From assembly GCF_900177655.1 (NCBI RefSeq), contig NZ_FXWK01000001.1, positions 434,001 through 498,000 of the forward strand: 64,000 nucleotides of DNA, in the 5' to 3' direction. Of this stretch, positions 1 to 64,000 are shown piece after piece. This DNA comes from Devosia lucknowensis. Lineage in GTDB: Bacteria; Pseudomonadota; Alphaproteobacteria; Rhizobiales; Devosiaceae. Position numbers and translations under genes: made by a program. Position 1 is the stretch's first letter. Each line of letters starts with the position of its first letter. The notes beneath the pieces were generated by a model, which was not told the origin of the DNA, did not search any database, and saw only the letters and a program-made list of their open reading frames with translations.

Positions 1-338
1 GCGTGGGGGAGGTACCCCACCATCTCGTCTTCGAACTCGACGCCGCGATAGAGGCCCTTCAGGGCGCGCAGCTTGTCCATGTAGAGCGTGGCGAAGCCAT
101 CGAGCTTGATCGAGGCATTGTCGCCGCCCGAACCCTTCACCCACAGGACTTCGACCGTCTCGCCGGTCAGCGGGTCCTTCTGCATGATCTTGGAAGAGGT
201 GTTGCCGCCGCCATAATTCGTCACGCGCTTATCGGAACCCAGCAGGTTCGAGCGATAGACAAGGCGCTCGGGCTCGGTCATCGCTGCGGCTTTGGCGTCG
301 TCCCACTTGTTTTCAAGGCGCTTTGGCGCGGTTGACAT
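1..338 (-). CDS. rhaD: Bifunctional rhamnulose-1-phosphate aldolase / lactaldehyde dehydrogenase, N-terminal part
   Basis: The frame opens at an ATG whose first base is 338 and leaves the window at base 1, so only about 112 N-terminal residues are visible. They read MSTAPKRLENKWDD, then RLVYRSNLLGSDKRVTNYG and a GGGNTSSK stretch, typical of the class II aldolase half of the bifunctional rhamnulose-1-phosphate aldolase/short-chain dehydrogenase of rhizobia. That enzyme splits L-rhamnulose-1-phosphate into dihydroxyacetone phosphate and L-lactaldehyde and then oxidises the aldehyde in the cytoplasm. A GGAGG lies 6 bases before the ATG. The gene is divergent from the DeoR regulator and transporter operon, the arrangement known in Rhizobium leguminosarum. 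The dehydrogenase half is not visible and is inferred. Confidence 0.88.
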   Translation of the reverse strand, partial: MSTAPKRLENKWDDAKAAAMTEPERLVYRSNLLGSDKRVTNYGGGNTSSKIMQKDPLTGETVEVLWVKGSGGDNASIKLDGFATLYMDKLRALKGLYRGVEFEDEMVGYLPH

Positions 339-518
339 GGAATTCCTCCGACGGATTGTGCACGTGACTGGCGCGGAAATGGGCACGGATAGAGCCGCAC
401 TGTCAATCACAAACAGTCACGTTCGATCGTGGATGAATGAAAATGATTGGTAATCGCAGATTGATGATTGACTCTGCCCGGAATTGATGGAAGCAAATGC
501 ATTCAGGGAGTATCAGCA
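339..518. promoter_or_regulatory. Divergent rhamnose promoter region with repeated TGATTG motifs
   Basis: This 180-base gap separates two divergent rhamnose genes and must hold both promoters. The hexamer TGATTG occurs at 444-449 and 465-470 and inverted (CAATCA) at 404-409. DeoR-family repressors bind short repeated motifs, so these are candidate operators for the adjacent regulator. That assignment is inference; I could not place -35/-10 boxes with confidence. Confidence 0.4.
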
Positions 519-1319
519 TTGCACGAAACGGAACGCCACCGCGTCATTCTAGCCGCCGCCCAGTCCCATCCCGTGGTGACCGTTGCGGAGCTATGCGAGA
601 TGACCGGGTCGTCTGAAGCGACGATACGCCGGGACATCGCGGCACTCGACGAGCACGGAAAGCTGCGCCGGGTACGGGGTGGAGCCGAAGCCATTAATCC
701 GCCGGCTCAAGGTGGTCTGATGGGGCGACCTTTCTCTGTCAATGAAACAATCAATATCGGTCAGAAGCGCGCAATCGCCAGGGTCGCCGCGGAGATGTGC
801 TCCGACGGCGAACCCATCATTATCAACGGCGGCACGACCACGTTCCAGATGGTGCATCACCTGACGGCCCGGCGCATGAGCGTCTTCACCAACAGTTTCG
901 CCATCGCCGAATTCCTGATCCACAATTCGCGCAACTCTGTGGTCATCCCTGGCGGCACGGTCTATCGCGAGCAGAACGTCATTCTTTCGCCCTTCGGCGG
1001 CGTCGTGGCGAGCCACTTCTACGCGAAGCGGATGTTCATCGGTTGCCAGGGCATCGGATCCCACGGGCTGATGGAAGCCGACCCCATGGTCGTGCAGTCC
1101 GAACTGGCGCTGATCGGGCAGGCCGACGAACTAATCGTCCTGGCAGATTCCTCGAAATTTTCGGGACGCTCGAGCCTGATCCTGTGTGGGCTCGACCAAA
1201 TATCCACCGTCATCACCGACGGAGGTATCCGTGACGAAGACCGGCAGATGCTGGAAACGGCGGGTGTCCGCCTCATCGTCGCAGACACAATGGCTCAGGC
1301 GGAACCGAACGCGGCCTGA
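519..1319 (+). CDS. rhaR: DeoR-family transcriptional regulator of L-rhamnose catabolism
   Basis: The protein has an N-terminal DeoR helix-turn-helix (HETERHRVILAAAQ, then SSEATIRRDIAALDEHGKL and RRVRGGAEA) followed by a sugar-phosphate-isomerase-like effector domain containing NGGTTTFQM and FIGCQGI. This family usually represses sugar operons and is relieved by a phosphorylated sugar. I chose the TTG at 519 (266 residues), because AGGGAG lies 8 bases before it and the predicted protein then begins where the family begins. A longer TTG start at 468 is possible but adds 17 unsupported residues. It lies between the divergent aldolase gene and the rhamnose ABC operon, so it most likely controls both. 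Confidence 0.8.
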   Translation: MHETERHRVILAAAQSHPVVTVAELCEMTGSSEATIRRDIAALDEHGKLRRVRGGAEAINPPAQGGLMGRPFSVNETINIGQKRAIARVAAEMCSDGEPIIINGGTTTFQMVHHLTARRMSVFTNSFAIAEFLIHNSRNSVVIPGGTVYREQNVILSPFGGVVASHFYAKRMFIGCQGIGSHGLMEADPMVVQSELALIGQADELIVLADSSKFSGRSSLILCGLDQISTVITDGGIRDEDRQMLETAGVRLIVADTMAQAEPNAA

Positions 1320-1359
1320 GTTCAAAACCAAACATCATCAGAACCCTGGGAGGGACAAA

Positions 1360-2346
1360 ATGAAACTCTGGAAACTGCTTGCTGCCACGGCAACCGCCGC
1401 TGTGCTGCTCGCGACCCCGGCAATGGCGCAGACGCGCATTGCGCTGGTGGTGAAGTCGCTTGGCAACGGCTTCTTCGATGCCGCCGCCAAGGGCGCCGAG
1501 GAAGCTGCTGGCGAGCTGGGCGATGTCGAGGTGATCTATACCGGCCCGACCGCCGCGACCGCGGAAGCACAGATCGAAGTGGTCAACTCGTTGATCGCCC
1601 AGCAGGTCGACGCCATTGCCATTTCCGCCAACGATCCGGACGCTCTGGTGCCGGTTCTGCAGCGCGCCATGGAGCGTGGCATCAAGGTCATCAGCTGGGA
1701 TTCGGGCGTCGCTCCCGAAGGCCGCCAGCTTCACCTCAATCCTTCGGATGTGAACCTGATCGGCGAGACCATCATCAAGCTCGCTGCGGACTACCTGCCT
1801 GAAGGCGGCGACGTGGCCATTCTGTCGGCCGCTTCCACCGCCACCAATCAGAACGCCTGGATCGAGGCCGCCAAGGCTGTCCAGCCCGAGAAGTTCCCGA
1901 ACATCAACATCGTCGCCACCGTCTACGGCGACGACGACTCGGTGAAGTCGACCGAAGAGGCTCGCGGGTTGATCGCAGCGTATCCGGATCTCAAGGCCAT
2001 CATCGCCCCGACCACTGTCGGCGTCGTTGCCGCTGCCCAGGTCGTGACCGACCAGGACCTGATTGGCAAGATCAACGTCACCGGTCTCGCGCTGCCGTCC
2101 GAATTCAAGCAGTTCATCGACAATGGCGCATCGCAGGCCGTGGCGCTCTGGAACCCAATCGATCTGGGCTACTCGGCTGTCTACCTCGCCGAGGCTCTCG
2201 TCGATGGACAGGAGGCTGCACCCGGCGCCACGTTCTCGATCGGTCACGTCGGCGAAGTGACCCTCGATGATACCAACTCGGCCGCCATGGCTGCCCCCTT
2301 CCAGTTCGACAAGTCGAACATCGAAGAGTTCTCGAAAATCTATTGA
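1360..2346 (+). CDS. rhaS: L-rhamnose ABC transporter, periplasmic substrate-binding protein
   Basis: This 328-residue protein has a classic signal peptide (MKLWKLLAATA up to ATPAMA, cleavage near residue 23) followed by a type I periplasmic sugar-binding fold: IALVVKSLGNGFF, then ISANDPDALVPVLQRA and VISWDSG in the hinge/pocket region. It would capture L-rhamnose in the periplasm and deliver it to the permeases encoded downstream. GGGAGGG lies 6 bases before the ATG. It is the first structural gene of the rhaSTPQU set; a GC-rich hairpin follows the stop and probably lets this product exceed the membrane components. The substrate assignment rests on context (RhaU, aldolase, DeoR) as well as family resemblance. 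Confidence 0.9.
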   Translation: MKLWKLLAATATAAVLLATPAMAQTRIALVVKSLGNGFFDAAAKGAEEAAGELGDVEVIYTGPTAATAEAQIEVVNSLIAQQVDAIAISANDPDALVPVLQRAMERGIKVISWDSGVAPEGRQLHLNPSDVNLIGETIIKLAADYLPEGGDVAILSAASTATNQNAWIEAAKAVQPEKFPNINIVATVYGDDDSVKSTEEARGLIAAYPDLKAIIAPTTVGVVAAAQVVTDQDLIGKINVTGLALPSEFKQFIDNGASQAVALWNPIDLGYSAVYLAEALVDGQEAAPGATFSIGHVGEVTLDDTNSAAMAAPFQFDKSNIEEFSKIY

Positions 2347-2364
2347 TCTGAGAGGTCGCCAAAG

Positions 2365-2386
2365 GCCCGGCGCCGTGGCGCCGGGC
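2365..2386 (+). other. GC hairpin just after the binding-protein gene
   Basis: A perfect inverted repeat, GCCCGGCGCC/GGCGCCGGGC, starts 18 bases after the rhaS stop and is not followed by a run of T, so it looks like a 3' stabiliser or partial terminator between the binding protein and the ATPase gene rather than a complete terminator. A very similar hairpin follows nrtA at 15261. Confidence 0.55.
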
Positions 2387-2402
2387 TGATGTTTTCCGTT
2401 CC

Positions 2403-2485
2403 TTCGTCACCACCGGGCTTGTCCCGGTGGTCCAGTGCCGCGGAGCCATCGCATGGATTGCCCGGACGAGCCGGGCAATGACGAG
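2403..2485. repeat. Dispersed double-hairpin intergenic repeat, copy 1
   Basis: Two adjacent palindromes, ACCACCGGG/CCCGGTGGT and ATTGCCCGG/CCGGGCAAT (2457-2479), make up this repeat. The second half recurs almost exactly at 46480-46502. When conceptually translated, such repeats give the VIARLVRAIH-type shadow peptide often seen in rhizobial intergenic DNA. It lies between rhaS and rhaT without a coding frame of its own. Confidence 0.7.
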
Positions 2486-2524
2486 TGCGAATGGTACTGC
2501 GCCACGTTGTGAGCATTGCTGCCA

Positions 2525-4030
2525 ATGACCGACCCCATCCTGACCCTTGCCGGCATATCCAAGAGCTTTCCGGGCGTGCGCGCGCTGCATGATGTTTCGC
2601 TGGAGCTTTATGCCGGCGAGGTCACTGCTTTGATCGGCGAAAACGGGGCCGGCAAGTCGACGCTGGTCAAGACGATGACCGGCATCTACCAGCCCGACGC
2701 GGGTGAAATCCGGGTGGGGGGCAGGGTCATTGCCTTGCCCACTGCGCATTCGGCGGCGGATGCAGGTATTACCGCCATCCACCAGGAAACGGTTCTGTTT
2801 GACGAGCTGAGCGTCGCTGAGAACATCTATCTCGGACACGCGCCGGTGAACCGGTTCGGCATGATCGACTGGAAGACCATGCGTCGCGAAGCCCAGCTGA
2901 CACTCGACAGCATGGCCGCCGGTATTGACGCATCCATCCCGCTCAAGGAGCTCGGGATCGCCAAGAAGCATCTGGTGGCTGTTGCACGCGCGCTCAGCGT
3001 CGACGCGCAGGTCGTCATCATGGACGAGCCGACCGCAGCGCTGAGCCAGAAGGAAATCGAAGAACTCTACGTCCTCGTCGAACTTCTGAAGAAGGACGGA
3101 AAAGCCATTCTCTTCATCTCGCACAAGTTCGACGAAATCTACCGTATCGCTGACCGCTACACGGTGTTCCGCGACGGTGAGCAGGTGGGCAAGGGCTTCA
3201 TCAAGGACACCCCACAGTCGGAAATCGTGCGCATGATGGTCGGGCGCTCGGTGGACCAGATTTTCCCAGCGCGCGTCGCAGATATCGGCGGGATGGTGCT
3301 TGAGGTTTCCGGCCTCAGCCACCCGACCGAATTCGACAATGTGTCGTTCTCGGTGAAGAAGGGCGAAATTCTTGGGTTTTACGGTCTCGTCGGCGCCGGT
3401 CGCTCGGAGGTGATGCAGGCTGTCTTCGGCATGACCAAACCCTCTCGCGGCACGATTGTGCTCGAAGGCAAGAGTGTTGCGCCACGATCGCCGGCCGATG
3501 CGGTGGACGCCGGGATCGTTTATGTGCCCGAGGAACGAGGCAAGCAGGGCGTTGTCACCGGTGAGCCGATCTTCAAGAACGTCTCGCTGCCCAGCCTGAA
3601 AAAGACCAGCCGCAACGGTTTCCTGCGTATGGCGGAAGAATTCAAGCTGGCCCGGACCTACACGGAGCGCCTGGACCTGCGCGCGTCCTCGCTGAGCCAG
3701 AACGTCTCGACCCTGTCGGGCGGCAACCAGCAGAAGGTGGTGATCGCCAAGTGGCTGGCGACGCTGCCCAAGGTGATCATTCTCGACGAGCCGACCAAGG
3801 GTATCGACATTGGCTCCAAGGCCGCGGTCCACGAATTCATGGGTGAACTCGTCGCCCAAGGTCTTTCGGTCATCATGGTCTCGTCCGAACTGCCCGAAGT
3901 GCTTGGCATGAGCGATCGCATCGTCGTGATGCGCGAAGGGCTTGTGGTCGACACGGTCGACAACACGAACCTGCAGCCAGAGACGCTGGTGCGTCTGGCC
4001 GCCGGGATCATCGAGGAGCAGGCAGCATGA
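2525..4030 (+). CDS. rhaT: L-rhamnose ABC transporter, duplicated ATP-binding protein
   Basis: This 501-residue protein has two fused ABC domains, as in RbsA/XylG-type sugar importers. The first has the Walker A GENGAGKST (residues 38-46) and Walker B VIMDEPTAAL. The second has a degenerate Walker A around LVGAGRSEV but an intact LSGGNQQKV signature near residue 397 and IILDEPTKGID. It would power rhamnose import at the inner face of the membrane. I chose the ATG at 2525; a TTG three codons upstream at 2516 is possible, and neither has a strong ribosome site. Its TGA overlaps the next gene's ATG by four bases (ATGA), showing translational coupling. Confidence 0.9.
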   Translation: MTDPILTLAGISKSFPGVRALHDVSLELYAGEVTALIGENGAGKSTLVKTMTGIYQPDAGEIRVGGRVIALPTAHSAADAGITAIHQETVLFDELSVAENIYLGHAPVNRFGMIDWKTMRREAQLTLDSMAAGIDASIPLKELGIAKKHLVAVARALSVDAQVVIMDEPTAALSQKEIEELYVLVELLKKDGKAILFISHKFDEIYRIADRYTVFRDGEQVGKGFIKDTPQSEIVRMMVGRSVDQIFPARVADIGGMVLEVSGLSHPTEFDNVSFSVKKGEILGFYGLVGAGRSEVMQAVFGMTKPSRGTIVLEGKSVAPRSPADAVDAGIVYVPEERGKQGVVTGEPIFKNVSLPSLKKTSRNGFLRMAEEFKLARTYTERLDLRASSLSQNVSTLSGGNQQKVVIAKWLATLPKVIILDEPTKGIDIGSKAAVHEFMGELVAQGLSVIMVSSELPEVLGMSDRIVVMREGLVVDTVDNTNLQPETLVRLAAGIIEEQAA

Positions 4031-5007
4031 ACCGGCTCCTGAAATCCCGCGAACTCTGGCTGGCTCTGGCCATCCTCGCCGTGATTGTCCTCGTGACCAT
4101 GCGCTTCCCGCGCTTTTCTCAGCCGAATAACCTGCTGACGATATTCAACGACACATCGATCCTGATGATGCTGGCATTGGGCCAGATGGCCGTCATCCTC
4201 ACCCGATCGATCGATCTGTCCATGGCGTCCAATCTGGCTCTGACCGGAATGATCGTAGCGATGACAAATGCCGCGTTTCCGGGCGTTCCCATTCCATTGC
4301 TGATCGCTGGCTGCATTGTTGTCGGGGCGGCGCTGGGCGCATTCAATGGCATCCTGGTCTGGAAGCTCGACATCCCGCCTATCGTTGTAACACTCGGCAC
4401 GCTCACCATTTTCCGCGGGCTTGTTTTCGTCATTTCGGGGGGCGCATGGGTGAATGCTGCCCAGATGAGCCAGGAGTTCATCCAGCTCCAGCGCGGCTCG
4501 TTCCTGGGCCTGCCGATCCTGTCGTGGTTCGCCATCGTCGTTGCGGCGCTGGTCTATGTGCTGATGACCCGTACCCGTTGGGGCAGGGCCTTCTACGCCA
4601 TTGGCGTCAACCCGACAGCCGCGGTCTATACGGGCATCGATGTCGGCCGCACGAAGTTCCTGGCTTTCGTGCTTTCGGGGGCGATTTCGGGATTGGCAGG
4701 ATACCTCTGGATTTCGCGCTACGTTATCGCCTCGGTGGAAGTCGCGAGCGGTTACGAGCTGACCATCATTGCGGCCTGCGTCATCGGCGGCGTCTCAATT
4801 GCCGGTGGTATCGGCACCGTGGGAGGCGCCATCCTGGGTGCGCTGTTCCTGGGCGTGGTAAACAATGCCCTGCCGGTTATCGGCGTCTCGCCGTTCTGGC
4901 AGATGGCCATTTCCGGAATGGCAATCCTGGTCGCCGTGATTCTCAACGCCCGTGGAGCAATCCGCAAGGGCCGCATCATTCTGAAGAAAGCCGAGGTGGC
5001 GGCATGA
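4027..5007 (+). CDS. rhaP: L-rhamnose ABC transporter, permease 1
   Basis: A 326-residue integral membrane protein of the ribose/xylose permease family, with about eight to ten hydrophobic segments and the family hallmarks ALGQMAVILTRSIDLS, GAFNGILVWKL and GGVSIAGGIGTVGGAILGA. It should form one half of the membrane channel, with the next gene product forming the other. The start overlaps the rhaT stop by four bases and its own stop overlaps the rhaQ start, so the genes are translationally coupled. The substrate is assigned from context. Confidence 0.88.
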   Translation: MNRLLKSRELWLALAILAVIVLVTMRFPRFSQPNNLLTIFNDTSILMMLALGQMAVILTRSIDLSMASNLALTGMIVAMTNAAFPGVPIPLLIAGCIVVGAALGAFNGILVWKLDIPPIVVTLGTLTIFRGLVFVISGGAWVNAAQMSQEFIQLQRGSFLGLPILSWFAIVVAALVYVLMTRTRWGRAFYAIGVNPTAAVYTGIDVGRTKFLAFVLSGAISGLAGYLWISRYVIASVEVASGYELTIIAACVIGGVSIAGGIGTVGGAILGALFLGVVNNALPVIGVSPFWQMAISGMAILVAVILNARGAIRKGRIILKKAEVAA

Positions 5008-6008
5008 CCGACACGACCGCAACCGGCCGCCGTCTGCCCGACCGGCTCAACAATCCGCTAAAGTCCACTGTACTGAGCTGGGAGAGCCTCCTGGTTCTCG
5101 TAGCCATCGCCATCTTCATCTTCAACGCCAGCGTTTCCCCCTATTTTCTGAACGCCTGGTCGCTGAGCGATATGACGTTCAACTTCACCGAGAAGGCGCT
5201 GATCGCACTTGCCATGGCACTGGTGATCATCACCGGCGAAATCGATCTGTCGGTGGCTTCGATCATTGCGCTCGCTTCGACGCTGATGGGCCTGGCGCTT
5301 AACGTGCTCGGGTTTCCGACGCCCATGCTTGTCTTGGTCGGCATCCTGACCGGCCTTGCTTGCGGGGCCTTCAATGGTTTCCTCGTCACCGGACTGAAAC
5401 TGCCCTCCATCGTCGTTACCATCGGTACGATGAGCCTGTTCCGCGGCATCGCCTTCATTATCCTCGGCGACCAGAGTTATGGCGGCTATCCGCGCGATTT
5501 CGCCTGGTTCGGGCAGGGCTACGTGTGGTGGGTGATTTCGTTCGAGCTGGTGCTGTTCCTGATTGCCGCAGTGATCTTCTATGTTGTGCTGCACCGCACA
5601 AATTTTGGCCGTCGGATCTTCGCCATCGGCAACAATGCCACGGCGGCTGAATTTTCGGGCGTCCGCGTCGATCGGATCAAGTTCGTGCTGTTTTGTCTCA
5701 CCGGTCTCATGAGTGGCGTCGCCGCTGTACTACTGACGGCGCGTCTGGGTTCGACACGCCCATCTATTGCGCAGGGCTTCGAGCTCGATGTCATCACCAT
5801 GGTGGTGCTGGGCGGGGTGTCGATACTTGGCGGCGCCGGTTCGATCCTGGGCGTGGTGCTGGCTGCGCTGATTATCGGCCTCGTGACCTTCGGCCTCGGA
5901 CTTCTCAACGTACCGGGCATCGTCATGTCGATCTTCACCGGCGCGCTGCTGATCGTGGTGATCGCACTGCCGATCCTGTGGAACATGTGGAAGGAGCGCC
6001 GGGCATGA
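5004..6008 (+). CDS. rhaQ: L-rhamnose ABC transporter, permease 2
   Basis: A 334-residue multi-span permease paralogous to the preceding gene: compare [35 protein letters not shown] and [15 protein letters not shown] with the matching RhaP segments. Two non-identical permeases are characteristic of the rhizobial rhamnose importer. The ATG at 5004 overlaps the rhaP stop (ATGA), and the stop overlaps the rhaU ATG at 6005 in the same way. Confidence 0.88.
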
Positions 6009-6337
6009 TTGTTGACGACGGCTATGAGAAGCACGCCTTCAAGATGCGGCTCAATCCCGGCATGGCGGCTGAATACAAAAAGCGCCATGACCAGATTTTC
6101 CCCGAGCTGGTCGACCAGTTGCACGCGGCCGGCGTGAAGGATTATTCCATCCATCTCGACGAAGAGACCAACACGCTGTTCGGTGTGCTGTGGCGGCGCG
6201 TTGACCACACGATGGGAGACCTGCCAAACACCGATGTGATGAAGCGCTGGTGGGCCCACATGGCCGACATCATGGCGACGAACGACAAGAACGAGCCTGT
6301 GTCGGTGGACCTGGCGCCGATGTTCTGGATGAAATAG
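6005..6337 (+). CDS. rhaU: L-rhamnose mutarotase
   Basis: A 110-residue cytoplasmic protein, close to the usual 104 residues of the family. It contains [36 protein letters not shown] and the C-terminal [15 protein letters not shown] with [10 protein letters not shown], all typical of L-rhamnose mutarotase, which interconverts alpha and beta anomers of L-rhamnose after import. It is the last gene of the operon, coupled to rhaQ by an ATGA overlap. No kinase follows: the convergent cysG stop is only 62 bases away, so phosphorylation of rhamnulose must be encoded elsewhere. Confidence 0.92.
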
Positions 6338-6399
6338 TGGCCTTCGTTCTCCACTAACCCAACAATGACCTTCATTGGGGGCAGTGACGATGTCGGAGG

Positions 6400-7947
6400 C
6401 TAGGTCCCGGTCGCTGCAAAGGCGTGGTTTTTCCGATCCTTCAGCGCATCGCCCACGGCGAAGATGGTCGGTGCAGACAGTGGAAACTGTTCAACCGAGG
6501 TGACGGCTTGGCCGATCGTACCGCGCCAGATCTGTTCTTCGGCACGGCCCAGCGAACCGGCGATAATTGCGGGCGTGTCGAGGCTCATACCCTTGGCCGA
6601 AAGCTCGGCGACGATGCCGGGCAGGGTGCGGCGGGACATGTAGTAAACGGACGTTGTTGCCGGATCAGCCAACGCCGCCCAATTGAGCGTTTCCGGCAAA
6701 ACACCCTTGCGAGAGTGACCGGTGACGAACCGGACGGACTGGGCGTGGTCGCGGTGGGTCAGCGACACGCCGAGGCGGCTCGCGAGTGCGAGTCCCGCAG
6801 AGATGCCGGGCACGACCGAAACGGCAATGCCGTGGCTTTCGAGCATTTCGATTTCTTCGCCGGCACGGCCGAAGATCATCGGGTCGCCGGATTTGAGGCG
6901 AACTACATGCTTGCCCTGACGGGCAAGGCTCAGCATCAGGTCGTTGATCTCGTCCTGCGCGCAGCTTTCGCGCTGGGCGCGTTTGCCGACAAGCATGCGC
7001 TTGGCTTCACGTCGGGCGAGCTCGAGAACCTCGGCTGAGACGAGGTCGTCGAAGAGGATGACGTCAGCAGATTGAAGCGCGCGCACGGCCTTGATGGTGA
7101 GGAGATCTGCATCGCCGGGACCAGCGCCGACCAGCGTGACGCGGCCGGTCCCGGGCAGGGCGGCAACGGTGACGTCTGCATCTCGGGGTCCCGGGGCGCG
7201 GGAGCCAAAGGCGTTATCGGCCAGGCGCTCCCAGAAGGCGCGGCGCTGCGGGCCGACGGGAAGCTTTTCCATGACGGTGTCGCGCACTCTGGCCGCGAGT
7301 TGCGCCCAAAGGGTCAGCGTCTGGGGCAGCAGTGTTTCGATGCGGCGGCGCACGGCCTGGCCGAGGATCGGTGCCGCGCCTGCGGTGGAAATGCCGACCA
7401 CGACTGGCGAGCGATTGACGATGGCGCCGAATTGGAACTGGCAGAATTCAGGACGGTCGATGACATTGTAGGGGACGGCATGCGCCTTGGCGGCGGCGAT
7501 GAAGGCGTGCGCTTCGGCGTCGTCCGAGAGGTCCGCAATGGCGAGGGCGGCGTCGGCGAGGTCGGATGGGGTCCAGGGACGGGAGTGGAGGGTGATCCGG
7601 TGGCTGGTTGGGGCATCCCCCTCACCTGTCTCGGCCCTCGACCGATCCCCCCTCTCCCCGAAGTGGAGCGGAATAAGAGCGGACGCGGCGCCATTCTTCT
7701 CCCCCTCGGGGAGAAGAATGGCGGAAGGGCCGGATGAGGGGGATGCCGCCAGGAGCGCCAACTCTTCGCAAAAGTCCTCTGCATAGACATCCACTTGTGT
7801 GCCTGCAGCGGCGAGCAGTTCGATCTTCCAGGCTGCCGGTTCGTCGCCGCCGATGACGACCACACGCTGACCGCGCAGATCGAAGAAGACCGGGAGCACG
7901 GCAAGTTCGCCGATGCGCCTACTCGGCGGCGATGAGACGGTTTGCAT
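6400..7947 (-). CDS. cysG: Siroheme synthase with an internal repeat-encoded insertion
   Basis: A 515-residue trifunctional enzyme that makes siroheme for the nitrite reductase encoded upstream. The N-terminal precorrin-2 dehydrogenase/ferrochelatase part has the Rossmann motif VVVIGGDEPAAWK. The C-terminal SAM-dependent uroporphyrinogen III methyltransferase starts near residue 268 with VTLVGAGPGDADLLTIKA and has RLKSGDPMIFGRAGEE and VPGISAGLALASRLG. Residues about 67-112 are not family sequence: they are translated from a palindromic repeat that interrupts the first domain but keeps the frame. The start ATG (7947) lies inside the end of nasA, a 29-base overlap, so the two are coupled. It is the last gene of the nitrate block. 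Confidence 0.92.
   Translation of the reverse strand: MQTVSSPPSRRIGELAVLPVFFDLRGQRVVVIGGDEPAAWKIELLAAAGTQVDVYAEDFCEELALLAASPSSGPSAILLPEGEKNGAASALIPLHFGERGDRSRAETGEGDAPTSHRITLHSRPWTPSDLADAALAIADLSDDAEAHAFIAAAKAHAVPYNVIDRPEFCQFQFGAIVNRSPVVVGISTAGAAPILGQAVRRRIETLLPQTLTLWAQLAARVRDTVMEKLPVGPQRRAFWERLADNAFGSRAPGPRDADVTVAALPGTGRVTLVGAGPGDADLLTIKAVRALQSADVILFDDLVSAEVLELARREAKRMLVGKRAQRESCAQDEINDLMLSLARQGKHVVRLKSGDPMIFGRAGEEIEMLESHGIAVSVVPGISAGLALASRLGVSLTHRDHAQSVRFVTGHSRKGVLPETLNWAALADPATTSVYYMSRRTLPGIVAELSAKGMSLDTPAIIAGSLGRAEEQIWRGTIGQAVTSVEQFPLSAPTIFAVGDALKDRKNHAFAATGT
7612..7747. repeat. Palindromic repeat inserted inside the cysG reading frame
   Basis: A 136-base element bounded by 13-base perfect inverted ends, GGCATCCCCCTCA at 7612-7624 and TGAGGGGGATGCC at 7735-7747. 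It encloses a perfect hairpin of 14-base arms (CCATTCTTCTCCCC and its complement, 7691-7721). It shares its ends and blocks such as GTCTCGGCC and CCTCTCCC with the intergenic copy at 10558-10689. The reading frame of cysG runs through it without a stop. Confidence 0.8.
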
Positions 7948-10534
7948 CGACAATCCCCCTGATTTCAGCGCGGCAGGAGCCGCAATTGGTGCCAGCGCGG
8001 GTGAGAGCGCCGACCGCTTCGACGGTGGTGCAGCCGTGGCGGGTGACGGCATCGACGATGGTGTTGATGCCGACGCCGAGGCAGGCGCAGACGATTGCGC
8101 CACCATCAGGACGGTCGGCGCCGGGGCGTCCCGCAAGAACCAGCGAAGCCGTAAGATCGGCTTCCTTGAGGAGATCGACTGCCCACTGGCGCGAGACCAG
8201 GACCGGATCGGGCGATGTGTAGAGTGCCGCAATCAGTCTGCCGCGCTCGATGAGTACAAAAGCCCGTCGGCCGGAGCGTTCGTCTCGGATCGATTGGAAA
8301 GCGGCATCGGTACCGAAAGTGCTGGCGAGGAAAGCGGACCAGTCGGCCGGCTCGTCGAGCATGGCGATTTCGGCGCGCCAGCCATTCGTGGCGGGGGCAA
8401 TGGCCCAGTAGTCGGTTGTGAGCGCCGGTTTCTCGGCTGCTACGACAAAGCCGTAGAGACGAACACTGATCGGTTCGGCATGGGCCTGCGCCATCTTGAG
8501 GGCCGGCTGGCTGGAAACTGGATCGACCTTGGCGGAGACCAGAGCGTCGATGCGACCGTTAGAAGCGAATTGGTCGGTCCAGTGCATGGGCGCGAAGAGG
8601 TGACCGCGCTGCTGCCGATCGGTGATCAGAGCGCGAACCAGGGCCGAACCGTGGCGATTTGACAGGCGCACAAGACTGGCGCGGCGGATACCCAAGGCAT
8701 CGGCGTCGGCCGGATGGATTTCGACGAAAGGTTCGGCCATGTGCGCCGAAAGGCGCGCGGCTTTGCCGGTGCGCGTCATGGTGTGCCAGTGGTCGCGCAC
8801 GCGGCCCGTATTGAGGATGAAGCTGCCGGGGACGGGGGCGAAAGGCGGCGGTGGCTGGATCGGCAAGAAGCGCGCCTTGCCATCGGGCGTGAAAAACTTG
8901 CCGTCTCCGAACAGGCGTGCTGCCGGTTTCGCGCGAACCGGCCATTGCGTGGGCGCCAGGCTGTCATAATCGGCGCCAACCAGACCGGACAGGTCGAAGT
9001 CGCGGGTACCGTGGTTTTCGAAGGCCGACAGCGCGGCGTGTTCGGCAAAGATTTCGCCAGGACCACCGTAGTCGAAGGCCGCAGCGTGCCCGAGGCGATG
9101 GGCGACTTCCTTGATGATCCACCAGTCGGGACGGGCTTCACCGGGCAGAGCGAGGAATGGGCGCTGGCGGGAAATGCGGCGCTCGGAGTTGGTGACGGTC
9201 CCGTCTTTCTCGCCCCAGCCGGCGGCAGGAAGGCGGACATGCGCGAGGTCCATCGTGTCGGTATGACGGTTCATGTCGGAAACCACGACCAGCGGACAGG
9301 CCTTGAGCGCGGCGCGAACCGCGTCAGCTTCGGGCATGGAGTCAACCGGATTGGTCGCCATGATCCAGACGGCCTTGATCTCGCCGCGCGTCATGGCGGC
9401 AAAAAGGTCGACGGCTTTGAAGCCCGGCGCTTGGGCAATAGCCGGGGCGTTCCAGAAGCGGGAAACGCGGTCGATCGCCTCGGGTGTGAAATCCATATGG
9501 GCGGCCAGCATGTTCGCCAGCCCACCGACTTCGCGGCCGCCCATGGCGTTGGGCTGTCCGGTGACGGAGAACGGACCCATGCCCGGCTTGCCGAGGCGAC
9601 CCATCGCCAGATGGCAATTGATAATGGCATTGACCTTGTCGGTGCCGGACGCGGACTGATTGACGCCCTGGGAATAGACCGTGACGACCTTCTTGGTGCG
9701 GGCGAAAAGATCGTAGAAGCGCGTGATCGAGAGCGGCGACAGGCCGGTGGCGGCGGCGACGCGCTCGACTGTCCAGTCCTCGGCCGTCAGGAGTGCGGCC
9801 TCAAACCCCTTGGTGTAGGCGGAAATGTAGTTGCTGTCGGTGACGCCCAGATGGTCGAGATAGGCGAGGAGGCCGACGAAAAGCGCGCTGTCGCCATCGG
9901 GAGAGATGGGCAGGTGCAGTTCAGCGATGTCGGCGGAGACGGTGCGCCGCGGATCGACCAGCACGACCTTCATGCCGGGACGCGCCGTACGCGCGGCGAC
10001 GATGCGCTGGTAGAGGACCGGGTGACACCAGCCAAGATTGGAGCCGACCAGCACGATGAGGTCGGCCTGTTCGAGGTCCTCGTAGTTGCCTGGGACCGTA
10101 TCGGAGCCAAAGGCGCGTTTGTGGCCGGCGACGGACGAGGCCATGCAGAGGCGGGAATTGGTGTCGATGTTGCCCGAGCCGATGAAGCCCTTCATCAGCT
10201 TGTTGGCGACGTAGTAGTCTTCGGTGAGTAGTTGTCCCGAGCCATAGATAGCGACCGATTGCGGGCCATGTTCCCTGATGGCCGACATGAAGCCGTTGGC
10301 AACATGGTCGAGCGCCTGCTCCCAAGTGACTCTGTGGTCAGCGATTTCCGGATGGAGCAGGCGGCCGTCGAGCGAAAGCGTTTCGCCCAGCGCCGATCCC
10401 TTCGAACACAGCCGGCCGAAATTTGCGAGGTGGTCCGGGTCGCCGGCGATCTGCACGCTCCCGCCGGGCTGCGGCGTCGCGAGGACACCGCAGCCAACGC
10501 CGCAATAAGGGCAGGTGGTGTGGGTGGTGCTCAT
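7919..10534 (-). CDS. nasA: Assimilatory nitrate reductase, molybdenum-containing large subunit
   Basis: An 871-residue cytoplasmic molybdopterin oxidoreductase that reduces nitrate to nitrite. The N-terminal [4Fe-4S] ligands are CPYCGVGC (Cys8, 11, 15) and Cys43 in GRLCSKG. The Mo-cofactor domain includes YGSGQLLTEDYY and NTNSRLCMASSVAGH. The MGD-binding domain contains GRVRDHWHTMTRTGK. The C-terminus is a BFD-type [2Fe-2S] domain (VCACLG and NCGSCRAEI), as in NasA enzymes that take electrons through their own iron-sulfur centres. I chose ATG 10534, with GAGG 7 bases upstream, over an ATG six codons earlier that lacks such a site. It lies between nirD and cysG. Confidence 0.94.
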   Translation of the reverse strand: MSTTHTTCPYCGVGCGVLATPQPGGSVQIAGDPDHLANFGRLCSKGSALGETLSLDGRLLHPEIADHRVTWEQALDHVANGFMSAIREHGPQSVAIYGSGQLLTEDYYVANKLMKGFIGSGNIDTNSRLCMASSVAGHKRAFGSDTVPGNYEDLEQADLIVLVGSNLGWCHPVLYQRIVAARTARPGMKVVLVDPRRTVSADIAELHLPISPDGDSALFVGLLAYLDHLGVTDSNYISAYTKGFEAALLTAEDWTVERVAAATGLSPLSITRFYDLFARTKKVVTVYSQGVNQSASGTDKVNAIINCHLAMGRLGKPGMGPFSVTGQPNAMGGREVGGLANMLAAHMDFTPEAIDRVSRFWNAPAIAQAPGFKAVDLFAAMTRGEIKAVWIMATNPVDSMPEADAVRAALKACPLVVVSDMNRHTDTMDLAHVRLPAAGWGEKDGTVTNSERRISRQRPFLALPGEARPDWWIIKEVAHRLGHAAAFDYGGPGEIFAEHAALSAFENHGTRDFDLSGLVGADYDSLAPTQWPVRAKPAARLFGDGKFFTPDGKARFLPIQPPPPFAPVPGSFILNTGRVRDHWHTMTRTGKAARLSAHMAEPFVEIHPADADALGIRRASLVRLSNRHGSALVRALITDRQQRGHLFAPMHWTDQFASNGRIDALVSAKVDPVSSQPALKMAQAHAEPISVRLYGFVVAAEKPALTTDYWAIAPATNGWRAEIAMLDEPADWSAFLASTFGTDAAFQSIRDERSGRRAFVLIERGRLIAALYTSPDPVLVSRQWAVDLLKEADLTASLVLAGRPGADRPDGGAIVCACLGVGINTIVDAVTRHGCTTVEAVGALTRAGTNCGSCRAEIRGIVDANRLIAAE

Positions 10535-10557
10535 GGATTTGCCTCGCAGCATCCCAA

Positions 10558-10689
10558 CCCCTCACCCGTCTCGGCCTGCGGCCGATCCACCCTCTCCCAC
10601 AAGGGGCGAGGGGAGCGCCGGCGTTTGTTTTCGCTCGGTGCTCCCCTTCTCCCCTCGTGGGAGAAGGGGCCCGAAGGGCGGATGAGGGG
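10558..10689. repeat. Palindromic repeat between nirD and nasA
   Basis: This element begins CCCCTCACC and ends GGATGAGGGG, so its ends are inverted, and it contains a perfect 11-base hairpin, CCCCTTCTCCC/GGGAGAAGGGG, at 10643-10669 with loop CTCGT. It is a second, diverged copy of the repeat found inside cysG. It fills nearly the whole 164-base nirD-nasA spacer and could act on the polycistronic transcript. Confidence 0.75.
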
Positions 10690-10700
10690 AAGCACCACCA

Positions 10701-11036
10701 TCACTCCGCCGCCATCGACATGAGCACATCCGGCGCGATGTAAATGAGGCCATCCTCGACCTTCACCGGGTATGTTCGCACCGAACCTTCGTCGGCGCCT
10801 TGGGCCTGGCCGGTCGCGAGATCGAAGACCCAGTTGTGGAGCGGACAGGTGACGGACGTGCCGTGGACGATGCCCTCGGCGAGTGGACCGCCCTTGTGCG
10901 GGCAGCGGTTGTCCATGGCGAAGACCTGGTCCTCAGCGGTGCGGAACACGGCAATCGTGCCCGAAGGTGTGTTGACGCAACGCGAGCCGCGCAACGGGAC
11001 GGCGGTGACAGGGCCGAGCTGTATCCATTCGGTCAT
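10701..11036 (-). CDS. nirD: Nitrite reductase small subunit (Rieske-type)
   Basis: A 111-residue protein with the Rieske-like fold of NirD: DNRCPHKGGPLAEG and TSVTCPLHNWVFDLATGQ supply Cys-X-His and Cys-X2-His pairs, so the [2Fe-2S] ligands are retained. It partners NirB in reducing nitrite to ammonium with NADH or NADPH. I chose the ATG at 11036, with GGAG 8 bases upstream; an ATG at 11042 overlapping the nirB TGA by one base and a GTG at 11045 are alternatives. The tight junction with nirB indicates coupling. Confidence 0.92.
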   Translation of the reverse strand: MTEWIQLGPVTAVPLRGSRCVNTPSGTIAVFRTAEDQVFAMDNRCPHKGGPLAEGIVHGTSVTCPLHNWVFDLATGQAQGADEGSVRTYPVKVEDGLIYIAPDVLMSMAAE

Positions 11037-11041
11037 CGCCA

Positions 11042-13531
11042 TCACTCCGCCGCCACGGGAAGCCCGAATTCGGCCATGGCGGCGAACTCGTGGGCGTCCT
11101 TGCCATTCACGCGTTCCTCCCAGGGGTCGACCTGGGCGAATTGCTGGGAATAGACGAAGCGGTCGTAGTAATGGCGGCGCCTGGCCTTGTCCTCGATGAT
11201 CGACGCCTTGATGCTGTCACTTCCGACGCGCTTGGCCCATTTATAGATGCGCTCGAGGTAGTAGCCCTGTTCGCGATAGAGCTGGGTCAGGGCCACGATG
11301 ATCTCGAGGGCCTCGTCCTCGGTGTCCGCATGGCCGAGCAGTTCTGTACCCTTGATGTCGAGGCCGGCTGCACCGGCAAAGTGGATGTCGTAGCCACTGT
11401 CGACGCAGATGACGCCGATATCCTTGCAGGTGGCTTCGGCGCAGTTGCGCGGGCAGCCGGAAACAGCCAACTTGAGCTTTGCGGGCGTCCACGAGCCCCA
11501 CATGAACTTTTCGATGCGAACACCGAAACCAGTAGAGTCCTGCGTGCCAAAGCGGCACCAGTCGGAGCCGACGCAGGTTTTGACGGTGCGAAGGCCCTTG
11601 GCATAAGCGGCGCCAGACACCATGCCGGCTGCATTGAGATCGGCCCACACACCGGGCAGGTCTTCCTTTTTGACGCCGAGCAGGTCGATGCGTTGGCCGC
11701 CTGTGACCTTGACGGTCGGAATGGCGAACTTGTCGGCGACATCGGCAATGGCGCGCAATTCGTCGGGGGTGGTAATGCCGCCCCACATGCGCGGTACCAC
11801 CGAATAGGTTCCGTCCTTCTGGATGTTGGCGTGGACGCGTTCGTTGATGAACCGGCTCTGGCCGTCATCCTCGTATTCACCGGGCCATTCGGACACGAGA
11901 TAATAGTTGAGCGCCGGACGACACTTGGCGCAGCCACATGAGGTCTTCCACTCAAGTTCCTGCATCACTTCGGGGATCGAGCGCAGGCCCTTGGCGACAA
12001 TCAGACGGCGGACGGTGCCGTGATCATGCTCAGTGCAGGGGCACATCGGCTTGACGGCGGCCGGATTGTAGCTGTCGCCCAGGGTGAGGCCCATGAGCTT
12101 TTCCACCAGATGCGTGCAGGAGCCGCAGGACGCGGAAGCTTTGGTGTGAGCGCGCACACCATCGAGATCGGTGAGGCCTTTGGAGACGATCGCGCCTGTT
12201 ATCGCTCCCTTGCAGACGCCGTTGCAGCCACAGATTTCTGCATCATCCGGCAAGGCTGCAACGGCCGCCATAGGGTCCAGCGGTGCGCCCCCCTGATAGG
12301 CCTGGCCGAAGATCAGCGTGTCGCGCATCTCGCGCGTGTCCGTGCCCTTGCGGATCATGTCGAAGAACCACGGGCCGTCGGCGGTCTCGCCATAGAGCAC
12401 GGCGCCGATGACCCGGTCTTCCTTGAGAACGAGGCGCTTGTAGATGCCTGACGTGGCATCGCGCAGCACGATCTCCTCGCGATCCTCGGCATCGGCAAAA
12501 TCGCCCGCCGAGTACACGGAAACGCCTGTGACCTTCAATTGTGTTGCGGTCTGCACGGGCTTGAATGCGGCGTCGGTTTTGGCGAGGGTTTTCGCCAGCA
12601 CCTTGGCCTGGTCGTAGAGCGGCGCGACGAGGCCATAGACGACTTTCTGGTGCTCGACGCATTCGCCCAGCGCCAGGATATCGGGGTCGGACGTGACCAT
12701 CTGGTCGGAAACGACGATGCCACGCTCGACGTGAAGGCCGGCATCGACGGCGATGCGAGTCTCCGGCCGAATGCCGGCGGCCATGACGACAATGTCGGCG
12801 CCGTAGACGGTGCCGTCTTCGAGGGCCACGGCTTCGACGGTGTTCTGGCCGAGAATGGCCTTGGTTTGCGCCTTGCAGTGAACCTTGATGCCGCGCGCTT
12901 CAAGATCGCGCTGCAAGAGGAAACCGGCGGCCGGATCGAGCTGGCGATCCATGACGTGGCCCATGATGTGGAGCACGACCACGTCCATGCCGCGGGCATT
13001 GAGGGCCGCGGCGGCTTCGAGGCCAAGGAGGCCCCCACCGATGACCACAGCCTTGGAGCCGGGGCGACGGGAAACATCGACCATGCGGTTGACGTCGTCG
13101 AGATCGCGGAAGGCCATGACGCCGGGCAGGTCCTTGCCGGGCAGGGGAATGATGAACGGGGCCGAGCCTGTGGCGACGATCAGCTTGTCATAGGGCGTTT
13201 CGCCAGTCTTCGAGATGACGACCTTGCGCTCCCGGTCGATGGCGGTCACCGTCTCGCCGAAGCGCGTGTGAACCCCACGGTCGCGATACCAGTCGGCATC
13301 GTGGGTGATGATCTGCTCGTATTCCTTCTCCCCGGCCAGGACCGGAGAAAGCATCAGGCGGTTGTAATTGCCACGCGGTTCGGATCCGAACAGGGTGACT
13401 TCGAAGCGGCCGGGCGCTTCCTCGAAGATGTGTTCGAGAGCGCGGCCCGAGGCCATGCCGGCGCCGATGACGACCAAGCGTTCGGTGCGCGTCGCGGAGG
13501 GGAGGATTTCGGGGGCCAGGATATCCATCAT
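11042..13531 (-). CDS. nirB: Nitrite reductase [NAD(P)H] large subunit
   Basis: An 829-residue enzyme of full family length. From the N-terminus: an FAD/NAD(P)-binding module (RLVVIGAGMASGRALEH and VIGGGLLGLEAAAAL), a BFD-like [2Fe-2S] domain (CGCNGVCKGAITG and ASCGSCTHLV), a second BFD-like Cys cluster (CPC, CGCAKC), and a siroheme/[4Fe-4S] nitrite-reductase half with CVGSDWCRFGTQDS and SGCPRNCAEATCKD holding the cluster cysteines. It reduces nitrite to ammonium in the cytoplasm using siroheme from CysG. TAGGAG lies 3 bases before the ATG at 13531; the next ATG (13528) has better spacing and is an alternative. Confidence 0.95.
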   Translation of the reverse strand: MMDILAPEILPSATRTERLVVIGAGMASGRALEHIFEEAPGRFEVTLFGSEPRGNYNRLMLSPVLAGEKEYEQIITHDADWYRDRGVHTRFGETVTAIDRERKVVISKTGETPYDKLIVATGSAPFIIPLPGKDLPGVMAFRDLDDVNRMVDVSRRPGSKAVVIGGGLLGLEAAAALNARGMDVVVLHIMGHVMDRQLDPAAGFLLQRDLEARGIKVHCKAQTKAILGQNTVEAVALEDGTVYGADIVVMAAGIRPETRIAVDAGLHVERGIVVSDQMVTSDPDILALGECVEHQKVVYGLVAPLYDQAKVLAKTLAKTDAAFKPVQTATQLKVTGVSVYSAGDFADAEDREEIVLRDATSGIYKRLVLKEDRVIGAVLYGETADGPWFFDMIRKGTDTREMRDTLIFGQAYQGGAPLDPMAAVAALPDDAEICGCNGVCKGAITGAIVSKGLTDLDGVRAHTKASASCGSCTHLVEKLMGLTLGDSYNPAAVKPMCPCTEHDHGTVRRLIVAKGLRSIPEVMQELEWKTSCGCAKCRPALNYYLVSEWPGEYEDDGQSRFINERVHANIQKDGTYSVVPRMWGGITTPDELRAIADVADKFAIPTVKVTGGQRIDLLGVKKEDLPGVWADLNAAGMVSGAAYAKGLRTVKTCVGSDWCRFGTQDSTGFGVRIEKFMWGSWTPAKLKLAVSGCPRNCAEATCKDIGVICVDSGYDIHFAGAAGLDIKGTELLGHADTEDEALEIIVALTQLYREQGYYLERIYKWAKRVGSDSIKASIIEDKARRRHYYDRFVYSQQFAQVDPWEERVNGKDAHEFAAMAEFGLPVAAE

Positions 13532-13537
13532 GATCTC

Positions 13538-14329
13538 CTACGCAGCTTCCACGAAGCGATGACGCTCGTAGAGGAACTTGAGAACCGCTTCGCGGCATTT
13601 GAGGTAGGTGCGGTCGGAGGCAAGCTCCAGACGCTTGCGGGGGCGATCCAGCGGCACTTCAAGCACTTCGCCAATGGTTGCGGCCGGGCCGTTGGTCATC
13701 ATCACGATGCGATCCGAGAGCAGCACCGCCTCGTCGACGTCGTGCGTGATCATGATCATGGTGTTGCCCAGGCGCTGATGGATTTCCATCATCTGGTCCT
13801 GGAGATGCGCGCGGGTCAGGGCGTCCAGCGCACCGAAGGGTTCGTCGAGGAGAAGGATCTTGGGCTCCATGGCGAGCGCCCGGGCGATGCCGACGCGCTG
13901 CTTCATGCCGCCGGAAATCTCGGTGGGACGCTTGTCCTTGGCGTGGGCCATCTGCACGAGGTCGAGATTGGCCATGATCCAGTCGTGCCGCTCGGCGGCA
14001 GATTTGGAGCGCCCGAAGACCTTGGCCACGGCCAGGTTGACGTTGTCGTAGACGGTCAGCCACGGCAGCAGCGAGTGGTTCTGGAACACCACCGCACGTT
14101 CGGGGCCGGGCCGCGTCACCTCGGCATTTTCAAGAATGATGCCGCCGGTGGTGACTTCGGTCAGGCCGGCGATGAGGTTGAGCAGGGTGGACTTGCCGCA
14201 ACCAGAATGGCCGATAATGGAGACGTATTCGCCCCTGGCAATGTTGAGATTGATGTCGCGCAGCACTTCTGTCGTCGCGGCGCCGCGAGTGAAGCTTTTG
14301 CCGACAGCGGTGATCTCGAGATAGGTCAT
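13538..14329 (-). CDS. nrtD: Nitrate ABC transporter, ATP-binding protein
   Basis: A 263-residue single-domain ABC ATPase: Walker A GHSGCGKST (residues 40-48), Q-loop region VVFQNHSLLPWLTV, signature ISGGMKQRVGIARAL and Walker B ILLLDEPFGALD. It belongs to the nitrate/sulfonate/taurine group and energises the NrtB permease. GAGG lies 6 bases before the ATG. It has no fused substrate-binding domain, so it corresponds to NrtD rather than the NrtC form. The nirB start is only a few bases downstream of its stop. Confidence 0.9.
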   Translation of the reverse strand: MTYLEITAVGKSFTRGAATTEVLRDINLNIARGEYVSIIGHSGCGKSTLLNLIAGLTEVTTGGIILENAEVTRPGPERAVVFQNHSLLPWLTVYDNVNLAVAKVFGRSKSAAERHDWIMANLDLVQMAHAKDKRPTEISGGMKQRVGIARALAMEPKILLLDEPFGALDALTRAHLQDQMMEIHQRLGNTMIMITHDVDEAVLLSDRIVMMTNGPAATIGEVLEVPLDRPRKRLELASDRTYLKCREAVLKFLYERHRFVEAA

Positions 14330-14337
14330 GGTGATCC

Positions 14338-15231
14338 TCAGTTGGCGCTGGTGCCGCGGGTGACGATGGAGCCGACCAGGGCCACGAGGCGGTCGAGCAC
14401 GAAGCCGACGACGCCGATGTAGATCAGGGCGACGATGATGTCAGTGAGGCGGGAGCTGTTCCACGCGTCCCAGATGAAGAAGCCGATGCCGACGCCGCCG
14501 GTGAGCATTTCGGCAGCGACGATGGCGAGCCAGGAAAGGCCGACGCCGATCCTGAGACCCGAGAAGATGTAGGGCGCGGCGGCGGGCACCATGATCTTGG
14601 TGAAGAATTCGAGCTGGTTGAGCTGCAGCACCTGGGCGACGTTGCGGTAATCCTGCGGGATGTTGCGCACGCCGACGGCAGTGTTGATGATCACCGGCCA
14701 GATGGCGGTGATGAAGATCACGAAGATGGCCGACGGACCGCTATCCATGAAGGCGGCCAGCGAAATCGGCAGCCAGGCTAGTGGCGGGACGGTGCGCAGG
14801 ATCTGAAAGATCGGGTCGAGACCGCGCATCATCCAGATCGACTGACCGACAAGGGCGCCAAGCGCGACGCCGACGACCGCGGCAAGCCCGAAGCCGATGG
14901 CAACGCGCTGAAGTGAGGTCAGGACGCGAAGCCCGAGGCCGATATCCTGTGAGCCATAAACGAAAAATGGATCGACGATCAGATCATAGCTTTGGAGCCA
15001 GACTTCACTCGGGGGCGGCAGGGAGGAGCCTGGCTGCGAAAAGATTACCTGCCAGATCGCCAGGATGACGGCGAGAACGACCAGCGGCGGAACGACCGTC
15101 TTGGCGATGTTCCCGGCCATGGCGGCATAATCGACTTTGCGGGCGGCGGGCGCGATGGTGGCCACGGTGGCTGGCTTGCCCTTGAAGGGCAGGGTGGTGA
15201 TCTTGGATGTGGCGGTGGCGGGCAGGGACAT
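14338..15231 (-). CDS. nrtB: Nitrate ABC transporter, permease protein
   Basis: A 297-residue inner-membrane permease with about six hydrophobic segments after a hydrophilic N-terminus. The EAA-loop region reads VAQVLQLNQLEFFTKIMVPAAAPYIFSGLRIGVGLSW, typical of nitrate permeases. It forms the channel of the NrtABD importer. GGAG lies 6 bases before the ATG. Its stop is 8 bases upstream of nrtD, and a GC hairpin in the 57-base spacer after nrtA probably lowers its expression relative to the binding protein. Confidence 0.92.
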   Translation of the reverse strand: MSLPATATSKITTLPFKGKPATVATIAPAARKVDYAAMAGNIAKTVVPPLVVLAVILAIWQVIFSQPGSSLPPPSEVWLQSYDLIVDPFFVYGSQDIGLGLRVLTSLQRVAIGFGLAAVVGVALGALVGQSIWMMRGLDPIFQILRTVPPLAWLPISLAAFMDSGPSAIFVIFITAIWPVIINTAVGVRNIPQDYRNVAQVLQLNQLEFFTKIMVPAAAPYIFSGLRIGVGLSWLAIVAAEMLTGGVGIGFFIWDAWNSSRLTDIIVALIYIGVVGFVLDRLVALVGSIVTRGTSAN

Positions 15232-15260
15232 GGGGCTCTCCCGGAGGTGTTGGAAGGGGG

Positions 15261-15278
15261 CCGGCGCCGAGGCGCCGG
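15261..15278 (-). other. GC hairpin between nrtA and nrtB
   Basis: A perfect 8-base stem CCGGCGCC/GGCGCCGG with two bases between the arms, without a T run, in the nrtA-nrtB spacer. It is the same kind of hairpin as after rhaS at 2365 and is likely to stabilise the upstream binding-protein message or to attenuate the downstream genes. Confidence 0.5.
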
Positions 15279-15288
15279 GGCTTCGGCG

Positions 15289-16581
15289 TCAGGCCAGGGA
15301 CTTTATGTCGAGGCTGTCGAGATAGGCCTGAGGGTCGGCGGGATCGAACGTCTTGCCGTCGAAAAAGGTCTCGACGCCTCGGCTATCGCCCGAGGGGAGG
15401 TCCGTGAAACCGAGTTCGGTTGCCGCTTCCAGCCACAAGTCCGAACGATTGGTCTTGTTGACGAGTGCTGCAACGTCGGTGTCGGCGGGGAAATAGCCCC
15501 AGCGGATGTTCTCGGTCATGAACCAGGTGTCGAGGCTCTTCCAGGGGTAGGAACTCTCCCCCTTTTCGCCCCAGAATTTCATGAACAGATCGGTGCCGGT
15601 CTCGACGCGGCCATTGCCGTAATTGATGTCGCCCTTGATGCGGCCGATGATGTCGGCGACGGGAACGTTGTACCACTGGCGACGGCCAACGATCTCGGCC
15701 ATCTCCTGCTTGTTGTCCATGCTCTCGCACCACTGCTGGGCTTCCATGACGGCCATCAGGATGGCCTTGGTGGCCAGCGGGTTGGCATCGACCCAGTCAG
15801 CACGCATGCCGAGTACCTTTTCAGGATGGTGCGCCCAGAGCTCACCCGTGGTGGCGGCGGTAAAGCCGATACCCTGGTTGACCAGTTGCTCGTTCCAGGG
15901 TTCGCCGACACAGAAGGCGTCCATGGTGCCGACCTTCATGTTCGCCACCATCTGCGGCGGCGGCACGACGATGACGTCGACATCGACATTGGGGACGATG
16001 CCACCGGCGGCCAGCCAGTAGCGGATCCAGAGGTCATGCGTTCCGCCGGGGAAAGTCATGGCGACGCTGGGCGCGCCGCCAGCGGCCTTCTTTGCGGCAA
16101 AGGCCTCCTTGAGCGGGGAGGCGTCGAGGCCAACGCCAATGTCAGCGTATTCCTGCGCCACGGAAAGGCCCTGGCAATCCTCGTTGAGGTTGAGCAGCGT
16201 GTACATCGGCAGCGGCTGGTTGTTCTGGGTGACCGCGCCGGAGGTGTAGAGGTGCACTTTCGGCCGGAGGATATGGCCGCCATCGATGCCTCCATTGGCC
16301 GAGCCCAAGGCCATGTTGTCGCGCGTGGCGCCCCAGCTGGCCTGCTTTTCGATGGCCATTTCAGGTAGGCCATACTTGTCGAACAGGCCCTTCTCTTTGG
16401 CGATGATCAACGGCGCGGAGTCAGTGAGAGCGATATAGCCGAGCTTGGTACCAGCGACTTCCGGACCTGCACCCTGTGCGAAGGCGCCGGCGGGAAACAG
16501 CGCCTTGGCGGCGAGCAGCGTGGCGGCCGTTGCGGAGGCGCCCTTCAGGAAGGATCGGCGGGTGGTCGTCTTCAATGTCAT
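15289..16581 (-). CDS. nrtA: Nitrate ABC transporter, substrate-binding protein (TAT-exported)
   Basis: A 430-residue periplasmic protein of the CmpA/NrtA family. The N-terminus MTLKTTTRRSFLKGASATA is a twin-arginine signal, ending near AGAFAQG. Core motifs include GYIALTDSAPLIIAKEKGLFDKYGL, MAIEKQASWGATRDNMALG and DAFCVGEPWNEQLV. It binds nitrate for NrtB/NrtD. The start at 16581 has GGAG 6 bases upstream; a longer frame to 16602 lacks one. It is the first structural gene after the regulated leader, and the sensor NasS encoded upstream is a truncated-looking paralogue of it. Confidence 0.93.
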   Translation of the reverse strand: MTLKTTTRRSFLKGASATAATLLAAKALFPAGAFAQGAGPEVAGTKLGYIALTDSAPLIIAKEKGLFDKYGLPEMAIEKQASWGATRDNMALGSANGGIDGGHILRPKVHLYTSGAVTQNNQPLPMYTLLNLNEDCQGLSVAQEYADIGVGLDASPLKEAFAAKKAAGGAPSVAMTFPGGTHDLWIRYWLAAGGIVPNVDVDVIVVPPPQMVANMKVGTMDAFCVGEPWNEQLVNQGIGFTAATTGELWAHHPEKVLGMRADWVDANPLATKAILMAVMEAQQWCESMDNKQEMAEIVGRRQWYNVPVADIIGRIKGDINYGNGRVETGTDLFMKFWGEKGESSYPWKSLDTWFMTENIRWGYFPADTDVAALVNKTNRSDLWLEAATELGFTDLPSGDSRGVETFFDGKTFDPADPQAYLDSLDIKSLA

Positions 16582-16605
16582 CGCAGTCTCCAGTTGCACC
16601 ATGCG

Positions 16606-16670
16606 ACAAAAGAAAAGGCTGCCAACGGGAGACGATCGGCGGTGAGCCGGTCGTACCAGTTGGCAGCCTT
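16606..16670 (-). terminator. Intrinsic terminator in the nrtA leader
   Basis: On the minus strand AAGGCTGCCAAC (plus-strand 16659-16670) pairs with GTTGGCAGCCTT (plus-strand 16615-16626), and an inner stem ACGA-CGGC/GCCG-TCGT extends the hairpin. The T-rich TTTTCTTTTGT follows at once. This is a strong terminator placed just upstream of the nrtA ribosome site, so it must be bypassed for the operon to be expressed. Its first arm is shared with the second ANTAR hairpin. Confidence 0.88.
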
Positions 16671-16698
16671 GCCTGTGAGGCGCCCGTCATTGGGCGCC
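16662..16698 (-). ncRNA. Two-hairpin ANTAR target RNA (NasT binding site)
   Basis: Hairpin 1 (16679-16698) is GGCGCCC, loop AATGAC, GGGCGCC. Hairpin 2 (16662-16673) is GGC, loop AAGGCT, GCC. Five bases separate them. Both loops are six bases with A at position 1 and G at position 4, the rule established for ANTAR-protein targets. The loop and 3' arm of hairpin 2 are the 5' arm of the terminator, so the two folds exclude each other. The ANTAR protein is encoded by nasT nearby. Confidence 0.82.
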
Positions 16699-16740
16699 GA
16701 CGAGAAGAGCGTCTTGGGAGGAGCTCGTTCGCAACCTTCA

Positions 16741-16758
16741 TTGCAGGAAGCGTGCCAA
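16741..16758 (-). promoter_or_regulatory. Sigma-54 (-24/-12) promoter of the nitrate operon
   Basis: On the minus strand the sequence is TTGGCACGCTTCCTGCAA: the invariant GG and GC are separated by exactly 10 bases and the flanks match TGGCAC and TGCA. Initiation about 12 bases downstream places the ANTAR hairpins and terminator inside the transcript. Confidence 0.85.
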
Positions 16759-16865
16759 GAGCTCAGGTTAGAAAATTGTTGTTATTCAGCAGGGAGTTGA
16801 GCGGACGGTGGCCTCAAATGCTGCAATCCCAGGTCCACCACCACCAGGCTGAGTAGAATGCAGTG

Positions 16866-16882
16866 TGCACAAATGGTGTGCA
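16866..16882. promoter_or_regulatory. NtrC-like enhancer site upstream of the nitrate promoter
   Basis: A perfect inverted repeat TGCACA-AATGG-TGTGCA lies about 110 bases upstream of the sigma-54 promoter, the distance expected of an NtrC enhancer. It resembles the NtrC consensus TGCACC-N5-GGTGCA, differing at the inner position of each arm. Binding by NtrC is inference. Confidence 0.65.
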
Positions 16883-16956
16883 TGCTATCTTTGCTGGCGA
16901 ACTAATGGGCGACAGCTTCTCTGGCTTGGTGGCCACCGGAAAGCGGATCGGAAAAG

Positions 16957-18162
16957 TCAGCTCCGCTGCGCTGCGATATAGGCGTCCAGATGGTCTGGAT
17001 CGAATACTGTGCCATCGAAAAAGCGGTTCGGTCCTGCGGTCAGCTCGCCGTTGGTCGCTGCGATGAGGTGCGGTGCGGGCTGGTCGCCGTCGCGTCGATA
17101 ATCATCCGAGGGGGTCGGCACGCCAAGCGGTGCCAGTGCCGCTCTGTAAAGATCCGGTCGGAATGTACCGGCGGCAAGCTTGGCATTGACGTCGCTGGTG
17201 GTGGCTTCGTTCCAGCGTACCATCTGGCTGTAATACCAGAGCGCATGACTTTTCCATGGGAAAGTGGCCACGCCGTCGTGCGGAATGAAATAGTCGGTGA
17301 CGTCGATGACGCGCGTTCCGGTGTCGATCCGGCCGGTCAATGCGCGCTCGACGATATCGATGGGCAGGTCGAGATAGGCGGGGGCGGCCATGATGCTCGC
17401 GGCGTGCAAGCGGTTTTCCCCGACTTGGCACCATTGGCCGGCTTTGTAGACTGCGCGGACGATGCGCTCCACGAGATCGGGGTTTCGTTCGGCCCAATCC
17501 GAGCGCATGCCGATGGCCTTGTCTGGACTCCATTGCCAGATCGACGCCTTGGTGGTCGCAATACGGGCGCCATGCCGCGATACGCCGACGCTGTTCCACG
17601 GTTCTCCCACGCAATATCCGTCGAGACTGCCGGCACCGAGGGCTTCGGGCAGAAGGGGAGGTGGCAACACGACGATTTCGATGTCGACGTCGGGTCTGAT
17701 GCCGCTGGCGGCCAGCCAGTATCGCAGCTCATAATTGTGCGAGGATGTCTGGTGCACGACGCCGAAGCGGAGTTTACGGGCGTTCGACTTGACGACCTTG
17801 GCCAATGCCTGCCCTGCCGGTCCGGCCTGAAGATCACCAGGCGCGCCGGCGTCGGCCATGGATTTCCACAGTGCGGCGCTGACTGTGATGGCGTTGTTGC
17901 CCAGTCCCGTCATGATCGGAACGATCATGGGCGTCGAAATGGGGGTGAGTCCCAGGCTGGCGGCGATCGGCATCGGCGCGAGGACCAGCGAGATATCGAA
18001 GTGGCCGAGCGCGGTACGGTCACGGATGTTGGCCCACGACGTCTCCCGGGTTAGGCCGAGCGTAAATCCTTCTTCCTCGGCGAAACCCATTTCGTGTGCA
18101 AGCACGAGCAGGGCACTGTCCAGCAGGGGCAGGAAGCCGGCGGTGACATGGGGAAGGGTCAT
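16957..18162 (-). CDS. nasS: Nitrate sensor of the NasS-NasT antitermination pair
   Basis: A 401-residue protein of the CmpA/NrtA family (TAGFLPLLDSALLVLAHEMGF, ETSWANIRDRTALGHFDISL, GSLDGYCVGEPWNSVGV) but with no signal peptide, so it stays in the cytoplasm. In characterised systems NasS holds NasT inactive until nitrate or nitrite binds. Its place directly downstream of an ANTAR gene and upstream of nrtA supports that role rather than transport. The start ATG at 18162 is 10 bases after the nasT stop. Confidence 0.88.
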   Translation of the reverse strand: MTLPHVTAGFLPLLDSALLVLAHEMGFAEEEGFTLGLTRETSWANIRDRTALGHFDISLVLAPMPIAASLGLTPISTPMIVPIMTGLGNNAITVSAALWKSMADAGAPGDLQAGPAGQALAKVVKSNARKLRFGVVHQTSSHNYELRYWLAASGIRPDVDIEIVVLPPPLLPEALGAGSLDGYCVGEPWNSVGVSRHGARIATTKASIWQWSPDKAIGMRSDWAERNPDLVERIVRAVYKAGQWCQVGENRLHAASIMAAPAYLDLPIDIVERALTGRIDTGTRVIDVTDYFIPHDGVATFPWKSHALWYYSQMVRWNEATTSDVNAKLAAGTFRPDLYRAALAPLGVPTPSDDYRRDGDQPAPHLIAATNGELTAGPNRFFDGTVFDPDHLDAYIAAQRS

Positions 18163-18172
18163 GGCTTTATCC

Positions 18173-18763
18173 CTAGGGGCCGAGCAGATTGGCGGCGGTG
18201 ACGAGGCTCTGCGCGATGTCCACCAGTCGGCGATTTTGGTTCATCGCCGTCTTGCGCAGCAGCGCATACGCTTCGGGCTCGGAAAGGCTCTTCGTCTTCA
18301 TCACGATGCCCTTGGCCTGGTCGATGATCTTGCGCTCCTCAAGCGCACTGCGTGCCTCCTCCAGTTCGCGCGTGAGACGCGAGAAGGCATTGAAGCGCGA
18401 AATCGCCATATCGAGGATGGGTTTGATGCGCTCCTTCTTGAGTCCGTCGACGACATAGGCCGAGACGCCGGCCTCGATGGCCTTTTCCGTTGTGCTCGTA
18501 TCCGATTGATCCACGAACATGGCGATCGGTCGTTGAATGGCGCGGCTCAAGGAGAAGAAGTGCTCCAGCGTGTCGCGCTTGGGATTTTCCAGATCGACGA
18601 AAACGACATCGGGTTCGGACTGCTGAATGGTGCGGCCAACCTCTTGCACGTCATGGATGACGGACACCCGCACATAGCCCGCCTCGCGCAGGCCTTCCTC
18701 GATGATCGAGGCGCGGATGCGGTTCTCATCGATGATCAGAATGGACAGGTCGGGGCTGGGCAT
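18173..18763 (-). CDS. nasT: ANTAR-domain RNA-binding antiterminator
   Basis: A 196-residue protein with an N-terminal receiver-like domain (ILIIDENRIRASII, Asp57 in VVFVDLENP) and a C-terminal ANTAR domain (KIIDQAKGIVMKTKSLSEPEAYALLRKTAMNQNRRLVDIA). ANTAR domains bind tandem hexaloop hairpins and prevent termination; such a target lies in the nrtA leader. The gene precedes nasS. The 82-base gap before its start contains an inverted repeat TGTGCT/AGCACA (18780-18798) and a TGCACC half-site; whether these control it is unknown. The ribosome site is weak. Confidence 0.92.
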   Translation of the reverse strand: MPSPDLSILIIDENRIRASIIEEGLREAGYVRVSVIHDVQEVGRTIQQSEPDVVFVDLENPKRDTLEHFFSLSRAIQRPIAMFVDQSDTSTTEKAIEAGVSAYVVDGLKKERIKPILDMAISRFNAFSRLTRELEEARSALEERKIIDQAKGIVMKTKSLSEPEAYALLRKTAMNQNRRLVDIAQSLVTAANLLGP

Positions 18764-18844
18764 CGTCGGCAGATAAGCCTGTGCTTACAAAAAGCACAAG
18801 TGCCGAAGGTGCACACTAAGTATGCAAAAGCGACCTGGCCGATT

Positions 18845-19705
18845 CTATTTGGCCTCGTTGCGCCAACTGTACTGCGGCGAGTACCCCAGCATGCGCTTTG
18901 CCTTGTCGATGGCTAGAAGGGTCCCATTGGTCGAAATGTTGCCGCGCTGCTCGACGCCGGGAAAGACCTCCGCTAGCAGCGAGATATTGGACCGCGACAT
19001 GACCGAGTCGGCATTGGCGATGATGAAAGCTTCAAAGCCCTTGAAGTCCGCCTGGATGGCACGACGAACTGCCTGTGCGCCATCGCGCGCGTCGATGTAG
19101 GCCCAGAGGTTCCATTTGCGCTTGCGTGGATCGCCGTCGAAACCCGGGAATGCCTTGTAGTCCTCAGGATACATGACATTGGAAAAACGAAGGCCGACCA
19201 TGCGCAACTCGGGATCCCAGCGGCAGAATTGCGCAGCCATGGTCTCGTCGAGCAGTTTACCGAGGGAGTAGGCACTTTCAGGTCGCGGAAAGTACTCTTC
19301 ATCCACGGGCGCGTAGGGCGGGGGATTGTCAAACGGCAGACCCAGCACCGTTTCGCTCGACGCGAACACCACGTTCTTGATGCCGGCAAGCCGACAGGCT
19401 TCAAAGACATTGTAACTTGATGACACGTTGTTCGAGAGCGTGCGCGCATTGGGAGCAAGGCCCGGCGCTGGAATGGCCGCCAGGTGCACCACGGCATCAA
19501 AGGGGCCGCCGCGTTCATCGACGCCACCCATGATGGCACTGGCCACTTCGCCGAAATTGCTGAGGTCAGCCCGGACGCTCGGGCAGATCGGATCCGCCAG
19601 GGCCTGCTGATCGATATTGAGAACGTCATAGCCGTGCTCGACGAGATCGCGCAGCACGGCGCGCCCCAGCTTGCCGCTGCCGCCTGTGACCAGAACCTTG
19701 CTCAT
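18845..19705 (-). CDS. NAD-dependent epimerase/dehydratase (extended SDR)
   Basis: A 286-residue short-chain dehydrogenase/reductase of the extended type. The nucleotide motif is VLVTGGSGKLGRAV at residues 4-17. The active site includes VVFASSETV (Ser) and a YSLGK motif (Tyr-X3-Lys). These are the features of sugar-nucleotide or uronate epimerases and dehydrogenases. The substrate cannot be told from sequence. GAGG lies 6 bases before the ATG. It stands alone: its neighbours are nasT on the same strand and a divergent SH3 gene. Confidence 0.75.
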   Translation of the reverse strand: MSKVLVTGGSGKLGRAVLRDLVEHGYDVLNIDQQALADPICPSVRADLSNFGEVASAIMGGVDERGGPFDAVVHLAAIPAPGLAPNARTLSNNVSSSYNVFEACRLAGIKNVVFASSETVLGLPFDNPPPYAPVDEEYFPRPESAYSLGKLLDETMAAQFCRWDPELRMVGLRFSNVMYPEDYKAFPGFDGDPRKRKWNLWAYIDARDGAQAVRRAIQADFKGFEAFIIANADSVMSRSNISLLAEVFPGVEQRGNISTNGTLLAIDKAKRMLGYSPQYSWRNEAK

Positions 19706-19760
19706 GCGGAACCTCCTCTTCCCCCCACAACCCTAGCCGCGAACGGCAGGGCTGCCAACG

Positions 19761-19774
19761 CATCTGCGCAGATG
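19761..19774. promoter_or_regulatory. Perfect 14-base palindrome upstream of the SH3 gene
   Basis: CATCTGCGCAGATG is fully palindromic and lies in the divergent gap between the epimerase and SH3-domain genes, 9 bases before a longer inverted repeat. A dimeric regulator site is plausible; the regulator is unknown. Confidence 0.4.
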
Positions 19775-19783
19775 AACGCAATC

Positions 19784-19809
19784 TGAACCCACCTATCAGG
19801 GTGGGTTCA
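19784..19809. promoter_or_regulatory. Ten-base perfect inverted repeat upstream of the SH3 gene
   Basis: TGAACCCACC, a six-base spacer TATCAG, then GGTGGGTTCA. It could be an operator or an RNA hairpin; there is no T run, so it is not a typical terminator. It ends 54 bases before the ATG of the SH3 gene. Confidence 0.45.
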
Positions 19810-19863
19810 AATCGCTGGCATTAGGAGTAATGCAACGCTCGAACTCGTCCAGAGGACAAAGAA

Positions 19864-20193
19864 ATGAACAAGGCTCAGGAAAAGGTACTCATCGCCACCC
19901 TCTGCGGTCTGGTCGTGACCGCGGCAGCAGGCTTTGCCGTTCAGCCAGCAGTGGCCGCCGGGTATCATGTTGATACGCTGGCACAGGTGTCCGGCGTCGC
20001 ACAGTGGGATCGCCTGAACGTCCGCAAGTGGCCAGCCAGCTATTCGCAGAAAGTCGGATCCTTCGCGCCGGGTGTTCATGTCTGGGTCGAGCGCTGCATC
20101 GAGGTTCAGAACAGCGCTGATTGGTGCCTCGTTGATCGGAACAACACCAAGGGTTGGGTCAATTCGCGCTACCTGACCGCCGTTTCCGAGTGA
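19864..20193 (+). CDS. Small secreted SH3-domain protein
   Basis: A 109-residue protein with a signal peptide (hydrophobic core LIATLCGLVVTAAAGFAV, likely cleavage after AVAA) and one bacterial SH3 domain (WDRLNVRKWPASYSQKVGSFAPG up to DRNNTKGWVNSRYLTAV). Two cysteines in CIEVQNSADWC may form a disulfide. Such domains usually bind the cell wall or peptides in the periplasm. No further function can be assigned. It is divergent from the epimerase, with two palindromes in the shared upstream region. Confidence 0.75.
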   Translation: MNKAQEKVLIATLCGLVVTAAAGFAVQPAVAAGYHVDTLAQVSGVAQWDRLNVRKWPASYSQKVGSFAPGVHVWVERCIEVQNSADWCLVDRNNTKGWVNSRYLTAVSE

Positions 20194-20309
20194 TTTGCGA
20201 GCGGCCCCGCCGTTCGCCAGACTTTAGTACTGCGTGCCTCCTTCCCATGCATGTTGACTTTCCCGGCCCTTTTGCTGTTCGTGGCAGCAAAACGGGCCGG
20301 AGTTTTTCC

Positions 20310-21311
20310 ATGGACGCGAATCCCATTCTTGCCGAAGCCGTACGCGGCAATTGGGTCGAAAACCGCCATCGCGGCGCCTTCATCATCGTCGACGCAACCG
20401 GGCGGGTGATCGCCTCGGCTGGCGACGTCGAGCGCCCGGTGTTCCCACGATCCGCCATCAAGTCCATGCAGGCTTTGGCGATTTTTGACCGCCACGCTGC
20501 TGATCGCTTCCATCATACCGCCGAGGAACTGGCGCTCGCCTGTGCGTCACATCATGGCGAAGATGAGCATGTGGACAATGTCTCGCATTTTCTCGACCGC
20601 ATGGGCCTCTCCGTTTCCGATCTCGAATGCGGCGCCCATATGCCCACCAACGGCAAGGCTCGTGAGGCCTTGAGAGCTCGTGGCGCAGAGCCCAGCGCGC
20701 TTCACAATAATTGCTCGGGCAAGCATTCCGGAATGTTGAGCGTCGCGCTGGCCATGGGTGTGCCGACATCAGGTTATGTGACCCGCGAGCACGACGTTCA
20801 AAAGGCGGTACGCGCGGCAGTGGAGTATGTCATCGGCGAGGATCTGACCGAGGACAGGTGCGGCACCGATGGCTGTTCGATACCCACTTGGGCGGCTCCC
20901 TTGCGCGCCTGGGCTCATGGCTTCGCGCGCATGTCGACGGGTGAGGGTCTGGATGCGGGCCACGCAGCGGGTGCCACGAAGTTATTCGATGCAGCGACCA
21001 GCCACCCACATCTCGTTGCAGGGACTGGCCATCTCGACACGCTGGTCATGGAAGCATTTGGCGGGCGCTTGATGCAGAAGGGCGGTGCCGAAGGCGTGCA
21101 GTGCGGCGCCATCCGCGACAAGGGTTGGGGTTACGCGCTCAAGTGCGATGATGGCAACATGGCCGCAAGCCAGGCCATGGTGGCGCAACTGCTGCTGACA
21201 TATGCCGAACCAAACGCCGCACAGGCCGACGTTCTCGCGCAGTTCACGCGCCAGCCTGCGCGCAATGTCCGCGGAACCGTCGTTGGCGAATTGCGGGCTG
21301 TCGCGTTCTAG
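20310..21311 (+). CDS. ansA: L-asparaginase of the Rhizobium etli AnsA/ReAV type
   Basis: A 333-residue cytoplasmic enzyme that hydrolyses L-asparagine to aspartate and ammonia. With the start at ATG 20310, the catalytic residues fall at the same numbers as in R. etli asparaginase: Ser48-X-X-Lys51 in RSAIKSMQ, Cys135 and Lys138 in NNCSGKHSG, and Cys189 in GTDGCSIP, the last three being the zinc ligands described for that class. This class is unrelated to the E. coli-type asparaginases. A GGAG lies 7 bases before the start. The reading frame extends upstream to 20154 but that part overlaps the SH3 gene and is not coding. Confidence 0.92.
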   Translation: MDANPILAEAVRGNWVENRHRGAFIIVDATGRVIASAGDVERPVFPRSAIKSMQALAIFDRHAADRFHHTAEELALACASHHGEDEHVDNVSHFLDRMGLSVSDLECGAHMPTNGKAREALRARGAEPSALHNNCSGKHSGMLSVALAMGVPTSGYVTREHDVQKAVRAAVEYVIGEDLTEDRCGTDGCSIPTWAAPLRAWAHGFARMSTGEGLDAGHAAGATKLFDAATSHPHLVAGTGHLDTLVMEAFGGRLMQKGGAEGVQCGAIRDKGWGYALKCDDGNMAASQAMVAQLLLTYAEPNAAQADVLAQFTRQPARNVRGTVVGELRAVAF

Positions 21312-21997
21312 AGCGCGAAGATCCGGCCGCTGCCGCAATTGCGAATGCGGTCGACTCTCTGTCCGTCCCAGTGAAAATCGAAGTGATCGGCTTGAACAGG
21401 GGCGGGCATGAGATCGGGCCAGAATATGCCGACGCATTCTCCCGCCGGACAGCGCACGCTGCGATAGAGGATGCCGTTGCTGCCCGCACGGCGAAGGTCA
21501 CGGCCCAGGGCCTGCGAAGCGGTATAGTCACTCGGGTCGTGTATATGGTCGAGCCCGCGCGCGTCATGCAGGTCCAGGTCTATGCTGTTAACGAGCATGC
21601 GGAACTGCGAGGTCCAGCCGGGATCTTCGGCGCTTGCGCGCATCGTGCGTCCGTGGTGATGCGCCACTTCGCGGATGGCGACTTCCTCAGCATTGCCGGC
21701 ACTGTAGACCCCGTAACTGCCATCGGTGAAGCGGCCGGGGCGGTCACGACTGACATGAACAAACGGGGCCATGAGATAGCTGGCCCCGGGACCATTCACC
21801 CTGCGCTCGGGCGGGACGAGGTCCAGATGGCCCAAATGGTCCCAGATGCGGGGGTTGGTCTTGGACTCAGCCGAGGCAAGAGCGTCCCAGTCGCGCGGGT
21901 CTGCGATGTCTTCAAACAGATCGATGGGCGGGTGGATCGAGCGGATCAGACGGAACGCTCTGGGCCACGCGACACGAGTGACGTGTGGCTCGATCAC
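21308..21997 (-). CDS. RES-domain toxin (NAD+-degrading), toxin-antitoxin system
   Basis: A 229-residue protein with RES-domain features: FRLIRSIHPP near the N-terminus, YGVYSAGNAEEVAIREVAHHH and SNGILYRSVRCPAGECVGIFWP, which supply the conserved Arg, Glu and Ser positions of RES toxins. Family members degrade intracellular NAD+ and arrest growth. The start overlaps the antitoxin stop by four bases (ATGA), so the genes are co-translated, antitoxin first. Its 3' end overlaps the convergent asparaginase stop. Confidence 0.88.
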   Translation of the reverse strand: MIEPHVTRVAWPRAFRLIRSIHPPIDLFEDIADPRDWDALASAESKTNPRIWDHLGHLDLVPPERRVNGPGASYLMAPFVHVSRDRPGRFTDGSYGVYSAGNAEEVAIREVAHHHGRTMRASAEDPGWTSQFRMLVNSIDLDLHDARGLDHIHDPSDYTASQALGRDLRRAGSNGILYRSVRCPAGECVGIFWPDLMPAPVQADHFDFHWDGQRVDRIRNCGSGRIFAL

Positions 21998-22404
21998 CAG
22001 CCGCTGCGCTCTGCATCGAGGTAATGACGTACACGCGCGAGGGAAAAGATACTTCCCTGTCCCATGATCGCAACCGGGGTTTGCTGGCCGAAATCTGCAT
22101 TGGGCTTTTTGATCCAGGCATAGCCGCGCTCCGGATCGCTAAAGAGATAACGCAGACCCTTGTGAATTCCCATGAGCAGCGACAATCGCGAAGCGAGATC
22201 CCGATCGATCCGGCCGACTTCGCCGGTCTTCCACCGTGCAAAAGTCCGCGGGGCGATTCCGCCGAGTATGTCCCGCGCCTCGGCATCGCTCAGTTGCCAA
22301 TGCTCAAAGAGGCGGACGACGGCGCGAGCCATTGCCGAAATCTCGGCGTCGGTCAGTTCAGCACTTTCCGGAATGGCTTCGGTACGCGGCAATTCGTGCA
22401 GCAT
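21994..22404 (-). CDS. Xre/MbcA/ParS-family antitoxin partner of the RES toxin
   Basis: A 136-residue protein with an N-terminal Xre-like DNA-binding part (LFEHWQLSDAEARDILGGIAPRTFARWKTG) and the DUF2384 toxin-binding C-terminus (LASRLSLLMGIHKGLRYLF and GYAWIKKPN). I chose ATG 22404 because AAAGGAG precedes it by a proper spacing, rather than the TTG six codons earlier. It should neutralise the RES protein and repress the operon through the palindrome that overlaps its translation signal. Confidence 0.88.
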   Translation of the reverse strand: MLHELPRTEAIPESAELTDAEISAMARAVVRLFEHWQLSDAEARDILGGIAPRTFARWKTGEVGRIDRDLASRLSLLMGIHKGLRYLFSDPERGYAWIKKPNADFGQQTPVAIMGQGSIFSLARVRHYLDAERSGW

Positions 22405-22414
22405 CGAACTCTCC

Positions 22415-22445
22415 TTTGGCAATAAATAGGAGAATTTATGCCAAA
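22415..22445. promoter_or_regulatory. Operator palindrome of the RES/Xre operon
   Basis: TTTGGCAATAAAT faces ATTTATGCCAAA with five to six bases between, an almost perfect inverted repeat differing by one inserted base. It lies just upstream of the antitoxin start and covers its ribosome site, as expected of an autoregulatory antitoxin operator. It is clearly more AT-rich than its surroundings. Confidence 0.7.
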
Positions 22446-22454
22446 TGGCAAGAT

Positions 22455-23732
22455 TTATCGGACGCTCACGTTAGGATAGTCGGCAGCCGACGCCAGCAGG
22501 TCCGGCGCGACCACATCGGACCACGCCATTCCAGCGATCGCGTGTTCGCTTGCGTCGACGCGGTTCCCCGAAATAGAGACGTTCCCTGCGCCTTCTGCGA
22601 CGCTCACGCCAATGCCGATGCGGCTGGCCGTCACCACGTTGTTGGCAATGACCACGTTCCGCAGATAGGGCCCCCAACCGGCTCCGATTGCGATGCCCGG
22701 GACGTTCTCCACCATATTGCCGGTAATGGCTGCGTCGGCCTCGGCGAATATTCCGAACGGCGTGGTGTCGGGATTGACCTCCGAGCGCACAGCGATGTTG
22801 CGAACGATATTGCCGTTACAGACGGCCACCTCGCCACCGGAGTCCATGTTGGTGATGGAGATGCCGCCCGCGGCACCGTCGACGATGTTGTTCGCGATAA
22901 CGGACCCAGAAAACCCAAATTCGGAGAAGATCGCCACCTCACCCGAGTTGAGACACTGATTTCCGGACACCTGTGTATTGCGGGTCGTGTTCAGCCGCAC
23001 CGCGGTGAAAGCGCAGTCCGCGATATGGTTGTCGGCAACAATGACCTGATCGGCCAGGTAAACGTTTATCCCATTGCCATTCTGGCCGTTGCCGCCGTCG
23101 CGCCAATCAATGTTGGAGATGCGGTTGTTGACCACGATCGAACCATCGGGGCCCGCTTCGCTGCGCCAGACGCGAATTCCGGCATTGCCGCATCGCGTGA
23201 TGCGATTGCCCGAAAGCAGTAGCCCGAGATTGTCGACGGCGTGGATCGCGGCATCGCCATGACTGGCGAAATCGCAGTCGCGGACAACAGCGTCGGATTC
23301 GTAGATGTTGAGTGCCGTATCTGGGCTATCGCGGAACAGACACCGCTCGATCACCACGCCCTGGCTCGACTGTAGTCTGAGAAGTGCGTCCGCACCGCTA
23401 TCGCCGGCAAAGCCGATGTCGCGCAACACCACGCTGGCCTGGCCCGAAATGGCGCCGACTGGCGCTCCCATGCCAACGAGCCAGGTCGCGCCGGGTACGC
23501 CCTCAACCACCAGATTGCGCGGAAACTGGATGCCCGAAACCCGGAACCGCCCCGCCGGCAGACGCAGGTATCCGGTGCCCGAGGCCGCGTGAAGCGCTGC
23601 CTGGAATGCTGAGGACTGATCCGCTTCGCTGTCCGCAACAAGGGAATCGGTCTGGGCAAGGGCAGGGCCGGCCAGACCAAGCCCGACAAGACCGGCGAGA
23701 ACCTGGCGACGATTGTTCACGAGAAGCTCCAT
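22455..23732 (-). CDS. TAT-exported right-handed parallel beta-helix protein
   Basis: A 425-residue protein matching the TIGR03808-type family of twin-arginine-exported repeat proteins. The N-terminus NNRRQVLAGLVGLGLAGPALAQ is a twin-arginine signal. The rest is a chain of beta-helix rungs with repeated N-x-I/V and G-N-x-V/I steps (LLLSGNRITRCGNAGIRVW, QVIVADNHIADCAFTAVRL, VSISGNRVDASEHAI). Related folds bind or cleave polysaccharides, but no catalytic residues can be identified. The start is the ATG at 23732; no good ribosome site is seen. It is divergent from the HerA-like gene. Confidence 0.78.
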   Translation of the reverse strand: MELLVNNRRQVLAGLVGLGLAGPALAQTDSLVADSEADQSSAFQAALHAASGTGYLRLPAGRFRVSGIQFPRNLVVEGVPGATWLVGMGAPVGAISGQASVVLRDIGFAGDSGADALLRLQSSQGVVIERCLFRDSPDTALNIYESDAVVRDCDFASHGDAAIHAVDNLGLLLSGNRITRCGNAGIRVWRSEAGPDGSIVVNNRISNIDWRDGGNGQNGNGINVYLADQVIVADNHIADCAFTAVRLNTTRNTQVSGNQCLNSGEVAIFSEFGFSGSVIANNIVDGAAGGISITNMDSGGEVAVCNGNIVRNIAVRSEVNPDTTPFGIFAEADAAITGNMVENVPGIAIGAGWGPYLRNVVIANNVVTASRIGIGVSVAEGAGNVSISGNRVDASEHAIAGMAWSDVVAPDLLASAADYPNVSVR

Positions 23733-23872
23733 GACCCGAATTTGCCAAGGAATTCCTGACCATGCGAGGCAATCCGGCCGAAGTGGTGAATCAAGACACA
23801 TGCCACATCGCTTGTTCGCGGCCACGGGTGACGGCTATAACAACACGGGAATTGACCAAGAGGCGGTGTGGC

Positions 23873-25384
23873 ATGCTCGTGGACGGCAAGATCTTTTTGG
23901 GCACGAGTGACCGGCCGGAATATCTCAGCCTCAAATATGCAAACCGTCACGGCCTGATCACCGGCGCAACCGGAACTGGCAAGACCGTGAGCCTCCAGGT
24001 GCTCGCCGAAGGCTTTTCCCGCGCCGGCGTCCCGGTATTTGCCGCAGACATCAAGGGCGACCTCTCTGGTATCTCGAAGCTCGGTCAGGCTCAGGCCTGG
24101 CAGACCAAGCGCGCCGAGGACATCGGGTTCACCGATTATGCCGACGACGTCTTTCCGGTCATGTTCTGGGACCTGTTCGGCAAGCAGGGGCACCCGGTGC
24201 GGGCCACGATCTCCGAGATGGGGCCGGTTTTGCTCAGCCGCATCCTCGACCTCAACGACACCCAGGAAGGCGTGCTCAACATCGCCTTCCGCGCGGCCGA
24301 TGAGGAAGGCCTCTTGCTGCTCGATCTCAAGGATTTGAGGGCGCTGCTGACGGACATGCAGGAGCGCACCCGTGAGATTTCGGGTCGATACGGCAATGTC
24401 ACTACGGCTTCCATCGGCTCGATCCAGCGCGCACTGCTCGTGCTTGAACAACAGGGCGCTGACAACTTCTTTGGTGAGCGAGCGCTCGACATCCCGGACC
24501 TGATGCGCACCGATGTCGATGGTCGTGGGTTTGTGTCGATCCTGGCGGCCGACCAGCTCATGCAATCCCCGCGGCTCTACGCGACCTTTCTGCTGTGGCT
24601 GCTTTCCGAACTGTTCGAGGCGCTTCCGGAAGTCGGCGACCCCGAAAAGCCGAAGCTCGTATTCTTTTTCGACGAAGCCCATCTGCTGTTCGATGGCGCG
24701 CCGAAGGCCTTGATCGACAAGGTCGAACAGGTGGTCAAGCTCATCCGCTCGAAGGGTGTCGGCGTGTATTTCGTGACGCAGAATCCGGTCGACATCCCCG
24801 AAAGCGTGCTTGCTCAGCTGTCCAACCGCGTGCAGCACGCGCTGCGCGCCTACACCCCACGAGAACAGAAGGCTGTACGGGTCGCCGCCGAGACGTTCCG
24901 CCCCAACCCGGCCTTCTCGACCGAGGAGGTAATTTCCCAGCTGGGTATCGGCGAGGCGCTGGTGTCGGTTCTCGAAGAAAAGGGCGTCCCCTCCATGGTC
25001 GGGCGTACGCTCATTCGTCCGCCATCGGCGCAAGTCGGACCGATCTCGCCCGCAGAGCGTGATGCCAGCCTTGCCAAATCTCCCGTTGGAGGCCTCTACG
25101 ACACGATCATCGACCGCGAGTCGGCGTTCGAAATTTTGCAACGCCGGGCGCGCGACAAGCAGCTGGATGCCGAACGTGCTCAGTATGAGACGGCAAGGCA
25201 GGCGGAGGCTAATCAACTGGCCCGCGAGCGGGAACAGGCCGAACGTGCTGCCGCGCCGCGCCGCTCATCGCGCCAGACACCCACGGAAGCAGCGATGAAC
25301 TCGTTTGCTCGCACCGTTGCCAACACGCTGGGCCGCGAGCTGGTTCGTGGCATCCTCGGCGGCCTGACTGGGCGGCGGCGCTGA
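23873..25384 (+). CDS. HerA-like ATPase (DUF853 / YjgR type)
   Basis: A 503-residue protein of the FtsK/HerA P-loop superfamily. Walker A is GATGTGKTVSLQ (residues about 33-44), Walker B is LVFFFDEAHLLF near residue 263, and FVTQNPVDIPESVLAQLSNRVQHALR gives the sensor/arginine region. The C-terminal 100 residues are charged and coiled-coil-like (ERAQYETARQAEANQLAREREQAERA). The biological role of the DUF853 group is not settled; a DNA- or protein-translocating ATPase is likely. I chose ATG 23873; the frame is open further up but would run into the divergent neighbour. Confidence 0.82.
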   Translation: MLVDGKIFLGTSDRPEYLSLKYANRHGLITGATGTGKTVSLQVLAEGFSRAGVPVFAADIKGDLSGISKLGQAQAWQTKRAEDIGFTDYADDVFPVMFWDLFGKQGHPVRATISEMGPVLLSRILDLNDTQEGVLNIAFRAADEEGLLLLDLKDLRALLTDMQERTREISGRYGNVTTASIGSIQRALLVLEQQGADNFFGERALDIPDLMRTDVDGRGFVSILAADQLMQSPRLYATFLLWLLSELFEALPEVGDPEKPKLVFFFDEAHLLFDGAPKALIDKVEQVVKLIRSKGVGVYFVTQNPVDIPESVLAQLSNRVQHALRAYTPREQKAVRVAAETFRPNPAFSTEEVISQLGIGEALVSVLEEKGVPSMVGRTLIRPPSAQVGPISPAERDASLAKSPVGGLYDTIIDRESAFEILQRRARDKQLDAERAQYETARQAEANQLAREREQAERAAAPRRSSRQTPTEAAMNSFARTVANTLGRELVRGILGGLTGRRR

Positions 25385-25935
25385 TGGTCGGCGTGGTGCA
25401 GGCCGGGCTCACGGTCGCAGTCTTCGCTTCCGACAAGGGACCGGGTGATCCCGAACGCGCCAGCCTGATGAGCGAGGTGGGAAGGGTCTTCGCCCGCAAG
25501 GGTGCGCGCGTCCTGTGCCTTGCGGAACAGGGCGTCCTCCCCGTGCCGCTTATCACCGCCGCCAGGACGGCCGGCGGCCAGGTGGAAGTAGTGGCGGATG
25601 CGAGTATCGTCCTGCCACCCGCTTTGTCCGGTGTGCCAACCACTGTCTTGCCCGACCCCCGGGAGCGTCACAGCTATCTCGCCAATGCGAGCGTGGCGCT
25701 GGTTGCCTTGCCCGGCTCGCTGGCGTCCGTGACGTCGCTGTTCGGATCGTGGTCGTCCGGCACTTCCAGGCCGGTGGTCATGCTCAATCGGCATAAGGCG
25801 TTTGATGTGATCCGCGGTTTTGCAACCGATGTGCTGGCGGCGTCCGTCTCAAATTACGACCGCACCATCCAGTTTGCCGAAACCGTCGATGATCTGTGGA
25901 ACAAGGTCGTCTGGGTCAGCGAACAAAAGCGCTAG
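25384..25935 (+). CDS. LOG-like Rossmann-fold protein, degenerate motif
   Basis: A 183-residue protein with a nucleotide-binding Rossmann appearance: TVAVFASDKGPGDPERASLMSEVGRVFARKGARVLCL and a later ALPGSLASVTSLFG that aligns with the PGGxGTxxE loop of LOG/lysine-decarboxylase-like proteins but has lost both the second glycine and the Thr-Glu. So a nucleotide-binding role is possible and phosphoribohydrolase activity is doubtful. Its ATG shares a base with the stop of the HerA-like gene, so the two are probably co-expressed. Confidence 0.5.
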   Translation: MVGVVQAGLTVAVFASDKGPGDPERASLMSEVGRVFARKGARVLCLAEQGVLPVPLITAARTAGGQVEVVADASIVLPPALSGVPTTVLPDPRERHSYLANASVALVALPGSLASVTSLFGSWSSGTSRPVVMLNRHKAFDVIRGFATDVLAASVSNYDRTIQFAETVDDLWNKVVWVSEQKR

Positions 25936-26483
25936 GGGACCGGCCGCAAGTCTGGACGCCGGGCGCGGCGGTCTGGGAAGAGCGGCACGACGTTGTCGGT
26001 GTAGCGGCGGCCAGGATGCGGTTGGGGGCGCGCGGTGAAAACGCGGTCGCGCCGCTCCGGCCCACGATAACCAAAACCAAGTGCCCCCACCACGCTGCGG
26101 CTCAACAACCGCGCCTGCACGCGCTGCAGGAGATGTCGGGGTGACATCGGCTTGACGACGACCTCGTCGATACCGGCGCTGATCGCCTGTTGGCGCATCG
26201 GCGGCGTGATGGCTCGGGTTAGCGCGATAACCGGCAGATCGCGCGATACGAACGATGGGTCGAGGCGGATGGCCTCGACCATCTCATAGGCCGGCCGGCC
26301 ATCGCGATCGAAATCCACTACCAGCATGTCGAGGGCGGCGATGCGCATATAAGCGAAGAGCTCGGCTTCGCTGTCGAAGCATCGAACGCGCAGGCGTGAG
26401 TCGCCGGCCAGCACCATTGTCAGCAAGGCTCCGAGGGCCGGATTTGCGGCCAGAACGGCGATAGTTTTACCCGTGACGCTCAC
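25932..26483 (-). CDS. Single-domain response regulator receiver protein
   Basis: A 183-residue protein whose first 125 residues form a CheY-like receiver: the phospho-acceptor is the Asp in MLVVDFDRDG (near residue 57), Thr in VIALTRA and Lys in VVVKPMS complete the set. The tail is basic and Arg-rich, with GYRGPERRDR, a motif common in alphaproteobacterial receivers of this type. It has no output domain. No kinase gene is adjacent. Its 3' end overlaps the convergent LOG-like gene by four bases. Confidence 0.75.
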   Translation of the reverse strand: MSVTGKTIAVLAANPALGALLTMVLAGDSRLRVRCFDSEAELFAYMRIAALDMLVVDFDRDGRPAYEMVEAIRLDPSFVSRDLPVIALTRAITPPMRQQAISAGIDEVVVKPMSPRHLLQRVQARLLSRSVVGALGFGYRGPERRDRVFTARPQPHPGRRYTDNVVPLFPDRRARRPDLRPVP

Positions 26484-26696
26484 GCTTCCCCCAACTGGCG
26501 GTTAACGCTTCGTTAACATGCCCATGAAGTCGAAAGAAGCGAAAGCGCAGGGTTCTCAAGAGAGATAGCGGAAAAGGTAAATGACGCAATGAGTTCGCTT
26601 GGCTGCTGCGCATGCTACTTGGATACGCGTCGAAAGTAGCCGCCGCTCCCGCCGGGCACTGCGGCGCTTGCCTGCTAAAGCTGGAGGTCAGCTCGT

Positions 26697-26728
26697 CAAA
26701 AGGAAACGGCGGGATCGCTCCCGCCGTT
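26697..26728 (-). terminator. Intrinsic terminator of sodB
   Basis: AACGGCGGGA and TCCCGCCGTT form a perfect 10-base stem with a four-base loop, 24 bases after the sodB stop, followed on the minus strand by TTTCCTTTTG. On the plus strand it is followed by CTTTGAC, so it may act weakly in both directions. Confidence 0.75.
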
Positions 26729-26751
26729 CTTTGACTTCTGCTCCAGTCGGA

Positions 26752-27366
26752 TCAGGCCTTGGCTTCTTCGAACATGTGCTCGACATGTTCCCAGTTCACG
26801 AGGTTATCGAACCAGGCTTCGAGATACTTCGGGCGCGCATTGCGGTAGTCGATGTAATAGGAGTGTTCCCAAACGTCGACGCCGAGCAGCGGGTGGCCGC
26901 CATGGACCAGCGGCGACTCGCCATTGGCGGTCTTGGTGACTTCGAGCTTGCCGGACTTCTGGTTGAGCGACAGCCATGCCCAGCCCGAACCAAACTGCGT
27001 TGTGCCGGCCTGGATGAAATCAGCGCGGAACTTGTCGAAACCGCCCAGATCTTCGTCGACCTTCGCGGCCAGCTTGCCCGGCAGCGACTTGCCGCCGCCA
27101 TTCGGCTTCATCCAGTTCCAGAAATGGACGTGGTTGTAGTGCTGACCCGCATTGTTGAAGAGGCCTGCATTCTTGCCGAAGCTCTCCTTGACGATGTCTT
27201 CAAGCGGCAGGATTTCCAGCCCCGAGCCTTCAAGCAGCTTCTCACCGTTCGTGACGTAGGCCTGATGATGCTTGTCGTGGTGGAATTCGAGCGTCTCGGC
27301 CGACATGTAGGGGCCCAGCGCGTCATAGGCATAGGGCAGGGGCGGCAGGGTAAACTTGGTGGACAT
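26752..27366 (-). CDS. sodB: Superoxide dismutase [Fe/Mn]
   Basis: A 204-residue cytoplasmic enzyme converting superoxide to oxygen and hydrogen peroxide. Metal ligands are visible as the first His of LEFHHDKHHQAYV, His in GQHYNHVHFWN and Asp/His in DVWEHSYYIDYRN. GSGWAWLS is the family core segment. The region after the first helix reads ESFGKNAGLFNNAGQH, nearer Fe-type than Mn-type enzymes, but metal choice cannot be fixed from this alone. AGGAGG lies 8 bases before the ATG at 27366. A single-gene unit with its own terminator. Confidence 0.94.
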   Translation of the reverse strand: MSTKFTLPPLPYAYDALGPYMSAETLEFHHDKHHQAYVTNGEKLLEGSGLEILPLEDIVKESFGKNAGLFNNAGQHYNHVHFWNWMKPNGGGKSLPGKLAAKVDEDLGGFDKFRADFIQAGTTQFGSGWAWLSLNQKSGKLEVTKTANGESPLVHGGHPLLGVDVWEHSYYIDYRNARPKYLEAWFDNLVNWEHVEHMFEEAKA

Positions 27367-27465
27367 GGAAAGCCTCCTTGGATGGAAGTGGATGACGCTG
27401 GCGGATGCCAAAATTCATAGATGTTATAGGCGGATGCACATGGCACAACAATGTCGGGCGAGGAA

Positions 27466-29547
27466 CTAACCGTCCAATCCGGCAGACTTTATCGCAAAGG
27501 CATAGCACTGCGCGGTTTCCTTGAGCCGGTCGAAGCGGCCCGAAGCTCCGGCATGCCCGGCCCCCATGTTCGTCTTGAGATACAATGGGGCGTCGCCCAG
27601 CTTGGTTGCCCGAAGTTTGGCCACCCACTTGGCTGGTTCCCAATAGGTGACGCGTGGATCGGTGAGGCCGGCGAGTGCTAAGATTGGTGGATAAGCCTGG
27701 GCCGACACGGCTTCGTAGGGTGCATAGTCCGCGATGCGCTCGTAGTCCTCTGCAGAGGTGATGGGATTGCCCCATTCCGGCCATTCGGGAGGCGTCAGCG
27801 GCAGCGTATCGTCGAGCATAGTGTTGAGCACATCGACGAAAGGCACCTGAGCGATAACGCCGCCCCAGAGGTCCGGCCGAAGGTTGGCAACGGCGCCCAT
27901 CAGCATGCCACCTGCCGAACCACCCTGCGCGATGATCTTGCCTTTTCGGGTAAAGCCTTCGGCAATCAGCATCTCGGCCGCAGCGATGAAGTCGGTGAAT
28001 GTGTTTGTCTTGTGCTCCCGTCGGCCCTGCCTGTACCAGCGGTAGCCCTTTTCCATACCGCCGCGAATATGGGCGATGGCATAAACGAAGCCGCGGTCGA
28101 CCAGCGACAGGACCGAAACCGAGAAGCTGGCCGGCATCGACATGCCATAAGCGCCGTACCCATAAAGAAGAGTAGGGTTGGACCCGTCCAGCACGGCTCC
28201 TTTGCGGTAAAGCACGGTGACCGGCACCTGTTCGCCATCTGCGGCGGTGGCGAAAAGCCTGCGCGTCTCATAGTCGGCAGGATCATGACCCGACGGAACT
28301 TCCTGTGTCTTGAGCAGGGTGCGCTTTCCGGTATCGAGGTCGACGTCGAAGAGTTGCTGCGGCGTCGTCGGAGATGAATAGGAGAGGCGGAAGACCGACG
28401 TGTCGAATTCGTATCCGGTCGACATGCCAAGCGAATACGCTTCCTCGGCGAAGTCGACGGTTTCTTCCTTTCCGCTGCGCAAGTCGCGGGCAACAATGCG
28501 CGGCAGGCCATCCTGCCGTTCGAGGCGGAGCAGGTGGTTGCGAAGCAGGGCAACGTCGAGGATCAGAATGCCTTCGCGGTGCGGCACGAGATCGACCCAG
28601 TTCGAGGCATCCGGCGCATCGGCCGCAACGGTGACGATCTTGTAGTCCTCGGCGCCATCGGCATTGGTGCGGATATAAAGCACCCCCTCGCGCTCATCGA
28701 CTTCGTATTCCCGATCGACCACGCGCGGCGCGACAAGGCGCGGCTCGCCGCCTTGTCGCGCATCGATGAGCCAGACCTCCGACGTCTGGTGATCATGGGC
28801 ATCGATGACGATGAACTTGTCCGACAGCGTCTTGCCGACGCCCACAAAGAAGCCCGGGTCCTTTTCTTCATAAATGATGGGATCGACAGCCTGGTCGGTG
28901 CCAAGGTCATGGCGACGGATCCGGTAAGGACGATGGTTGTCGTCGTACTCGGTATAATAAAGTGCGCGGCTGTCGTTGGACCAGACATAGGAGCCCGCCG
29001 TGTTGCGGATGATGTCGGAGCTGTCCTCGCCGCTGGCGATGTCGCGAAGCACGATGTCGTAATACTCGGATCCGGCCCGGTCCGCTGCCCATGCCAGGGT
29101 GCGATGCGACGGGTCGTGGCTGGCGCCCCCGAAACCGAAATAGCCCTCGCCCGCTTCGAGGTTGCAATCGAGCAGCACCGTTTCGTCGCCGCCCGCGCGG
29201 GGCGTCCGGACGATCAGGGGATACTGCTTGCCCTCGAGCATGCGGGTGTTGTAGGCCCAGTCACGATCGGGCAATGCCACGCCGCTATCGTCTTCTTTGA
29301 TGCGCCCGCGGATTTCCCTGTAAATCTTTTCCTGCAGGTCCGCCGTCGGCTTGCCGAATTCGGCCTCGTAAAAGCTGTTCTCGTCATCGAGGTAGCTGCG
29401 GATTTGCGGATCCAGCGACTCGGGTTTCTGCATCACCTCTTGCCAGTTTTCGGCGCGAAGCCACGCATATGGATCGTCACGGGTAACGTTGTGGTGCGTA
29501 TGGCTGTGGGGCACGCGCTTGGCGACCGGCGGGGTGAGTTTCGTCAT
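27466..29547 (-). CDS. ptrB: Oligopeptidase B (S9 family)
   Basis: A 693-residue serine peptidase that cleaves short peptides after Arg or Lys. The N-terminal beta-propeller spans about residues 60-400 (TRMLEGKQYPLIVR, WSNDSRALYYTEYDD). The C-terminal alpha/beta-hydrolase carries the nucleophile Ser in GGSAGG (about residue 544), the DPRVTYWEPAKW segment with the acid, and GAGHAG with the catalytic His near the C-terminus. Length matches the family. GGAG lies 5 bases before the ATG at 29547. No operon partner is visible. Confidence 0.92.
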   Translation of the reverse strand: MTKLTPPVAKRVPHSHTHHNVTRDDPYAWLRAENWQEVMQKPESLDPQIRSYLDDENSFYEAEFGKPTADLQEKIYREIRGRIKEDDSGVALPDRDWAYNTRMLEGKQYPLIVRTPRAGGDETVLLDCNLEAGEGYFGFGGASHDPSHRTLAWAADRAGSEYYDIVLRDIASGEDSSDIIRNTAGSYVWSNDSRALYYTEYDDNHRPYRIRRHDLGTDQAVDPIIYEEKDPGFFVGVGKTLSDKFIVIDAHDHQTSEVWLIDARQGGEPRLVAPRVVDREYEVDEREGVLYIRTNADGAEDYKIVTVAADAPDASNWVDLVPHREGILILDVALLRNHLLRLERQDGLPRIVARDLRSGKEETVDFAEEAYSLGMSTGYEFDTSVFRLSYSSPTTPQQLFDVDLDTGKRTLLKTQEVPSGHDPADYETRRLFATAADGEQVPVTVLYRKGAVLDGSNPTLLYGYGAYGMSMPASFSVSVLSLVDRGFVYAIAHIRGGMEKGYRWYRQGRREHKTNTFTDFIAAAEMLIAEGFTRKGKIIAQGGSAGGMLMGAVANLRPDLWGGVIAQVPFVDVLNTMLDDTLPLTPPEWPEWGNPITSAEDYERIADYAPYEAVSAQAYPPILALAGLTDPRVTYWEPAKWVAKLRATKLGDAPLYLKTNMGAGHAGASGRFDRLKETAQCYAFAIKSAGLDG

Positions 29548-29762
29548 GGTGTCTCCGCGAAACCGACGGCAGGGAGCCGCCATGGCAGGGTATGTCAGCA
29601 CATAGGCTCCCGAACGCCGCTTTGCCAGTCCCGGAAACCGTTGAAAACGCATGTGTCAATGGTCGCACACGGCCCGATTCCGCTTGTCGCGAGGGACTCA
29701 ATCGTTAAGGTCGCTGGCAACAATCGAGATGAATCGCATAGAGCCGGGGAGGAGGGGGAGCA

Positions 29763-32186
29763 TTGGGGCAGTCCCTTGAAGCAGGCATTGGTCTTTCCGT
29801 GGCCGCGCCGTTCGTGGCTGCAATCCTGGCACCGATCATCCATCGGTTTGCGGGCCGCTTCAGCGGCTGGATACTGGCCTTGGTGCCCGCTGGCATTTTT
29901 GCGTTTCTTCTCGGATTTGCGCCCAAAATCGCAGGCGGCGAGACGGTGACGAGCGTCATCGACTGGATTCCGGCTTACGGCATAGGGCTGTCGTTTCTCC
30001 TTGACGGTTTGAGCCTGATCTTTGCCCTCACCATATCGGGCGTTGGCAGCCTGATCATCCTTTACGCCGGCGCCTACTTGGCGGGACACCGGCATCAGGG
30101 GCGATTTCTGGCCTTCATGCTCGCCTTCATGGGGGCGATGCTCGGTCTGGTCCTTGCAGACAGCCTGCTGGTTCTTTTCGTATTCTGGGAACTGACCTCG
30201 GTCACCTCGTTCCTGCTGATCGGGTTCGACCATGCCCGCCAGGCCGCCCGTCGCGGCGCCATTCAGGCGCTGGTCATCACCAATATCGGGGGCATGTTCC
30301 TGCTCGCCGGCGGCATCCTCGTGCAGCAGGTGTCTGGTAGCTGGGAGATGAGCGCCGTCCGGGAACTGGGCGAAGTGCTTCGCGGAAGCAGCGCTTATCT
30401 GCTGATCCTGATCTGTTTTCTGGGCGCCGCCTTCACCAAGTCGGCCCAGTTCCCGCTGCACTTCTGGCTTCCCAATGCCATGGAAGCGCCGACGCCGGTT
30501 TCGGCCTTTCTGCACTCGGCAACAATGGTGCAGGCCGGCGTTTATCTGCTCGCGCGTATGACCCCGTCGCTTGGCGGTACCGACGTCTGGACCAATATCC
30601 TCGTGATTTCAGGCTGCATCACGCTGATCTGGGCCGCTCTGGGCGCACTCAAGCAGACCGATCTCAAGCAGATGCTGGCGCAAACGACCATCGCTTCGCT
30701 CGGTCTGCTCGTTCTGCTCATTGGGCTGGGCAGTACATACGCCATTGCGGCGATGGTGGTCTATTTTGTGGCTCACGCTTTCTACAAGGCCGGCCTCTTC
30801 ATGGTGGTCGGTGCGGTCGATCACGAGGCAGGGACGCGGGAAATCACTGCGCTGGGCGGCCTTGCGGACAAGATGCCGGTGACCTTCATCGCGGCATCGC
30901 TGGCTTCCCTGTCGATGATTGGTCTGCCGCTCACCGTCGGCTATTTCGCCAAGGAAGAAATGTATCTCGGCCTTCTAGGTGGCGAATGGATGGCCTGGCT
31001 GGTTCTGGTCGTCCTCGTCGCCGGAAACGCCATGCTCGCCGGCGTCGCGCTTTTGATCATGATCCGCCCGTTCCTTGGTGAGACCTTATCGACGCCCAGG
31101 AAGGCGCATGAAGCCCCGGTCGCCATGCTCGCGGGCCCAATCGTGCTGGGCAGTGCGGGTATTGTCGCGGGGGTGTTGCCGGACTGGTTGGGCCATGATG
31201 TTCTGGTTCCGGGTGCCAGCGCCATTCTGGGTATGCCAGTGGAAAGTCACCTGACGCTCGCTCTCGACTTTGCCTCGCCGCTTCTCTGGCTTTCGGCGCT
31301 GACCTGGGCGTTTGGCATCGTGGTCTACCGCCAGGTCGACGCAATCCGCACCCTGCTGCGCCGCTTCGACGCAGTGCTGGGATGGACGGCCGATACCGTT
31401 TTCGACAGCGTCATGTTCGGCCTCATCCGTTTCTCCGGTGCGCTGACGCGCCTGCTGCATCACGGCCAGCTTGAATTTTACCTTGTGGTGGTCTTCGCGG
31501 CGATGGCTGCTGCGATTTTCGGGCCGATGATGCTCTTCGGCGGTCTCGACTGGATCGTGCCAACGTCCGACCTGGGTGACTGGAGCCAGCGACTGCAGCT
31601 GCCGCCGCTTCAGGTCTACGAGTGGGGCGTCATCGGGCTCGCGGTGCTCGGGCTTGTGGCAGTGGTCGCAGCGCCTTCACGTCTCGTGGCGATCCTGTCC
31701 TTGGGCGTGCAGGGAACGGCCGTCGCCCTGATTTTCCTTTTGTTCGGCGCGCCCGACCTGGCCTTTACCCAACTCATGGTGGAAATTCTCTCGGTCGTGA
31801 TCCTGACATTCGTCATGACGCGGCTACGTTTGGACCAGCGCGATCACCGGCGTTTCGAGGACTGGGCGCGCGACGGCAGCCTCGCTGTGCTTTGCGGGCT
31901 TGGGGTGAGCCTCCTGCTCATGCTGGTTCTCAACGGAACGCTCGACACGCGCCTCTCTGATTTCTTTACCGCCACGAGCGTGCCGATTGCCCACGGGTCG
32001 AACATCGTCAACGTCATCCTCGTCGACTATCGCGGTTTCGATACTCTGGGCGAAATCGCAGTGGTCATGGGCGCTGGCATCGCGATCCTGGCGCTGCTGC
32101 GCCGCGCCAGGAAAACGCCTGCCGGAAGGCACCCCGACGTGAGGAAGGTCGCTTTGGTTCGCAAGGCGAGGAAGACGGCACCATGA
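29763..32186 (+). CDS. mnhA: Na+/H+ antiporter subunit A (Mrp/Mnh)
   Basis: An 807-residue membrane protein homologous to complex I NuoL: FWELTSVTSFLLIGFDH, SAQFPLHFWLPNAMEAPTPVSAFLHSATMVQAGVYLLAR and the lysine-bearing helices that follow. The last 200 residues are the DUF4040/MrpA-C part (LFGAPDLAFTQLMVEILSVVILTFVM). It is the large proton/sodium-translocating subunit of the seven-part Mrp complex. The start is a TTG preceded by GGAGGGGGAG. This is the first gene of a tightly packed A-G operon. Confidence 0.94.
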   Translation: MGQSLEAGIGLSVAAPFVAAILAPIIHRFAGRFSGWILALVPAGIFAFLLGFAPKIAGGETVTSVIDWIPAYGIGLSFLLDGLSLIFALTISGVGSLIILYAGAYLAGHRHQGRFLAFMLAFMGAMLGLVLADSLLVLFVFWELTSVTSFLLIGFDHARQAARRGAIQALVITNIGGMFLLAGGILVQQVSGSWEMSAVRELGEVLRGSSAYLLILICFLGAAFTKSAQFPLHFWLPNAMEAPTPVSAFLHSATMVQAGVYLLARMTPSLGGTDVWTNILVISGCITLIWAALGALKQTDLKQMLAQTTIASLGLLVLLIGLGSTYAIAAMVVYFVAHAFYKAGLFMVVGAVDHEAGTREITALGGLADKMPVTFIAASLASLSMIGLPLTVGYFAKEEMYLGLLGGEWMAWLVLVVLVAGNAMLAGVALLIMIRPFLGETLSTPRKAHEAPVAMLAGPIVLGSAGIVAGVLPDWLGHDVLVPGASAILGMPVESHLTLALDFASPLLWLSALTWAFGIVVYRQVDAIRTLLRRFDAVLGWTADTVFDSVMFGLIRFSGALTRLLHHGQLEFYLVVVFAAMAAAIFGPMMLFGGLDWIVPTSDLGDWSQRLQLPPLQVYEWGVIGLAVLGLVAVVAAPSRLVAILSLGVQGTAVALIFLLFGAPDLAFTQLMVEILSVVILTFVMTRLRLDQRDHRRFEDWARDGSLAVLCGLGVSLLLMLVLNGTLDTRLSDFFTATSVPIAHGSNIVNVILVDYRGFDTLGEIAVVMGAGIAILALLRRARKTPAGRHPDVRKVALVRKARKTAP

Positions 32187-32608
32187 ACACCGTGATCTTC
32201 CGGACCCTGGCTCCGCTCATCGTTGCGATCATGCTGGTCTTTTCGATGTATATTTGTTTGCGCGGGCACAATGAACCGGGTGGCGGTTTCATCGGCGGGC
32301 TGATCGCAGCGGCCTCCATCGGGGTTTTCGGCATGGCCTCTGGCGTAGCGACCGTGCGCCGCGCGCTGCGCGTCGACCCAATCGCGATTGCCGGGTTTGG
32401 CGTGGTTCTGGCCGGGTTTTCGGGCTTGCTGAGCCTCTTTACGGGCTCGCCCTTCATGACCAGCATCTGGCTCTACGTACCCCTCGGCGATAGCAACATA
32501 CCGCTGTCCACGCCACTTTTCTTCGATCTGGGTGTCTACTGCGTCGTCTTCGGCACGTTGTCGGCCATCGCCCTTTCACTCGAAAGCGACCGCGAGGAGG
32601 ATCTCTGA
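32183..32608 (+). CDS. mnhB: Na+/H+ antiporter subunit B
   Basis: A 141-residue four-helix membrane protein with the MnhB core YICLRGHNEPGGGFIGGLIAAASI. It is a separate gene here rather than being fused to subunit A, as happens in some rhizobial pha operons. Its ATG overlaps the mnhA stop by four bases. Confidence 0.92.
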   Translation: MNTVIFRTLAPLIVAIMLVFSMYICLRGHNEPGGGFIGGLIAAASIGVFGMASGVATVRRALRVDPIAIAGFGVVLAGFSGLLSLFTGSPFMTSIWLYVPLGDSNIPLSTPLFFDLGVYCVVFGTLSAIALSLESDREEDL

Positions 32609-32610
32609 GG

Positions 32611-32988
32611 ATGGACTACGTCCTTGCCGCGCTTGTCGGCCTTTTCATCGCTACCGGCTGCTATTTGCTGCTGTCGCGCTCGGTCATCCGCATGCTGATC
32701 GGCATGACGATCTTCGGTAACGGCGTGAACCTTTTGATCTTCACCGCCGGCCGCGTTACGCAGTCGGTCGCGCCGATCGTGCCGCCGGGTCTCGACGCAC
32801 CGGAGGGGCCGATCGCCAACCCGCTGCCGCAGGCGCTGATACTGACCGCCATCGTTATCGGGTTTTCGATGTTCGCCTTCCTGCTCGTGCTCGCTTTCCG
32901 GGCCTATCAGAGCCTCGATGCGGACAATACCGACACCATGCGTCTGGCTGAGCCCGAACGCTCGCCCAACCCACCTTTGAGTTACTGA
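32611..32988 (+). CDS. mnhC: Na+/H+ antiporter subunit C
   Basis: A 125-residue, three-helix protein homologous to complex I NuoK: SVIRMLIGMTIFGNGVNLLIF and PLPQALILTAIVIGFSMFAF. It starts two bases after mnhB ends. It forms part of the membrane core with subunits A and D. Confidence 0.93.
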   Translation: MDYVLAALVGLFIATGCYLLLSRSVIRMLIGMTIFGNGVNLLIFTAGRVTQSVAPIVPPGLDAPEGPIANPLPQALILTAIVIGFSMFAFLLVLAFRAYQSLDADNTDTMRLAEPERSPNPPLSY

Positions 32989-32992
32989 GGCC

Positions 32993-34600
32993 ATGGAAAA
33001 TCACGAAACCATGGCGGATCTGCCTCGGGCGATGATCGACACTATGACGCCTGCCTCGGCCTGGATCATCGTCCTGCCTATCGTCCTGGCCCTGATGGGC
33101 GCTGCCGGCCTTTTGATGTTGCGCCGCAACAACGGCGCCCCAGTGATCGGGGCGGTGATCGTTGTGGTCGGCATCATTGCCTGCGAAATCGCGTTGCTGT
33201 TGGAGGTCATCGCCAACGGGCCGGTCAGCATGACCATGGGGAAGTGGCTGCCACCCTTTGGTATCAGCCTGACTGCCGACGTGTTCGGCGCCAGTTTTGC
33301 GCTGGCTTCCGCGGTCGTGACGCTCATCGTGCTGCTCTACGCCGAGATCGACAGGGCAGACGCAGACGGACGCGACGCTTTCCATTCCATGGTGCTGTTA
33401 TTGCTGGCGGGCGTGACCGGCGCGTTCCTGACCGGCGACCTTTTCAACCTCTATGTCTGGTTCGAGGTGACGCTGATCGCGTCCTTTGGCCTGATCGTGC
33501 AGGGCGGGCGACCGGCGCAACTTGATGCTGCGGTGAAATACGGGTTTCTCAATTTTCTGGCGACGACGCTGTTCCTGCTGTCACTTGGCCTTCTCTATGG
33601 CCTTCTCGGCACGCTCAACATGGCCGATATCATGCGGGTCGCCCCGCTAGCCGATCCTGCGTCGATGGCTGGAGTTGCCGCGCTCCTCATGCTGGCTTTT
33701 GGCATGAAGGCGGCGGCATTCCCGCTCAACGCCTGGCTCCCCGCGTCCTATCACACGCCATCGGCAGCGGTGTCTGCGCTCTTTGCCGGGCTGCTCACCA
33801 AGGTCGGCGCCTATGCGCTGCTGCGTTCACTGGTCGCCCTGCTGCCCGCCAGCCGTGACCTGCTTGAGCCCGCCCTGGCTGTCATTGCCATCGCCACGCT
33901 GGTCACCGCTCCCCTGGGGGCGATCGCCGAGACCAACCTGCGCCGCGCCGTTGGCTTTCTTGTCATCGGCGGCATCGGCGCTGTGCTTGCAGGATTGGCC
34001 ATGCCTTCGCTGGACGGTGTGGCGGGATCTGGCCTCTACATCTTCCACGCCATCCTCACCATGACGGCGCTCTATATGGTCGCGGGTCTGATCGAAAAGC
34101 GAACCGCTGCAACCGATACAAGGCAGATGGGCGGCCTCTATGCCGCAAGCACGCCGCTCTCCATCCTGTTCTTCGTCCTGGTTCTCGCATCCGCCGGTGT
34201 TCCGCCGTTCCTTGGTTTCTGGCCCAAGCTTCTCCTCATTGAGGCTGGTGTGGCAGAGGGCATGGCGACAACGGGGCAGGGATGGATCGGGATCGGCCTG
34301 GTAACTGCATTGCTGATCAACGCCGTGCTCACACTCATCGCCGGCTCGCGCCTCTGGTCGCACATCTTCTGGCGATCGGGGCCGGAAGGCGAGGGGACCG
34401 AGCATGCCAGCCCGAACCTGGTAGCGTTTGACCGTCGCGGGCGGCTGGCGTTAGGCGCCAGCGCAGCGCTGACATTGGGCATAGCGGCAATCGGCCTCTG
34501 GCCCGGGCCGCTGATGGGTGCCGTGAGTGTCGGCGCGGCCGACATCCTGGACCCGGCCCGCTACGTGGCGGCGACCGGACTTGCCGGAGAGGGCCCATGA
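32993..34600 (+). CDS. mnhD: Na+/H+ antiporter subunit D
   Basis: A 535-residue membrane protein homologous to NuoM/NuoN: YVWFEVTLIASFGLIV, KAAAFPLNAWLPASYHTPSAAVSALFAGLLTKVGAYALLR and a long C-terminal helical tail. It is the second large ion-translocating subunit. About 14 hydrophobic segments are present. It starts four bases after mnhC and overlaps mnhE by four bases. Confidence 0.94.
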   Translation: MENHETMADLPRAMIDTMTPASAWIIVLPIVLALMGAAGLLMLRRNNGAPVIGAVIVVVGIIACEIALLLEVIANGPVSMTMGKWLPPFGISLTADVFGASFALASAVVTLIVLLYAEIDRADADGRDAFHSMVLLLLAGVTGAFLTGDLFNLYVWFEVTLIASFGLIVQGGRPAQLDAAVKYGFLNFLATTLFLLSLGLLYGLLGTLNMADIMRVAPLADPASMAGVAALLMLAFGMKAAAFPLNAWLPASYHTPSAAVSALFAGLLTKVGAYALLRSLVALLPASRDLLEPALAVIAIATLVTAPLGAIAETNLRRAVGFLVIGGIGAVLAGLAMPSLDGVAGSGLYIFHAILTMTALYMVAGLIEKRTAATDTRQMGGLYAASTPLSILFFVLVLASAGVPPFLGFWPKLLLIEAGVAEGMATTGQGWIGIGLVTALLINAVLTLIAGSRLWSHIFWRSGPEGEGTEHASPNLVAFDRRGRLALGASAALTLGIAAIGLWPGPLMGAVSVGAADILDPARYVAATGLAGEGP

Positions 34601-35076
34601 ACACCGCTTTTCTGGTCGTCATCCTGGCGCTGGTCTGGGCCGGCATAACCGGGAGCTTTTCCGGCCTTAATCTCCTTTTCGGCGGTTTAATCGGCGCCGC
34701 TGCGGTCTATCTGCTCCGCGATGCCATGGCAGGTCCGCGCTCCCCAAAACGCCTGGGGCGTATTCTCTCTCTGGCGGTGCTGTTCCTCTACGAACTGGTG
34801 GTCAGCGCGGTCCGCGTGGCCGCCGTGGTCATACGTCCTGATCTGTCGAGGGCGGTACGCCCGGCCATTGTGGCCGTCCCCATCGCGCTCAAGTCCGATG
34901 TGGAAATCACGCTGCTCGCCAACATGATCACGCTCACTCCCGGAACGCTGTCCGTCGACCTCTCCGACGACAGGTCTGTGCTCTACGTCCACGCGCTCTA
35001 CATGGCCGACCGGGAAGGCATGATCGCCGACATCACCAATGGCTTTGAGAAAAAGGTCAGGGAGGTGTTCGAATGA
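34597..35076 (+). CDS. mnhE: Na+/H+ antiporter subunit E
   Basis: A 159-residue protein with two N-terminal membrane helices and a cytoplasmic tail with the typical VALKSDVEITLLANMITLTPGTLSVDLSDD segment of MrpE. Coupled to D and F by ATGA overlaps. Confidence 0.93.
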   Translation: MNTAFLVVILALVWAGITGSFSGLNLLFGGLIGAAAVYLLRDAMAGPRSPKRLGRILSLAVLFLYELVVSAVRVAAVVIRPDLSRAVRPAIVAVPIALKSDVEITLLANMITLTPGTLSVDLSDDRSVLYVHALYMADREGMIADITNGFEKKVREVFE

Positions 35077-35381
35077 CCCCTGAGACCTTCATTGACTGGG
35101 CGACCCTCGTTTCGCTGGTTGTGCTCGGATTGTCGCTGCTGATCTCCATGGTGCGGATCGTAGTCGGACCGACCTTGGCCGACCGGGTTCTGGCGCTCGA
35201 TCTCCTTACCGTAGTCGCTATGGGCTTCATCGGAGCTGTGGCGGTACGGACCGGCCTCTGGCTCTATCTCGACATCGCGGTGGCCCTGGCGCTCCTCGGC
35301 TTCCTCGCCACCGTGGCCCTGTCACGATACATCCTCATGCGCGGTGAAGACGGCAAATCGCCCAGCAGGGAGAAGCCTTGA
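35073..35381 (+). CDS. mnhF: Na+/H+ antiporter subunit F
   Basis: A 102-residue, three-helix protein with the MrpF motif [27 protein letters not shown]. Overlaps E and G by four bases at either end. Confidence 0.92.
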
Positions 35382-35746
35382 TGCTGAATGCGATCGCGAT
35401 CTACCTCGGCGGCACGCTGCTGGTTGTCGGCGCTCTGTTCACCCTGCTGGCCGCCATAGGCGTGGTCCGTCTGCCCGACCTGTATACGCGGATGCATGCA
35501 GCATCCAAGGCTGGCGCGGTTGGTGGCGGACTGATTCTCTTGGCCGTCGCCGTACTGAGTCAGGATGCTGCAGTCTCCGTACGCGCAATTATTGGCGTAG
35601 TTTTCCTGTTGCTGACCACGCCTGTTTCGGCTCATCTTTTGGCGCGTGCCAGTTATTTGTCCGGCTACAAGCCGAGCAGTGAAACGTTGATCGATGAGCT
35701 CGCACCAAACAACGGACAAAATCCCGTAGCAAAACAGCCGCACTAG
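35378..35746 (+). CDS. mnhG: Na+/H+ antiporter subunit G
   Basis: A 122-residue, three-helix protein with the MrpG motif [22 protein letters not shown] and [15 protein letters not shown]. It closes the A-G operon; all seven subunits are present and none is broken, so a functional complex exporting sodium and importing protons is expected. Confidence 0.93.
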
Positions 35747-35831
35747 TTACATGTAAGACGGCCCGCCGGGGTTGCATGCCCTAGTAAACGGACATAATAA
35801 ATCACCAGGACGTGACGGCCCCTGTTGCGTC

Positions 35832-35847
35832 CCAATAATAAAATTGG
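35832..35847. promoter_or_regulatory. AT-rich inverted repeat upstream of mucR
   Basis: CCAAT and ATTGG flank six A/T bases 11 bases before the mucR ATG, within an AT-rich patch. MucR/Ros proteins bind AT-rich sites and commonly repress their own genes, so this is a candidate autoregulatory site (inference). Confidence 0.35.
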
Positions 35848-35858
35848 AAGGTTGAAAA

Positions 35859-36281
35859 ATGAACGACGAGACCGGCGCGTTCGCAACTGCTGACGCCGAT
35901 CTGATCGAACTCAGCACGGAAATTGTCTCTGCCTACGTCAGCCATAACGCAGTCAGCCCTGGTGACCTGCCGAAACTGATCGCCGAAGTGCATGGGGCGC
36001 TGCGCGCCCTGCAGACCAACGAAGTGCCTGCGCCTGTGGAAGAGCTCAAGCCCGCAGTGCCAGTTCGCAAGTCGGTTGCCAACGACTACATCATCTGCCT
36101 GGAAGACGGAAAGAAGTTCAAGTCTCTCAAGCGTCACCTGCGCACGCACTACAATCTCTCGCCGGAAGAATACCGCGAGAAGTGGGGCCTGCCCGCCGAC
36201 TACCCGATGGTCGCCCCCAGCTATTCCGCGACCCGCTCCAAGTTGGCCAAGGACAACGGCCTCGGCCGCAAGGTCGACTAA
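35859..36281 (+). CDS. mucR: MucR/Ros-family zinc-finger regulator
   Basis: A 140-residue alphaproteobacterial regulator. The DNA-binding domain contains CLEDGKKFKSLKRHLRTHYNLSPEEYR with Cys, Asp and the two His of the Ros-type zinc finger; the second canonical cysteine is Asp (CLED), as in many MucR homologues. The C-terminal helices include WGLPADYPMVAPSYSATRS. Family members repress exopolysaccharide, motility or cell-cycle genes as nucleoid-structuring proteins. GGAAGG precedes the ATG. A strong terminator follows. Confidence 0.92.
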   Translation: MNDETGAFATADADLIELSTEIVSAYVSHNAVSPGDLPKLIAEVHGALRALQTNEVPAPVEELKPAVPVRKSVANDYIICLEDGKKFKSLKRHLRTHYNLSPEEYREKWGLPADYPMVAPSYSATRSKLAKDNGLGRKVD

Positions 36282-36308
36282 AACTTTCGAGTTTCAGCGT
36301 CTTCGATG

Positions 36309-36343
36309 AATGGCCGCCCCAAAGGGCGGCCATTTTCATTTTC
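36309..36343 (+). terminator. Intrinsic terminator of mucR
   Basis: AATGGCCGCCC, loop CAAA, GGGCGGCCATT (11-base perfect stem), then TTCATTTTC. It starts 27 bases after the mucR stop. Confidence 0.88.
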
Positions 36344-36417
36344 GTCACCGACTTATCCCCGGTCGATAGCCTCAGCGCAAAAATAGGAATATAATCTTAT
36401 TTGCGTTGGAGCTGACC

Positions 36418-36771
36418 ATGCCTGCCGAGTCGAGTGTTTCCCATCCTGCTGCGCATTTCCCGGTAGTTATCGGCCACCCGTTGCCGATTCAAAAGGTCGT
36501 CGACCTTGTGGCTGGAGAATTCAACGTTCCTCCATCACTCATTTTTAGTGCGACACGTTGCCGGTTGAGCGTGGCCCGCGCTCGGCAGTTGGCCATGTAC
36601 CTGTCGCACGTCATCCTGGGATCGAGCCTCACTGCTGTCGGGATCGCGTTCGGAAGGGATAGGACAACAGTCTCATATGCCTGCGGCTTGATTGAGGACA
36701 TGCGCGATGATCCCGTATTCGACGCGGAACTCACCGCGCTCGAAGCCCAGCTTCAGACCTGTGAGGGTTGA
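36418..36771 (+). CDS. DnaA C-terminal-domain-like helix-turn-helix protein
   Basis: A 117-residue protein consisting essentially of a DnaA domain IV-type helix-turn-helix: KVVDLVAGEFNVPPSLIFSATRCRLSVARARQLAMYLSHVILGSSLTAVGIAFGRDRTTVSYAC, close to the DnaA box-binding signature RTTVxxA. It lacks the AAA+ part, so it is not a replication initiator; stand-alone copies are known in this order, with unclear function. GGAG lies 7 bases before ATG 36418. It is followed directly by a DUF6456 gene. Confidence 0.8.
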   Translation: MPAESSVSHPAAHFPVVIGHPLPIQKVVDLVAGEFNVPPSLIFSATRCRLSVARARQLAMYLSHVILGSSLTAVGIAFGRDRTTVSYACGLIEDMRDDPVFDAELTALEAQLQTCEG

Positions 36772-36773
36772 CG

Positions 36774-37253
36774 ATGACGGCAGCGAAAACATGTTTCGAT
36801 GCCCCAGGACGCCTGGCTGCGGTCGGCTCGGGCAAGTTTCTTCTGCCGCATCATCTCGAAGCGGCGCGGCGCCTGAGCCTGCTGCTGGACCGTGCGCAGC
36901 TCAGGCAGAGAGTGACCATGAGCTGTGACCCAACGCGGGTAGGGGCGGGCAAAGGGGCCGCGCAATCCGATTTGACCGACAGCGCTGCAGACGCGCGGCG
37001 AAAGCTGACGGCCATTGCCGCCAGGCTCCCAGCCGACTGCTGGGGCATTCTCGTGGACGTATGCCTGTACGAAAAGGGTTTTCAGGACATCGAGACTGAA
37101 CGCGGTTGGCCAAGGCGAGCGGCCAAACTGGTGCTGAGGATCGCCCTCGATCAGGTGGCGGCGACATTTGGATTGAACGCAAGTGCCGAAGGACGTTCCC
37201 ACGCGGCCACTCGAAGCTGGTTGCCGGAGCGCCCGGCAATGTTCACGGACTAG
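36774..37253 (+). CDS. DUF6456-type conserved protein
   Basis: A 159-residue protein whose second half (LTAIAARLPADCWGILVDVCLYEKGFQDIETERGWPRRAAKLVLRIALDQVAATFGL) resembles the DUF6456 domain, an uncharacterised domain often found with helix-turn-helix proteins in Hyphomicrobiales. A DNA-related role is suggested by its place directly behind the DnaA-C-like gene. I prefer ATG 36774; a TTG at 36768 overlaps the previous stop. Confidence 0.65.
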   Translation: MTAAKTCFDAPGRLAAVGSGKFLLPHHLEAARRLSLLLDRAQLRQRVTMSCDPTRVGAGKGAAQSDLTDSAADARRKLTAIAARLPADCWGILVDVCLYEKGFQDIETERGWPRRAAKLVLRIALDQVAATFGLNASAEGRSHAATRSWLPERPAMFTD

Positions 37254-37336
37254 GCCATTAACGATGTAATGATCGGTAAGGTTCGGCCGTTGGCGGCGCC
37301 TGATATGGTTGGCACCTACGAATTGCGGTGCGACCG

Positions 37337-38371
37337 ATGTCGTCCAGGATCAATGCCATTCAATCGCTGAGAGCGGGTGCCGCCATCATGGTGCTGGCAT
37401 CGCACGCCTTGCTTTATCCCTATGCAATTGCGGACCAGCCGCTGGTGTTCGGGCGTCTCGGTTGGCTGGGCGTGATCCTGTTTTTTGTCGTTTCGGGTTT
37501 CATTATGGTCGCGGTGACGGGGCAGGGCCGTTTTGGTGCCCGCGGGTTTCTGCAGCGGCGCATATTGCGTGTCGTGCCGCTCTACTGGGCCTTTACCCTG
37601 GCCGCCGCCGCGCTTGCGCTGCTCGTACCCAGCCTGTTCAGGACCACCGTGTTCGATGGCCAGCAGCTTGCGATGTCGCTGGCATTCATACCGTTCTACA
37701 ATCCCACGAGCCACGGCCTGCATCCACTCTACAAGTTAGGCTGGACCTTGAACTACGAAATGTTCTTCTACGTCGTGTTCGCCATGCTGGCAGTGCTGAC
37801 TGCTCGACGGCGGGTTCTGGTGCTGACGCTGGCCTTCTCGGGTCTCAGCCTTGTGGGTCTGGTCGCCCACCCCGAAAGTGCCATCCCGGCTTTCTATACC
37901 AGCTACATGCCGCTGGCTTTCGTCGCCGGAGCCTGGCTTGGGCTCGCCCATATCGAGCAGAGGTTGCAGGCGCTGCCACGAAGCGCGGCGCTGGTTTTGG
38001 CAGCAATTGGGTTGGCAGGCCTTGTCGAAGGCTTCTGGTTCGATCGCGGCGTCATCGAGGATGCTGCTGCCTTCCTTGGCTTCCTCGCTTTCGCCACCGC
38101 AGCGGTGACCCTTTTTGTTGGCTTCGACTCCAAGCTGCCGAGCCTCAAACCGCTTGAGCAACTGGGCGATGCGTCCTACTCGATTTACCTGGTGCACATC
38201 TTTGCCGTGGCGGCCATCGCCGGTGTACTCATGCGTGTGCTCGAGCCGCAGACGGTAGCTGCCTTTGTGGGCATAGCAGCAATCGCCATGGGCGGCGGCA
38301 TCATAGCAGGATGGGCGGTCTACGCCTTGGTTGAGAAGCCGCTCATGGCACGTCTCAGGCGTTTGATCTAG
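37337..38371 (+). CDS. Acyltransferase family 3 membrane protein
   Basis: A 344-residue protein with about ten transmembrane segments. It begins with the acyltransferase-3 signature RINAIQSLRAGAAIMVLASHALL (catalytic His in ASHA) and has FFVVSGFIMV and RRILRVVPLYW further on; SYSIYLVHI is the usual C-terminal motif. Such enzymes add acetyl or other acyl groups to sugars in exopolysaccharide, O-antigen or glucans. The acceptor is unknown. ATG 37337 was chosen because it places the signature at the N-terminus; a GTG at 37328 is possible. Confidence 0.85.
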   Translation: MSSRINAIQSLRAGAAIMVLASHALLYPYAIADQPLVFGRLGWLGVILFFVVSGFIMVAVTGQGRFGARGFLQRRILRVVPLYWAFTLAAAALALLVPSLFRTTVFDGQQLAMSLAFIPFYNPTSHGLHPLYKLGWTLNYEMFFYVVFAMLAVLTARRRVLVLTLAFSGLSLVGLVAHPESAIPAFYTSYMPLAFVAGAWLGLAHIEQRLQALPRSAALVLAAIGLAGLVEGFWFDRGVIEDAAAFLGFLAFATAAVTLFVGFDSKLPSLKPLEQLGDASYSIYLVHIFAVAAIAGVLMRVLEPQTVAAFVGIAAIAMGGGIIAGWAVYALVEKPLMARLRRLI

Positions 38372-38796
38372 GCGAGCGCCGACCGCGCCTCGCTGCGGAT
38401 CCGATTGACCATCGCCACGAGTCCGTTTGAACGCTGCATGCCCAGGTGATCGCTGAGGCCCAGCTTCTTGAACCACTCGATCGCGTCGGTTTCCGCGATC
38501 TCCAATGCAGGACGGTTCGAATAGAGCGCGAGAAGCACCGCCACCAGACCCTTGGTGATGATGGCATCGGATTGGCCGCGAAAACTCAGCACGGGCGATC
38601 CGTTCGAAGAATGTTGTTCCGAAATCAGCCAGACGTTGGACACGCAGCCCTTCACCCTGGTCTCGTCGGTCTTGTCGCTATCAGCCATTGGCGGCAGCGA
38701 TTGCCCCAGTTCGATGAGGTAATTGAGCCTGTCTTCCCAGTCATCGAGGAAGGATAGGTTGTCTGCGATGTTCTGGAATGGCTGCGGCTCGGTCAT
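38368..38796 (-). CDS. sufE: SufE family Fe-S assembly protein
   Basis: A 142-residue protein with the SufE core: LSFLDDWEDRLNYLIELGQSLPPM, then VKGCVSNVWL holding the sulfur-accepting Cys. It passes sulfur from SufS to the SUF scaffold. It stands apart from any suf operon, as is common in this group. Start at ATG 38796; a GTG at 38802 is possible. It overlaps the convergent acyltransferase by four bases. Confidence 0.92.
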   Translation of the reverse strand: MTEPQPFQNIADNLSFLDDWEDRLNYLIELGQSLPPMADSDKTDETRVKGCVSNVWLISEQHSSNGSPVLSFRGQSDAIITKGLVAVLLALYSNRPALEIAETDAIEWFKKLGLSDHLGMQRSNGLVAMVNRIRSEARSALA

Positions 38797-38845
38797 GCGC
38801 ACTATCTAGGGGAGTGGCCCGTCGTTTGCCAGCCTGTCGATGGTG

Positions 38846-38882
38846 CAAAAGAAAAACCGCAGATGCGGGGCAGCATCTGCGG
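38846..38882 (-). terminator. Strong intrinsic terminator
   Basis: On the minus strand CCGCAGATGC, a short loop, GCATCTGCGG (perfect 10-base stem, 38857-38882), then TTTTTCTTTTG. It ends the transcript that begins at or beyond the small gene at 38968-39267. Confidence 0.9.
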
Positions 38883-38965
38883 CAGGCGCCAGGGGGCGAT
38901 GGAGTTGCGTCGCTTGGGGAAGTGACACGCCCCCTGGGGTCTCAAATGGTGCCCATGCGGGCACC
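38883..38965 (-). other. Structured region with two further hairpins before the terminator
   Basis: GGTGCCC-GCAT-GGGCACC (38948-38965) and the longer CCAGGGGGCG/CGCCCCCTGG pair (38889-38898 with 38928-38937) stand in series just ahead of the terminator. No reading frame explains them. They could be a structured 3' untranslated region or the body of a small RNA of about 120 bases; I recognise no known RNA family. Confidence 0.5.
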
Positions 38966-38967
38966 CT

Positions 38968-39267
38968 TCAGCCCGCGCGGTCCGGCCGAGGTCTTGGAAG
39001 CGGAACCTGAAACTGCGCCGGCTCGACATGCATGGGAGCGCCGGCGTGCGGGTTTGTCTGAAGTGCCGCGGTAGCAAGCGCCTTGCCGCCGAGGCACGTA
39101 ATATCCTGGCATTCGATGGACTGTATCTGTTGAGCGACGAACTGGCTGCCGCGCGCCATGGCCTCGCGGGAGAGTTCTCCTGCCGAATCGCTGACATCGG
39201 CGCCAATGCCTGGCCGGATGACCAGGAAGGCGAGGGTGAGCCAGAATGCAGAGCGAAGCAGAAACAT
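38968..39267 (-). CDS. Small secreted protein, possibly DUF5330-like
   Basis: A 99-residue protein with a hydrophobic N-terminus (MFLLRSAFWLTLAFLVI, a likely signal peptide or anchor), a Cys pair in SIECQDITCLGG and a proline-rich tail (PLPRPRPDRAG). The N-terminus and Cys pattern resemble the DUF5330 family of Hyphomicrobiales, but it is short. Function unknown. An overlapping longer frame in another phase (38802-39314) lacks any protein character, so I prefer this one. Confidence 0.5.
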   Translation of the reverse strand: MFLLRSAFWLTLAFLVIRPGIGADVSDSAGELSREAMARGSQFVAQQIQSIECQDITCLGGKALATAALQTNPHAGAPMHVEPAQFQVPLPRPRPDRAG

Positions 39268-39588
39268 CGTCTCGGGTCCATCGCGGCGGGACCATTTCCC
39301 GGCCGTGCCATCACCCTAAGTGCCTCACCTTAAGCGCGTTTTCGGCAATTCGATAAAATTTGAATTAAATGCCGGCATTGGCATCAAGGTCTGCAACCCC
39401 TTGTTTACGCTAACTCCCGAAACCGACCGGCCAGACCCCTCAGGTAGCCGTTCGCACGTCCGAACTTAAGCTCGTCTTAGCTGTTGCTGGCCGAGGTTTG
39501 AGACACCGAAGACCCGGATCCATCCGGGCAGCGCGGCCCGGGGAAGGGCGGCGATCCAGGCGAGACTGGATAGAACAGGCGTCGTTGA
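39268..39588. other. 321-base divergent gap
   Basis: It lies between the small secreted-protein gene (leftward) and the histidine kinase (rightward) and must carry both promoters. An AT-rich patch at about 39345-39375 contains the palindrome ATGCCGGCAT at 39368-39377. I see no gene, tRNA or clear operator. Confidence 0.5.
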
Positions 39589-41415
39589 GTGAGTTATTTG
39601 TGGATGCGTAGCTTCAGTGTTTTCGGAGCCGGCCAGACCAGCGATTCCGCATCAGCGATGAGCGGCAATCGCCCGGAACTGCTGCGCCGCAAGACCATCG
39701 CAAACAATGCGCGCATCCTTGTGGCTGCGGCAGCGCTCTGTGTCATCCCGTCGACCTATCTCCTGGCCTCGGGCGCCTTCCTGCCATTCCTGCTGGCCTC
39801 GGTCGTGCTGGCCGCAGGCCTGGTTAGTCTCGCCATGCACCGCCGTGGTCAGATCGATGTCGCCGTGTCCGCCCAGGTCGCGGCGTTGATGGCTTCGGGG
39901 CTTATTCTGACGCTTGCGGATCCGAGGCTCGGCGATGCTGGCCTGGCCGTGGCTGTCATGGGGCCGGTGCTTGCAGCCCTGATTGCCCGCCCCGTCATGC
40001 GCCGCCTGACCTGGCTCGCTCTCGTGCCCGTGGCCGTCCTGGGCCTTGTGGCATCCGTCCTTGGCCTGCCGTCCACCCCCGTGGACGAACTGATTCTCCT
40101 TAGCGGTTCCTCCGCCGCCTTTGTCATTGCCTTCGTCGTCGTTGCGCACAGCGCGCATCGGATCAATGCGGCATACGAAGTGTACGACAAGGCCCAGATC
40201 AGCGCCTATCGCCACCTCATCGAACACGTGCAGGACGCCGTTCTGCGATTTTCGGCCGATGGGGCGATCATGCTGGCGTCGCGCTCCTCGGAAACACTTT
40301 TCGGCTGCCCCCGCTACCAGATCGCGGGCAGCAAGCTGAGCGAACGCTTGCACATCATGGATCGTCCGAGCTTTCTGACCGCATTTTCGGATGCCGCCGA
40401 GGATGGGCGGAGCCGCACGATCGAACTCCGCATCCGCCAGGAGGATCCCCGCGCGCGCTCCAGCGTGCCGCGCTTCGTCTGGGCCGAAATGCAGCTTTCG
40501 CCTATTCGCGAGGATAGCGCAGAAGGCGCGCGCTACGAGGTGATCGCACTGGTGCGCGATATCAGCGCCCGCAAGGACGCTGAAGCAGCCATGACCGAGG
40601 CGCGCCGGGTGGCGGAAGACGCCTCGCAGGCCAAGTCGCGGTTCCTTGCCACCATCGGCCACGAATTGCGCACGCCACTGAACGCAGTCGTCGGTTTTTC
40701 CGACATGATGACGTCAGGCATTGGCGGTGAACTGTCGACCACGCACCGGGAATATGCTGGCCTGATCCAGCAGAGCGGCAAGCATCTGCTCGAAGTCGTT
40801 GGCATGCTGCTGGACATGTCGCGCATCGAAGCGGGCAAATTCGAAATCCAGGCCGAGCCCATGGACCCTGCGGAAATCGCACCAGCCTGCCTGTCGATGG
40901 TGGAGTCGCTGGCTCAGGAACGCGGCATCCGTTTGGTCTCTGAGATCGAAACGGACCTGCCGATGATGACCGCGGACGAGCGCGTCTGCCGCCAGATCAT
41001 GATCAACCTGCTCTCCAATGCCATAAAGTTCAGCCATGACGATGGAATCGTTACGGCCACCGTCAAGCGGCAGGGACAATCCATCAACTTCTCCGTACGT
41101 GACCGCGGAATTGGAATGGCGCCCGCTGCCATGGCGAGAATCGGCGAGCCCTTCTTCCAAGTTCAGGATGGCCTCAGCCGGAAATACGAGGGCACGGGGC
41201 TCGGGCTCTCGATCGTCAAGGGCTTGGTCGAACTGCATGGTGGCACGCTCCGGGCCATGTCCGAGATCGGGGCGGGGACAACCATCACTGTTTTGCTGCC
41301 TATAAACGGTCCGGCAACCAAACCCGGCGAAACTGCCGACATCCTTCATCTCTTTTCCGAGCCCGCTACCGCAGCCTCCACTTCATGGCCAAACGAAAAA
41401 AGAAAAGCGCAATGA
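39589..41415 (+). CDS. PAS-domain sensor histidine kinase
   Basis: A 608-residue inner-membrane kinase. Residues about 40-185 hold several membrane helices (ILVAAAALCVIPSTYLL to FVIAFVVVAHSA), followed by a PAS domain (FSADGAIMLASRSSETLFG), a HisKA domain with the phospho-acceptor His in FLATIGHELRTPLNAVVGF, and an HATPase_c with NLLSNAIKFS, VRDRGIGMAP and GTGLGLSIVKGL. It resembles the PleC/DivJ group in architecture, but no partner regulator is adjacent, so its pathway is open. The GTG start at 39589 is uncertain; ATG codons at 39604 and 39658 are alternatives. Confidence 0.82.
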   Translation: MSYLWMRSFSVFGAGQTSDSASAMSGNRPELLRRKTIANNARILVAAAALCVIPSTYLLASGAFLPFLLASVVLAAGLVSLAMHRRGQIDVAVSAQVAALMASGLILTLADPRLGDAGLAVAVMGPVLAALIARPVMRRLTWLALVPVAVLGLVASVLGLPSTPVDELILLSGSSAAFVIAFVVVAHSAHRINAAYEVYDKAQISAYRHLIEHVQDAVLRFSADGAIMLASRSSETLFGCPRYQIAGSKLSERLHIMDRPSFLTAFSDAAEDGRSRTIELRIRQEDPRARSSVPRFVWAEMQLSPIREDSAEGARYEVIALVRDISARKDAEAAMTEARRVAEDASQAKSRFLATIGHELRTPLNAVVGFSDMMTSGIGGELSTTHREYAGLIQQSGKHLLEVVGMLLDMSRIEAGKFEIQAEPMDPAEIAPACLSMVESLAQERGIRLVSEIETDLPMMTADERVCRQIMINLLSNAIKFSHDDGIVTATVKRQGQSINFSVRDRGIGMAPAAMARIGEPFFQVQDGLSRKYEGTGLGLSIVKGLVELHGGTLRAMSEIGAGTTITVLLPINGPATKPGETADILHLFSEPATAASTSWPNEKRKAQ

Positions 41416-42566
41416 CGGCTTCGACCCTCACCCAGCTGCCCCTGATGGCCGGCGGCGCCCTGCTTGGCACCTTGAGCAAGGCGACGCACTGGACTTTCGC
41501 GCGCTATATGCGCGCGCCGCTCGCTTCGACGGGGCTGCTGGCCATGGTGACGATGACGGCCCTGGCCGGCAGCAACGCCCTGTTCTTCCAGACCGCACAC
41601 CATCCCTCGCCCTTCTTTGCACCGGCGCGCGGTGAGGTCATGCCATTGCCGACCCCGGTCGTCGACCGGCCTGCGGCAGAACCTGCGGCCGTCCAATCGG
41701 TGCCCGAGATCGTTGAAACACCGGTCATGAGCACCGAGACAACGGGTAGCGTCGAACCGGCTCCGGCAATTCCGGATGGGCCCGTCGGCAACGCGCAGAT
41801 GTTTGCGGTCCAGAAAAAGCTCTTCGAGCTGCAGCTCTTCAGCGGCAAGGTTGACGGCTACTACGGACCAAAGACTGCCGAAGCCATCCGCGCCTTCGAA
41901 ACCCGCAATGGAATGACGCCGACCGGCGCCAATGATCCGACGGTGTTCGAGGTCATTCTCGGCTCCGATTCAGCCGGGCGCGCGGCGACGCCGGTAGCCC
42001 AGCAACCGCAGGCCGCAGCGCCGGCGCCTGTAGCGCAGCCTGTTGCGGTCGTTGAGACCCAGACCGCGCAACAGGACCAGATCGTTGCGCGCCTTCCGGC
42101 ACTGTCCCCTGGCGAGCAGGTGCTCGACGGCGTTGCCAACAGCGCGGCCAGCACGATCGACACCATCATGGCGGCGGTGGACGGCGGCGGTTCGCGCGGT
42201 TCCGCCCCGGAGACCGTCAATCCGCCCACGCCACGGGCGTCGCTGCCCGAAACGGTGTCTTCGGTCCAGACCCAGCCCATGCCGGCCCCCGTGCAGCCCG
42301 CTCCCGTTCAGACGGTTCAGGTCGCCAGTGCGGCGCCCGTTACGACCCCGGCCAGCGTGCCGCCCGCGACCGACGCGGCGCTGGTGACCCAGATCCAGAA
42401 GGGCCTTGCCAGCCTCGGCTTCTTCCGCGGCCCGATCGACGGTCGTCCGGGCGCGGAAACCGCCAGGGCCATCAGGGAATTCGAGAATTTCCACCGCTAC
42501 AAGATGACTGGCCAGGTTCAGCCTGACCTGGTGGATCTCCTGGTCAAGGCCGGCGCGACGATCTGA
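41385..42566 (+). CDS. Membrane-anchored protein with two peptidoglycan-binding domains
   Basis: A 393-residue protein: a basic N-terminus (MAKRKKKS), one membrane helix near residues 45-65 (TGLLAMVTMTALAGSNALFF), a PG_binding_1 domain (VQKKLFELQLFSGKVDGYYGPKTAEAIRAFETRNGM), a long Pro/Ala/Val/Gln-rich linker, and a second PG_binding_1 domain at the C-terminus (IQKGLASLGFFRGPIDGRPGAETARAIREFENFH). It likely tethers the envelope to the wall. Its start overlaps the kinase by 31 bases, so the two are probably co-expressed. Confidence 0.85.
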   Translation: MAKRKKKSAMTASTLTQLPLMAGGALLGTLSKATHWTFARYMRAPLASTGLLAMVTMTALAGSNALFFQTAHHPSPFFAPARGEVMPLPTPVVDRPAAEPAAVQSVPEIVETPVMSTETTGSVEPAPAIPDGPVGNAQMFAVQKKLFELQLFSGKVDGYYGPKTAEAIRAFETRNGMTPTGANDPTVFEVILGSDSAGRAATPVAQQPQAAAPAPVAQPVAVVETQTAQQDQIVARLPALSPGEQVLDGVANSAASTIDTIMAAVDGGGSRGSAPETVNPPTPRASLPETVSSVQTQPMPAPVQPAPVQTVQVASAAPVTTPASVPPATDAALVTQIQKGLASLGFFRGPIDGRPGAETARAIREFENFHRYKMTGQVQPDLVDLLVKAGATI

Positions 42567-42567
42567 C

Positions 42568-42915
42568 GTGGCGAGCCTTCGCAGCGACCTGTGGTGCATG
42601 GCCTTTGTCCGGCGTCATAATGACCGGGGCGACATGTGCGTGGTCGTGCGGCGCGGCGATCCCATTGCGGGACAGGTCTTCATCGAGGTCGATCACCTCG
42701 ATGGGACGCGTTCGCTCTACACTCCGGCGCCGGTGGTCTCGAGGGGAGACGAGGTCGGACCGGTATTCCAGCTGCGTTTTTCGAGAGTCGATCCCGCCAG
42801 GGTACGCGAACGCATCGCCCAGGAAATCGACTTTGATCCCGATCTCTGGGTGCTAAGCGTCGATCGCCGCGGCGACGATCTCGACATCGATCTGGTGCGT
42901 GAGCCGAGAGCCTAG
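42568..42915 (+). CDS. DUF1491 family protein
   Basis: A 115-residue protein, with RSDLWCMAFVRRHNDRGDMCVVVRRGDPIAGQVFI and FDPDLWVLSVDRRGDD typical of DUF1491, an uncharacterised alphaproteobacterial family. It starts at a GTG one base after the preceding stop and ends overlapping the convergent DUF2336 gene by four bases. No function is known. Confidence 0.82.
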   Translation: MASLRSDLWCMAFVRRHNDRGDMCVVVRRGDPIAGQVFIEVDHLDGTRSLYTPAPVVSRGDEVGPVFQLRFSRVDPARVRERIAQEIDFDPDLWVLSVDRRGDDLDIDLVREPRA

Positions 42916-44084
42916 CCGGCCCGACGAACGCCGATCTTGGCCAGCGCCTCGATTGCCTGCTCGACCACCGGGTTGTGGGCCGGGCTCATCGCCGGCGTCC
43001 GCTTGCTCGTCTGGGTAAAGGGCTGGTGCTGCGGCTTGGACAGCTCGAGCAGGTTCACCTCGCCGCGCCACGCGCTCATCAGGTAAGCCATTGATTCAGA
43101 AGAGACAGCACCGAACAGGGTGGCAAAGTCGGCCAGTGTGCGCGAGCGTTCGCTGTCGTGGCTGGTGGCGTGGATCAGGACCTTGAGGCCGTCATAGGCG
43201 GTCGAGCCGAAGGCGCGCAGGATGACGAACAGCGATGCCCCGGTGACATCATGGGCGATCTGGCCGCAACGCACTTCGTCGAGGCCGGTGATCTGCGCCA
43301 GGAGCCGCGTGACCTCGGGCCGGCGGTTCTCCGAGAACAGTTTCATCAGCGCCTTGGTCAACTCGCCGCTCGCCACCGAGAGCTGCTCGATGGTGCGCGA
43401 GATCGGAGCGGTCGGTGTCGTGCGGTTGGCGAAGGCCTGGATGACCTTGACCCGGTGCGCGTCCGACAGGTCGAAGAAGGCCGGAGCCAGGAGGGCCGCG
43501 TCGAAATCGTCACGCCGGCCAAGGGCTTCGGCGACCAGATGGTCCATCTGGGCCGACCGGGCGAGGGCGCTGAGATAGGCGCCGCGCGGGGTGATGTGGA
43601 TATTTGCGGCAAGGGCGCGATAGACCTTGCGCGAATTCATCTGGAAGAGCTTGGCGAGGACGACGTTGGAGAGATCAGGGCGGCTGGCGAGCGTGGCGCA
43701 GGCCGGGACGTCATAGCGCGCGATGATGTCGAGCATGGTCTGGTCGGAAAGATCCGCCGCGCCTTCGAGGAACGGGATCAGATCTTCGCCAATGTTTTCA
43801 ACGACTAAGCGCTCAAGCGCTGGCGACAGCAGCTCGGCGCGACCGAGGATTGCGGCGCCCTTGGCGCGAGCCTGCGGACCAGCGGTGGGGAACAGCCTTG
43901 CGGCCAGGACCTCGAATTGTTCCATTTCGGGAACGGTCGGCTTGCCGCGGCGGGCATAAGCGTCGCAGGCCGCGATCAGAAGGGTGTTGGTGCGATCAAC
44001 ACCACCCGTCTCGATCAGAAGCTGAAAGGTCTCGTAAGGCTGAAATCCAAGCATTTTCTGGCGGAACCATCGACTCATTTGCAT
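42912..44084 (-). CDS. DUF2336 domain-containing protein
   Basis: A 390-residue all-helical protein with repeated HEAT-like pairs: EDLIPFLEGAADLSDQTMLDIIARYDVPACATLASRPDLSNVVLAKLFQ is the characteristic DUF2336 repeat. The family is widespread in alphaproteobacteria without a settled function; in places it is linked to signalling. I placed the start at ATG 44084; ATG 44078 and a TTG at 44117 are alternatives, none with a clear ribosome site. Confidence 0.8.
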   Translation of the reverse strand: MQMSRWFRQKMLGFQPYETFQLLIETGGVDRTNTLLIAACDAYARRGKPTVPEMEQFEVLAARLFPTAGPQARAKGAAILGRAELLSPALERLVVENIGEDLIPFLEGAADLSDQTMLDIIARYDVPACATLASRPDLSNVVLAKLFQMNSRKVYRALAANIHITPRGAYLSALARSAQMDHLVAEALGRRDDFDAALLAPAFFDLSDAHRVKVIQAFANRTTPTAPISRTIEQLSVASGELTKALMKLFSENRRPEVTRLLAQITGLDEVRCGQIAHDVTGASLFVILRAFGSTAYDGLKVLIHATSHDSERSRTLADFATLFGAVSSESMAYLMSAWRGEVNLLELSKPQHQPFTQTSKRTPAMSPAHNPVVEQAIEALAKIGVRRAG

Positions 44085-44245
44085 CGAATTTGATGCGAGT
44101 TTCACTCTTGCCGGCAATTCGTTAGCAGACTGTTAACCTTGACGATCTCTTAATGGGTGAAAGCGCGAGGGGCGTCGCGCAGATGACATCATAGAACCCG
44201 CTGCCTCCACTAGGGACGGAGGAGCGGCGCTTGAAGGAGGCCGGC

Positions 44246-44413
44246 TTGGGAAAGCTGCTGAAGTTCGATGGGCGGAAGAAATCTGCCAACGCCGGTACGA
44301 TCGTATCCGGTGGCGCCCAGATCCTGATCTTTACCGGAGTGCGTTACGAGCGCGGTTCACCGCCGCCGCCCACCACTCACAATGATACAAGGCGTAAGCG
44401 CAAGCGTGGATAA
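44246..44413 (+). CDS. Small conserved-looking protein, unknown function
   Basis: A 55-residue ORF from TTG 44246 with AAGGAGG five bases upstream, a better ribosome site than most genes here. It reads LGKLLKFDGRKK, then AQILIFTGVRYER and a basic tail. I believe related short proteins with a FTGVRYER-like core occur in other Hyphomicrobiales, but that is memory. It overlaps the next gene slightly. No domain is recognised. Confidence 0.55.
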   Translation: MGKLLKFDGRKKSANAGTIVSGGAQILIFTGVRYERGSPPPPTTHNDTRRKRKRG

Positions 44414-45230
44414 ATACCTAAGGTCGATGGCAGGGGCCGTCGCGCTTGTGACGATGGCGGCTTTGCTCGCCGGTTGCGTCGCGCGGCCGGTGGGCGATTT
44501 CGGCCGCGCCCAACCGGGCGTGCTGCACGACCAGGTCATGCCCTATGCCGGCGACCTGATCGCGACGAGCCGCAAGGAACCGGTTTCCAACCTCAACCAG
44601 ACCGACCAGGAGCGCGAGATGCACGATCGCACCTGGCGCTTCCTCGTCGCCCCGCACAGCCGCGACTGGATGTTCGATTCCTCGGTGGAACTGCAGCGCA
44701 CCCGCATCGGACGGGCGCGCGACCATCAGTTCACCACCGAGCGCTATTACAACTGGCTGCGGACCACGACTTACCAGTCCTCGACGACCCGCTACAGCAC
44801 GGTAGGGCGGCACATCCTTGCCGATGTCGATACGGTCCCCAAGACCTTCCAGTCGATTTGCGCCGTTCTCGAAGTCGATCGGCAGCGACGGGTCGCGCTG
44901 GCGGAACTTGGCAGCATCGAGCAGAGCGTTGCCGACAATGTCGCGGCGCGGCGCACCGAGAACCAGTGGCATATCGACTGGTTCGTCCGGGCGCTCAATT
45001 ATCGATACGACAGCTATGCCTATGCGCTGGATCATCTGCTGGTGGAAACGCCGCACGAGCAGTCGATGGCGGTGGACGAAAACCTCAGACGGCTCAAGGC
45101 CTGGGTCGACCGTGCCAATCGCGGTGATTTCTGTTCGGGTGGGGCAGGGGGCGGCGCCGGTGGCGGTGTCACCATACCGTCACGCTTCCAGACCATGGTC
45201 TACGATCGAGAAGTCGTGCCGCAAAAGTAG
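44382..45230 (+). CDS. Putative lipoprotein, unknown function
   Basis: A 282-residue protein with a lipoprotein signal: SMAGAVALVTMAALLAGC, the lipobox Cys near residue 32. The mature part is hydrophilic and helical (QTDQEREMHDRTWRFLVAP, TTERYYNWLRTTTYQSSTTRY), and ends in a Gly-rich GGAGGGAGGGV segment. I do not recognise the family. The ATG at 44382 overlaps the small ORF by 32 bases; a GTG at 44406 would keep the signal peptide and overlap only 8 bases. Confidence 0.65.
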   Translation: MIQGVSASVDKYLRSMAGAVALVTMAALLAGCVARPVGDFGRAQPGVLHDQVMPYAGDLIATSRKEPVSNLNQTDQEREMHDRTWRFLVAPHSRDWMFDSSVELQRTRIGRARDHQFTTERYYNWLRTTTYQSSTTRYSTVGRHILADVDTVPKTFQSICAVLEVDRQRRVALAELGSIEQSVADNVAARRTENQWHIDWFVRALNYRYDSYAYALDHLLVETPHEQSMAVDENLRRLKAWVDRANRGDFCSGGAGGGAGGGVTIPSRFQTMVYDREVVPQK

Positions 45231-45248
45231 CGGCGAAGTGGGGGCCGC

Positions 45249-46433
45249 GTGGCAGAACCAAACGGCACCGCGCGCGGAACGCCTGGCGAGGTCTTTCTCG
45301 CCTTCCTGAAACTGGGTCTCACGAGCTTCGGCGGACCCATCGCCCATCTCGGATATTTCCGCGACGAGCTGGTGACGCGTCGCCGCTGGCTCGACGAAGC
45401 CGCCTATGCCGATCTCGTCGCGCTTTGCCAGTTTCTGCCCGGTCCTGCCTCCAGCCAGGTCGGATTTGCCCTTGGCATGATGCGGGCGGGCTGGCTCGGG
45501 GCGTTGGCGGCATGGACCGCCTTCACCCTGCCATCCGCCTTGCTGCTGATCGTCTTCGCCCTTGGAGCGGCGTCGCTCGATGGCCCTGTGGCCGCAGGCG
45601 TATTGCACGGGCTCAAACTGGTCGCCGTGGCAATCGTGGCGCAGGCGGTGCTCGGCATGGCCAAGAGCCTCACGCCGGATCGCGAACGCGCAGCGATTGC
45701 TGCGGTCGCGGTTCTGATCCTGGTGCTGCTGGGTGGGACGCTTGGACAGGTCGCGGCCATCGGGTGGGGCGGGCTCGTCGGGCTCCGGGCCTGCAGGAGC
45801 GCATTGGTGACCAGTGCCGTTCATCCCTTTTTCGGCTCCAGAACCATGGGCGCAATCCTGCTGGCCATGTTCGCGCTGCTGCTGGTCGGAATGCCGTTCA
45901 TCGCCGGTTGGGGGCAGGGTCTGGCCATCTTCGATGCGTTCTATCGCGCCGGGGCACTGGTGTTCGGCGGCGGCCATGTCGTCCTGCCGCTGCTGGAGAC
46001 GGAAACCGTGGCACGCGGCTGGGTGACGCCGGATGCCTTCCTTGCCGGTTATGGCGCGGCGCAAGCCGTGCCCGGACCGCTCTTTACCTTCGCGGCCTAT
46101 CTCGGCACCGTTGCTGGCGGACTTCCGGGCGCTGCCATCGCGCTGGTGGCGATCTTCCTGCCCGGGCTGTTGCTGGTGGCCGGCGCATTGCCCTTCTGGG
46201 ACCAGTTCCGCCGCTGGCCCTGGGCGCAGGCGGCCATGCGCGGCGCCAATGCGGCCGTCGTCGGCGTCCTGGCTGCTGCCCTCTACGATCCGGTCTTTCT
46301 CAGTGCCGTCCTGACGCCACTGGATTTTGCGATGGCTCTGGCAGGGTTTGTCGCTCTGGTGGCGTGGAAATGTCCGCCGTGGATCGTGGTGCTGGCCCTG
46401 GGAGCAATGGGGGGCGTGATCGGGGCGATGTGA
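45249..46433 (+). CDS. chrA: Chromate transporter, two-domain (ChrA)
   Basis: A 394-residue inner-membrane protein with the two tandem CHR halves: FLKLGLTSFGGPIAHLGYFRDELV in the first half and FYRAGALVFGGGHVVLPLLETE in the second, and CQFLPGPASSQVGFALG and GAAQAVPGPLFTFAAYLG at matching places. ChrA exports chromate. The GTG start has a GGGGG five bases upstream. No ChrB regulator is adjacent, so induction is unclear. Confidence 0.9.
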   Translation: MAEPNGTARGTPGEVFLAFLKLGLTSFGGPIAHLGYFRDELVTRRRWLDEAAYADLVALCQFLPGPASSQVGFALGMMRAGWLGALAAWTAFTLPSALLLIVFALGAASLDGPVAAGVLHGLKLVAVAIVAQAVLGMAKSLTPDRERAAIAAVAVLILVLLGGTLGQVAAIGWGGLVGLRACRSALVTSAVHPFFGSRTMGAILLAMFALLLVGMPFIAGWGQGLAIFDAFYRAGALVFGGGHVVLPLLETETVARGWVTPDAFLAGYGAAQAVPGPLFTFAAYLGTVAGGLPGAAIALVAIFLPGLLLVAGALPFWDQFRRWPWAQAAMRGANAAVVGVLAAALYDPVFLSAVLTPLDFAMALAGFVALVAWKCPPWIVVLALGAMGGVIGAM

Positions 46434-46479
46434 GGTGTCCCAGGCTCCGGCATCGGCGTCTGCGGTGGGCGAAAGGTGG

Positions 46480-46502
46480 ATTGCCCGGACAAGCCGGGCA
46501 AT
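46480..46502. repeat. Dispersed double-hairpin intergenic repeat, copy 2
   Basis: ATTGCCCGG/CCGGGCAAT with five bases between, preceded by GG and followed by GACGA, matches the second half of the rhaS-rhaT copy at 2457-2479 except in the loop. It lies between convergent chrA and the Nudix gene. Confidence 0.75.
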
Positions 46503-46559
46503 GACGATGGGTGGAATGGAAAGCGATTGCCAGGCGGCCACATCCCGCCCTTGAGAGGT

Positions 46560-47129
46560 TCAGGCAGGCGAGGCGACGGTGCGAAGGCGCTCCACCACTT
46601 TGGGTGCGAACTCACCCAGCATGGAAGCGTCCTGCCACTGGGCGGCATGGACTTCTTCGAGTTGCGGAATCAGCGGCAGGGCCGGATCGGCGATGAAAAG
46701 ATATTGCAGGTCGTGGTGCACATGCGGCGGTTCGTTCCGCGATGGCTTACCCGGCACATCATGGCTGTCGATGACGAAGGGCCGGTCCGACCCGGCATGC
46801 CACGGATGAAGGCGAAGACCGGTGACGCCGGTTTCCTCCTCGGCCTCACGCTGGGCGGACAGGTAGAAGTGGTCCGAGGGTTCGTAGTGGCCGCCGGGTT
46901 GCAGCCATCTCCCGATGGTCACATGGTCGATCAGCAGCGTCTGCCGATGGTCGGGCGACAGGATGACGGCGCTGGTGGTGAGATGGCCGGGATAAGTGGT
47001 CCGCTCATCGAGCCGATGGCCCTCGCCCATCTGCCAGCGCAGCAGCGACAGATGCTCGCGTGGGCCCGCGACTTGGGAAAGATACTGCTGCACCGTGGCG
47101 GAGAGCCTGGTTGGAAATGCTTCTGACAT
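46560..47129 (-). CDS. Nudix hydrolase
   Basis: A 189-residue protein with a Nudix box reading GGHYEPSDHFYLSAQREAEEETGV; the REAEEETG core with the metal-binding Glu residues is intact, and Asp replaces the first consensus Glu. The substrate (a nucleoside diphosphate derivative) is unknown. The frame is open upstream to 47462 but ATG 47129 lies where the previous stop is, overlapping by one base, so the gene is the last of a three-gene leftward set. Confidence 0.85.
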   Translation of the reverse strand: MSEAFPTRLSATVQQYLSQVAGPREHLSLLRWQMGEGHRLDERTTYPGHLTTSAVILSPDHRQTLLIDHVTIGRWLQPGGHYEPSDHFYLSAQREAEEETGVTGLRLHPWHAGSDRPFVIDSHDVPGKPSRNEPPHVHHDLQYLFIADPALPLIPQLEEVHAAQWQDASMLGEFAPKVVERLRTVASPA

Positions 47130-47674
47130 CAGGTGCGTGGTCCGCACGAGATTTCCGACAATTCCTGCTCGAAGCGCGGGCGCATGGCTTCGTGGGGCGG
47201 AGACAGGCGCACAAGGGCGAAGAGATCGTCGGTGGTCGACTCGACGACAAGCAGGCCCTCGGCAATGTCGATCTGCTGCTGCGCCAGGAGGCGGGTCTGC
47301 GCGGCGTTGAATATGCCAACTTCGACCGTCTGGCCGATGCCGTCGCGATTGGTCGTGGAATAGCTGACGACACCAGACTGATTGTAGAGGGCGACCGACC
47401 AGAAGGCGTCTGGGAGGACACCGCTGAGATAGGCGGGGCCTTCGCCCAGATCGATCTGGCACAAGCCATAGATGAGCTCCGGATCGAGCTGCAATGGATT
47501 GGGCTGGCCCGGTTCGATGCGCGGCAGGATGACGATGCGGTTGGCCGCCTCATAGGCCGAGACGCGCGTCCAGGTGGTTTCCTCGGCAAGCAGGGGTAAG
47601 GCGAGGATGGTGACGATATGGATGACGCCGCCCAGCAGCACGCCACCGATCAGCCAGAGCAGGGTGCGGATCAT
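47129..47674 (-). CDS. DUF1254 domain-containing protein
   Basis: A 181-residue protein with one N-terminal membrane helix or signal (LLWLIGGVLLGGVIHIVTIL) and the DUF1254 pattern RIEPGQPNPLQLDPELIYGLCQIDL. It is the usual partner of DUF1214, encoded immediately upstream. ATG 47674 is preferred over ATG 47680 because GGAGG lies 7 bases before it; it overlaps the DUF1214 stop (ATGA). Function unknown, likely periplasmic. Confidence 0.8.
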   Translation of the reverse strand: MIRTLLWLIGGVLLGGVIHIVTILALPLLAEETTWTRVSAYEAANRIVILPRIEPGQPNPLQLDPELIYGLCQIDLGEGPAYLSGVLPDAFWSVALYNQSGVVSYSTTNRDGIGQTVEVGIFNAAQTRLLAQQQIDIAEGLLVVESTTDDLFALVRLSPPHEAMRPRFEQELSEISCGPRT

Positions 47675-48246
47675 GAGCATGCCTCCCTGGCGATGGAGGG
47701 CATGGTCGTGTTAGCCGAGGCAAAGCTTGAAAGGGCGGTCGTGTCGTAGAGCGTGAGGGCGAGGCTGAACGGACCCGAGCCCGCCAGCTCCATCCAGGTG
47801 CCGGGGCGCAGCTGCGTACCGACATGGACGCGCATGGCGCCGTCTTCCGTACGGATCACTTCGCTGGAGCGCAGGGCCGCGTCCGTGCCGGGTGCGGCAA
47901 GATTGACCCAGTCGCCATCCACGGCGACGAGCGTCCAGAAGGTGGACACCGGAACGTGCCCATCGAGGCGATAGGAACAGCTGAGATCGAGCGGCGCACC
48001 ATCACTGTCCGTGGTGGCCACGAAGCGCAGGCCCTCGCTGCGCCCAAGCTGGAACGCCGCCTCGCGCGCGATGTGGCCGTTGGTATAGGGATTGGGAGCG
48101 GGGGCCCCGATATCGGGCCAGGTCGTCCAAGGCCCAAGGGTCACGGCGCCGAAAAGCCGCCCGTCGGTGAGGGCGTAATAGCTCAGGCCGAACCCCACGC
48201 AGAGGGCCACGACGATGCTCATCAGCAGACGGAGGACGAAGCGCAC
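47671..48246 (-). CDS. DUF1214 domain-containing protein
   Basis: A 191-residue protein: an N-terminal membrane helix (LRLLMSIVVALCVGFGLSYYAL) and a DUF1214 fold (GRSEGLRFVATTDSDGAPLDLSCSYRLDG, STFWTLVAVDGDW). It is shorter than the large DUF1254/DUF1214 fusions, matching the split form common in Hyphomicrobiales. The start is a GTG at 48246 with a weak ribosome site. Confidence 0.82.
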   Translation of the reverse strand: MRFVLRLLMSIVVALCVGFGLSYYALTDGRLFGAVTLGPWTTWPDIGAPAPNPYTNGHIAREAAFQLGRSEGLRFVATTDSDGAPLDLSCSYRLDGHVPVSTFWTLVAVDGDWVNLAAPGTDAALRSSEVIRTEDGAMRVHVGTQLRPGTWMELAGSGPFSLALTLYDTTALSSFASANTTMPSIAREACS

Positions 48247-48436
48247 GGGTCAGCGTCTCGACGTTTGCGACATGGATGGCTGGACCGGCGAATGGATCAT
48301 TCCCAAGGCTATAGCAATGGCCGGGCGAGGGCGGAAGCAGAATGTCTCGCCCTATTCGTTATGGCGCGGCGGCCGCCATCTTGCACCTGACGCTCGGAGC
48401 GGTGACAAAGGGCAAGCACTGGAGAAGGAGCTCGCC

Positions 48437-49009
48437 ATGTCCCCTCGAATCGGTCTGCCGCTCGTGATTGCCATCCTCGTTGCCGCGATGCCGCCGGCAG
48501 TGGCGGACCATCACGGCCTCGTCGCGCGCCTTGATCTGTCCGCCTGGGTCGGGGAATGGCAGGCCAGCGACGAGCAACGGATATTCATAACGCTGCCCGA
48601 CAAGAAGGGCCTGCGGTTCGACGGTGCCGCCACCTATGGCGCGACCGATCCCGAGCGGGTGGAAATCGGCGCGGTCAATGTCGGCGATTTTTCGGTAAGG
48701 GTCCCGAGCCGCTGGATTGGCGCCGACAATACGATCGACATCGCCGTCAATGCCGACGGAGCCGCCGTGCCCAGGGACGAGGCGGACGACTATGACTGCA
48801 CGCTCTCGCTGCAGCTGGACTGGGATGCCCAGTTCATTGTCGTCACCGACAACGGCATGTGCGGCGGCCTCAACGTGACTTTTACCGGCCGCTACGAAAA
48901 GCGGCCGAGCGGAGAGACGAGCCTCGAAGGCAATGCGGGACTGACCTCGTTCGCCGCCGAAAGGGTTGCTGCGGGTCAGAGGCCGGTGGGTGCGCTGACC
49001 GACGCCTGA
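48437..49009 (+). CDS. Secreted protein, unknown function
   Basis: A 190-residue protein with a signal peptide (LPLVIAILVAAMPPAVADHH) and no recognised domain. Two Cys pairs or singles (YDCTLSLQL, NGMCGGLNVTFTGRYE) may be oxidised in the periplasm. AAGGAG precedes ATG 48437 at good spacing; the open frame upstream to 48215 overlaps the divergent DUF1214 gene and is not coding. Its 3' end overlaps the convergent PBP1A gene by 34 bases. Confidence 0.72.
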   Translation: MSPRIGLPLVIAILVAAMPPAVADHHGLVARLDLSAWVGEWQASDEQRIFITLPDKKGLRFDGAATYGATDPERVEIGAVNVGDFSVRVPSRWIGADNTIDIAVNADGAAVPRDEADDYDCTLSLQLDWDAQFIVVTDNGMCGGLNVTFTGRYEKRPSGETSLEGNAGLTSFAAERVAAGQRPVGALTDA

Positions 49010-51135
49010 GCCGTATCCCGCGGTGTCGCAGTCGCGGCGATGGTCGCATCGAACCGATCGGCCAGATCGAGCAGCTTGCGGGCTGCCGCCGGCTTGAGAC
49101 TGGGCGGGCGCGCTTCCTGCTCCTCGACATCCTCGACATCGGTCTCGGCCACGATGGTCTGCGGGGGCTGGAAGTCGATGCCGAAGACCGGTCGCACATC
49201 GATATTGGTGTGCGCATAGGCCATGAACTTCTGCCAGGCGATGGTGGGCAGCGTGCCGCCGGTGAGATTGTTGGTGGTGCTGTAGTCGTCGTTGCCGAAC
49301 CAGACGGCTGCCACGTAATTGCCGGTGAAGCCGGCAAACCAGGCGTCGCGATAGGAGGTGGTGGTGCCGGTCTTGCCCAAGGTGGGCACGCCCTCGATGC
49401 GGGCGCGAGTGCCGGTTCCGCTCTGGGTGACGGCGTACATCATCTGGTTCATGTAGGCGACCGTCTGCTCGGACAGGATGCGCTCCTGCGGGGCATCGGG
49501 ATCCTTTTCCCAGACCAGCTGATCGTTGAGCGTCGTCATGCGGGTGAGGCCGAAGGCGGGCGTCTTGTATCCGTCATTGGCGAAGACGGCGTAGGAGCTG
49601 GTCATGTCGATGACCGAAACCGAGGCCACGCCGAGAGCGAGCGAACGGGTGACCGGATACTCGGCGCGCAGGCCCATGCGATGGCTGAGGGCGGCGATGG
49701 GATCTCGCCCGGTCTTGATCGAGAGCGTCACCGGCACGGTATTGAGCGACTGGGCGAAGGCGCTCTGCAGGCTGACCGTGCCCTTGTAGCTGCGGCCGTA
49801 GTTCTGCGGGCACCAGTCGCCGATGCAGACCGGCCTGTCGGTGATGGCATCGGCGGGCGTGAGGCCGAGCTGCTCGAACGCCTCGGCATAGACGAAGACC
49901 TTGTAGGCCGAACCGGGCTGCCGATTGGAGACGATGGAGCGGTTGAACTGGCTCTTGGCATAGTCGGTGCCGCCGACCATGGCGCGGATGGCGCCATGGG
50001 TATCGGTGACCACCATGGCCCCTTGCTGCACGCGGTACTGTTCGCCCTGCTCGCGGATGACCGAGATGATGGCATCTTCGGCATAGGCCTGAAGCGTGGT
50101 GTCGATGGTGGTGCGGACGACGAAATTGTTGCCCGGCGCGCGCGTCTCCTCGATGAGGCGCTTGGCCTCCTCGAAGGCATAGTCGAGGAAATAGTTGGGC
50201 GAATTGGCGTCGGCGGTGCGGCTGATCGGGGTGGCCGGGTGGCGGCGGGCGGCGGTGACCTGACCCTCGGTCAGGAAGCCCGAGGCGACTAGATTGGTGA
50301 GGACCACATTGGCGCGGCCGCGCGCGGCGGCAAGGTCGACATGCGGCGCCCAGCGGCCGGGCGCCTTGTAGAGGCCCGAGAGCATGGCCGCTTCGGCGAG
50401 GTTGATATCCTGCACGCGCTTGCCGAAGTAATATTCGGCCGCAGCGGTGACCCCGAAATTGCCGCCGCCCATATAGGCGCGGTCGAGGTAGAGCTTGAGG
50501 ATTTCGTCCTTGGTATAGTGCCACTCGAGCCAGACCGACAGGAAGGCCTCGACGATCTTGCGCTCGATGGTGCGCTCGGATGACAGAAACAGCTGCTTGG
50601 CGAGCTGCTGGGTGATCGAGGAGCCGCCATGCAGGCTCGACTCGCCGGTCGCATTGGTGACGAGCGCGCGCAGTGTGCCCACGACGTCGACGCCGAAATG
50701 TTCGTAGAAGCGCCGGTCCTCGGTGGCGAGGGTGGCCTTGATCAGGTAGTCCGGCATCTGGTCGAGCGCGACGCTGTCATCCGAGCGGATGCCGCGCCGG
50801 CCGATCTCGGTGCCGAAACGATCGAGGAAGACGACGGAATAGTCCTCGGCCTTGTTGAAGCTGCCGCGATCGATGATGTCGAAGGCGGGCAGGGCCAGCG
50901 CCGCCATCAGCACGCAACCGATGGCGCCGAAGGTGAAGGCGTCGGACAGAATTTCGACGAAAAACCGCTTTATGCCCGTGACGTGAAAGCGGGACATGAA
51001 ATCCTGGTAGCGCGTGTAGCCGCGGCCAAGGGCCTGCCAGAACTCGTAGAGCGAGGAATCGAGCCAGGCATCGGCCGCGAGCATGCTGCCCTTGCGCCGC
51101 GGCTTCTTTTCCTTGGTGTAGAATGGATCCTGCAC
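48976..51135 (-). CDS. Penicillin-binding protein 1A-type transglycosylase/transpeptidase
   Basis: A 719-residue peptidoglycan synthase. One membrane helix ([18 protein letters not shown], near residue 60), a glycosyltransferase domain with [14 protein letters not shown] and [15 protein letters not shown], and a transpeptidase domain with SxxK in GSAYKVF, SxN in QSLNTVP and KTG in LGKTGTT. The GTG start at 51135 gives [11 protein letters not shown] at the N-terminus, as in related alphaproteobacterial proteins; an ATG at 51216 is possible but would run toward the divergent gene. Confidence 0.9.
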
Positions 51136-51268
51136 GGTTAACCCCGACGCCCCGCTATGGGCAGAGTTGTTCAGGCTCTGGAACAAGGCAATACAATCGC
51201 TGGAATATGATTGCATTGGCCCGCCCGCAAGCGCAAACCGGCAACAGCATGAACGGCAAACGGTAAAC

Positions 51269-51724
51269 ATGGCCTTCTGGGAAGAAAAAACGCTCGATCA
51301 AATGTCGCCTGCCGAATGGGAAGCGCTGTGCGACGGCTGCGGCCGCTGCTGCCTGATTAAGCTCGAGGACGAGGATACCGGGACGCTGATCACCTCGGAT
51401 GTGCGCTGCAAGCTGCTCGACGGCCAGACGTGCGGCTGTACCGACTATCCCAACCGCCAGGCGATCGTGCCCGACTGCATCAAGCTGACGCCGGAAAATG
51501 TGACCGAGATTGCCTGGATCCCCAACACCTGCGCCTATCGCCGCCTGGCCGAGGGCAAGGGCCTGGCCTGGTGGCACCCGCTGGTCTCGGGCGACCCGCA
51601 AACCGTTGTGGATGTTGGCGTTTCAGTGCAGGGCCGGACGTTCCTCGAAACCGAGATCGACCCGGAGGACTGGGAAGAACACGCCGTCGACTGGCCCGAA
51701 TACGAGCCGCCCGAGACGCTCTGA
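51269..51724 (+). CDS. YcgN-family cysteine cluster protein
   Basis: A 151-residue cytoplasmic protein with the UPF0260 signature: [34 protein letters not shown] and [21 protein letters not shown]. The many cysteines suggest a metal or Fe-S cofactor; the role is unknown. Divergent from the PBP gene. Confidence 0.9.
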
Positions 51725-51801
51725 GCGGCGATTGATTACCACCTGTTAACCATGCCTGTGGCTTCATGCCGGCGATCCGGACTTGGCCCAGGACAGGCTT
51801 G

Positions 51802-52437
51802 ATGAATAAAGTGACCATGAGCGGCAATGACGGTTTGTGGGCGCGAATCCGCGCGGCCCTGGGTCGTCCGGACGCGCATGTGCCCGCCTATGGCCAGGCC
51901 GCCATCGCCCAGAATCCCAACAAGAAACCGCGCCATGCCCAGCGCATCGACGACGAGCTGCGCCGCGGCTGGACCTATTGCGCCGAGCGCAATGTCTCGC
52001 TCTGCGTGATGACGCTCGAATTCGACCTCTACGCCGCATACTTCGCCGCCTATGGGCGGGAGAGCGTAGAGCAGGCGCTCGGGGCGCTCGAAGGTACGGT
52101 AACACCGCTTTTGCCGCGCGACAGCTATCGCTGCCTGCGCCACGGCCGGGCCGGGTTCGTGCTGGTCATGCCCGACATGCCGGCGCTGATGGCCCGCGAA
52201 CTGGCCAGCCGCATCGCTGCCGCCATCCGGCAGCTCGGTCTCGTCAATCGCGAAAGCCATGCCGGGCAGGTGACCATGAGCACCGGCATCGCCGTGACCA
52301 ATCCGCAGGGCAAGTTCGAGCGGGTCGTGCTCGAACAGGCCAACGACGCGGTTAAAAAGGCGCAGCGCCGCGGCATTGCACGGCTCGAAGTGGTCGATCT
52401 GCGCGGTCGTGACGAGAAGCGTCGCAAAGCCGCCTAG
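51802..52437 (+). CDS. Degenerate GGDEF-domain protein
   Basis: A 211-residue protein that follows the diguanylate cyclase fold (VSLCVMTLEFDLYAAYFAAYGRESVEQAL, then QVTMSTGIAVTNPQGKFERVVLEQANDAVKKAQRRG) but the active loop that should read GGDEF is GRAGF in RHGRAGFVLVMPD, and the first metal Asp region is altered (EFDLYAAY). It should not make cyclic di-GMP; a binding or structural role is possible. It has no sensor or membrane domain. Start at ATG 51802; ATG 51817 is also possible. Confidence 0.7.
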   Translation: MNKVTMSGNDGLWARIRAALGRPDAHVPAYGQAAIAQNPNKKPRHAQRIDDELRRGWTYCAERNVSLCVMTLEFDLYAAYFAAYGRESVEQALGALEGTVTPLLPRDSYRCLRHGRAGFVLVMPDMPALMARELASRIAAAIRQLGLVNRESHAGQVTMSTGIAVTNPQGKFERVVLEQANDAVKKAQRRGIARLEVVDLRGRDEKRRKAA

Positions 52438-52524
52438 CTGGCGGTTGCCATAGGCGACCCAACCCCCTAAGAGAGCCGTCCCCGCGCTTTCGGCGCCCTA
52501 TCTCGACATGGTGGACGGCTTCCC

Positions 52525-53787
52525 ATGACACAGTTCTGTGGTCTCGACTTCGGCACGTCCAATTCCACCCTCGGCCGGATCGGTCCCGATGGGGCGCCGC
52601 ATCTGCTGGCGCTGGAGGCCGGCCAGCCCACCATGCCCAGCGTGCTGTTCTTCGGCTTCGAGGACGACCGCATCCATTTCGGCCGGGCGGCCGTCGCGGA
52701 ATATGTGAGCGGCGCCGACGGTCGACTGATGCGCTCGCTCAAGAGCGTGCTGGGCACCGCACTCTATGCCGACACCACGCGCGTCAAGGGACGACGGCTG
52801 GGCTTCGGAGAAATCATCGGCACTTATGTGGGCGAACTCAAGCGCCGGGCGGAGGCGCAGCTGGGCGACGACCTGACCCAGGTGGTCATGGGACGGCCGG
52901 TGCACTTCGTCGACGACGACGCCGCGGCCGATCGCGAGGCGCAGGCGCAGCTCGAGGCTGCGGTTCGGGCGCAGGGATTTCGCGATATCGCCTTTCAATA
53001 CGAGCCCATCGCCGCTGCGCTGGACTACGAGCGGCAGGCGGGTGGCGAAAAACTGGCGCTGATCGTCGACCTTGGCGGCGGCACGTCCGACTTCTCCCTG
53101 GTGCGCGTTTCGCCCGAGAGGGCCGGGCGCGCCGATCGCGGGGACGATATCCTGGCCACCACGGGCGTCCATATCGGCGGTACGGACTTCGACCGCTTGC
53201 TGGCCATGAGCCGGGTGATGCCCGAACTGGGCCTCGGATCACGGACCCTCGACGGCAAGCGGCACCTGCCGGTGGCACCCTATTTCGATCTTTCGACCTG
53301 GCACCGCATCAACCGGCTCTACGATGCCAAGGCCCTGCGCGATCTGCGCTCGACGGTGCGCGAGGCGAAAGATGCAGACAGGGTCGAAACCTTCGCGATG
53401 CTGGTCGAGGAGCGGCTCGGGCACCGCCTGATCGGCGCCGTCGAAGACGCCAAGATCGCGCTTTCGGACAGCGACGCTGTCGACTTTGCCTTCGCGGTTC
53501 GCGATCGCACCATCAGCACGATCATCACCGCCGATCAGCTCGCCGAAGCACTGGCCGCGTCCATCGCACGGCTCGAAGCGACCATTATCGAGACGCTCAC
53601 CCTCGCCGGGATCGGCGCGGATGCCGTCGACAGCCTGATCCTGACCGGAGGCTCGACGCTGGTGCCGGCGGTGGCAGGGCGGCTTCAGTCCCTGTTTCCG
53701 GAGGCCGAAGTTGTCCGCACCGATGTGCTGGGCAGCGTTGGCCTGGGGCTGGCGCTGGAGGCAAACCGGGTTTTCGGATCGCGGTAG
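52525..53787 (+). CDS. Hsp70-family protein (YegD-like)
   Basis: A 420-residue protein with the actin-like ATPase fold of Hsp70: phosphate 1 loop FCGLDFGTSNSTLG, phosphate 2 VDLGGGTSDFSLV, and adenosine loop LILTGGSTLVPAV. It lacks the C-terminal substrate-binding domain of DnaK, as in YegD. Its function is undefined. No DnaJ or GrpE gene is adjacent. Confidence 0.9.
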   Translation: MTQFCGLDFGTSNSTLGRIGPDGAPHLLALEAGQPTMPSVLFFGFEDDRIHFGRAAVAEYVSGADGRLMRSLKSVLGTALYADTTRVKGRRLGFGEIIGTYVGELKRRAEAQLGDDLTQVVMGRPVHFVDDDAAADREAQAQLEAAVRAQGFRDIAFQYEPIAAALDYERQAGGEKLALIVDLGGGTSDFSLVRVSPERAGRADRGDDILATTGVHIGGTDFDRLLAMSRVMPELGLGSRTLDGKRHLPVAPYFDLSTWHRINRLYDAKALRDLRSTVREAKDADRVETFAMLVEERLGHRLIGAVEDAKIALSDSDAVDFAFAVRDRTISTIITADQLAEALAASIARLEATIIETLTLAGIGADAVDSLILTGGSTLVPAVAGRLQSLFPEAEVVRTDVLGSVGLGLALEANRVFGSR

Positions 53788-53844
53788 GCCTGCATCCAAC
53801 CGCCATCGCGGCACGTTAGGCTCGCAAGCGTCGTGAGGGCATTG

Positions 53845-55077
53845 ATGAGTTATCTTCGTTTCAAACTGCGTCAACTGATGCAGCGCATGTGGTTTTTGCC
53901 GGCCGCATTTTCTGCCGTGGCCGTGCTGACGGTGATCATCGCCTATGTGTTGGCGCGCTTCGCTCCAGAAGAGCTGCCCTTCGTCATGCCGACCAACGCC
54001 GTGCAGTCCATCCTGCAGATTCTTGCATCGAGCCTGCTGACTGTGGCGGTCTTTGCCCTGTCGACGGTGGTTGGCGCCTTTTCCGCTGCGTCGAATTCCA
54101 CGACACCGCGGGCCGTGCCGCTGATTGCAGGTGACCTGCGCGCCCAGACATCGATTTCGGTGTTCATCGGTGCCTTCCTGTTCTCGATCGTCGGCATTAT
54201 CGGTCTTTCGGCCGGGCTCTACAGCGAGGCCGGTCGTCTCTTCCTGTTCATCGTCACGCTCGGGGTTCTGATTCTCGTCGTCGCGGCGCTGATCCGCTGG
54301 ATCGGCCAGATTTCGGCGATCGGCCGTGTGTCGCACACGATCGGCGTCGTGGAAGGCGCCACCCGGGACGCGCTCAAGGTGATGCGGGAGCATCCGCTGC
54401 TCGACTGCAGGCGCCTCGATGGCGAACCGGAGGGCGAGCCCATCGCCCCGGAGCGCCCCGGCTACGTCCAGCACTGCGACGCCGGCGCGCTGCAGGACCT
54501 TGCCAAAGAGCATGACCTGATCGTGACGGTACTGTCGCGGCCCGGCGCCTATGCCACGCCGGTGCGGCCGCTGATGATGGTCAAGGGTGTCCTCGACGAC
54601 GAATTGCGGGACGCTCTCAAGGACTGCTTCGTGCTGGGCGATCAGCGTGCTTATGACAGCGACCCGCGCTATGGCTTCATCGTGCTGGGAGAAATCGCGG
54701 ACAAGGCCATGTCGGCCAGCATCAATGATCCGGGCACGGCGATCGTCGTGATCGACACCGTAACGCGCCTGCTGCTGGACTGGGACGACGAGCATCGAGA
54801 GGGCGAGCACGATCGGATCCTGGTCGCGCCGCTGGTTCCGCGTGACGTGCTCGACGATTTCTACCGGCCGCTGGCGCGGGACGGGGCCCACGTGATCGAA
54901 GTGGTGTCCCGCATGCTCAAGAGCCTCGAAACAGTGGCCGCATGCAAGCCCATACTGGCCGACGCTGCGCGCGAAACGGCCGGCAACGTGGTTTCCCGCG
55001 CCATGAAAGCGATGGACGACGAACGCGACGTGGCCGATCTGCAGACGCTGAGCGCGTGGGCCACCAAACGGTCGTGA
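53845..55077 (+). CDS. DUF2254 membrane protein
   Basis: A 410-residue protein with about four membrane helices in the first 175 residues (FLPAAFSAVAVLTVIIAYVL to LGVLILVVAALIRWI) and a large soluble C-terminal part with the DUF2254 features FCAxx-like VGVVEGATRDALKVM and LGEIADKAMSASINDPGTAIVVIDTVTRLL. Function unknown. I prefer ATG 53845 (GAGG 6 bases upstream) over GTG 53833. Confidence 0.82.
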   Translation: MSYLRFKLRQLMQRMWFLPAAFSAVAVLTVIIAYVLARFAPEELPFVMPTNAVQSILQILASSLLTVAVFALSTVVGAFSAASNSTTPRAVPLIAGDLRAQTSISVFIGAFLFSIVGIIGLSAGLYSEAGRLFLFIVTLGVLILVVAALIRWIGQISAIGRVSHTIGVVEGATRDALKVMREHPLLDCRRLDGEPEGEPIAPERPGYVQHCDAGALQDLAKEHDLIVTVLSRPGAYATPVRPLMMVKGVLDDELRDALKDCFVLGDQRAYDSDPRYGFIVLGEIADKAMSASINDPGTAIVVIDTVTRLLLDWDDEHREGEHDRILVAPLVPRDVLDDFYRPLARDGAHVIEVVSRMLKSLETVAACKPILADAARETAGNVVSRAMKAMDDERDVADLQTLSAWATKRS

Positions 55078-55148
55078 CACTTTTTTCGCAGGACTTATCC
55101 CCGCGTCACGGTGCTGCGCTATAGTTCAGGCATAGTCGAGAAATGGGG

Positions 55149-55394
55149 TCACGAAGCCGAGCGGATATCCTGCCAGCGCTGCTGGCGCATCCGCGATGGA
55201 TCGACGAGCCGGCAGGAATACTGACCCTTGATGGCCTCGTTGAAGAAGCGGCCCATCGACTCGGAATTGACGAGCGCGACGTAGATGGGCTGCGGCACGC
55301 CGAAATATTTGTAGTGCCGAAAATCCGGACCGAACCAGAGCGAGAGCTCCTTGAGCTCGGGCTTGTAGTGATGATGGCGGATCGCTGCAGACAT
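55149..55394 (-). CDS. KTSC-domain protein
   Basis: An 81-residue protein with the KTSC pattern: LSLWFGPDFRHYKYFGVPQPIYVALVNSESMGRFFNEAIKGQY. KTSC domains are short, occur in phages and beside RNA- or nucleotide-related enzymes, and have no established function. It lies at the edge of the phage remnant on the opposite strand, so it may belong to it. Confidence 0.72.
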   Translation of the reverse strand: MSAAIRHHHYKPELKELSLWFGPDFRHYKYFGVPQPIYVALVNSESMGRFFNEAIKGQYSCRLVDPSRMRQQRWQDIRSAS

Positions 55395-55492
55395 CGGCTT
55401 ACTCCCGGTGGGCTTCCGTAGGGACGAATCCGCGTCGATTCCTCGAGGTTCCGTAGCGAGCGCCTCGCTGGATTCACAGTTGAGTCAACGAC

Positions 55493-55900
55493 ATGGCAGC
55501 TGGGACTAAGCAAACGCCGGACTGGGCGACAATCCGGGCCGAGTATGAAGGCCGTCTCTACACACCTGACGTGATCTGCCAGAGGCATGGCATCACCGCG
55601 GCACGACTGCGCTACCGCCGGGAACGGGAAGACTGGCTCAACATCAAGGCGCATCCGCCGACCAGAAATGCCCTGGTGGCGCGGATGCTGCGGGTGCTCG
55701 ACGAGCAGATCAAGGAACTGGAAAGGGCCGAGGACATGGCGATAGACAAGCGGGCCAAGATGCTGGCGGACCAGGTGAAAACGCTGGACAAGCTGATCGA
55801 GCTTGGCGCGGCGGAGCGGAATGTCGAGCCGCCGAGCAAACGCGACATGACCGATCTGCGCGCCAAGCTGGTCAAGCGCCTTGATCAGTCCCAACGCTGA
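55493..55900 (+). CDS. Phage/GTA terminase small-subunit-like protein
   Basis: A 135-residue protein with an N-terminal helix-turn-helix-like segment (TPDVICQRHGITAARLRYRREREDWLNI) and a helical charged C-terminus (LVARMLRVLDEQIKELERAEDMAIDKRAKMLADQVKTLDKLI). Its position directly in front of, and overlapping, a terminase large-subunit gene identifies it as the small-subunit counterpart. Sequence alone would not. Confidence 0.65.
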   Translation: MAAGTKQTPDWATIRAEYEGRLYTPDVICQRHGITAARLRYRREREDWLNIKAHPPTRNALVARMLRVLDEQIKELERAEDMAIDKRAKMLADQVKTLDKLIELGAAERNVEPPSKRDMTDLRAKLVKRLDQSQR

Positions 55901-56738
55901 AAAGGTCGCCGCCCTCGACCCCAAACAGGTGGAGCGCATGTATTTCTGCTGGCCTCGCTGGGCCCGGCGGGAGCAGCGCCAGCCCGCTGGCGACTGGACC
56001 ACATGGCTGCTGATGGGTGGCCGCGGTTCGGGCAAGACGCGGGCCGGAGCCGAATGGGTGCGGCGGCTGGCGCGACAGGGGGTGTCCCCCCTGGCGCTGG
56101 TCGGCGAGACCATGACCGAGGCGGTCGACATCATGGTGCGCGGGGAAAGCGGCATCCTCGCCGTTCATACCGATCGCGAGCGGCCGACACTGATGGGCAG
56201 GAACCGGCTGATCTGGCCCAATGGTGTGGAGGCGTTGATCCTGCCCGCTTCCGACCCGGAGCGGTTTCGCGGGCCGCAATTCGCGGCTGCCTGGTGTGAC
56301 GAGGTCGGCAAGTGGCCGCATGCGGAAGAGGCATGGGACATGCTGCAATTTGGCCTGCGGCTCGGCGATCGCCCCCGCCAGCTGGCGACGACGACGCCGC
56401 GCCCGACCAGGCTGATCCGGCGGCTCGTAGCCGATGCGCGAACCAGGGTGGTGCGGATGACCACGCAGGACAATTATCGATACCTGGCCCCGACCTTTCT
56501 GGATGCGGTGGTGGCCCGTTACCAAGGCACGGTGCTGGGACGGCAGGAACTGAACGGCGAACTGATCGAGGACAGGCCCGACGCCCTCTGGCAGCGGTCG
56601 ATGTTTCGCGCGCCGGAGGGGCCGATCGACGGGCGTGTTATCGTCGCGGTCGATCCACCGGTGACGGGATCGGCGCGATCGGACGCGGAGAAGCGGGAGC
56701 TTGTGGGGGTGGGCGTGGATACGGGAGTGAGAGCATGA
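55881..56738 (+). pseudogene. Terminase large subunit, truncated in the nuclease domain
   Basis: A 285-residue frame starting at a TTG inside the previous gene. The packaging ATPase is intact: Walker A GGRGSGKT (residues 46-53), Walker B region AAAWCDEVGKWP, and the coupling segment LATTTPRPT. The family runs to about 430 residues, with an RNase H-like nuclease whose first Asp lies in VIVAVDPPVTGSARSDA. Here that motif is followed by unrelated EKRELVGVGVDTGVRA and a stop, so most of the nuclease is gone. It resembles GTA g2/phage terminases. It overlaps the next ATG (ATGA). Confidence 0.82.
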
Positions 56739-56923
56739 ACGACCTGACGAAAACCATTATCGAGCGTGGCGACCTGGCGCATCTGGCACTGTTTCTTTGG
56801 GCATCGGGCGCGAGCGCGCTGCTGGTGTGGACGCTCCGAGAGATGGCCAAGGTGAATCAACACTTCAACGACTTCGTGCGCGAGATCGCCGCGTTGAATC
56901 GTCTTTTCCGCAAAGAGGACTAA
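56735..56923 (+). CDS. Small phage-type membrane protein
   Basis: A 62-residue protein with one membrane helix (LAHLALFLWASGASALLVW) followed by a short helical tail (MAKVNQHFNDFVREIAALNRLFRKED). Its place just ahead of an endolysin remnant and a holin-like gene suggests a lysis-module accessory protein. Function unproven. Confidence 0.55.
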   Translation: MNDLTKTIIERGDLAHLALFLWASGASALLVWTLREMAKVNQHFNDFVREIAALNRLFRKED

Positions 56924-56928
56924 GTCTA

Positions 56929-57087
56929 TGGCTGAAAAGCAAAATCGGGAAACGGCTCATCAACGTCATCTGCGACCGGCGGCTCGGCTTTCTAAAGGCT
57001 CTATCGACCTTTCCCGTCTTCGGTCGCGGCTGGACAAGCCGGGTTTCGACGGTCCGGGCTGCCTCGCTTTCGGCGGCGCCGGCCATG
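56929..57087 (+). pseudogene. C-terminal remnant of a GH108-type phage endolysin
   Basis: In the frame that runs without a stop into the next gene, this stretch reads KSKIGKRLINVICDRRLGF, LKALSTFPVFGRGWTSRV and VRAASLSA. This matches the C-terminal end of phage N-acetylmuramidases of the glycoside hydrolase 108 group, where RLxFL, FGRGWxxRV and VxxxAL are conserved. The catalytic N-terminal half is missing and there is no start or ribosome site, so it is a deletion remnant. Confidence 0.55.
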
Positions 57088-57114
57088 ACATCAACCTCAC
57101 GAGGAGAAACGACA

Positions 57115-57300
57115 ATGGACCTTCTTGCCGGATACAAGACCTATATCGTCGCGGCATTCATGCTGCTGGCCGGCGTCGCGCAGATGCTCGGCGTCGACTT
57201 TCCGGCGCTGGATGGCGGCGCGGCGGGCAACCTCATGCTCGAAGCCCTGGCCATTCTCTTCCTGCGCAGGGGACTGAAGAGTGACATCGGGAAAGCGTGA
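57115..57300 (+). CDS. Holin-like small membrane protein
   Basis: A 61-residue protein: MDLLAGYKTYIVAAFMLLAGVAQMLGVDFPALDG, then LMLEALAILFLRRGLK. Two hydrophobic segments and a basic C-terminus match small holin-like proteins found after endolysin genes in alphaproteobacterial prophages. GAGGAG lies 8 bases upstream, so it may still be translated. Confidence 0.68.
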   Translation: MDLLAGYKTYIVAAFMLLAGVAQMLGVDFPALDGGAAGNLMLEALAILFLRRGLKSDIGKA

Positions 57301-57391
57301 TCCCACTTTCTCGCACCCTGTGTTAAACGAACCTGCGGCCGATGCCTTCCCCACGGCGCCGGCCGCTGGTGACGTTTGTGATGGCCTGCCT

Positions 57392-57408
57392 CATTCATGT
57401 CCCATTCA
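57392..57408 (+). promoter_or_regulatory. Direct repeat CATTCA upstream of the feuN-like gene
   Basis: CATTCA occurs at 57392 and 57403, exactly 11 bases apart, 25 bases before the ATG. An 11-base period is typical of OmpR/PhoP-family sites, so this may be an autoregulatory box for the adjacent FeuP-like regulator (inference). Confidence 0.4.
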
Positions 57409-57433
57409 GTTTGCAGACGCTATTGATCGGGTC

Positions 57434-57733
57434 ATGAAAACCAACGCCCCCAAACCCACCGCTGCCATCGCCCTGGCCCTGGCCCTCGCACTGTCCCTCG
57501 TCGGCACCGGTGCAAGCCAGGCGCAGGCCTGCCTCGACAAGCGCCAGATCCAGGAGGCCGTGTCATCCGGCGAGATCATGTCGCTCGATGCCGTGCTGGC
57601 ATCCGCCGGCGTCGATCCGAATGCTGAAATTCTCAACGTGCAGGTGTGTGACGAAGGCGGAGCGCTGGTATATGTTATCGGCGTGCTGAGCCCGGACGGA
57701 CAGGCCCAAAACCTGACGCTGAGCGCTCAATAG
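57434..57733 (+). CDS. feuN: Small periplasmic PepSY-like protein (FeuN-like)
   Basis: A 99-residue protein with a signal peptide (MKTNAPKPTAAIALALALALSLVGTGASQAQA) and a small PepSY-like domain (CLDKRQIQEAVSSGEIMSLDAVLASA, then ILNVQVCDEGGALVYVIGVL) with two cysteines. It directly precedes a PhoP/PhoQ-type pair. In Sinorhizobium the small periplasmic protein FeuN encoded ahead of feuPQ restrains the kinase; I infer the same role here from position and size. Confidence 0.6.
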   Translation: MKTNAPKPTAAIALALALALSLVGTGASQAQACLDKRQIQEAVSSGEIMSLDAVLASAGVDPNAEILNVQVCDEGGALVYVIGVLSPDGQAQNLTLSAQ

Positions 57734-57757
57734 CTTCGGACCTTGGCGGGGGCGCCC

Positions 57758-58417
57758 ATGCGTGTTCTGGTTGTTGAAGACGACTCCAATCTCAATCGGC
57801 AGCTCAAGGAAGCGCTGACCGAGGCCGGCTATGCGGTCGACGTGGCATTCGACGGCGAGGAAGGTCACTTCCTCGGCGATACCGAGCCCTATGACACGAT
57901 CATCCTCGATATCGGACTTCCGCAGATGGACGGGTTGTCGGTGCTTGAAGAATGGCGCCGGGCAGGGCGGACGACGCCGGTGCTGCTGCTGACCGCGCGC
58001 GATCGCTGGAGCGACAAGGTGCAGGGCATCGATGCCGGTGCCGACGACTACGTCGCCAAGCCCTTTCACATGGAAGAAGTGCTGGCGCGCGTACGGGCGC
58101 TGGTGCGTCGCGCAGCCGGGCACGCGAGCAACGAGATCGTCTGCGGCGCGGTGCGTCTCGATGCCAGATCGGGCAAGGTCACCGTCGATGGCCAGTCGGT
58201 CAAGCTGACCAGCCACGAGCTCCGCCTCCTGAGCTACCTGATGCACCACAAGGGCAAGGTGATCTCGCGCACCGAACTCACCGAGCATCTTTACGATCAG
58301 GACTTCGACCGCGACAGCAACACCATCGAAGTGTTCGTCGGCCGGCTGCGCAAGAAGCTTCCCGATGACTGTATCCAGACCGTTCGCGGACTCGGTTACC
58401 AGATCGTCGGCGATTGA
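57758..58417 (+). CDS. feuP: OmpR/PhoP-family response regulator (FeuP-like)
   Basis: A 219-residue two-domain regulator: receiver with MRVLVVEDDSNLN, phospho-acceptor Asp near residue 51 in IILDIGLPQMDG, TARDRWSDKVQGIDAGADDYVAKPF; winged-helix C-terminus with LTSHELRLLSYLMHHKGKVISRTELTEHLYD and RDSNTIEVFVGRLRKKL. It should bind direct repeats. I chose ATG 57758; a TTG five codons earlier is possible. It is followed by its kinase 39 bases on. Confidence 0.85.
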   Translation: MRVLVVEDDSNLNRQLKEALTEAGYAVDVAFDGEEGHFLGDTEPYDTIILDIGLPQMDGLSVLEEWRRAGRTTPVLLLTARDRWSDKVQGIDAGADDYVAKPFHMEEVLARVRALVRRAAGHASNEIVCGAVRLDARSGKVTVDGQSVKLTSHELRLLSYLMHHKGKVISRTELTEHLYDQDFDRDSNTIEVFVGRLRKKLPDDCIQTVRGLGYQIVGD

Positions 58418-58456
58418 TGCCGGCGCCGTTTCCGACCGACACCGACGGGCGCTGAC

Positions 58457-59836
58457 ATGCTGCGTAAGGGCTCGATCGCTGCATCGCTGTTCTGGCTTTC
58501 GGCTGCGTGGCTGGTGCTGGCCCTCGTCACCACCGGCATCCTGCTGACAGACCTTTATTCACGTACTCTGGACCAGACGCTCACCGAGACGCTGGACTTT
58601 CACGTGGAGAGCCTGACCGGCGCGCTCCTTGAAATGCGGGACCCTCAATCACCCGAGGTGGCGCTGGCCGACCCGCGGTTCGAGCGGCCACGTTCGGGAT
58701 GGTACTGGATCATCAGGGGAGATGATGGACGCCTCGTCAATCTCTCGACCTCGGTCGTGGGCATCGATCTGCCCGGCGTCGGCACGGCCGCCGACGCCCT
58801 TGGCCGCAGTTCCGAAATCATCAACGATCCCTTCGGTACGCAGTTGCGTATGGTCGAGCGGAGCGTGACCCTTGACGGCACGACCTACCGGATCACGGTC
58901 GCGGGCAATCTTACGGAAATCCTCGAACTGGTCTCGAGCTTTCGCGGCCAGACCTTCATTGTCCTGGGCGCCGTCGGCGTAATGCTGGCTGCCATGAGCG
59001 CCTTTGTCGCGCGGATTGCCCTGCGCCCCATCGCCCGCTTGAGCCGCGCCGTTGAAGCGGTGCGCGAGGGAGACAGCGCCGAGGTGTCCGGGACGTACCC
59101 GACCGAGATTGCCCCCCTCGCAGAGGAGGTGAACGAGCTCCTGCGCTCCAACACGCAGATCATCGAACGCGCGCGAAACCAGGTCGGCAATCTGGCCCAC
59201 GGGCTCAAGACGCCGATTGCGGTGCTGCGCAATGAAGCTGCGGCAAAAAAGGGCGCTTTGGCCGATGTGGTGACATCGGAAACCGAGAAAATGAGCAACA
59301 TGGTCTCGACCTATCTCGAGCGCGCCCGCCTTGCAGCGCGCACCTCGGTGGTCGGGAAGAAATCCGACGCGACCATGGTGATGCTGCGCCTGACGCGGGT
59401 GATGCGGAAGATCCACCCAGACGTGACTATCGCCTTCCAGCGCCCGGATGCTTCGCTACCCTGGTTCCGGGGCGACGAGGCCGATCTGGAGGAAATCGCG
59501 GGAAACCTGCTCGACAATGCCTGCAAGTGGTCGAAGGGTCAGGTGGGCGTGCGCCTGTCGTCGGAACGGGGGGACAAGGGCGCGCAGTTGCTGGTGCGCA
59601 TCGACGACAATGGACCGGGTCTGAGCGAGGCCGACGCGCAAAAAGTGTTGCGCCGCGGCGTCAGGTTGGACGAGAAGACGCCGGGCACCGGCTTGGGACT
59701 GGATATTGTCAAGGAACTGGTCGATGTCTATGGCGGCAGCCTGGAACTGAAGCGTTCCCAGCTGGGCGGGCTGTTGGTGGAACTCAGACTTCCCACCGCA
59801 CGGCTGGGCGGGCTGGTTCGTCCCGAAGGCGCCTGA
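58457..59836 (+). CDS. feuQ: PhoQ-type sensor histidine kinase (FeuQ-like)
   Basis: A 459-residue inner-membrane kinase: membrane helix near residues 12-30, a periplasmic sensor of about 130 residues, a second helix (TFIVLGAVGVMLAAMSAF), HAMP, and a HisKA with the phospho-acceptor in NLAHGLKTPIAVLRNEA, a form characteristic of the PhoQ group. The ATPase has NLLDNACKWS, IDDNGPGLS and GTGLGLDIVKELV. With the upstream regulator it forms a two-component system. In rhizobia FeuPQ controls export of cyclic glucans in low-osmolarity conditions. Confidence 0.85.
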   Translation: MLRKGSIAASLFWLSAAWLVLALVTTGILLTDLYSRTLDQTLTETLDFHVESLTGALLEMRDPQSPEVALADPRFERPRSGWYWIIRGDDGRLVNLSTSVVGIDLPGVGTAADALGRSSEIINDPFGTQLRMVERSVTLDGTTYRITVAGNLTEILELVSSFRGQTFIVLGAVGVMLAAMSAFVARIALRPIARLSRAVEAVREGDSAEVSGTYPTEIAPLAEEVNELLRSNTQIIERARNQVGNLAHGLKTPIAVLRNEAAAKKGALADVVTSETEKMSNMVSTYLERARLAARTSVVGKKSDATMVMLRLTRVMRKIHPDVTIAFQRPDASLPWFRGDEADLEEIAGNLLDNACKWSKGQVGVRLSSERGDKGAQLLVRIDDNGPGLSEADAQKVLRRGVRLDEKTPGTGLGLDIVKELVDVYGGSLELKRSQLGGLLVELRLPTARLGGLVRPEGA

Positions 59837-59898
59837 CGCACTTTCGCCGTAATACGACCACAAGAACCGATCGACTGTATGCAGAGGCCAATACACCC

Positions 59899-60372
59899 AT
59901 GAATCGCTCTTCGCTCATCGCCGTTCCGCTTTTCGCTCTGCTTCTGGCAGGTTGCTCGAGCACCGGCACGACGCAGGTGGCCCAGGCTCCCGTGGTGGTG
60001 CAGCCGGTGATCGCCCAGCCCATGGTACCCACTTCGGCGCAGAATGTGCAGACGGCCAAGCTGACCACCAGCATTTCGAACGGTTTCGTGGATCCGGCCG
60101 CACTCGCAGCCATGACAGCCAAGGACTCCAACGAAGCCAATAGTGCCCAGTTCTACGCGTTGCAGTTCGGCCGTCCCGGCGCTCCGCGCCAGTGGGCCGG
60201 CGACAAGGGTACCACCGGCTCGGTCGCCGTCGGTCCCTATGTGCGGGTAAACAACCTCGACTGTCGCGACTTCACCCACACCGTCAAGGTCGGCGGCACG
60301 GACTACGTGAAGAAGGGTACCGCTTGCCGCGAGCAGAACGGCAACTGGAACGTCGTTCAGGGCGCCGCCTGA
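59899..60372 (+). CDS. Surface-antigen-type lipoprotein
   Basis: A 157-residue lipoprotein: signal MNRSSLIAVPLFALLLAGC with the lipobox Cys at residue 19, a Gln/Val/Pro-rich linker, and a C-terminal domain with VAVGPYVRVNNLDCRDFTHTVKVGGTDYVKKGTACREQNGNWNVV that resembles the surface antigen/17-kDa antigen C-terminal domain (paired Cys, closing NGNWxxV). It should sit in the outer membrane. Role unknown. Confidence 0.75.
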   Translation: MNRSSLIAVPLFALLLAGCSSTGTTQVAQAPVVVQPVIAQPMVPTSAQNVQTAKLTTSISNGFVDPAALAAMTAKDSNEANSAQFYALQFGRPGAPRQWAGDKGTTGSVAVGPYVRVNNLDCRDFTHTVKVGGTDYVKKGTACREQNGNWNVVQGAA

Positions 60373-60418
60373 CGATCACGGATAGCAGCGGAAAAGGATT
60401 GTTTACCAAGCCGCTATA

Positions 60419-60440
60419 GGGTCGATGGTCATGTCGACCC
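60419..60440. other. Short inverted repeat before the following gene
   Basis: GGGTCGA and TCGACCC flank eight bases (7-base stem), 15 bases before the next ATG. It could be an operator or hairpin affecting translation; no T run follows. Confidence 0.35.
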
Positions 60441-60455
60441 TGGCTTGAAGTATTT

Positions 60456-61673
60456 ATGAACCAGCCCGCACCCAGCACCGAAGCTGCCGCGCCCAACACG
60501 GCGCGGCCTGCTGCCCGCGGCGCTGTGGCCTCCCGCAAGCCGTTTTGCGGCCTGATCGACCCCGTTCTGGTCAATGAGCCGGTGCTGTTCGCCCAGCCCG
60601 GATCGGTCAGCATCGCGGCGGCCAATGCCGCCTGGACCTGGGTGATCCGCGACCTCTGCCCCAACCTCATCTCTGCCGAAGGCGTCGCCAGCGGCAACGT
60701 CACCGCCGCCGACATCGAACCGCTGATGCCCGAAGTGCTCGCGACGATGAAGGCGGCCGTCGATCGCGTCGACAATGACGGCGAGGCCCTGCGACGGCTG
60801 CGAGCCCAGTTCGGCCGGGATCATGCTCGCGAGGAAATCCGCACGACCATAGCCGCCCTGCGTGCCCGGGCGCTGTTGCCGAAGGCGCAGGGCTTCGGCA
60901 GGGCCATCAATGGCATGACCGACGATGCCGCTCTGGGCGCGGCGTTGCAATCCATGCCGCTGCAGGATCCCCAGCTGGCGGCGCTGCTGTTCCACTCGGC
61001 CATGGGCCAGGTAATCAATCCGTCGCGGGTCATGTCCACCATCGTCAAGCTCAGCGGCAACGCGACCGAGGCAGCGCTGGTGCGCAATGGCTATGGGCCG
61101 TTGATCGACGCCGTGCTCGGTCAGGCACAGGGCCAGCTGCATGCGCTGCAGCTGTCCGGTCCCTTTGCCGATACCGATCTCGTTTGCCGCAGCCTCGACC
61201 GCTTCCACCGTCTGGTGCGGTCGCTGACCGGTTATGTGGAATTCTCCCGCGGCAGCCGCACCACGCAGGTTATCGCGACCATCACCAAGGTGGTGTCCGA
61301 TCGCGTCGAGCCGCGCCTCAAGGAAGTGGTCACCGATCTCAATCAGGCCATGCGCCGCCCGCGCGAGGGTGCTGATCGTATCGACAATGACCGGATGCTG
61401 GGCGCCATCAACGGCGTCTACCTGCTGTCGGCCGTGCGTGACTGCAAGGATTCCCTGGCGCTGAACGCCGTGTTCGACCAGGCCTGGAGCCAGACCGCGC
61501 AAGCGCTGGAGCTCCATATCCAGCGCAATCTCGACCTGCTGCGCCAGAACCCCGCCGACCAGATGACCGGTGCCCGGCTGGACGCCGCTATCAAGATGGC
61601 GGAGATCCGGTTCAATCCCGAATATGCCGATACGCTGAAGCGCGCCCGCGCCACGGCCGAACGGCGCGCCTGA
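60456..61673 (+). CDS. Conserved hypothetical protein
   Basis: A 405-residue soluble, mostly helical protein. After a Pro/Ala-rich N-terminal 25 residues it reads CGLIDPVLVNEPVLFAQPGSVSIAAANAAWTWVIRDLCP, and later LVCRSLDRFHRLVRSLTGYVEFSRGSRTTQVIATITKVVSDRVEPRLKEVVTDLNQAMRR. No enzyme motif, membrane span or signal peptide is visible. I do not recognise a named family. The ATG at 60456 is supported only by the frame. Confidence 0.7.
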   Translation: MNQPAPSTEAAAPNTARPAARGAVASRKPFCGLIDPVLVNEPVLFAQPGSVSIAAANAAWTWVIRDLCPNLISAEGVASGNVTAADIEPLMPEVLATMKAAVDRVDNDGEALRRLRAQFGRDHAREEIRTTIAALRARALLPKAQGFGRAINGMTDDAALGAALQSMPLQDPQLAALLFHSAMGQVINPSRVMSTIVKLSGNATEAALVRNGYGPLIDAVLGQAQGQLHALQLSGPFADTDLVCRSLDRFHRLVRSLTGYVEFSRGSRTTQVIATITKVVSDRVEPRLKEVVTDLNQAMRRPREGADRIDNDRMLGAINGVYLLSAVRDCKDSLALNAVFDQAWSQTAQALELHIQRNLDLLRQNPADQMTGARLDAAIKMAEIRFNPEYADTLKRARATAERRA

Positions 61674-61679
61674 TCCCGT

Positions 61680-63647
61680 TCAGATTGGCTCGATACGCGC
61701 CTGAACCACGCCCTTGTCGCGCACCGTGACGGGCAGCGCGATGGCAGAGGCTGCAGCCGAGATCAGTGCGACAGTGCCCTCCGGCGTTTCCCGCAGCACC
61801 ACGCCGACCGCATCGGTGGGCGTGCCGAGGTCGGAGCTGCGATAGACCAGTGCCCCGGGATCGAAACTGCGCGGCTCGCCGGGCCTGAGGCGAACCAGCC
61901 TGGCATCCGGGCCGAAGCGGCCACGCAGATAGTTCGGCACGTCGGTATCCGGACGTGTGTCGGGCAGCTCCGGTGCCACGGCTTCCTCCGCGGACGAGAG
62001 GGGCACCAGGGCCACCCGCTCCTGCGCGACGATCCCCGCGGCCTCGGGCGGGATCAGCCCGAGATCGACGCCGGCCGCCACATCGCAGACCGCCAGCGGA
62101 TGCGCGGCTTCGGAAAGGGCAAAGACACCCGCCTGTCGGCGCGGGCGGAAGGGCAGGGACATGCGCCGACGCGGCGGAGCCGGGCGCAGCAGCAGACTGT
62201 CGCCACCGTCGAGATAGGACGGCGCCGCCTCGGCGTCGTCATCGGTCACCCCTGGCGTGCCGTCGGGGGTTTCATAGAGAGGGTCGATCCGGGGGTCATC
62301 CACGCGCCTGCGTTCGCGGCCGAGCAGATGGTCGATGGCGTCGGAGCCGCTTTGAATACAGCCACGGCGCGAGAAATAACCGGCGGCGCTGCCCGCCAGG
62401 ACAATGGCATCAAGCGTGCCCAGAGCCTCGAGCCGCGCGTGACCCTGATGCCAATGGCTGGCGCCGCCCGCCACATGCCACAGCGTGAGGTCGGGCTGCC
62501 AGCCGCCGCAGACGAGCAGACGCTCGGCTGAGTGCGGCGTTTCCGAGCGCCTGGTGTGCACTGCAAGCGTTCCGCCGGCGCGCGCGAGAACGGCGCGCTC
62601 CGGCACCGCGTCGGTCGATTGCACCATGCCATAGGCCCGCGAGAATTCGATGAAGCGCGACGCCGGACCGGGCCGGCTATCGAAAATGCGTCCAATGGCG
62701 ATGCCGGCATCGCTGGCCAGCATGGCGAGCCGATAGGCCGGGCTGCTCGACGTCGCCACCAGCGCGGACTGCCCCGCCCAGACGCCATATCGCGTCGCCA
62801 GCTCGTAGGCATCGAGCGTGGCGACTACGCCCGGCAGCCGGTTTCCTGGAAACACCGGCAGGCGCTCGAGCGATCCGGTGGCGAGAATGATGCGGGGCGC
62901 GCGAATGTCGATGACGCGTCCCTGGACCGCTCCGGACTGAGTCTCGATCCGATGCGCCCGCGCGAGCCCCGTCCGCAGCGAAAAGACCTGCGTCGAGGGC
63001 AGAACCGTGATGGCGGGCGACGCGCCTACCTCAGCTGCGAGGCGCGCGACGCTCTCCTCGGGGCTGTCCTCGCCGTCGAGCGTTCCGAAAAGGCCCGAAT
63101 GGCCGCCCAGATGCGGATTGGCTTCCGCGAGGATGACCGACAGGCCGGCGCGCGCACCAGCCAGTGCGGCCGCCATGCCGGCAACGCCGGCGCCCACGAC
63201 CAGCAGATCGGCATTCGGTCCATCCGATGCGCCCACGGCGCGCCACGGGCGATCGAGGGCATGCTGATCATCAAGCACCATGCCGAGCGTACGACCGGGC
63301 TGAAACAGCCGAGCCAGCCCCCCGCGGTGTTTTCCCGCAAGGGTGACGAATTCGGCGCCATCCTGGGCCGGCGTACGGGCCATCGGCAAGGCGCGCTGCG
63401 GATCGCTTGCCAGGCTCGCGTGACTGATGGCAGGGGCCGCCCGCAGCGTCAGTCCGATGGGGCTGGAGCGGTGCGTCCCCAGCGTATCGACGCCCGATGC
63501 CAGCGCTGCGCTGAGCACGGTGTCTCCTGCGAACCCGGAGATGATGCGGCCATCGAGCCGGAAACGCAGCGGTTTCTGCCGATCGATGGCGGCACCGCCA
63601 AAGCCCTTGGGCGCAGTCTCGGGGAGGCGGTTGGGCTGCGATCTCAT
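61680..63647 (-). CDS. SoxA-like FAD oxidoreductase lacking the GcvT domain
   Basis: A 655-residue protein: an N-terminal Fer2_4-like part (RFRLDGRIISGFAGDTVLSAALASGV) without cysteines, so probably no cluster, then an FAD/NAD-binding module (DLLVVGAGVAGMAAALAGARAGLSVILAEANPHLGGHSG, later RIILATGSLERLPVF and LLVCGGWQPDLTLW). Heterotetrameric sarcosine oxidase alpha runs to nearly 1000 residues with a folate-binding GcvT domain; here that domain is absent, and the last 120 residues end in a barrel-like DPGALVYRSSDLGTPTDAVGVVL segment. The start overlaps the upstream gene's stop (ATGA). Octopine/nopaline-oxidase-like or other amine oxidase complexes are possible. Confidence 0.65.
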   Translation of the reverse strand: MRSQPNRLPETAPKGFGGAAIDRQKPLRFRLDGRIISGFAGDTVLSAALASGVDTLGTHRSSPIGLTLRAAPAISHASLASDPQRALPMARTPAQDGAEFVTLAGKHRGGLARLFQPGRTLGMVLDDQHALDRPWRAVGASDGPNADLLVVGAGVAGMAAALAGARAGLSVILAEANPHLGGHSGLFGTLDGEDSPEESVARLAAEVGASPAITVLPSTQVFSLRTGLARAHRIETQSGAVQGRVIDIRAPRIILATGSLERLPVFPGNRLPGVVATLDAYELATRYGVWAGQSALVATSSSPAYRLAMLASDAGIAIGRIFDSRPGPASRFIEFSRAYGMVQSTDAVPERAVLARAGGTLAVHTRRSETPHSAERLLVCGGWQPDLTLWHVAGGASHWHQGHARLEALGTLDAIVLAGSAAGYFSRRGCIQSGSDAIDHLLGRERRRVDDPRIDPLYETPDGTPGVTDDDAEAAPSYLDGGDSLLLRPAPPRRRMSLPFRPRRQAGVFALSEAAHPLAVCDVAAGVDLGLIPPEAAGIVAQERVALVPLSSAEEAVAPELPDTRPDTDVPNYLRGRFGPDARLVRLRPGEPRSFDPGALVYRSSDLGTPTDAVGVVLRETPEGTVALISAAASAIALPVTVRDKGVVQARIEPI

Positions 63648-64000
63648 GCCGGTTCACCCTGACGTCCAGGAGCGTATTCGTCCACCGGGGCGCCTTTGGC
63701 CACGCGGTTGACGAGGCGCGCCTCGAACCACCGCGCCTCGCTGGGCGACGCGCTCCCGGCGATCCAGCGCGCGAGCGCCGGCGCGAGGAATGCACCGATG
63801 AAGCCGAGGCCCGCGACGATATCGGCGCCTATCCCCGCCGCGCGCCCGAACGCCGGCGCGCCATCGGTCGTTGCCAGCGCCTGGAACCGCGTTTGCCCGG
63901 CCTGTTCGACCTGCTGGTCCCGACCCAGAAGCGTCTGCAGGTGCGTCGAGAACCCCGCCATGTCCCCCGGGCCAAAAGCCGCGATCCCACCTTCGGCCTG
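63644..64000 (-). CDS. FAD-dependent oxidoreductase, C-terminal part, running off the window
   Basis: The last 118 residues of a protein whose N-terminus lies beyond base 64000. GIGADIVAGLGFIGAFLAPALARWIAG resembles the FAD-binding C-terminal end of DAO-type oxidoreductases (sarcosine/amino-acid oxidase beta type), and the tail continues with ARWFEARLVNRVAKGAPVDEY. It is coupled to the SoxA-like gene by a four-base overlap, so the two probably form an alpha/beta oxidase. An internal ATG at 63961 is not the true start, since the frame stays open to the edge. Confidence 0.6.
   Translation of the reverse strand, partial: QAEGGIAAFGPGDMAGFSTHLQTLLGRDQQVEQAGQTRFQALATTDGAPAFGRAAGIGADIVAGLGFIGAFLAPALARWIAGSASPSEARWFEARLVNRVAKGAPVDEYAPGRQGEPA

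Follow-up and report, generated by a model that had tools for sequence, protein, structure and literature searches.

A nitrate-assimilation locus with a leader between nasS and nrtA

The window, the whole 64-kb stretch of DNA that was analysed, comes from the 3.71-Mb, two-contig genome of Devosia lucknowensis, whose genus includes named Devosia such as Devosia submarina (L002). The minus strand carries, in order, nasT, nasS, a leader region, nrtA, nrtB, nrtD, nirB, nirD, a presumed nitrate reductase gene and a cysG-like gene:

18173..18763, minus strand: nasT, response-regulator and ANTAR RNA-binding protein, an antiterminator (Pfam ANTAR 78.1 bits, Response_reg 48.1 bits)
16957..18162, minus strand: nasS, adjoining nasT, NMT1-like nitrate-sensor partner of NasT (Pfam NMT1_2 222 bits)
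15289..16581, minus strand: nrtA, binding protein of a nitrate ABC transporter, probably starting at 16581, with another in-frame ATG at 16602
15231-14338, minus strand: nrtB
14329-13538, minus strand: nrtD
13531-11042, minus strand: nirB
11045-10701, minus strand: nirD
10552-7919, minus strand: presumed assimilatory nitrate reductase (molybdopterin reductase), function assigned from context
8232-6400, minus strand: cysG-like gene

NasS and NrtA share about 31% identity, with NasS named from context and homologues and NrtA from context. NasT is the sole ANTAR protein match found in the whole genome, which also encodes NtrC (674.9 bits) and RpoN (422.1 bits), both above cut-off. The presumed reductase matches formate dehydrogenase alpha (448 bits, the top NCBIfam model) above NasC (384 bits), both below cut-off, and has a NifU-like stretch at its C terminus (residues 806-870).

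A sigma-54 promoter and NtrC-like sites

Between nasS and nrtA, and again upstream of nasT, lie elements that would place the locus under nitrogen control:

18810..18826, minus strand: NtrC-like site upstream of nasT, TGCAT-N7-GTGCA, one mismatch
18798-18780, minus strand: second NtrC-like dyad upstream of nasT, TGTGCTTTTTGTAAGCACA, read by eye
16866..16882, minus strand: NtrC-like palindrome TGCACACCATTTGTGCA, 10 of 10 positions, its centre 116 bp upstream of the -24 GG
16742..16758, minus strand: sigma-54 promoter TTGGCACGCTTCCTGCA, with GG at 16756-16755, N10 and GC at 16744-16743; the same element occurs in relatives
16731, minus strand: transcription start predicted from sigma-54 spacing, the C of GC being taken as -12

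Sigma-54 promoters follow the consensus GG-N10-GC with a TGGCAC...TGC core, to which the element at 16742..16758 is a good match. The pattern TGGCACN6TGCW occurs once in the window and at least once in 30 of 100 shuffles, and because 0.33 occurrences are expected by chance in 64 kb, the motif is not decisive by itself. A looser scan found sigma-54 motifs in 54 of 59 Devosiaceae regions downstream of nasS, those in L119 and L149 not being the leader's own promoter.

The palindrome pattern TGCACN7GTGCA has one perfect match in the window, and five matches when one mismatch is allowed, compared with 2.88 expected. NtrC-like sites were scored in 50 of the 59 regions from Devosiaceae and in 35 of the 80 from elsewhere, using a promoter pattern stricter than that of the looser scan. 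Matches of at least 8/10 were present in 21 of the 50 Devosiaceae leaders, compared with about 10% of shuffles; for leaders from outside the family the figures are 30 of 35 and about 11% of shuffles. The best match within 190 bp had its centre 113-117 bp upstream of the -24 GG in 24 of the 50 Devosiaceae leaders, several of these 24 matches being weak and some reaching just 6 or 7 of 10; in the other 26 it lay elsewhere. The window's palindrome is among the 24, an enhancer-type palindrome at a conserved distance upstream of a sigma-54 promoter, and this conserved position supports 16866-16882 as a candidate NtrC site.

Upstream of nasT, the sigma-54 motif was absent in 60 of 60 relatives by the pattern used, and NtrC may act there without RpoN. 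As a raw count, 23 of the 60 relatives have an NtrC-like match of at least 8/10 at -62 to -64 from nasT, and others have one near -35.

Paired ANTAR hairpins, the second overlapping an intrinsic terminator

Downstream of the predicted start the leader holds two hexaloop hairpins and a terminator:

16679..16698, minus strand: P1 hairpin, GGCGCCC-AATGAC-GGGCGCC, 7-bp stem, hexaloop AATGAC with A1 and G4
16662..16673, minus strand: P2 hairpin, GGC-AAGGCT-GCC, the putative antiterminator, 3-bp stem, hexaloop AAGGCT with A1 and G4
16608..16670, minus strand: intrinsic terminator (-36.5 kcal/mol), built of an outer stem of 12 bp and an inner stem, with UUUUCUUUU as its tail

Both loops have A1 and G4, as in dual-hexaloop ANTAR targets, and the linker between P1 and P2 is a short 5 nt. 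The terminator arms are AAGGCTGCCAAC (16670-16659) and GTTGGCAGCCTT (16626-16615), and the U-tract ends at 16608. A sequence-only reading of the window had proposed an NtrC-like palindrome, a sigma-54 promoter, two A1/G4 hairpins and a U-tailed terminator, and all of them lie where it had placed them; its further claim that the 5' arm of the terminator consists of the loop and 3' arm of the second hairpin was confirmed, the arm starting with the opening base of the P2 loop. That reading also set the terminator about 25 bases before the nrtA start, which holds for the ATG at 16581 (26 nt past the U-tract, with a GGAG ending 6 nt before it) and fails for the ATG at 16602 (just 5 nt past).

Because the terminator stem begins at the P2 loop and is far stronger, P2 and the terminator are mutually exclusive. 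The leader RNA from predicted start to U-tract folds to -61.8 kcal/mol, compared with -37.3 for shuffles (z -6.9). P2 has an uninterrupted stem of just 3 bp and is absent from the predicted minimum-energy fold, which is the terminator. Since P2 is so short and that fold is the terminator, antitermination would have to rely on protein binding.

The leader plan recurs downstream of nasS

No Rfam family matched the 64-kb window at its gathering score, so covariance models of our own were needed; at E <= 10 the leader drew six sub-threshold Rfam matches, which we took as chance or likeness of shape. As a comparative set we took the regions downstream of nasS in 80 contigs of named records, 60 Devosiaceae stretches and the window, 141 in total, of which 139 were usable after leaving out L138 and L158, which have no nasS match; at least three genomes are present twice among the 139 (L002/L133, L003/L151 and L004/L148).

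Of the 139 regions, 89 combine two A1/G4 hexaloops with an overlapping terminator that has a U tail, at least one match (L119, linker 15) using a wrong P1; of 417 mononucleotide shuffles, 0 do. The geometry, which the sequence-only reading had called unusually explicit, is accordingly rather the ordinary plan of a NasT leader. Apart from L078 (16 nt) and the doubtful L119 (15 nt), the linkers in the other matching leaders span 1-8 nt. A relaxed search, which required G4 in both loops and A1 in P2 but no given base at P1 position 1, detected P1-P2 in 97 of 139 regions, the constancy of G4 and of the P2 A1 being by construction because the searches required them; the free position was A in 90 of the 97 and G in seven. 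The remaining 42 regions fall outside even the relaxed pattern, and many of them are distant homologues.

Support for the stems came from a first model built on 66 of 81 distinct P1-P2 sequences, with close likes and the long-linker L078 left out. Changes on both sides with pairing kept occur at four of the seven P1 pairs and one of the three P2 pairs. Over the whole structure there were 42 cells of two-sided change compared with 8.9 in shuffles, and slid controls dropped to 38-61% paired, the paired percentage of the model itself being inflated because its members had to have 6/7 P1 pairs. The two-sided changes in P1 exceed both the shuffle and the slide controls.

A second model was built on 33 of 34 non-Devosiaceae leaders, omitting L040, whose P1-P2 matches a Devosiaceae one. 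Free of any Devosiaceae sequence, it matched the window exactly at 16698-16662, the interval for which a covariance match had been foretold, with 50.9 bits (E 2.4e-9); the next best match in the window reached 9.9 bits. In the whole genome, the nrtA leader was the single strong match of both models. The next best matches reached 20.7 and 20.2 bits (E 0.43 and 0.55) with the first model and 19.9 and 19.5 bits with the second, and we claim none of them as a further NasT target.

Across 75 genomes of the genus, 53 have an ANTAR-model match at E <= 0.01, some of them two or more. At the loci tested by tblastn, strong matches adjoin nas genes, standing before nrtA, nirB or a cysG-like gene; others lie downstream of nrtD or nasS, where the next gene had no match to the queries used.

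Some leaders depart from the plan. In seven close relatives (L112-L117 and L119) the P1 loop starts with G and keeps G4 (GACGAC, GATGAC, GAAGAT, GATGAT and GATGCA), a natural exception to the A1 rule. By eye, the leaders of L038, L042, L044, L048, L054, L036 and L014 have an extra 5' hairpin with an A1/G4-like hexaloop (GAGCC-AATGAC-GGCTC in L048), which suggests three NasT sites in a row. The nasS of L040, a metagenome-assembled genome labelled Burkholderiales 68-10, is 65% identical to the window's, its P1-P2 is that of the Devosiaceae L153, and its nasT, nasS and nrtA matches are each split in two pieces; it is probably a mis-binned Devosia contig.

A probable nitrate-responsive attenuator behind a predicted nitrogen-responsive promoter

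These features point, with high probability, to a NasT-type ANTAR attenuator behind an NtrC/sigma-54 promoter that controls nrtABD, nirBD, the nitrate reductase gene and cysG. The architecture, its conservation and the presence of the required factors are established at the level of sequence. The two-layer switch of the earlier reading is supported by the covariance match, the presence of NasT, NtrC and RpoN, and the recurrence of the plan in relatives, but that reading omitted a 5' hairpin, described below.

From studied homologues we infer activation by NtrC and RpoN, nitrate sensing and antitermination. When nitrogen is short, NtrC at 16866-16882 would activate RpoN polymerase at 16742-16758, and promoter firing would yield a leader of about 125 nt. 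Without nitrate, NasS would hold NasT, the P2 sequence would be drawn into the terminator and transcription would stop at the U-tract near 16608. With nitrate, NasS would free NasT, which would hold the A1/G4 loops of P1 and P2; the P2 loop and 3' arm, once held, would be unable to form the base of the terminator, and polymerase would enter nrtA. Read-through from nasTS could also feed the leader.

That the terminator just ends the nasTS transcript, with no nitrate control, would suit its position after nasS and its strength as an intrinsic terminator, but it is preceded by a sigma-54 promoter of its own, lies 26 nt before the likely nrtA start and takes as its 5' arm an ANTAR P2 hairpin found across families, and we regard this reading as extremely improbable.

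The attenuator reading agrees with the earlier note that the mechanism is of a known kind, with studied homologues in Paracoccus and Bradyrhizobium. In the available parts of the published accounts, the Paracoccus denitrificans nasA leader, like the one here, goes with nasTS beside the structural genes and a nitrate-sensitive NasS-NasT complex (PMC3795266, PMC5424462), and has leader hairpins that are bound by NasT or needed for its control, as well as an NtrC-like site at nasT. There, the RNA of the nasA leader is bound by NasT, and the NasS-NasT complex falls apart in the presence of nitrate or nitrite (PMC3795266); a chromosomal change in leader hairpin HI abolishes growth on nitrate, and nasT is under NtrC control (PMC5424462). 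The NtrC (or NtrX) site of the Paracoccus structural operon is described in those parts as 'as-yet-unidentified', whereas Devosia has a visible candidate together with a sigma-54 promoter; nor do they mention a 5' CUCCUCCC hairpin in the nasA leader (PMC3795266, PMC5424462). In Bradyrhizobium, NasT relieves termination in the nosR leader (PMC6759348).

The nasF operon of Klebsiella shares the NtrC layer. That layer works through sigma-54. The nasF leader bound by NasR also has P1 and P2 with A1/G4 loops and P2 overlapping the terminator, but NasR is a one-component protein with a NIT domain, where Devosia has NasS and NasT (PMC3369936). Enterococcus EutV leaders are likewise described with dual A1/G4 hexaloops, limited spacing and P2 overlapping the terminator; they answer a different signal, and the accessible passages do not mention a third conserved hairpin (PMC3369931, PMC8934654). 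The P1/P2 model with A1/G4 loops derives from such leaders (PMC3369931, PMC3369936), and in the EutV structure G4 makes the only base-specific contact and the loops are bound in turn (PMC8934654). The two-layer switch of Devosia lucknowensis would be one more member of this known kind, with a layout that is common among the alphaproteobacteria sampled.

A third hairpin at the predicted 5' end has a conserved core

One further element lies between the predicted start and P1:

16704..16730, minus strand: 5' hairpin GAACGAGCUCCUCCCAAGACGCUCUUC, with the conserved core GCUCCUCCCAAGACG at 16724-16710

This third hairpin makes the Devosia leader a variant of the ordinary NasT-leader plan. Scoring 80 of 92 leaders, we predicted a 5' hairpin with E <= -4 in 79, whatever its sequence (mean -7.4 compared with -4.2 for shuffles), and a 5'-terminal stem therefore appears to belong to the plan. 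This hairpin carries CCTCCC in 29 of 54 Devosiaceae leaders, and L119, whose genome holds the 14-mer described below (L231), is a thirtieth. Across the 29, GCTCCTCCCAAGACG has 12 invariant positions out of 15, six of these by the way the set was selected, and the other three are 93-97% conserved; the invariance of the 14-mer in alignment A2 is likewise by selection of the set. The flanking bases are 48-59% conserved, conservation is under 60% at three of the six positions in the P1 loop, and NasT of these genomes is 69-100% identical to that of Devosia lucknowensis. The core of the 5' hairpin is kept more tightly than the P1 loop in Devosiaceae.

For the stem, a fixed-register alignment gave 78.2% paired, compared with 80.0% in shuffles; when each type was given its own register, the observed value was reached by 114 and 73 of 500 shuffles, and covariation therefore does not support the stem. 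Apart from weak pairing inside it, the loop is predicted to be largely unpaired (32 leaders, 11 nt, mean unpaired 0.65). We rejected pairing of the loop with other parts of the leader, for which there were stretches of just 5-7 pairs, many of them with the U-tract.

The 14-mer CTCCTCCCAAGACG has 33 sites in 25 of the 75 genus genomes (reversed control, 0), and an ANTAR-model match lies 10-15 nt downstream of every one of the 33, whether the leader is a first or a second one. The 13-mer TCCTCCCAAGACG has 55 sites in 43 of 136 family genomes (reversed control, 4), 37 of them placed in leaders; among the other 18 there is one more leader (L284, ANTAR model 47.9 bits). The 17 that remain have no promoter, no P2 and no model match above 11.1 bits. 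Eight of these, in genus genomes (L267, L272-L277 and L279), have their surrounding sequence in common, again with no promoter or ANTAR motif, and thus represent one inherited site. The 13-mer alone is not exclusive to leaders. Family-wide, the 14-mer lies in leaders in 38 of 39 cases, a complete copy in L283, from another genus, being the one site elsewhere. The genome of Devosia lucknowensis has the 13-mer once, in the nrtA leader. Second leaders with promoter, hairpin and ANTAR motif and the same 5' loop occur before nirB in L220, L222, L227 and L228, and downstream of nrtD in L217, L218, L226, L232 and L233.

The new part is a 15-nt RNA element, almost unchanged in sequence among species with NasT proteins up to 31% different from that of Devosia lucknowensis; confined to these leaders in the 75 genus genomes, it points to a further partner in nitrate regulation. 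A literature search, in which subscription journals lay mostly outside the scope, found no description of such a 5' hairpin in a nitrate leader.

Candidate roles of the 5' hairpin

We give an even chance to a role in cis, the 5' hairpin being a site at which a further protein or RNA would bind or bring about processing, setting the stability of the leader or the chance of antitermination. The constant place of the 14-mer upstream of the ANTAR motif in all 33 genus cases and the prediction of a 5' hairpin in 79 of 80 leaders favour this, as does the fact that small DUF1127 proteins accompany CcsR-type sRNAs in alphaproteobacteria. On the other side, UUCG or other short loops suffice in many other leaders, and stem covariation of the conserved-loop class is not above that of shuffled arms.

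We judge it unlikely that the leader, once terminated, serves in addition as a trans-acting RNA, abundant under nitrogen starvation without nitrate, with an exposed CUCCUCCC loop that pairs with Shine-Dalgarno regions of other mRNAs in the way that NfeR1, an sRNA linked to NtrC, acts on ntrB. This would explain a core conserved far above its flanks across NasT identities of 69-100% and a loop predicted to be largely unpaired, and GCUCCUCCC has eight of the nine letters of the anti-Shine-Dalgarno motif CCUCCUCCC, which in NfeR1 silences ntrB; cuckoo-like RNAs are, moreover, encoded elsewhere in the genome. However, the conserved core extends into AAGACG, past what an anti-Shine-Dalgarno seed needs, and a short-loop hairpin replaces it in a number of relatives. 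The candidate target motif TTGGGAGGAG-N2-14-ATG occurs in 54 of 75 genomes, but it resembles a good Shine-Dalgarno sequence and is also present in genomes without the 14-mer; no conserved mRNA target of the loop emerged from the scan of the 75 genomes, a scan that was not discriminating.

A fuller form of the trans-acting reading would make the Devosiaceae leader two devices: without nitrate, it would be truncated to a small RNA of about 125 nt, the GCUCCUCCCAAGACG hairpin affecting in trans how other nitrogen genes are translated, and with nitrate it would become the operon mRNA. We hold this to be slightly less likely still; if it were true, NtrC and NasT would jointly set the level of a small RNA, and not of the operon alone. 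With the 5' hairpin, the reuse of attenuated leaders as regulatory RNAs can be tested sharply and cheaply.

Quite improbable is that the conserved 15 bp are instead a DNA element in the initially transcribed region, such as a regulator site just past the sigma-54 start. The core does lie 17-20 nt after the promoter TGC in 32 of 32 listed cases, and the weak covariation of the stem would suit a DNA element, but dyad symmetry is absent, the spacing varies by 3 bp, and in nearly all cases a predicted hairpin has the core in its loop and inner stem.

The 5' hairpin resembles the cuckoo or alpha-r14 sRNAs, which include NfeR1. Their published descriptions give them an anti-Shine-Dalgarno CUCCUCCC loop core, variable stems and a tie to nitrogen stress, like the Devosia hairpin, but also three hairpins and CCUCCUCCC, whereas Devosia has one hairpin with GCUCCUCCC, inside an mRNA leader (PMC10746234, PMC3927594). 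NfeR1, the alpha-r14 RNA of Sinorhizobium, is under NtrC repression and itself silences ntrB (PMC10746234). We did not class the leader hairpin with this family because three family tests failed: its loop differs from the motif by one of nine letters, it is a single hairpin in place of three that each bear the motif, and it scores 12.7 bits with Rfam RF02344, for which the gathering cut-off is 58.8. Two tandem cuckoo/alpha-r14-like RNAs seem to lie elsewhere in the genome, at L173 1501-1963 (G000:C1:1903789-1904251); they score 33.9 and 33.4 bits, below the 58.8 cut-off, and by eye each has three TCCTCCTCCC loop stretches.
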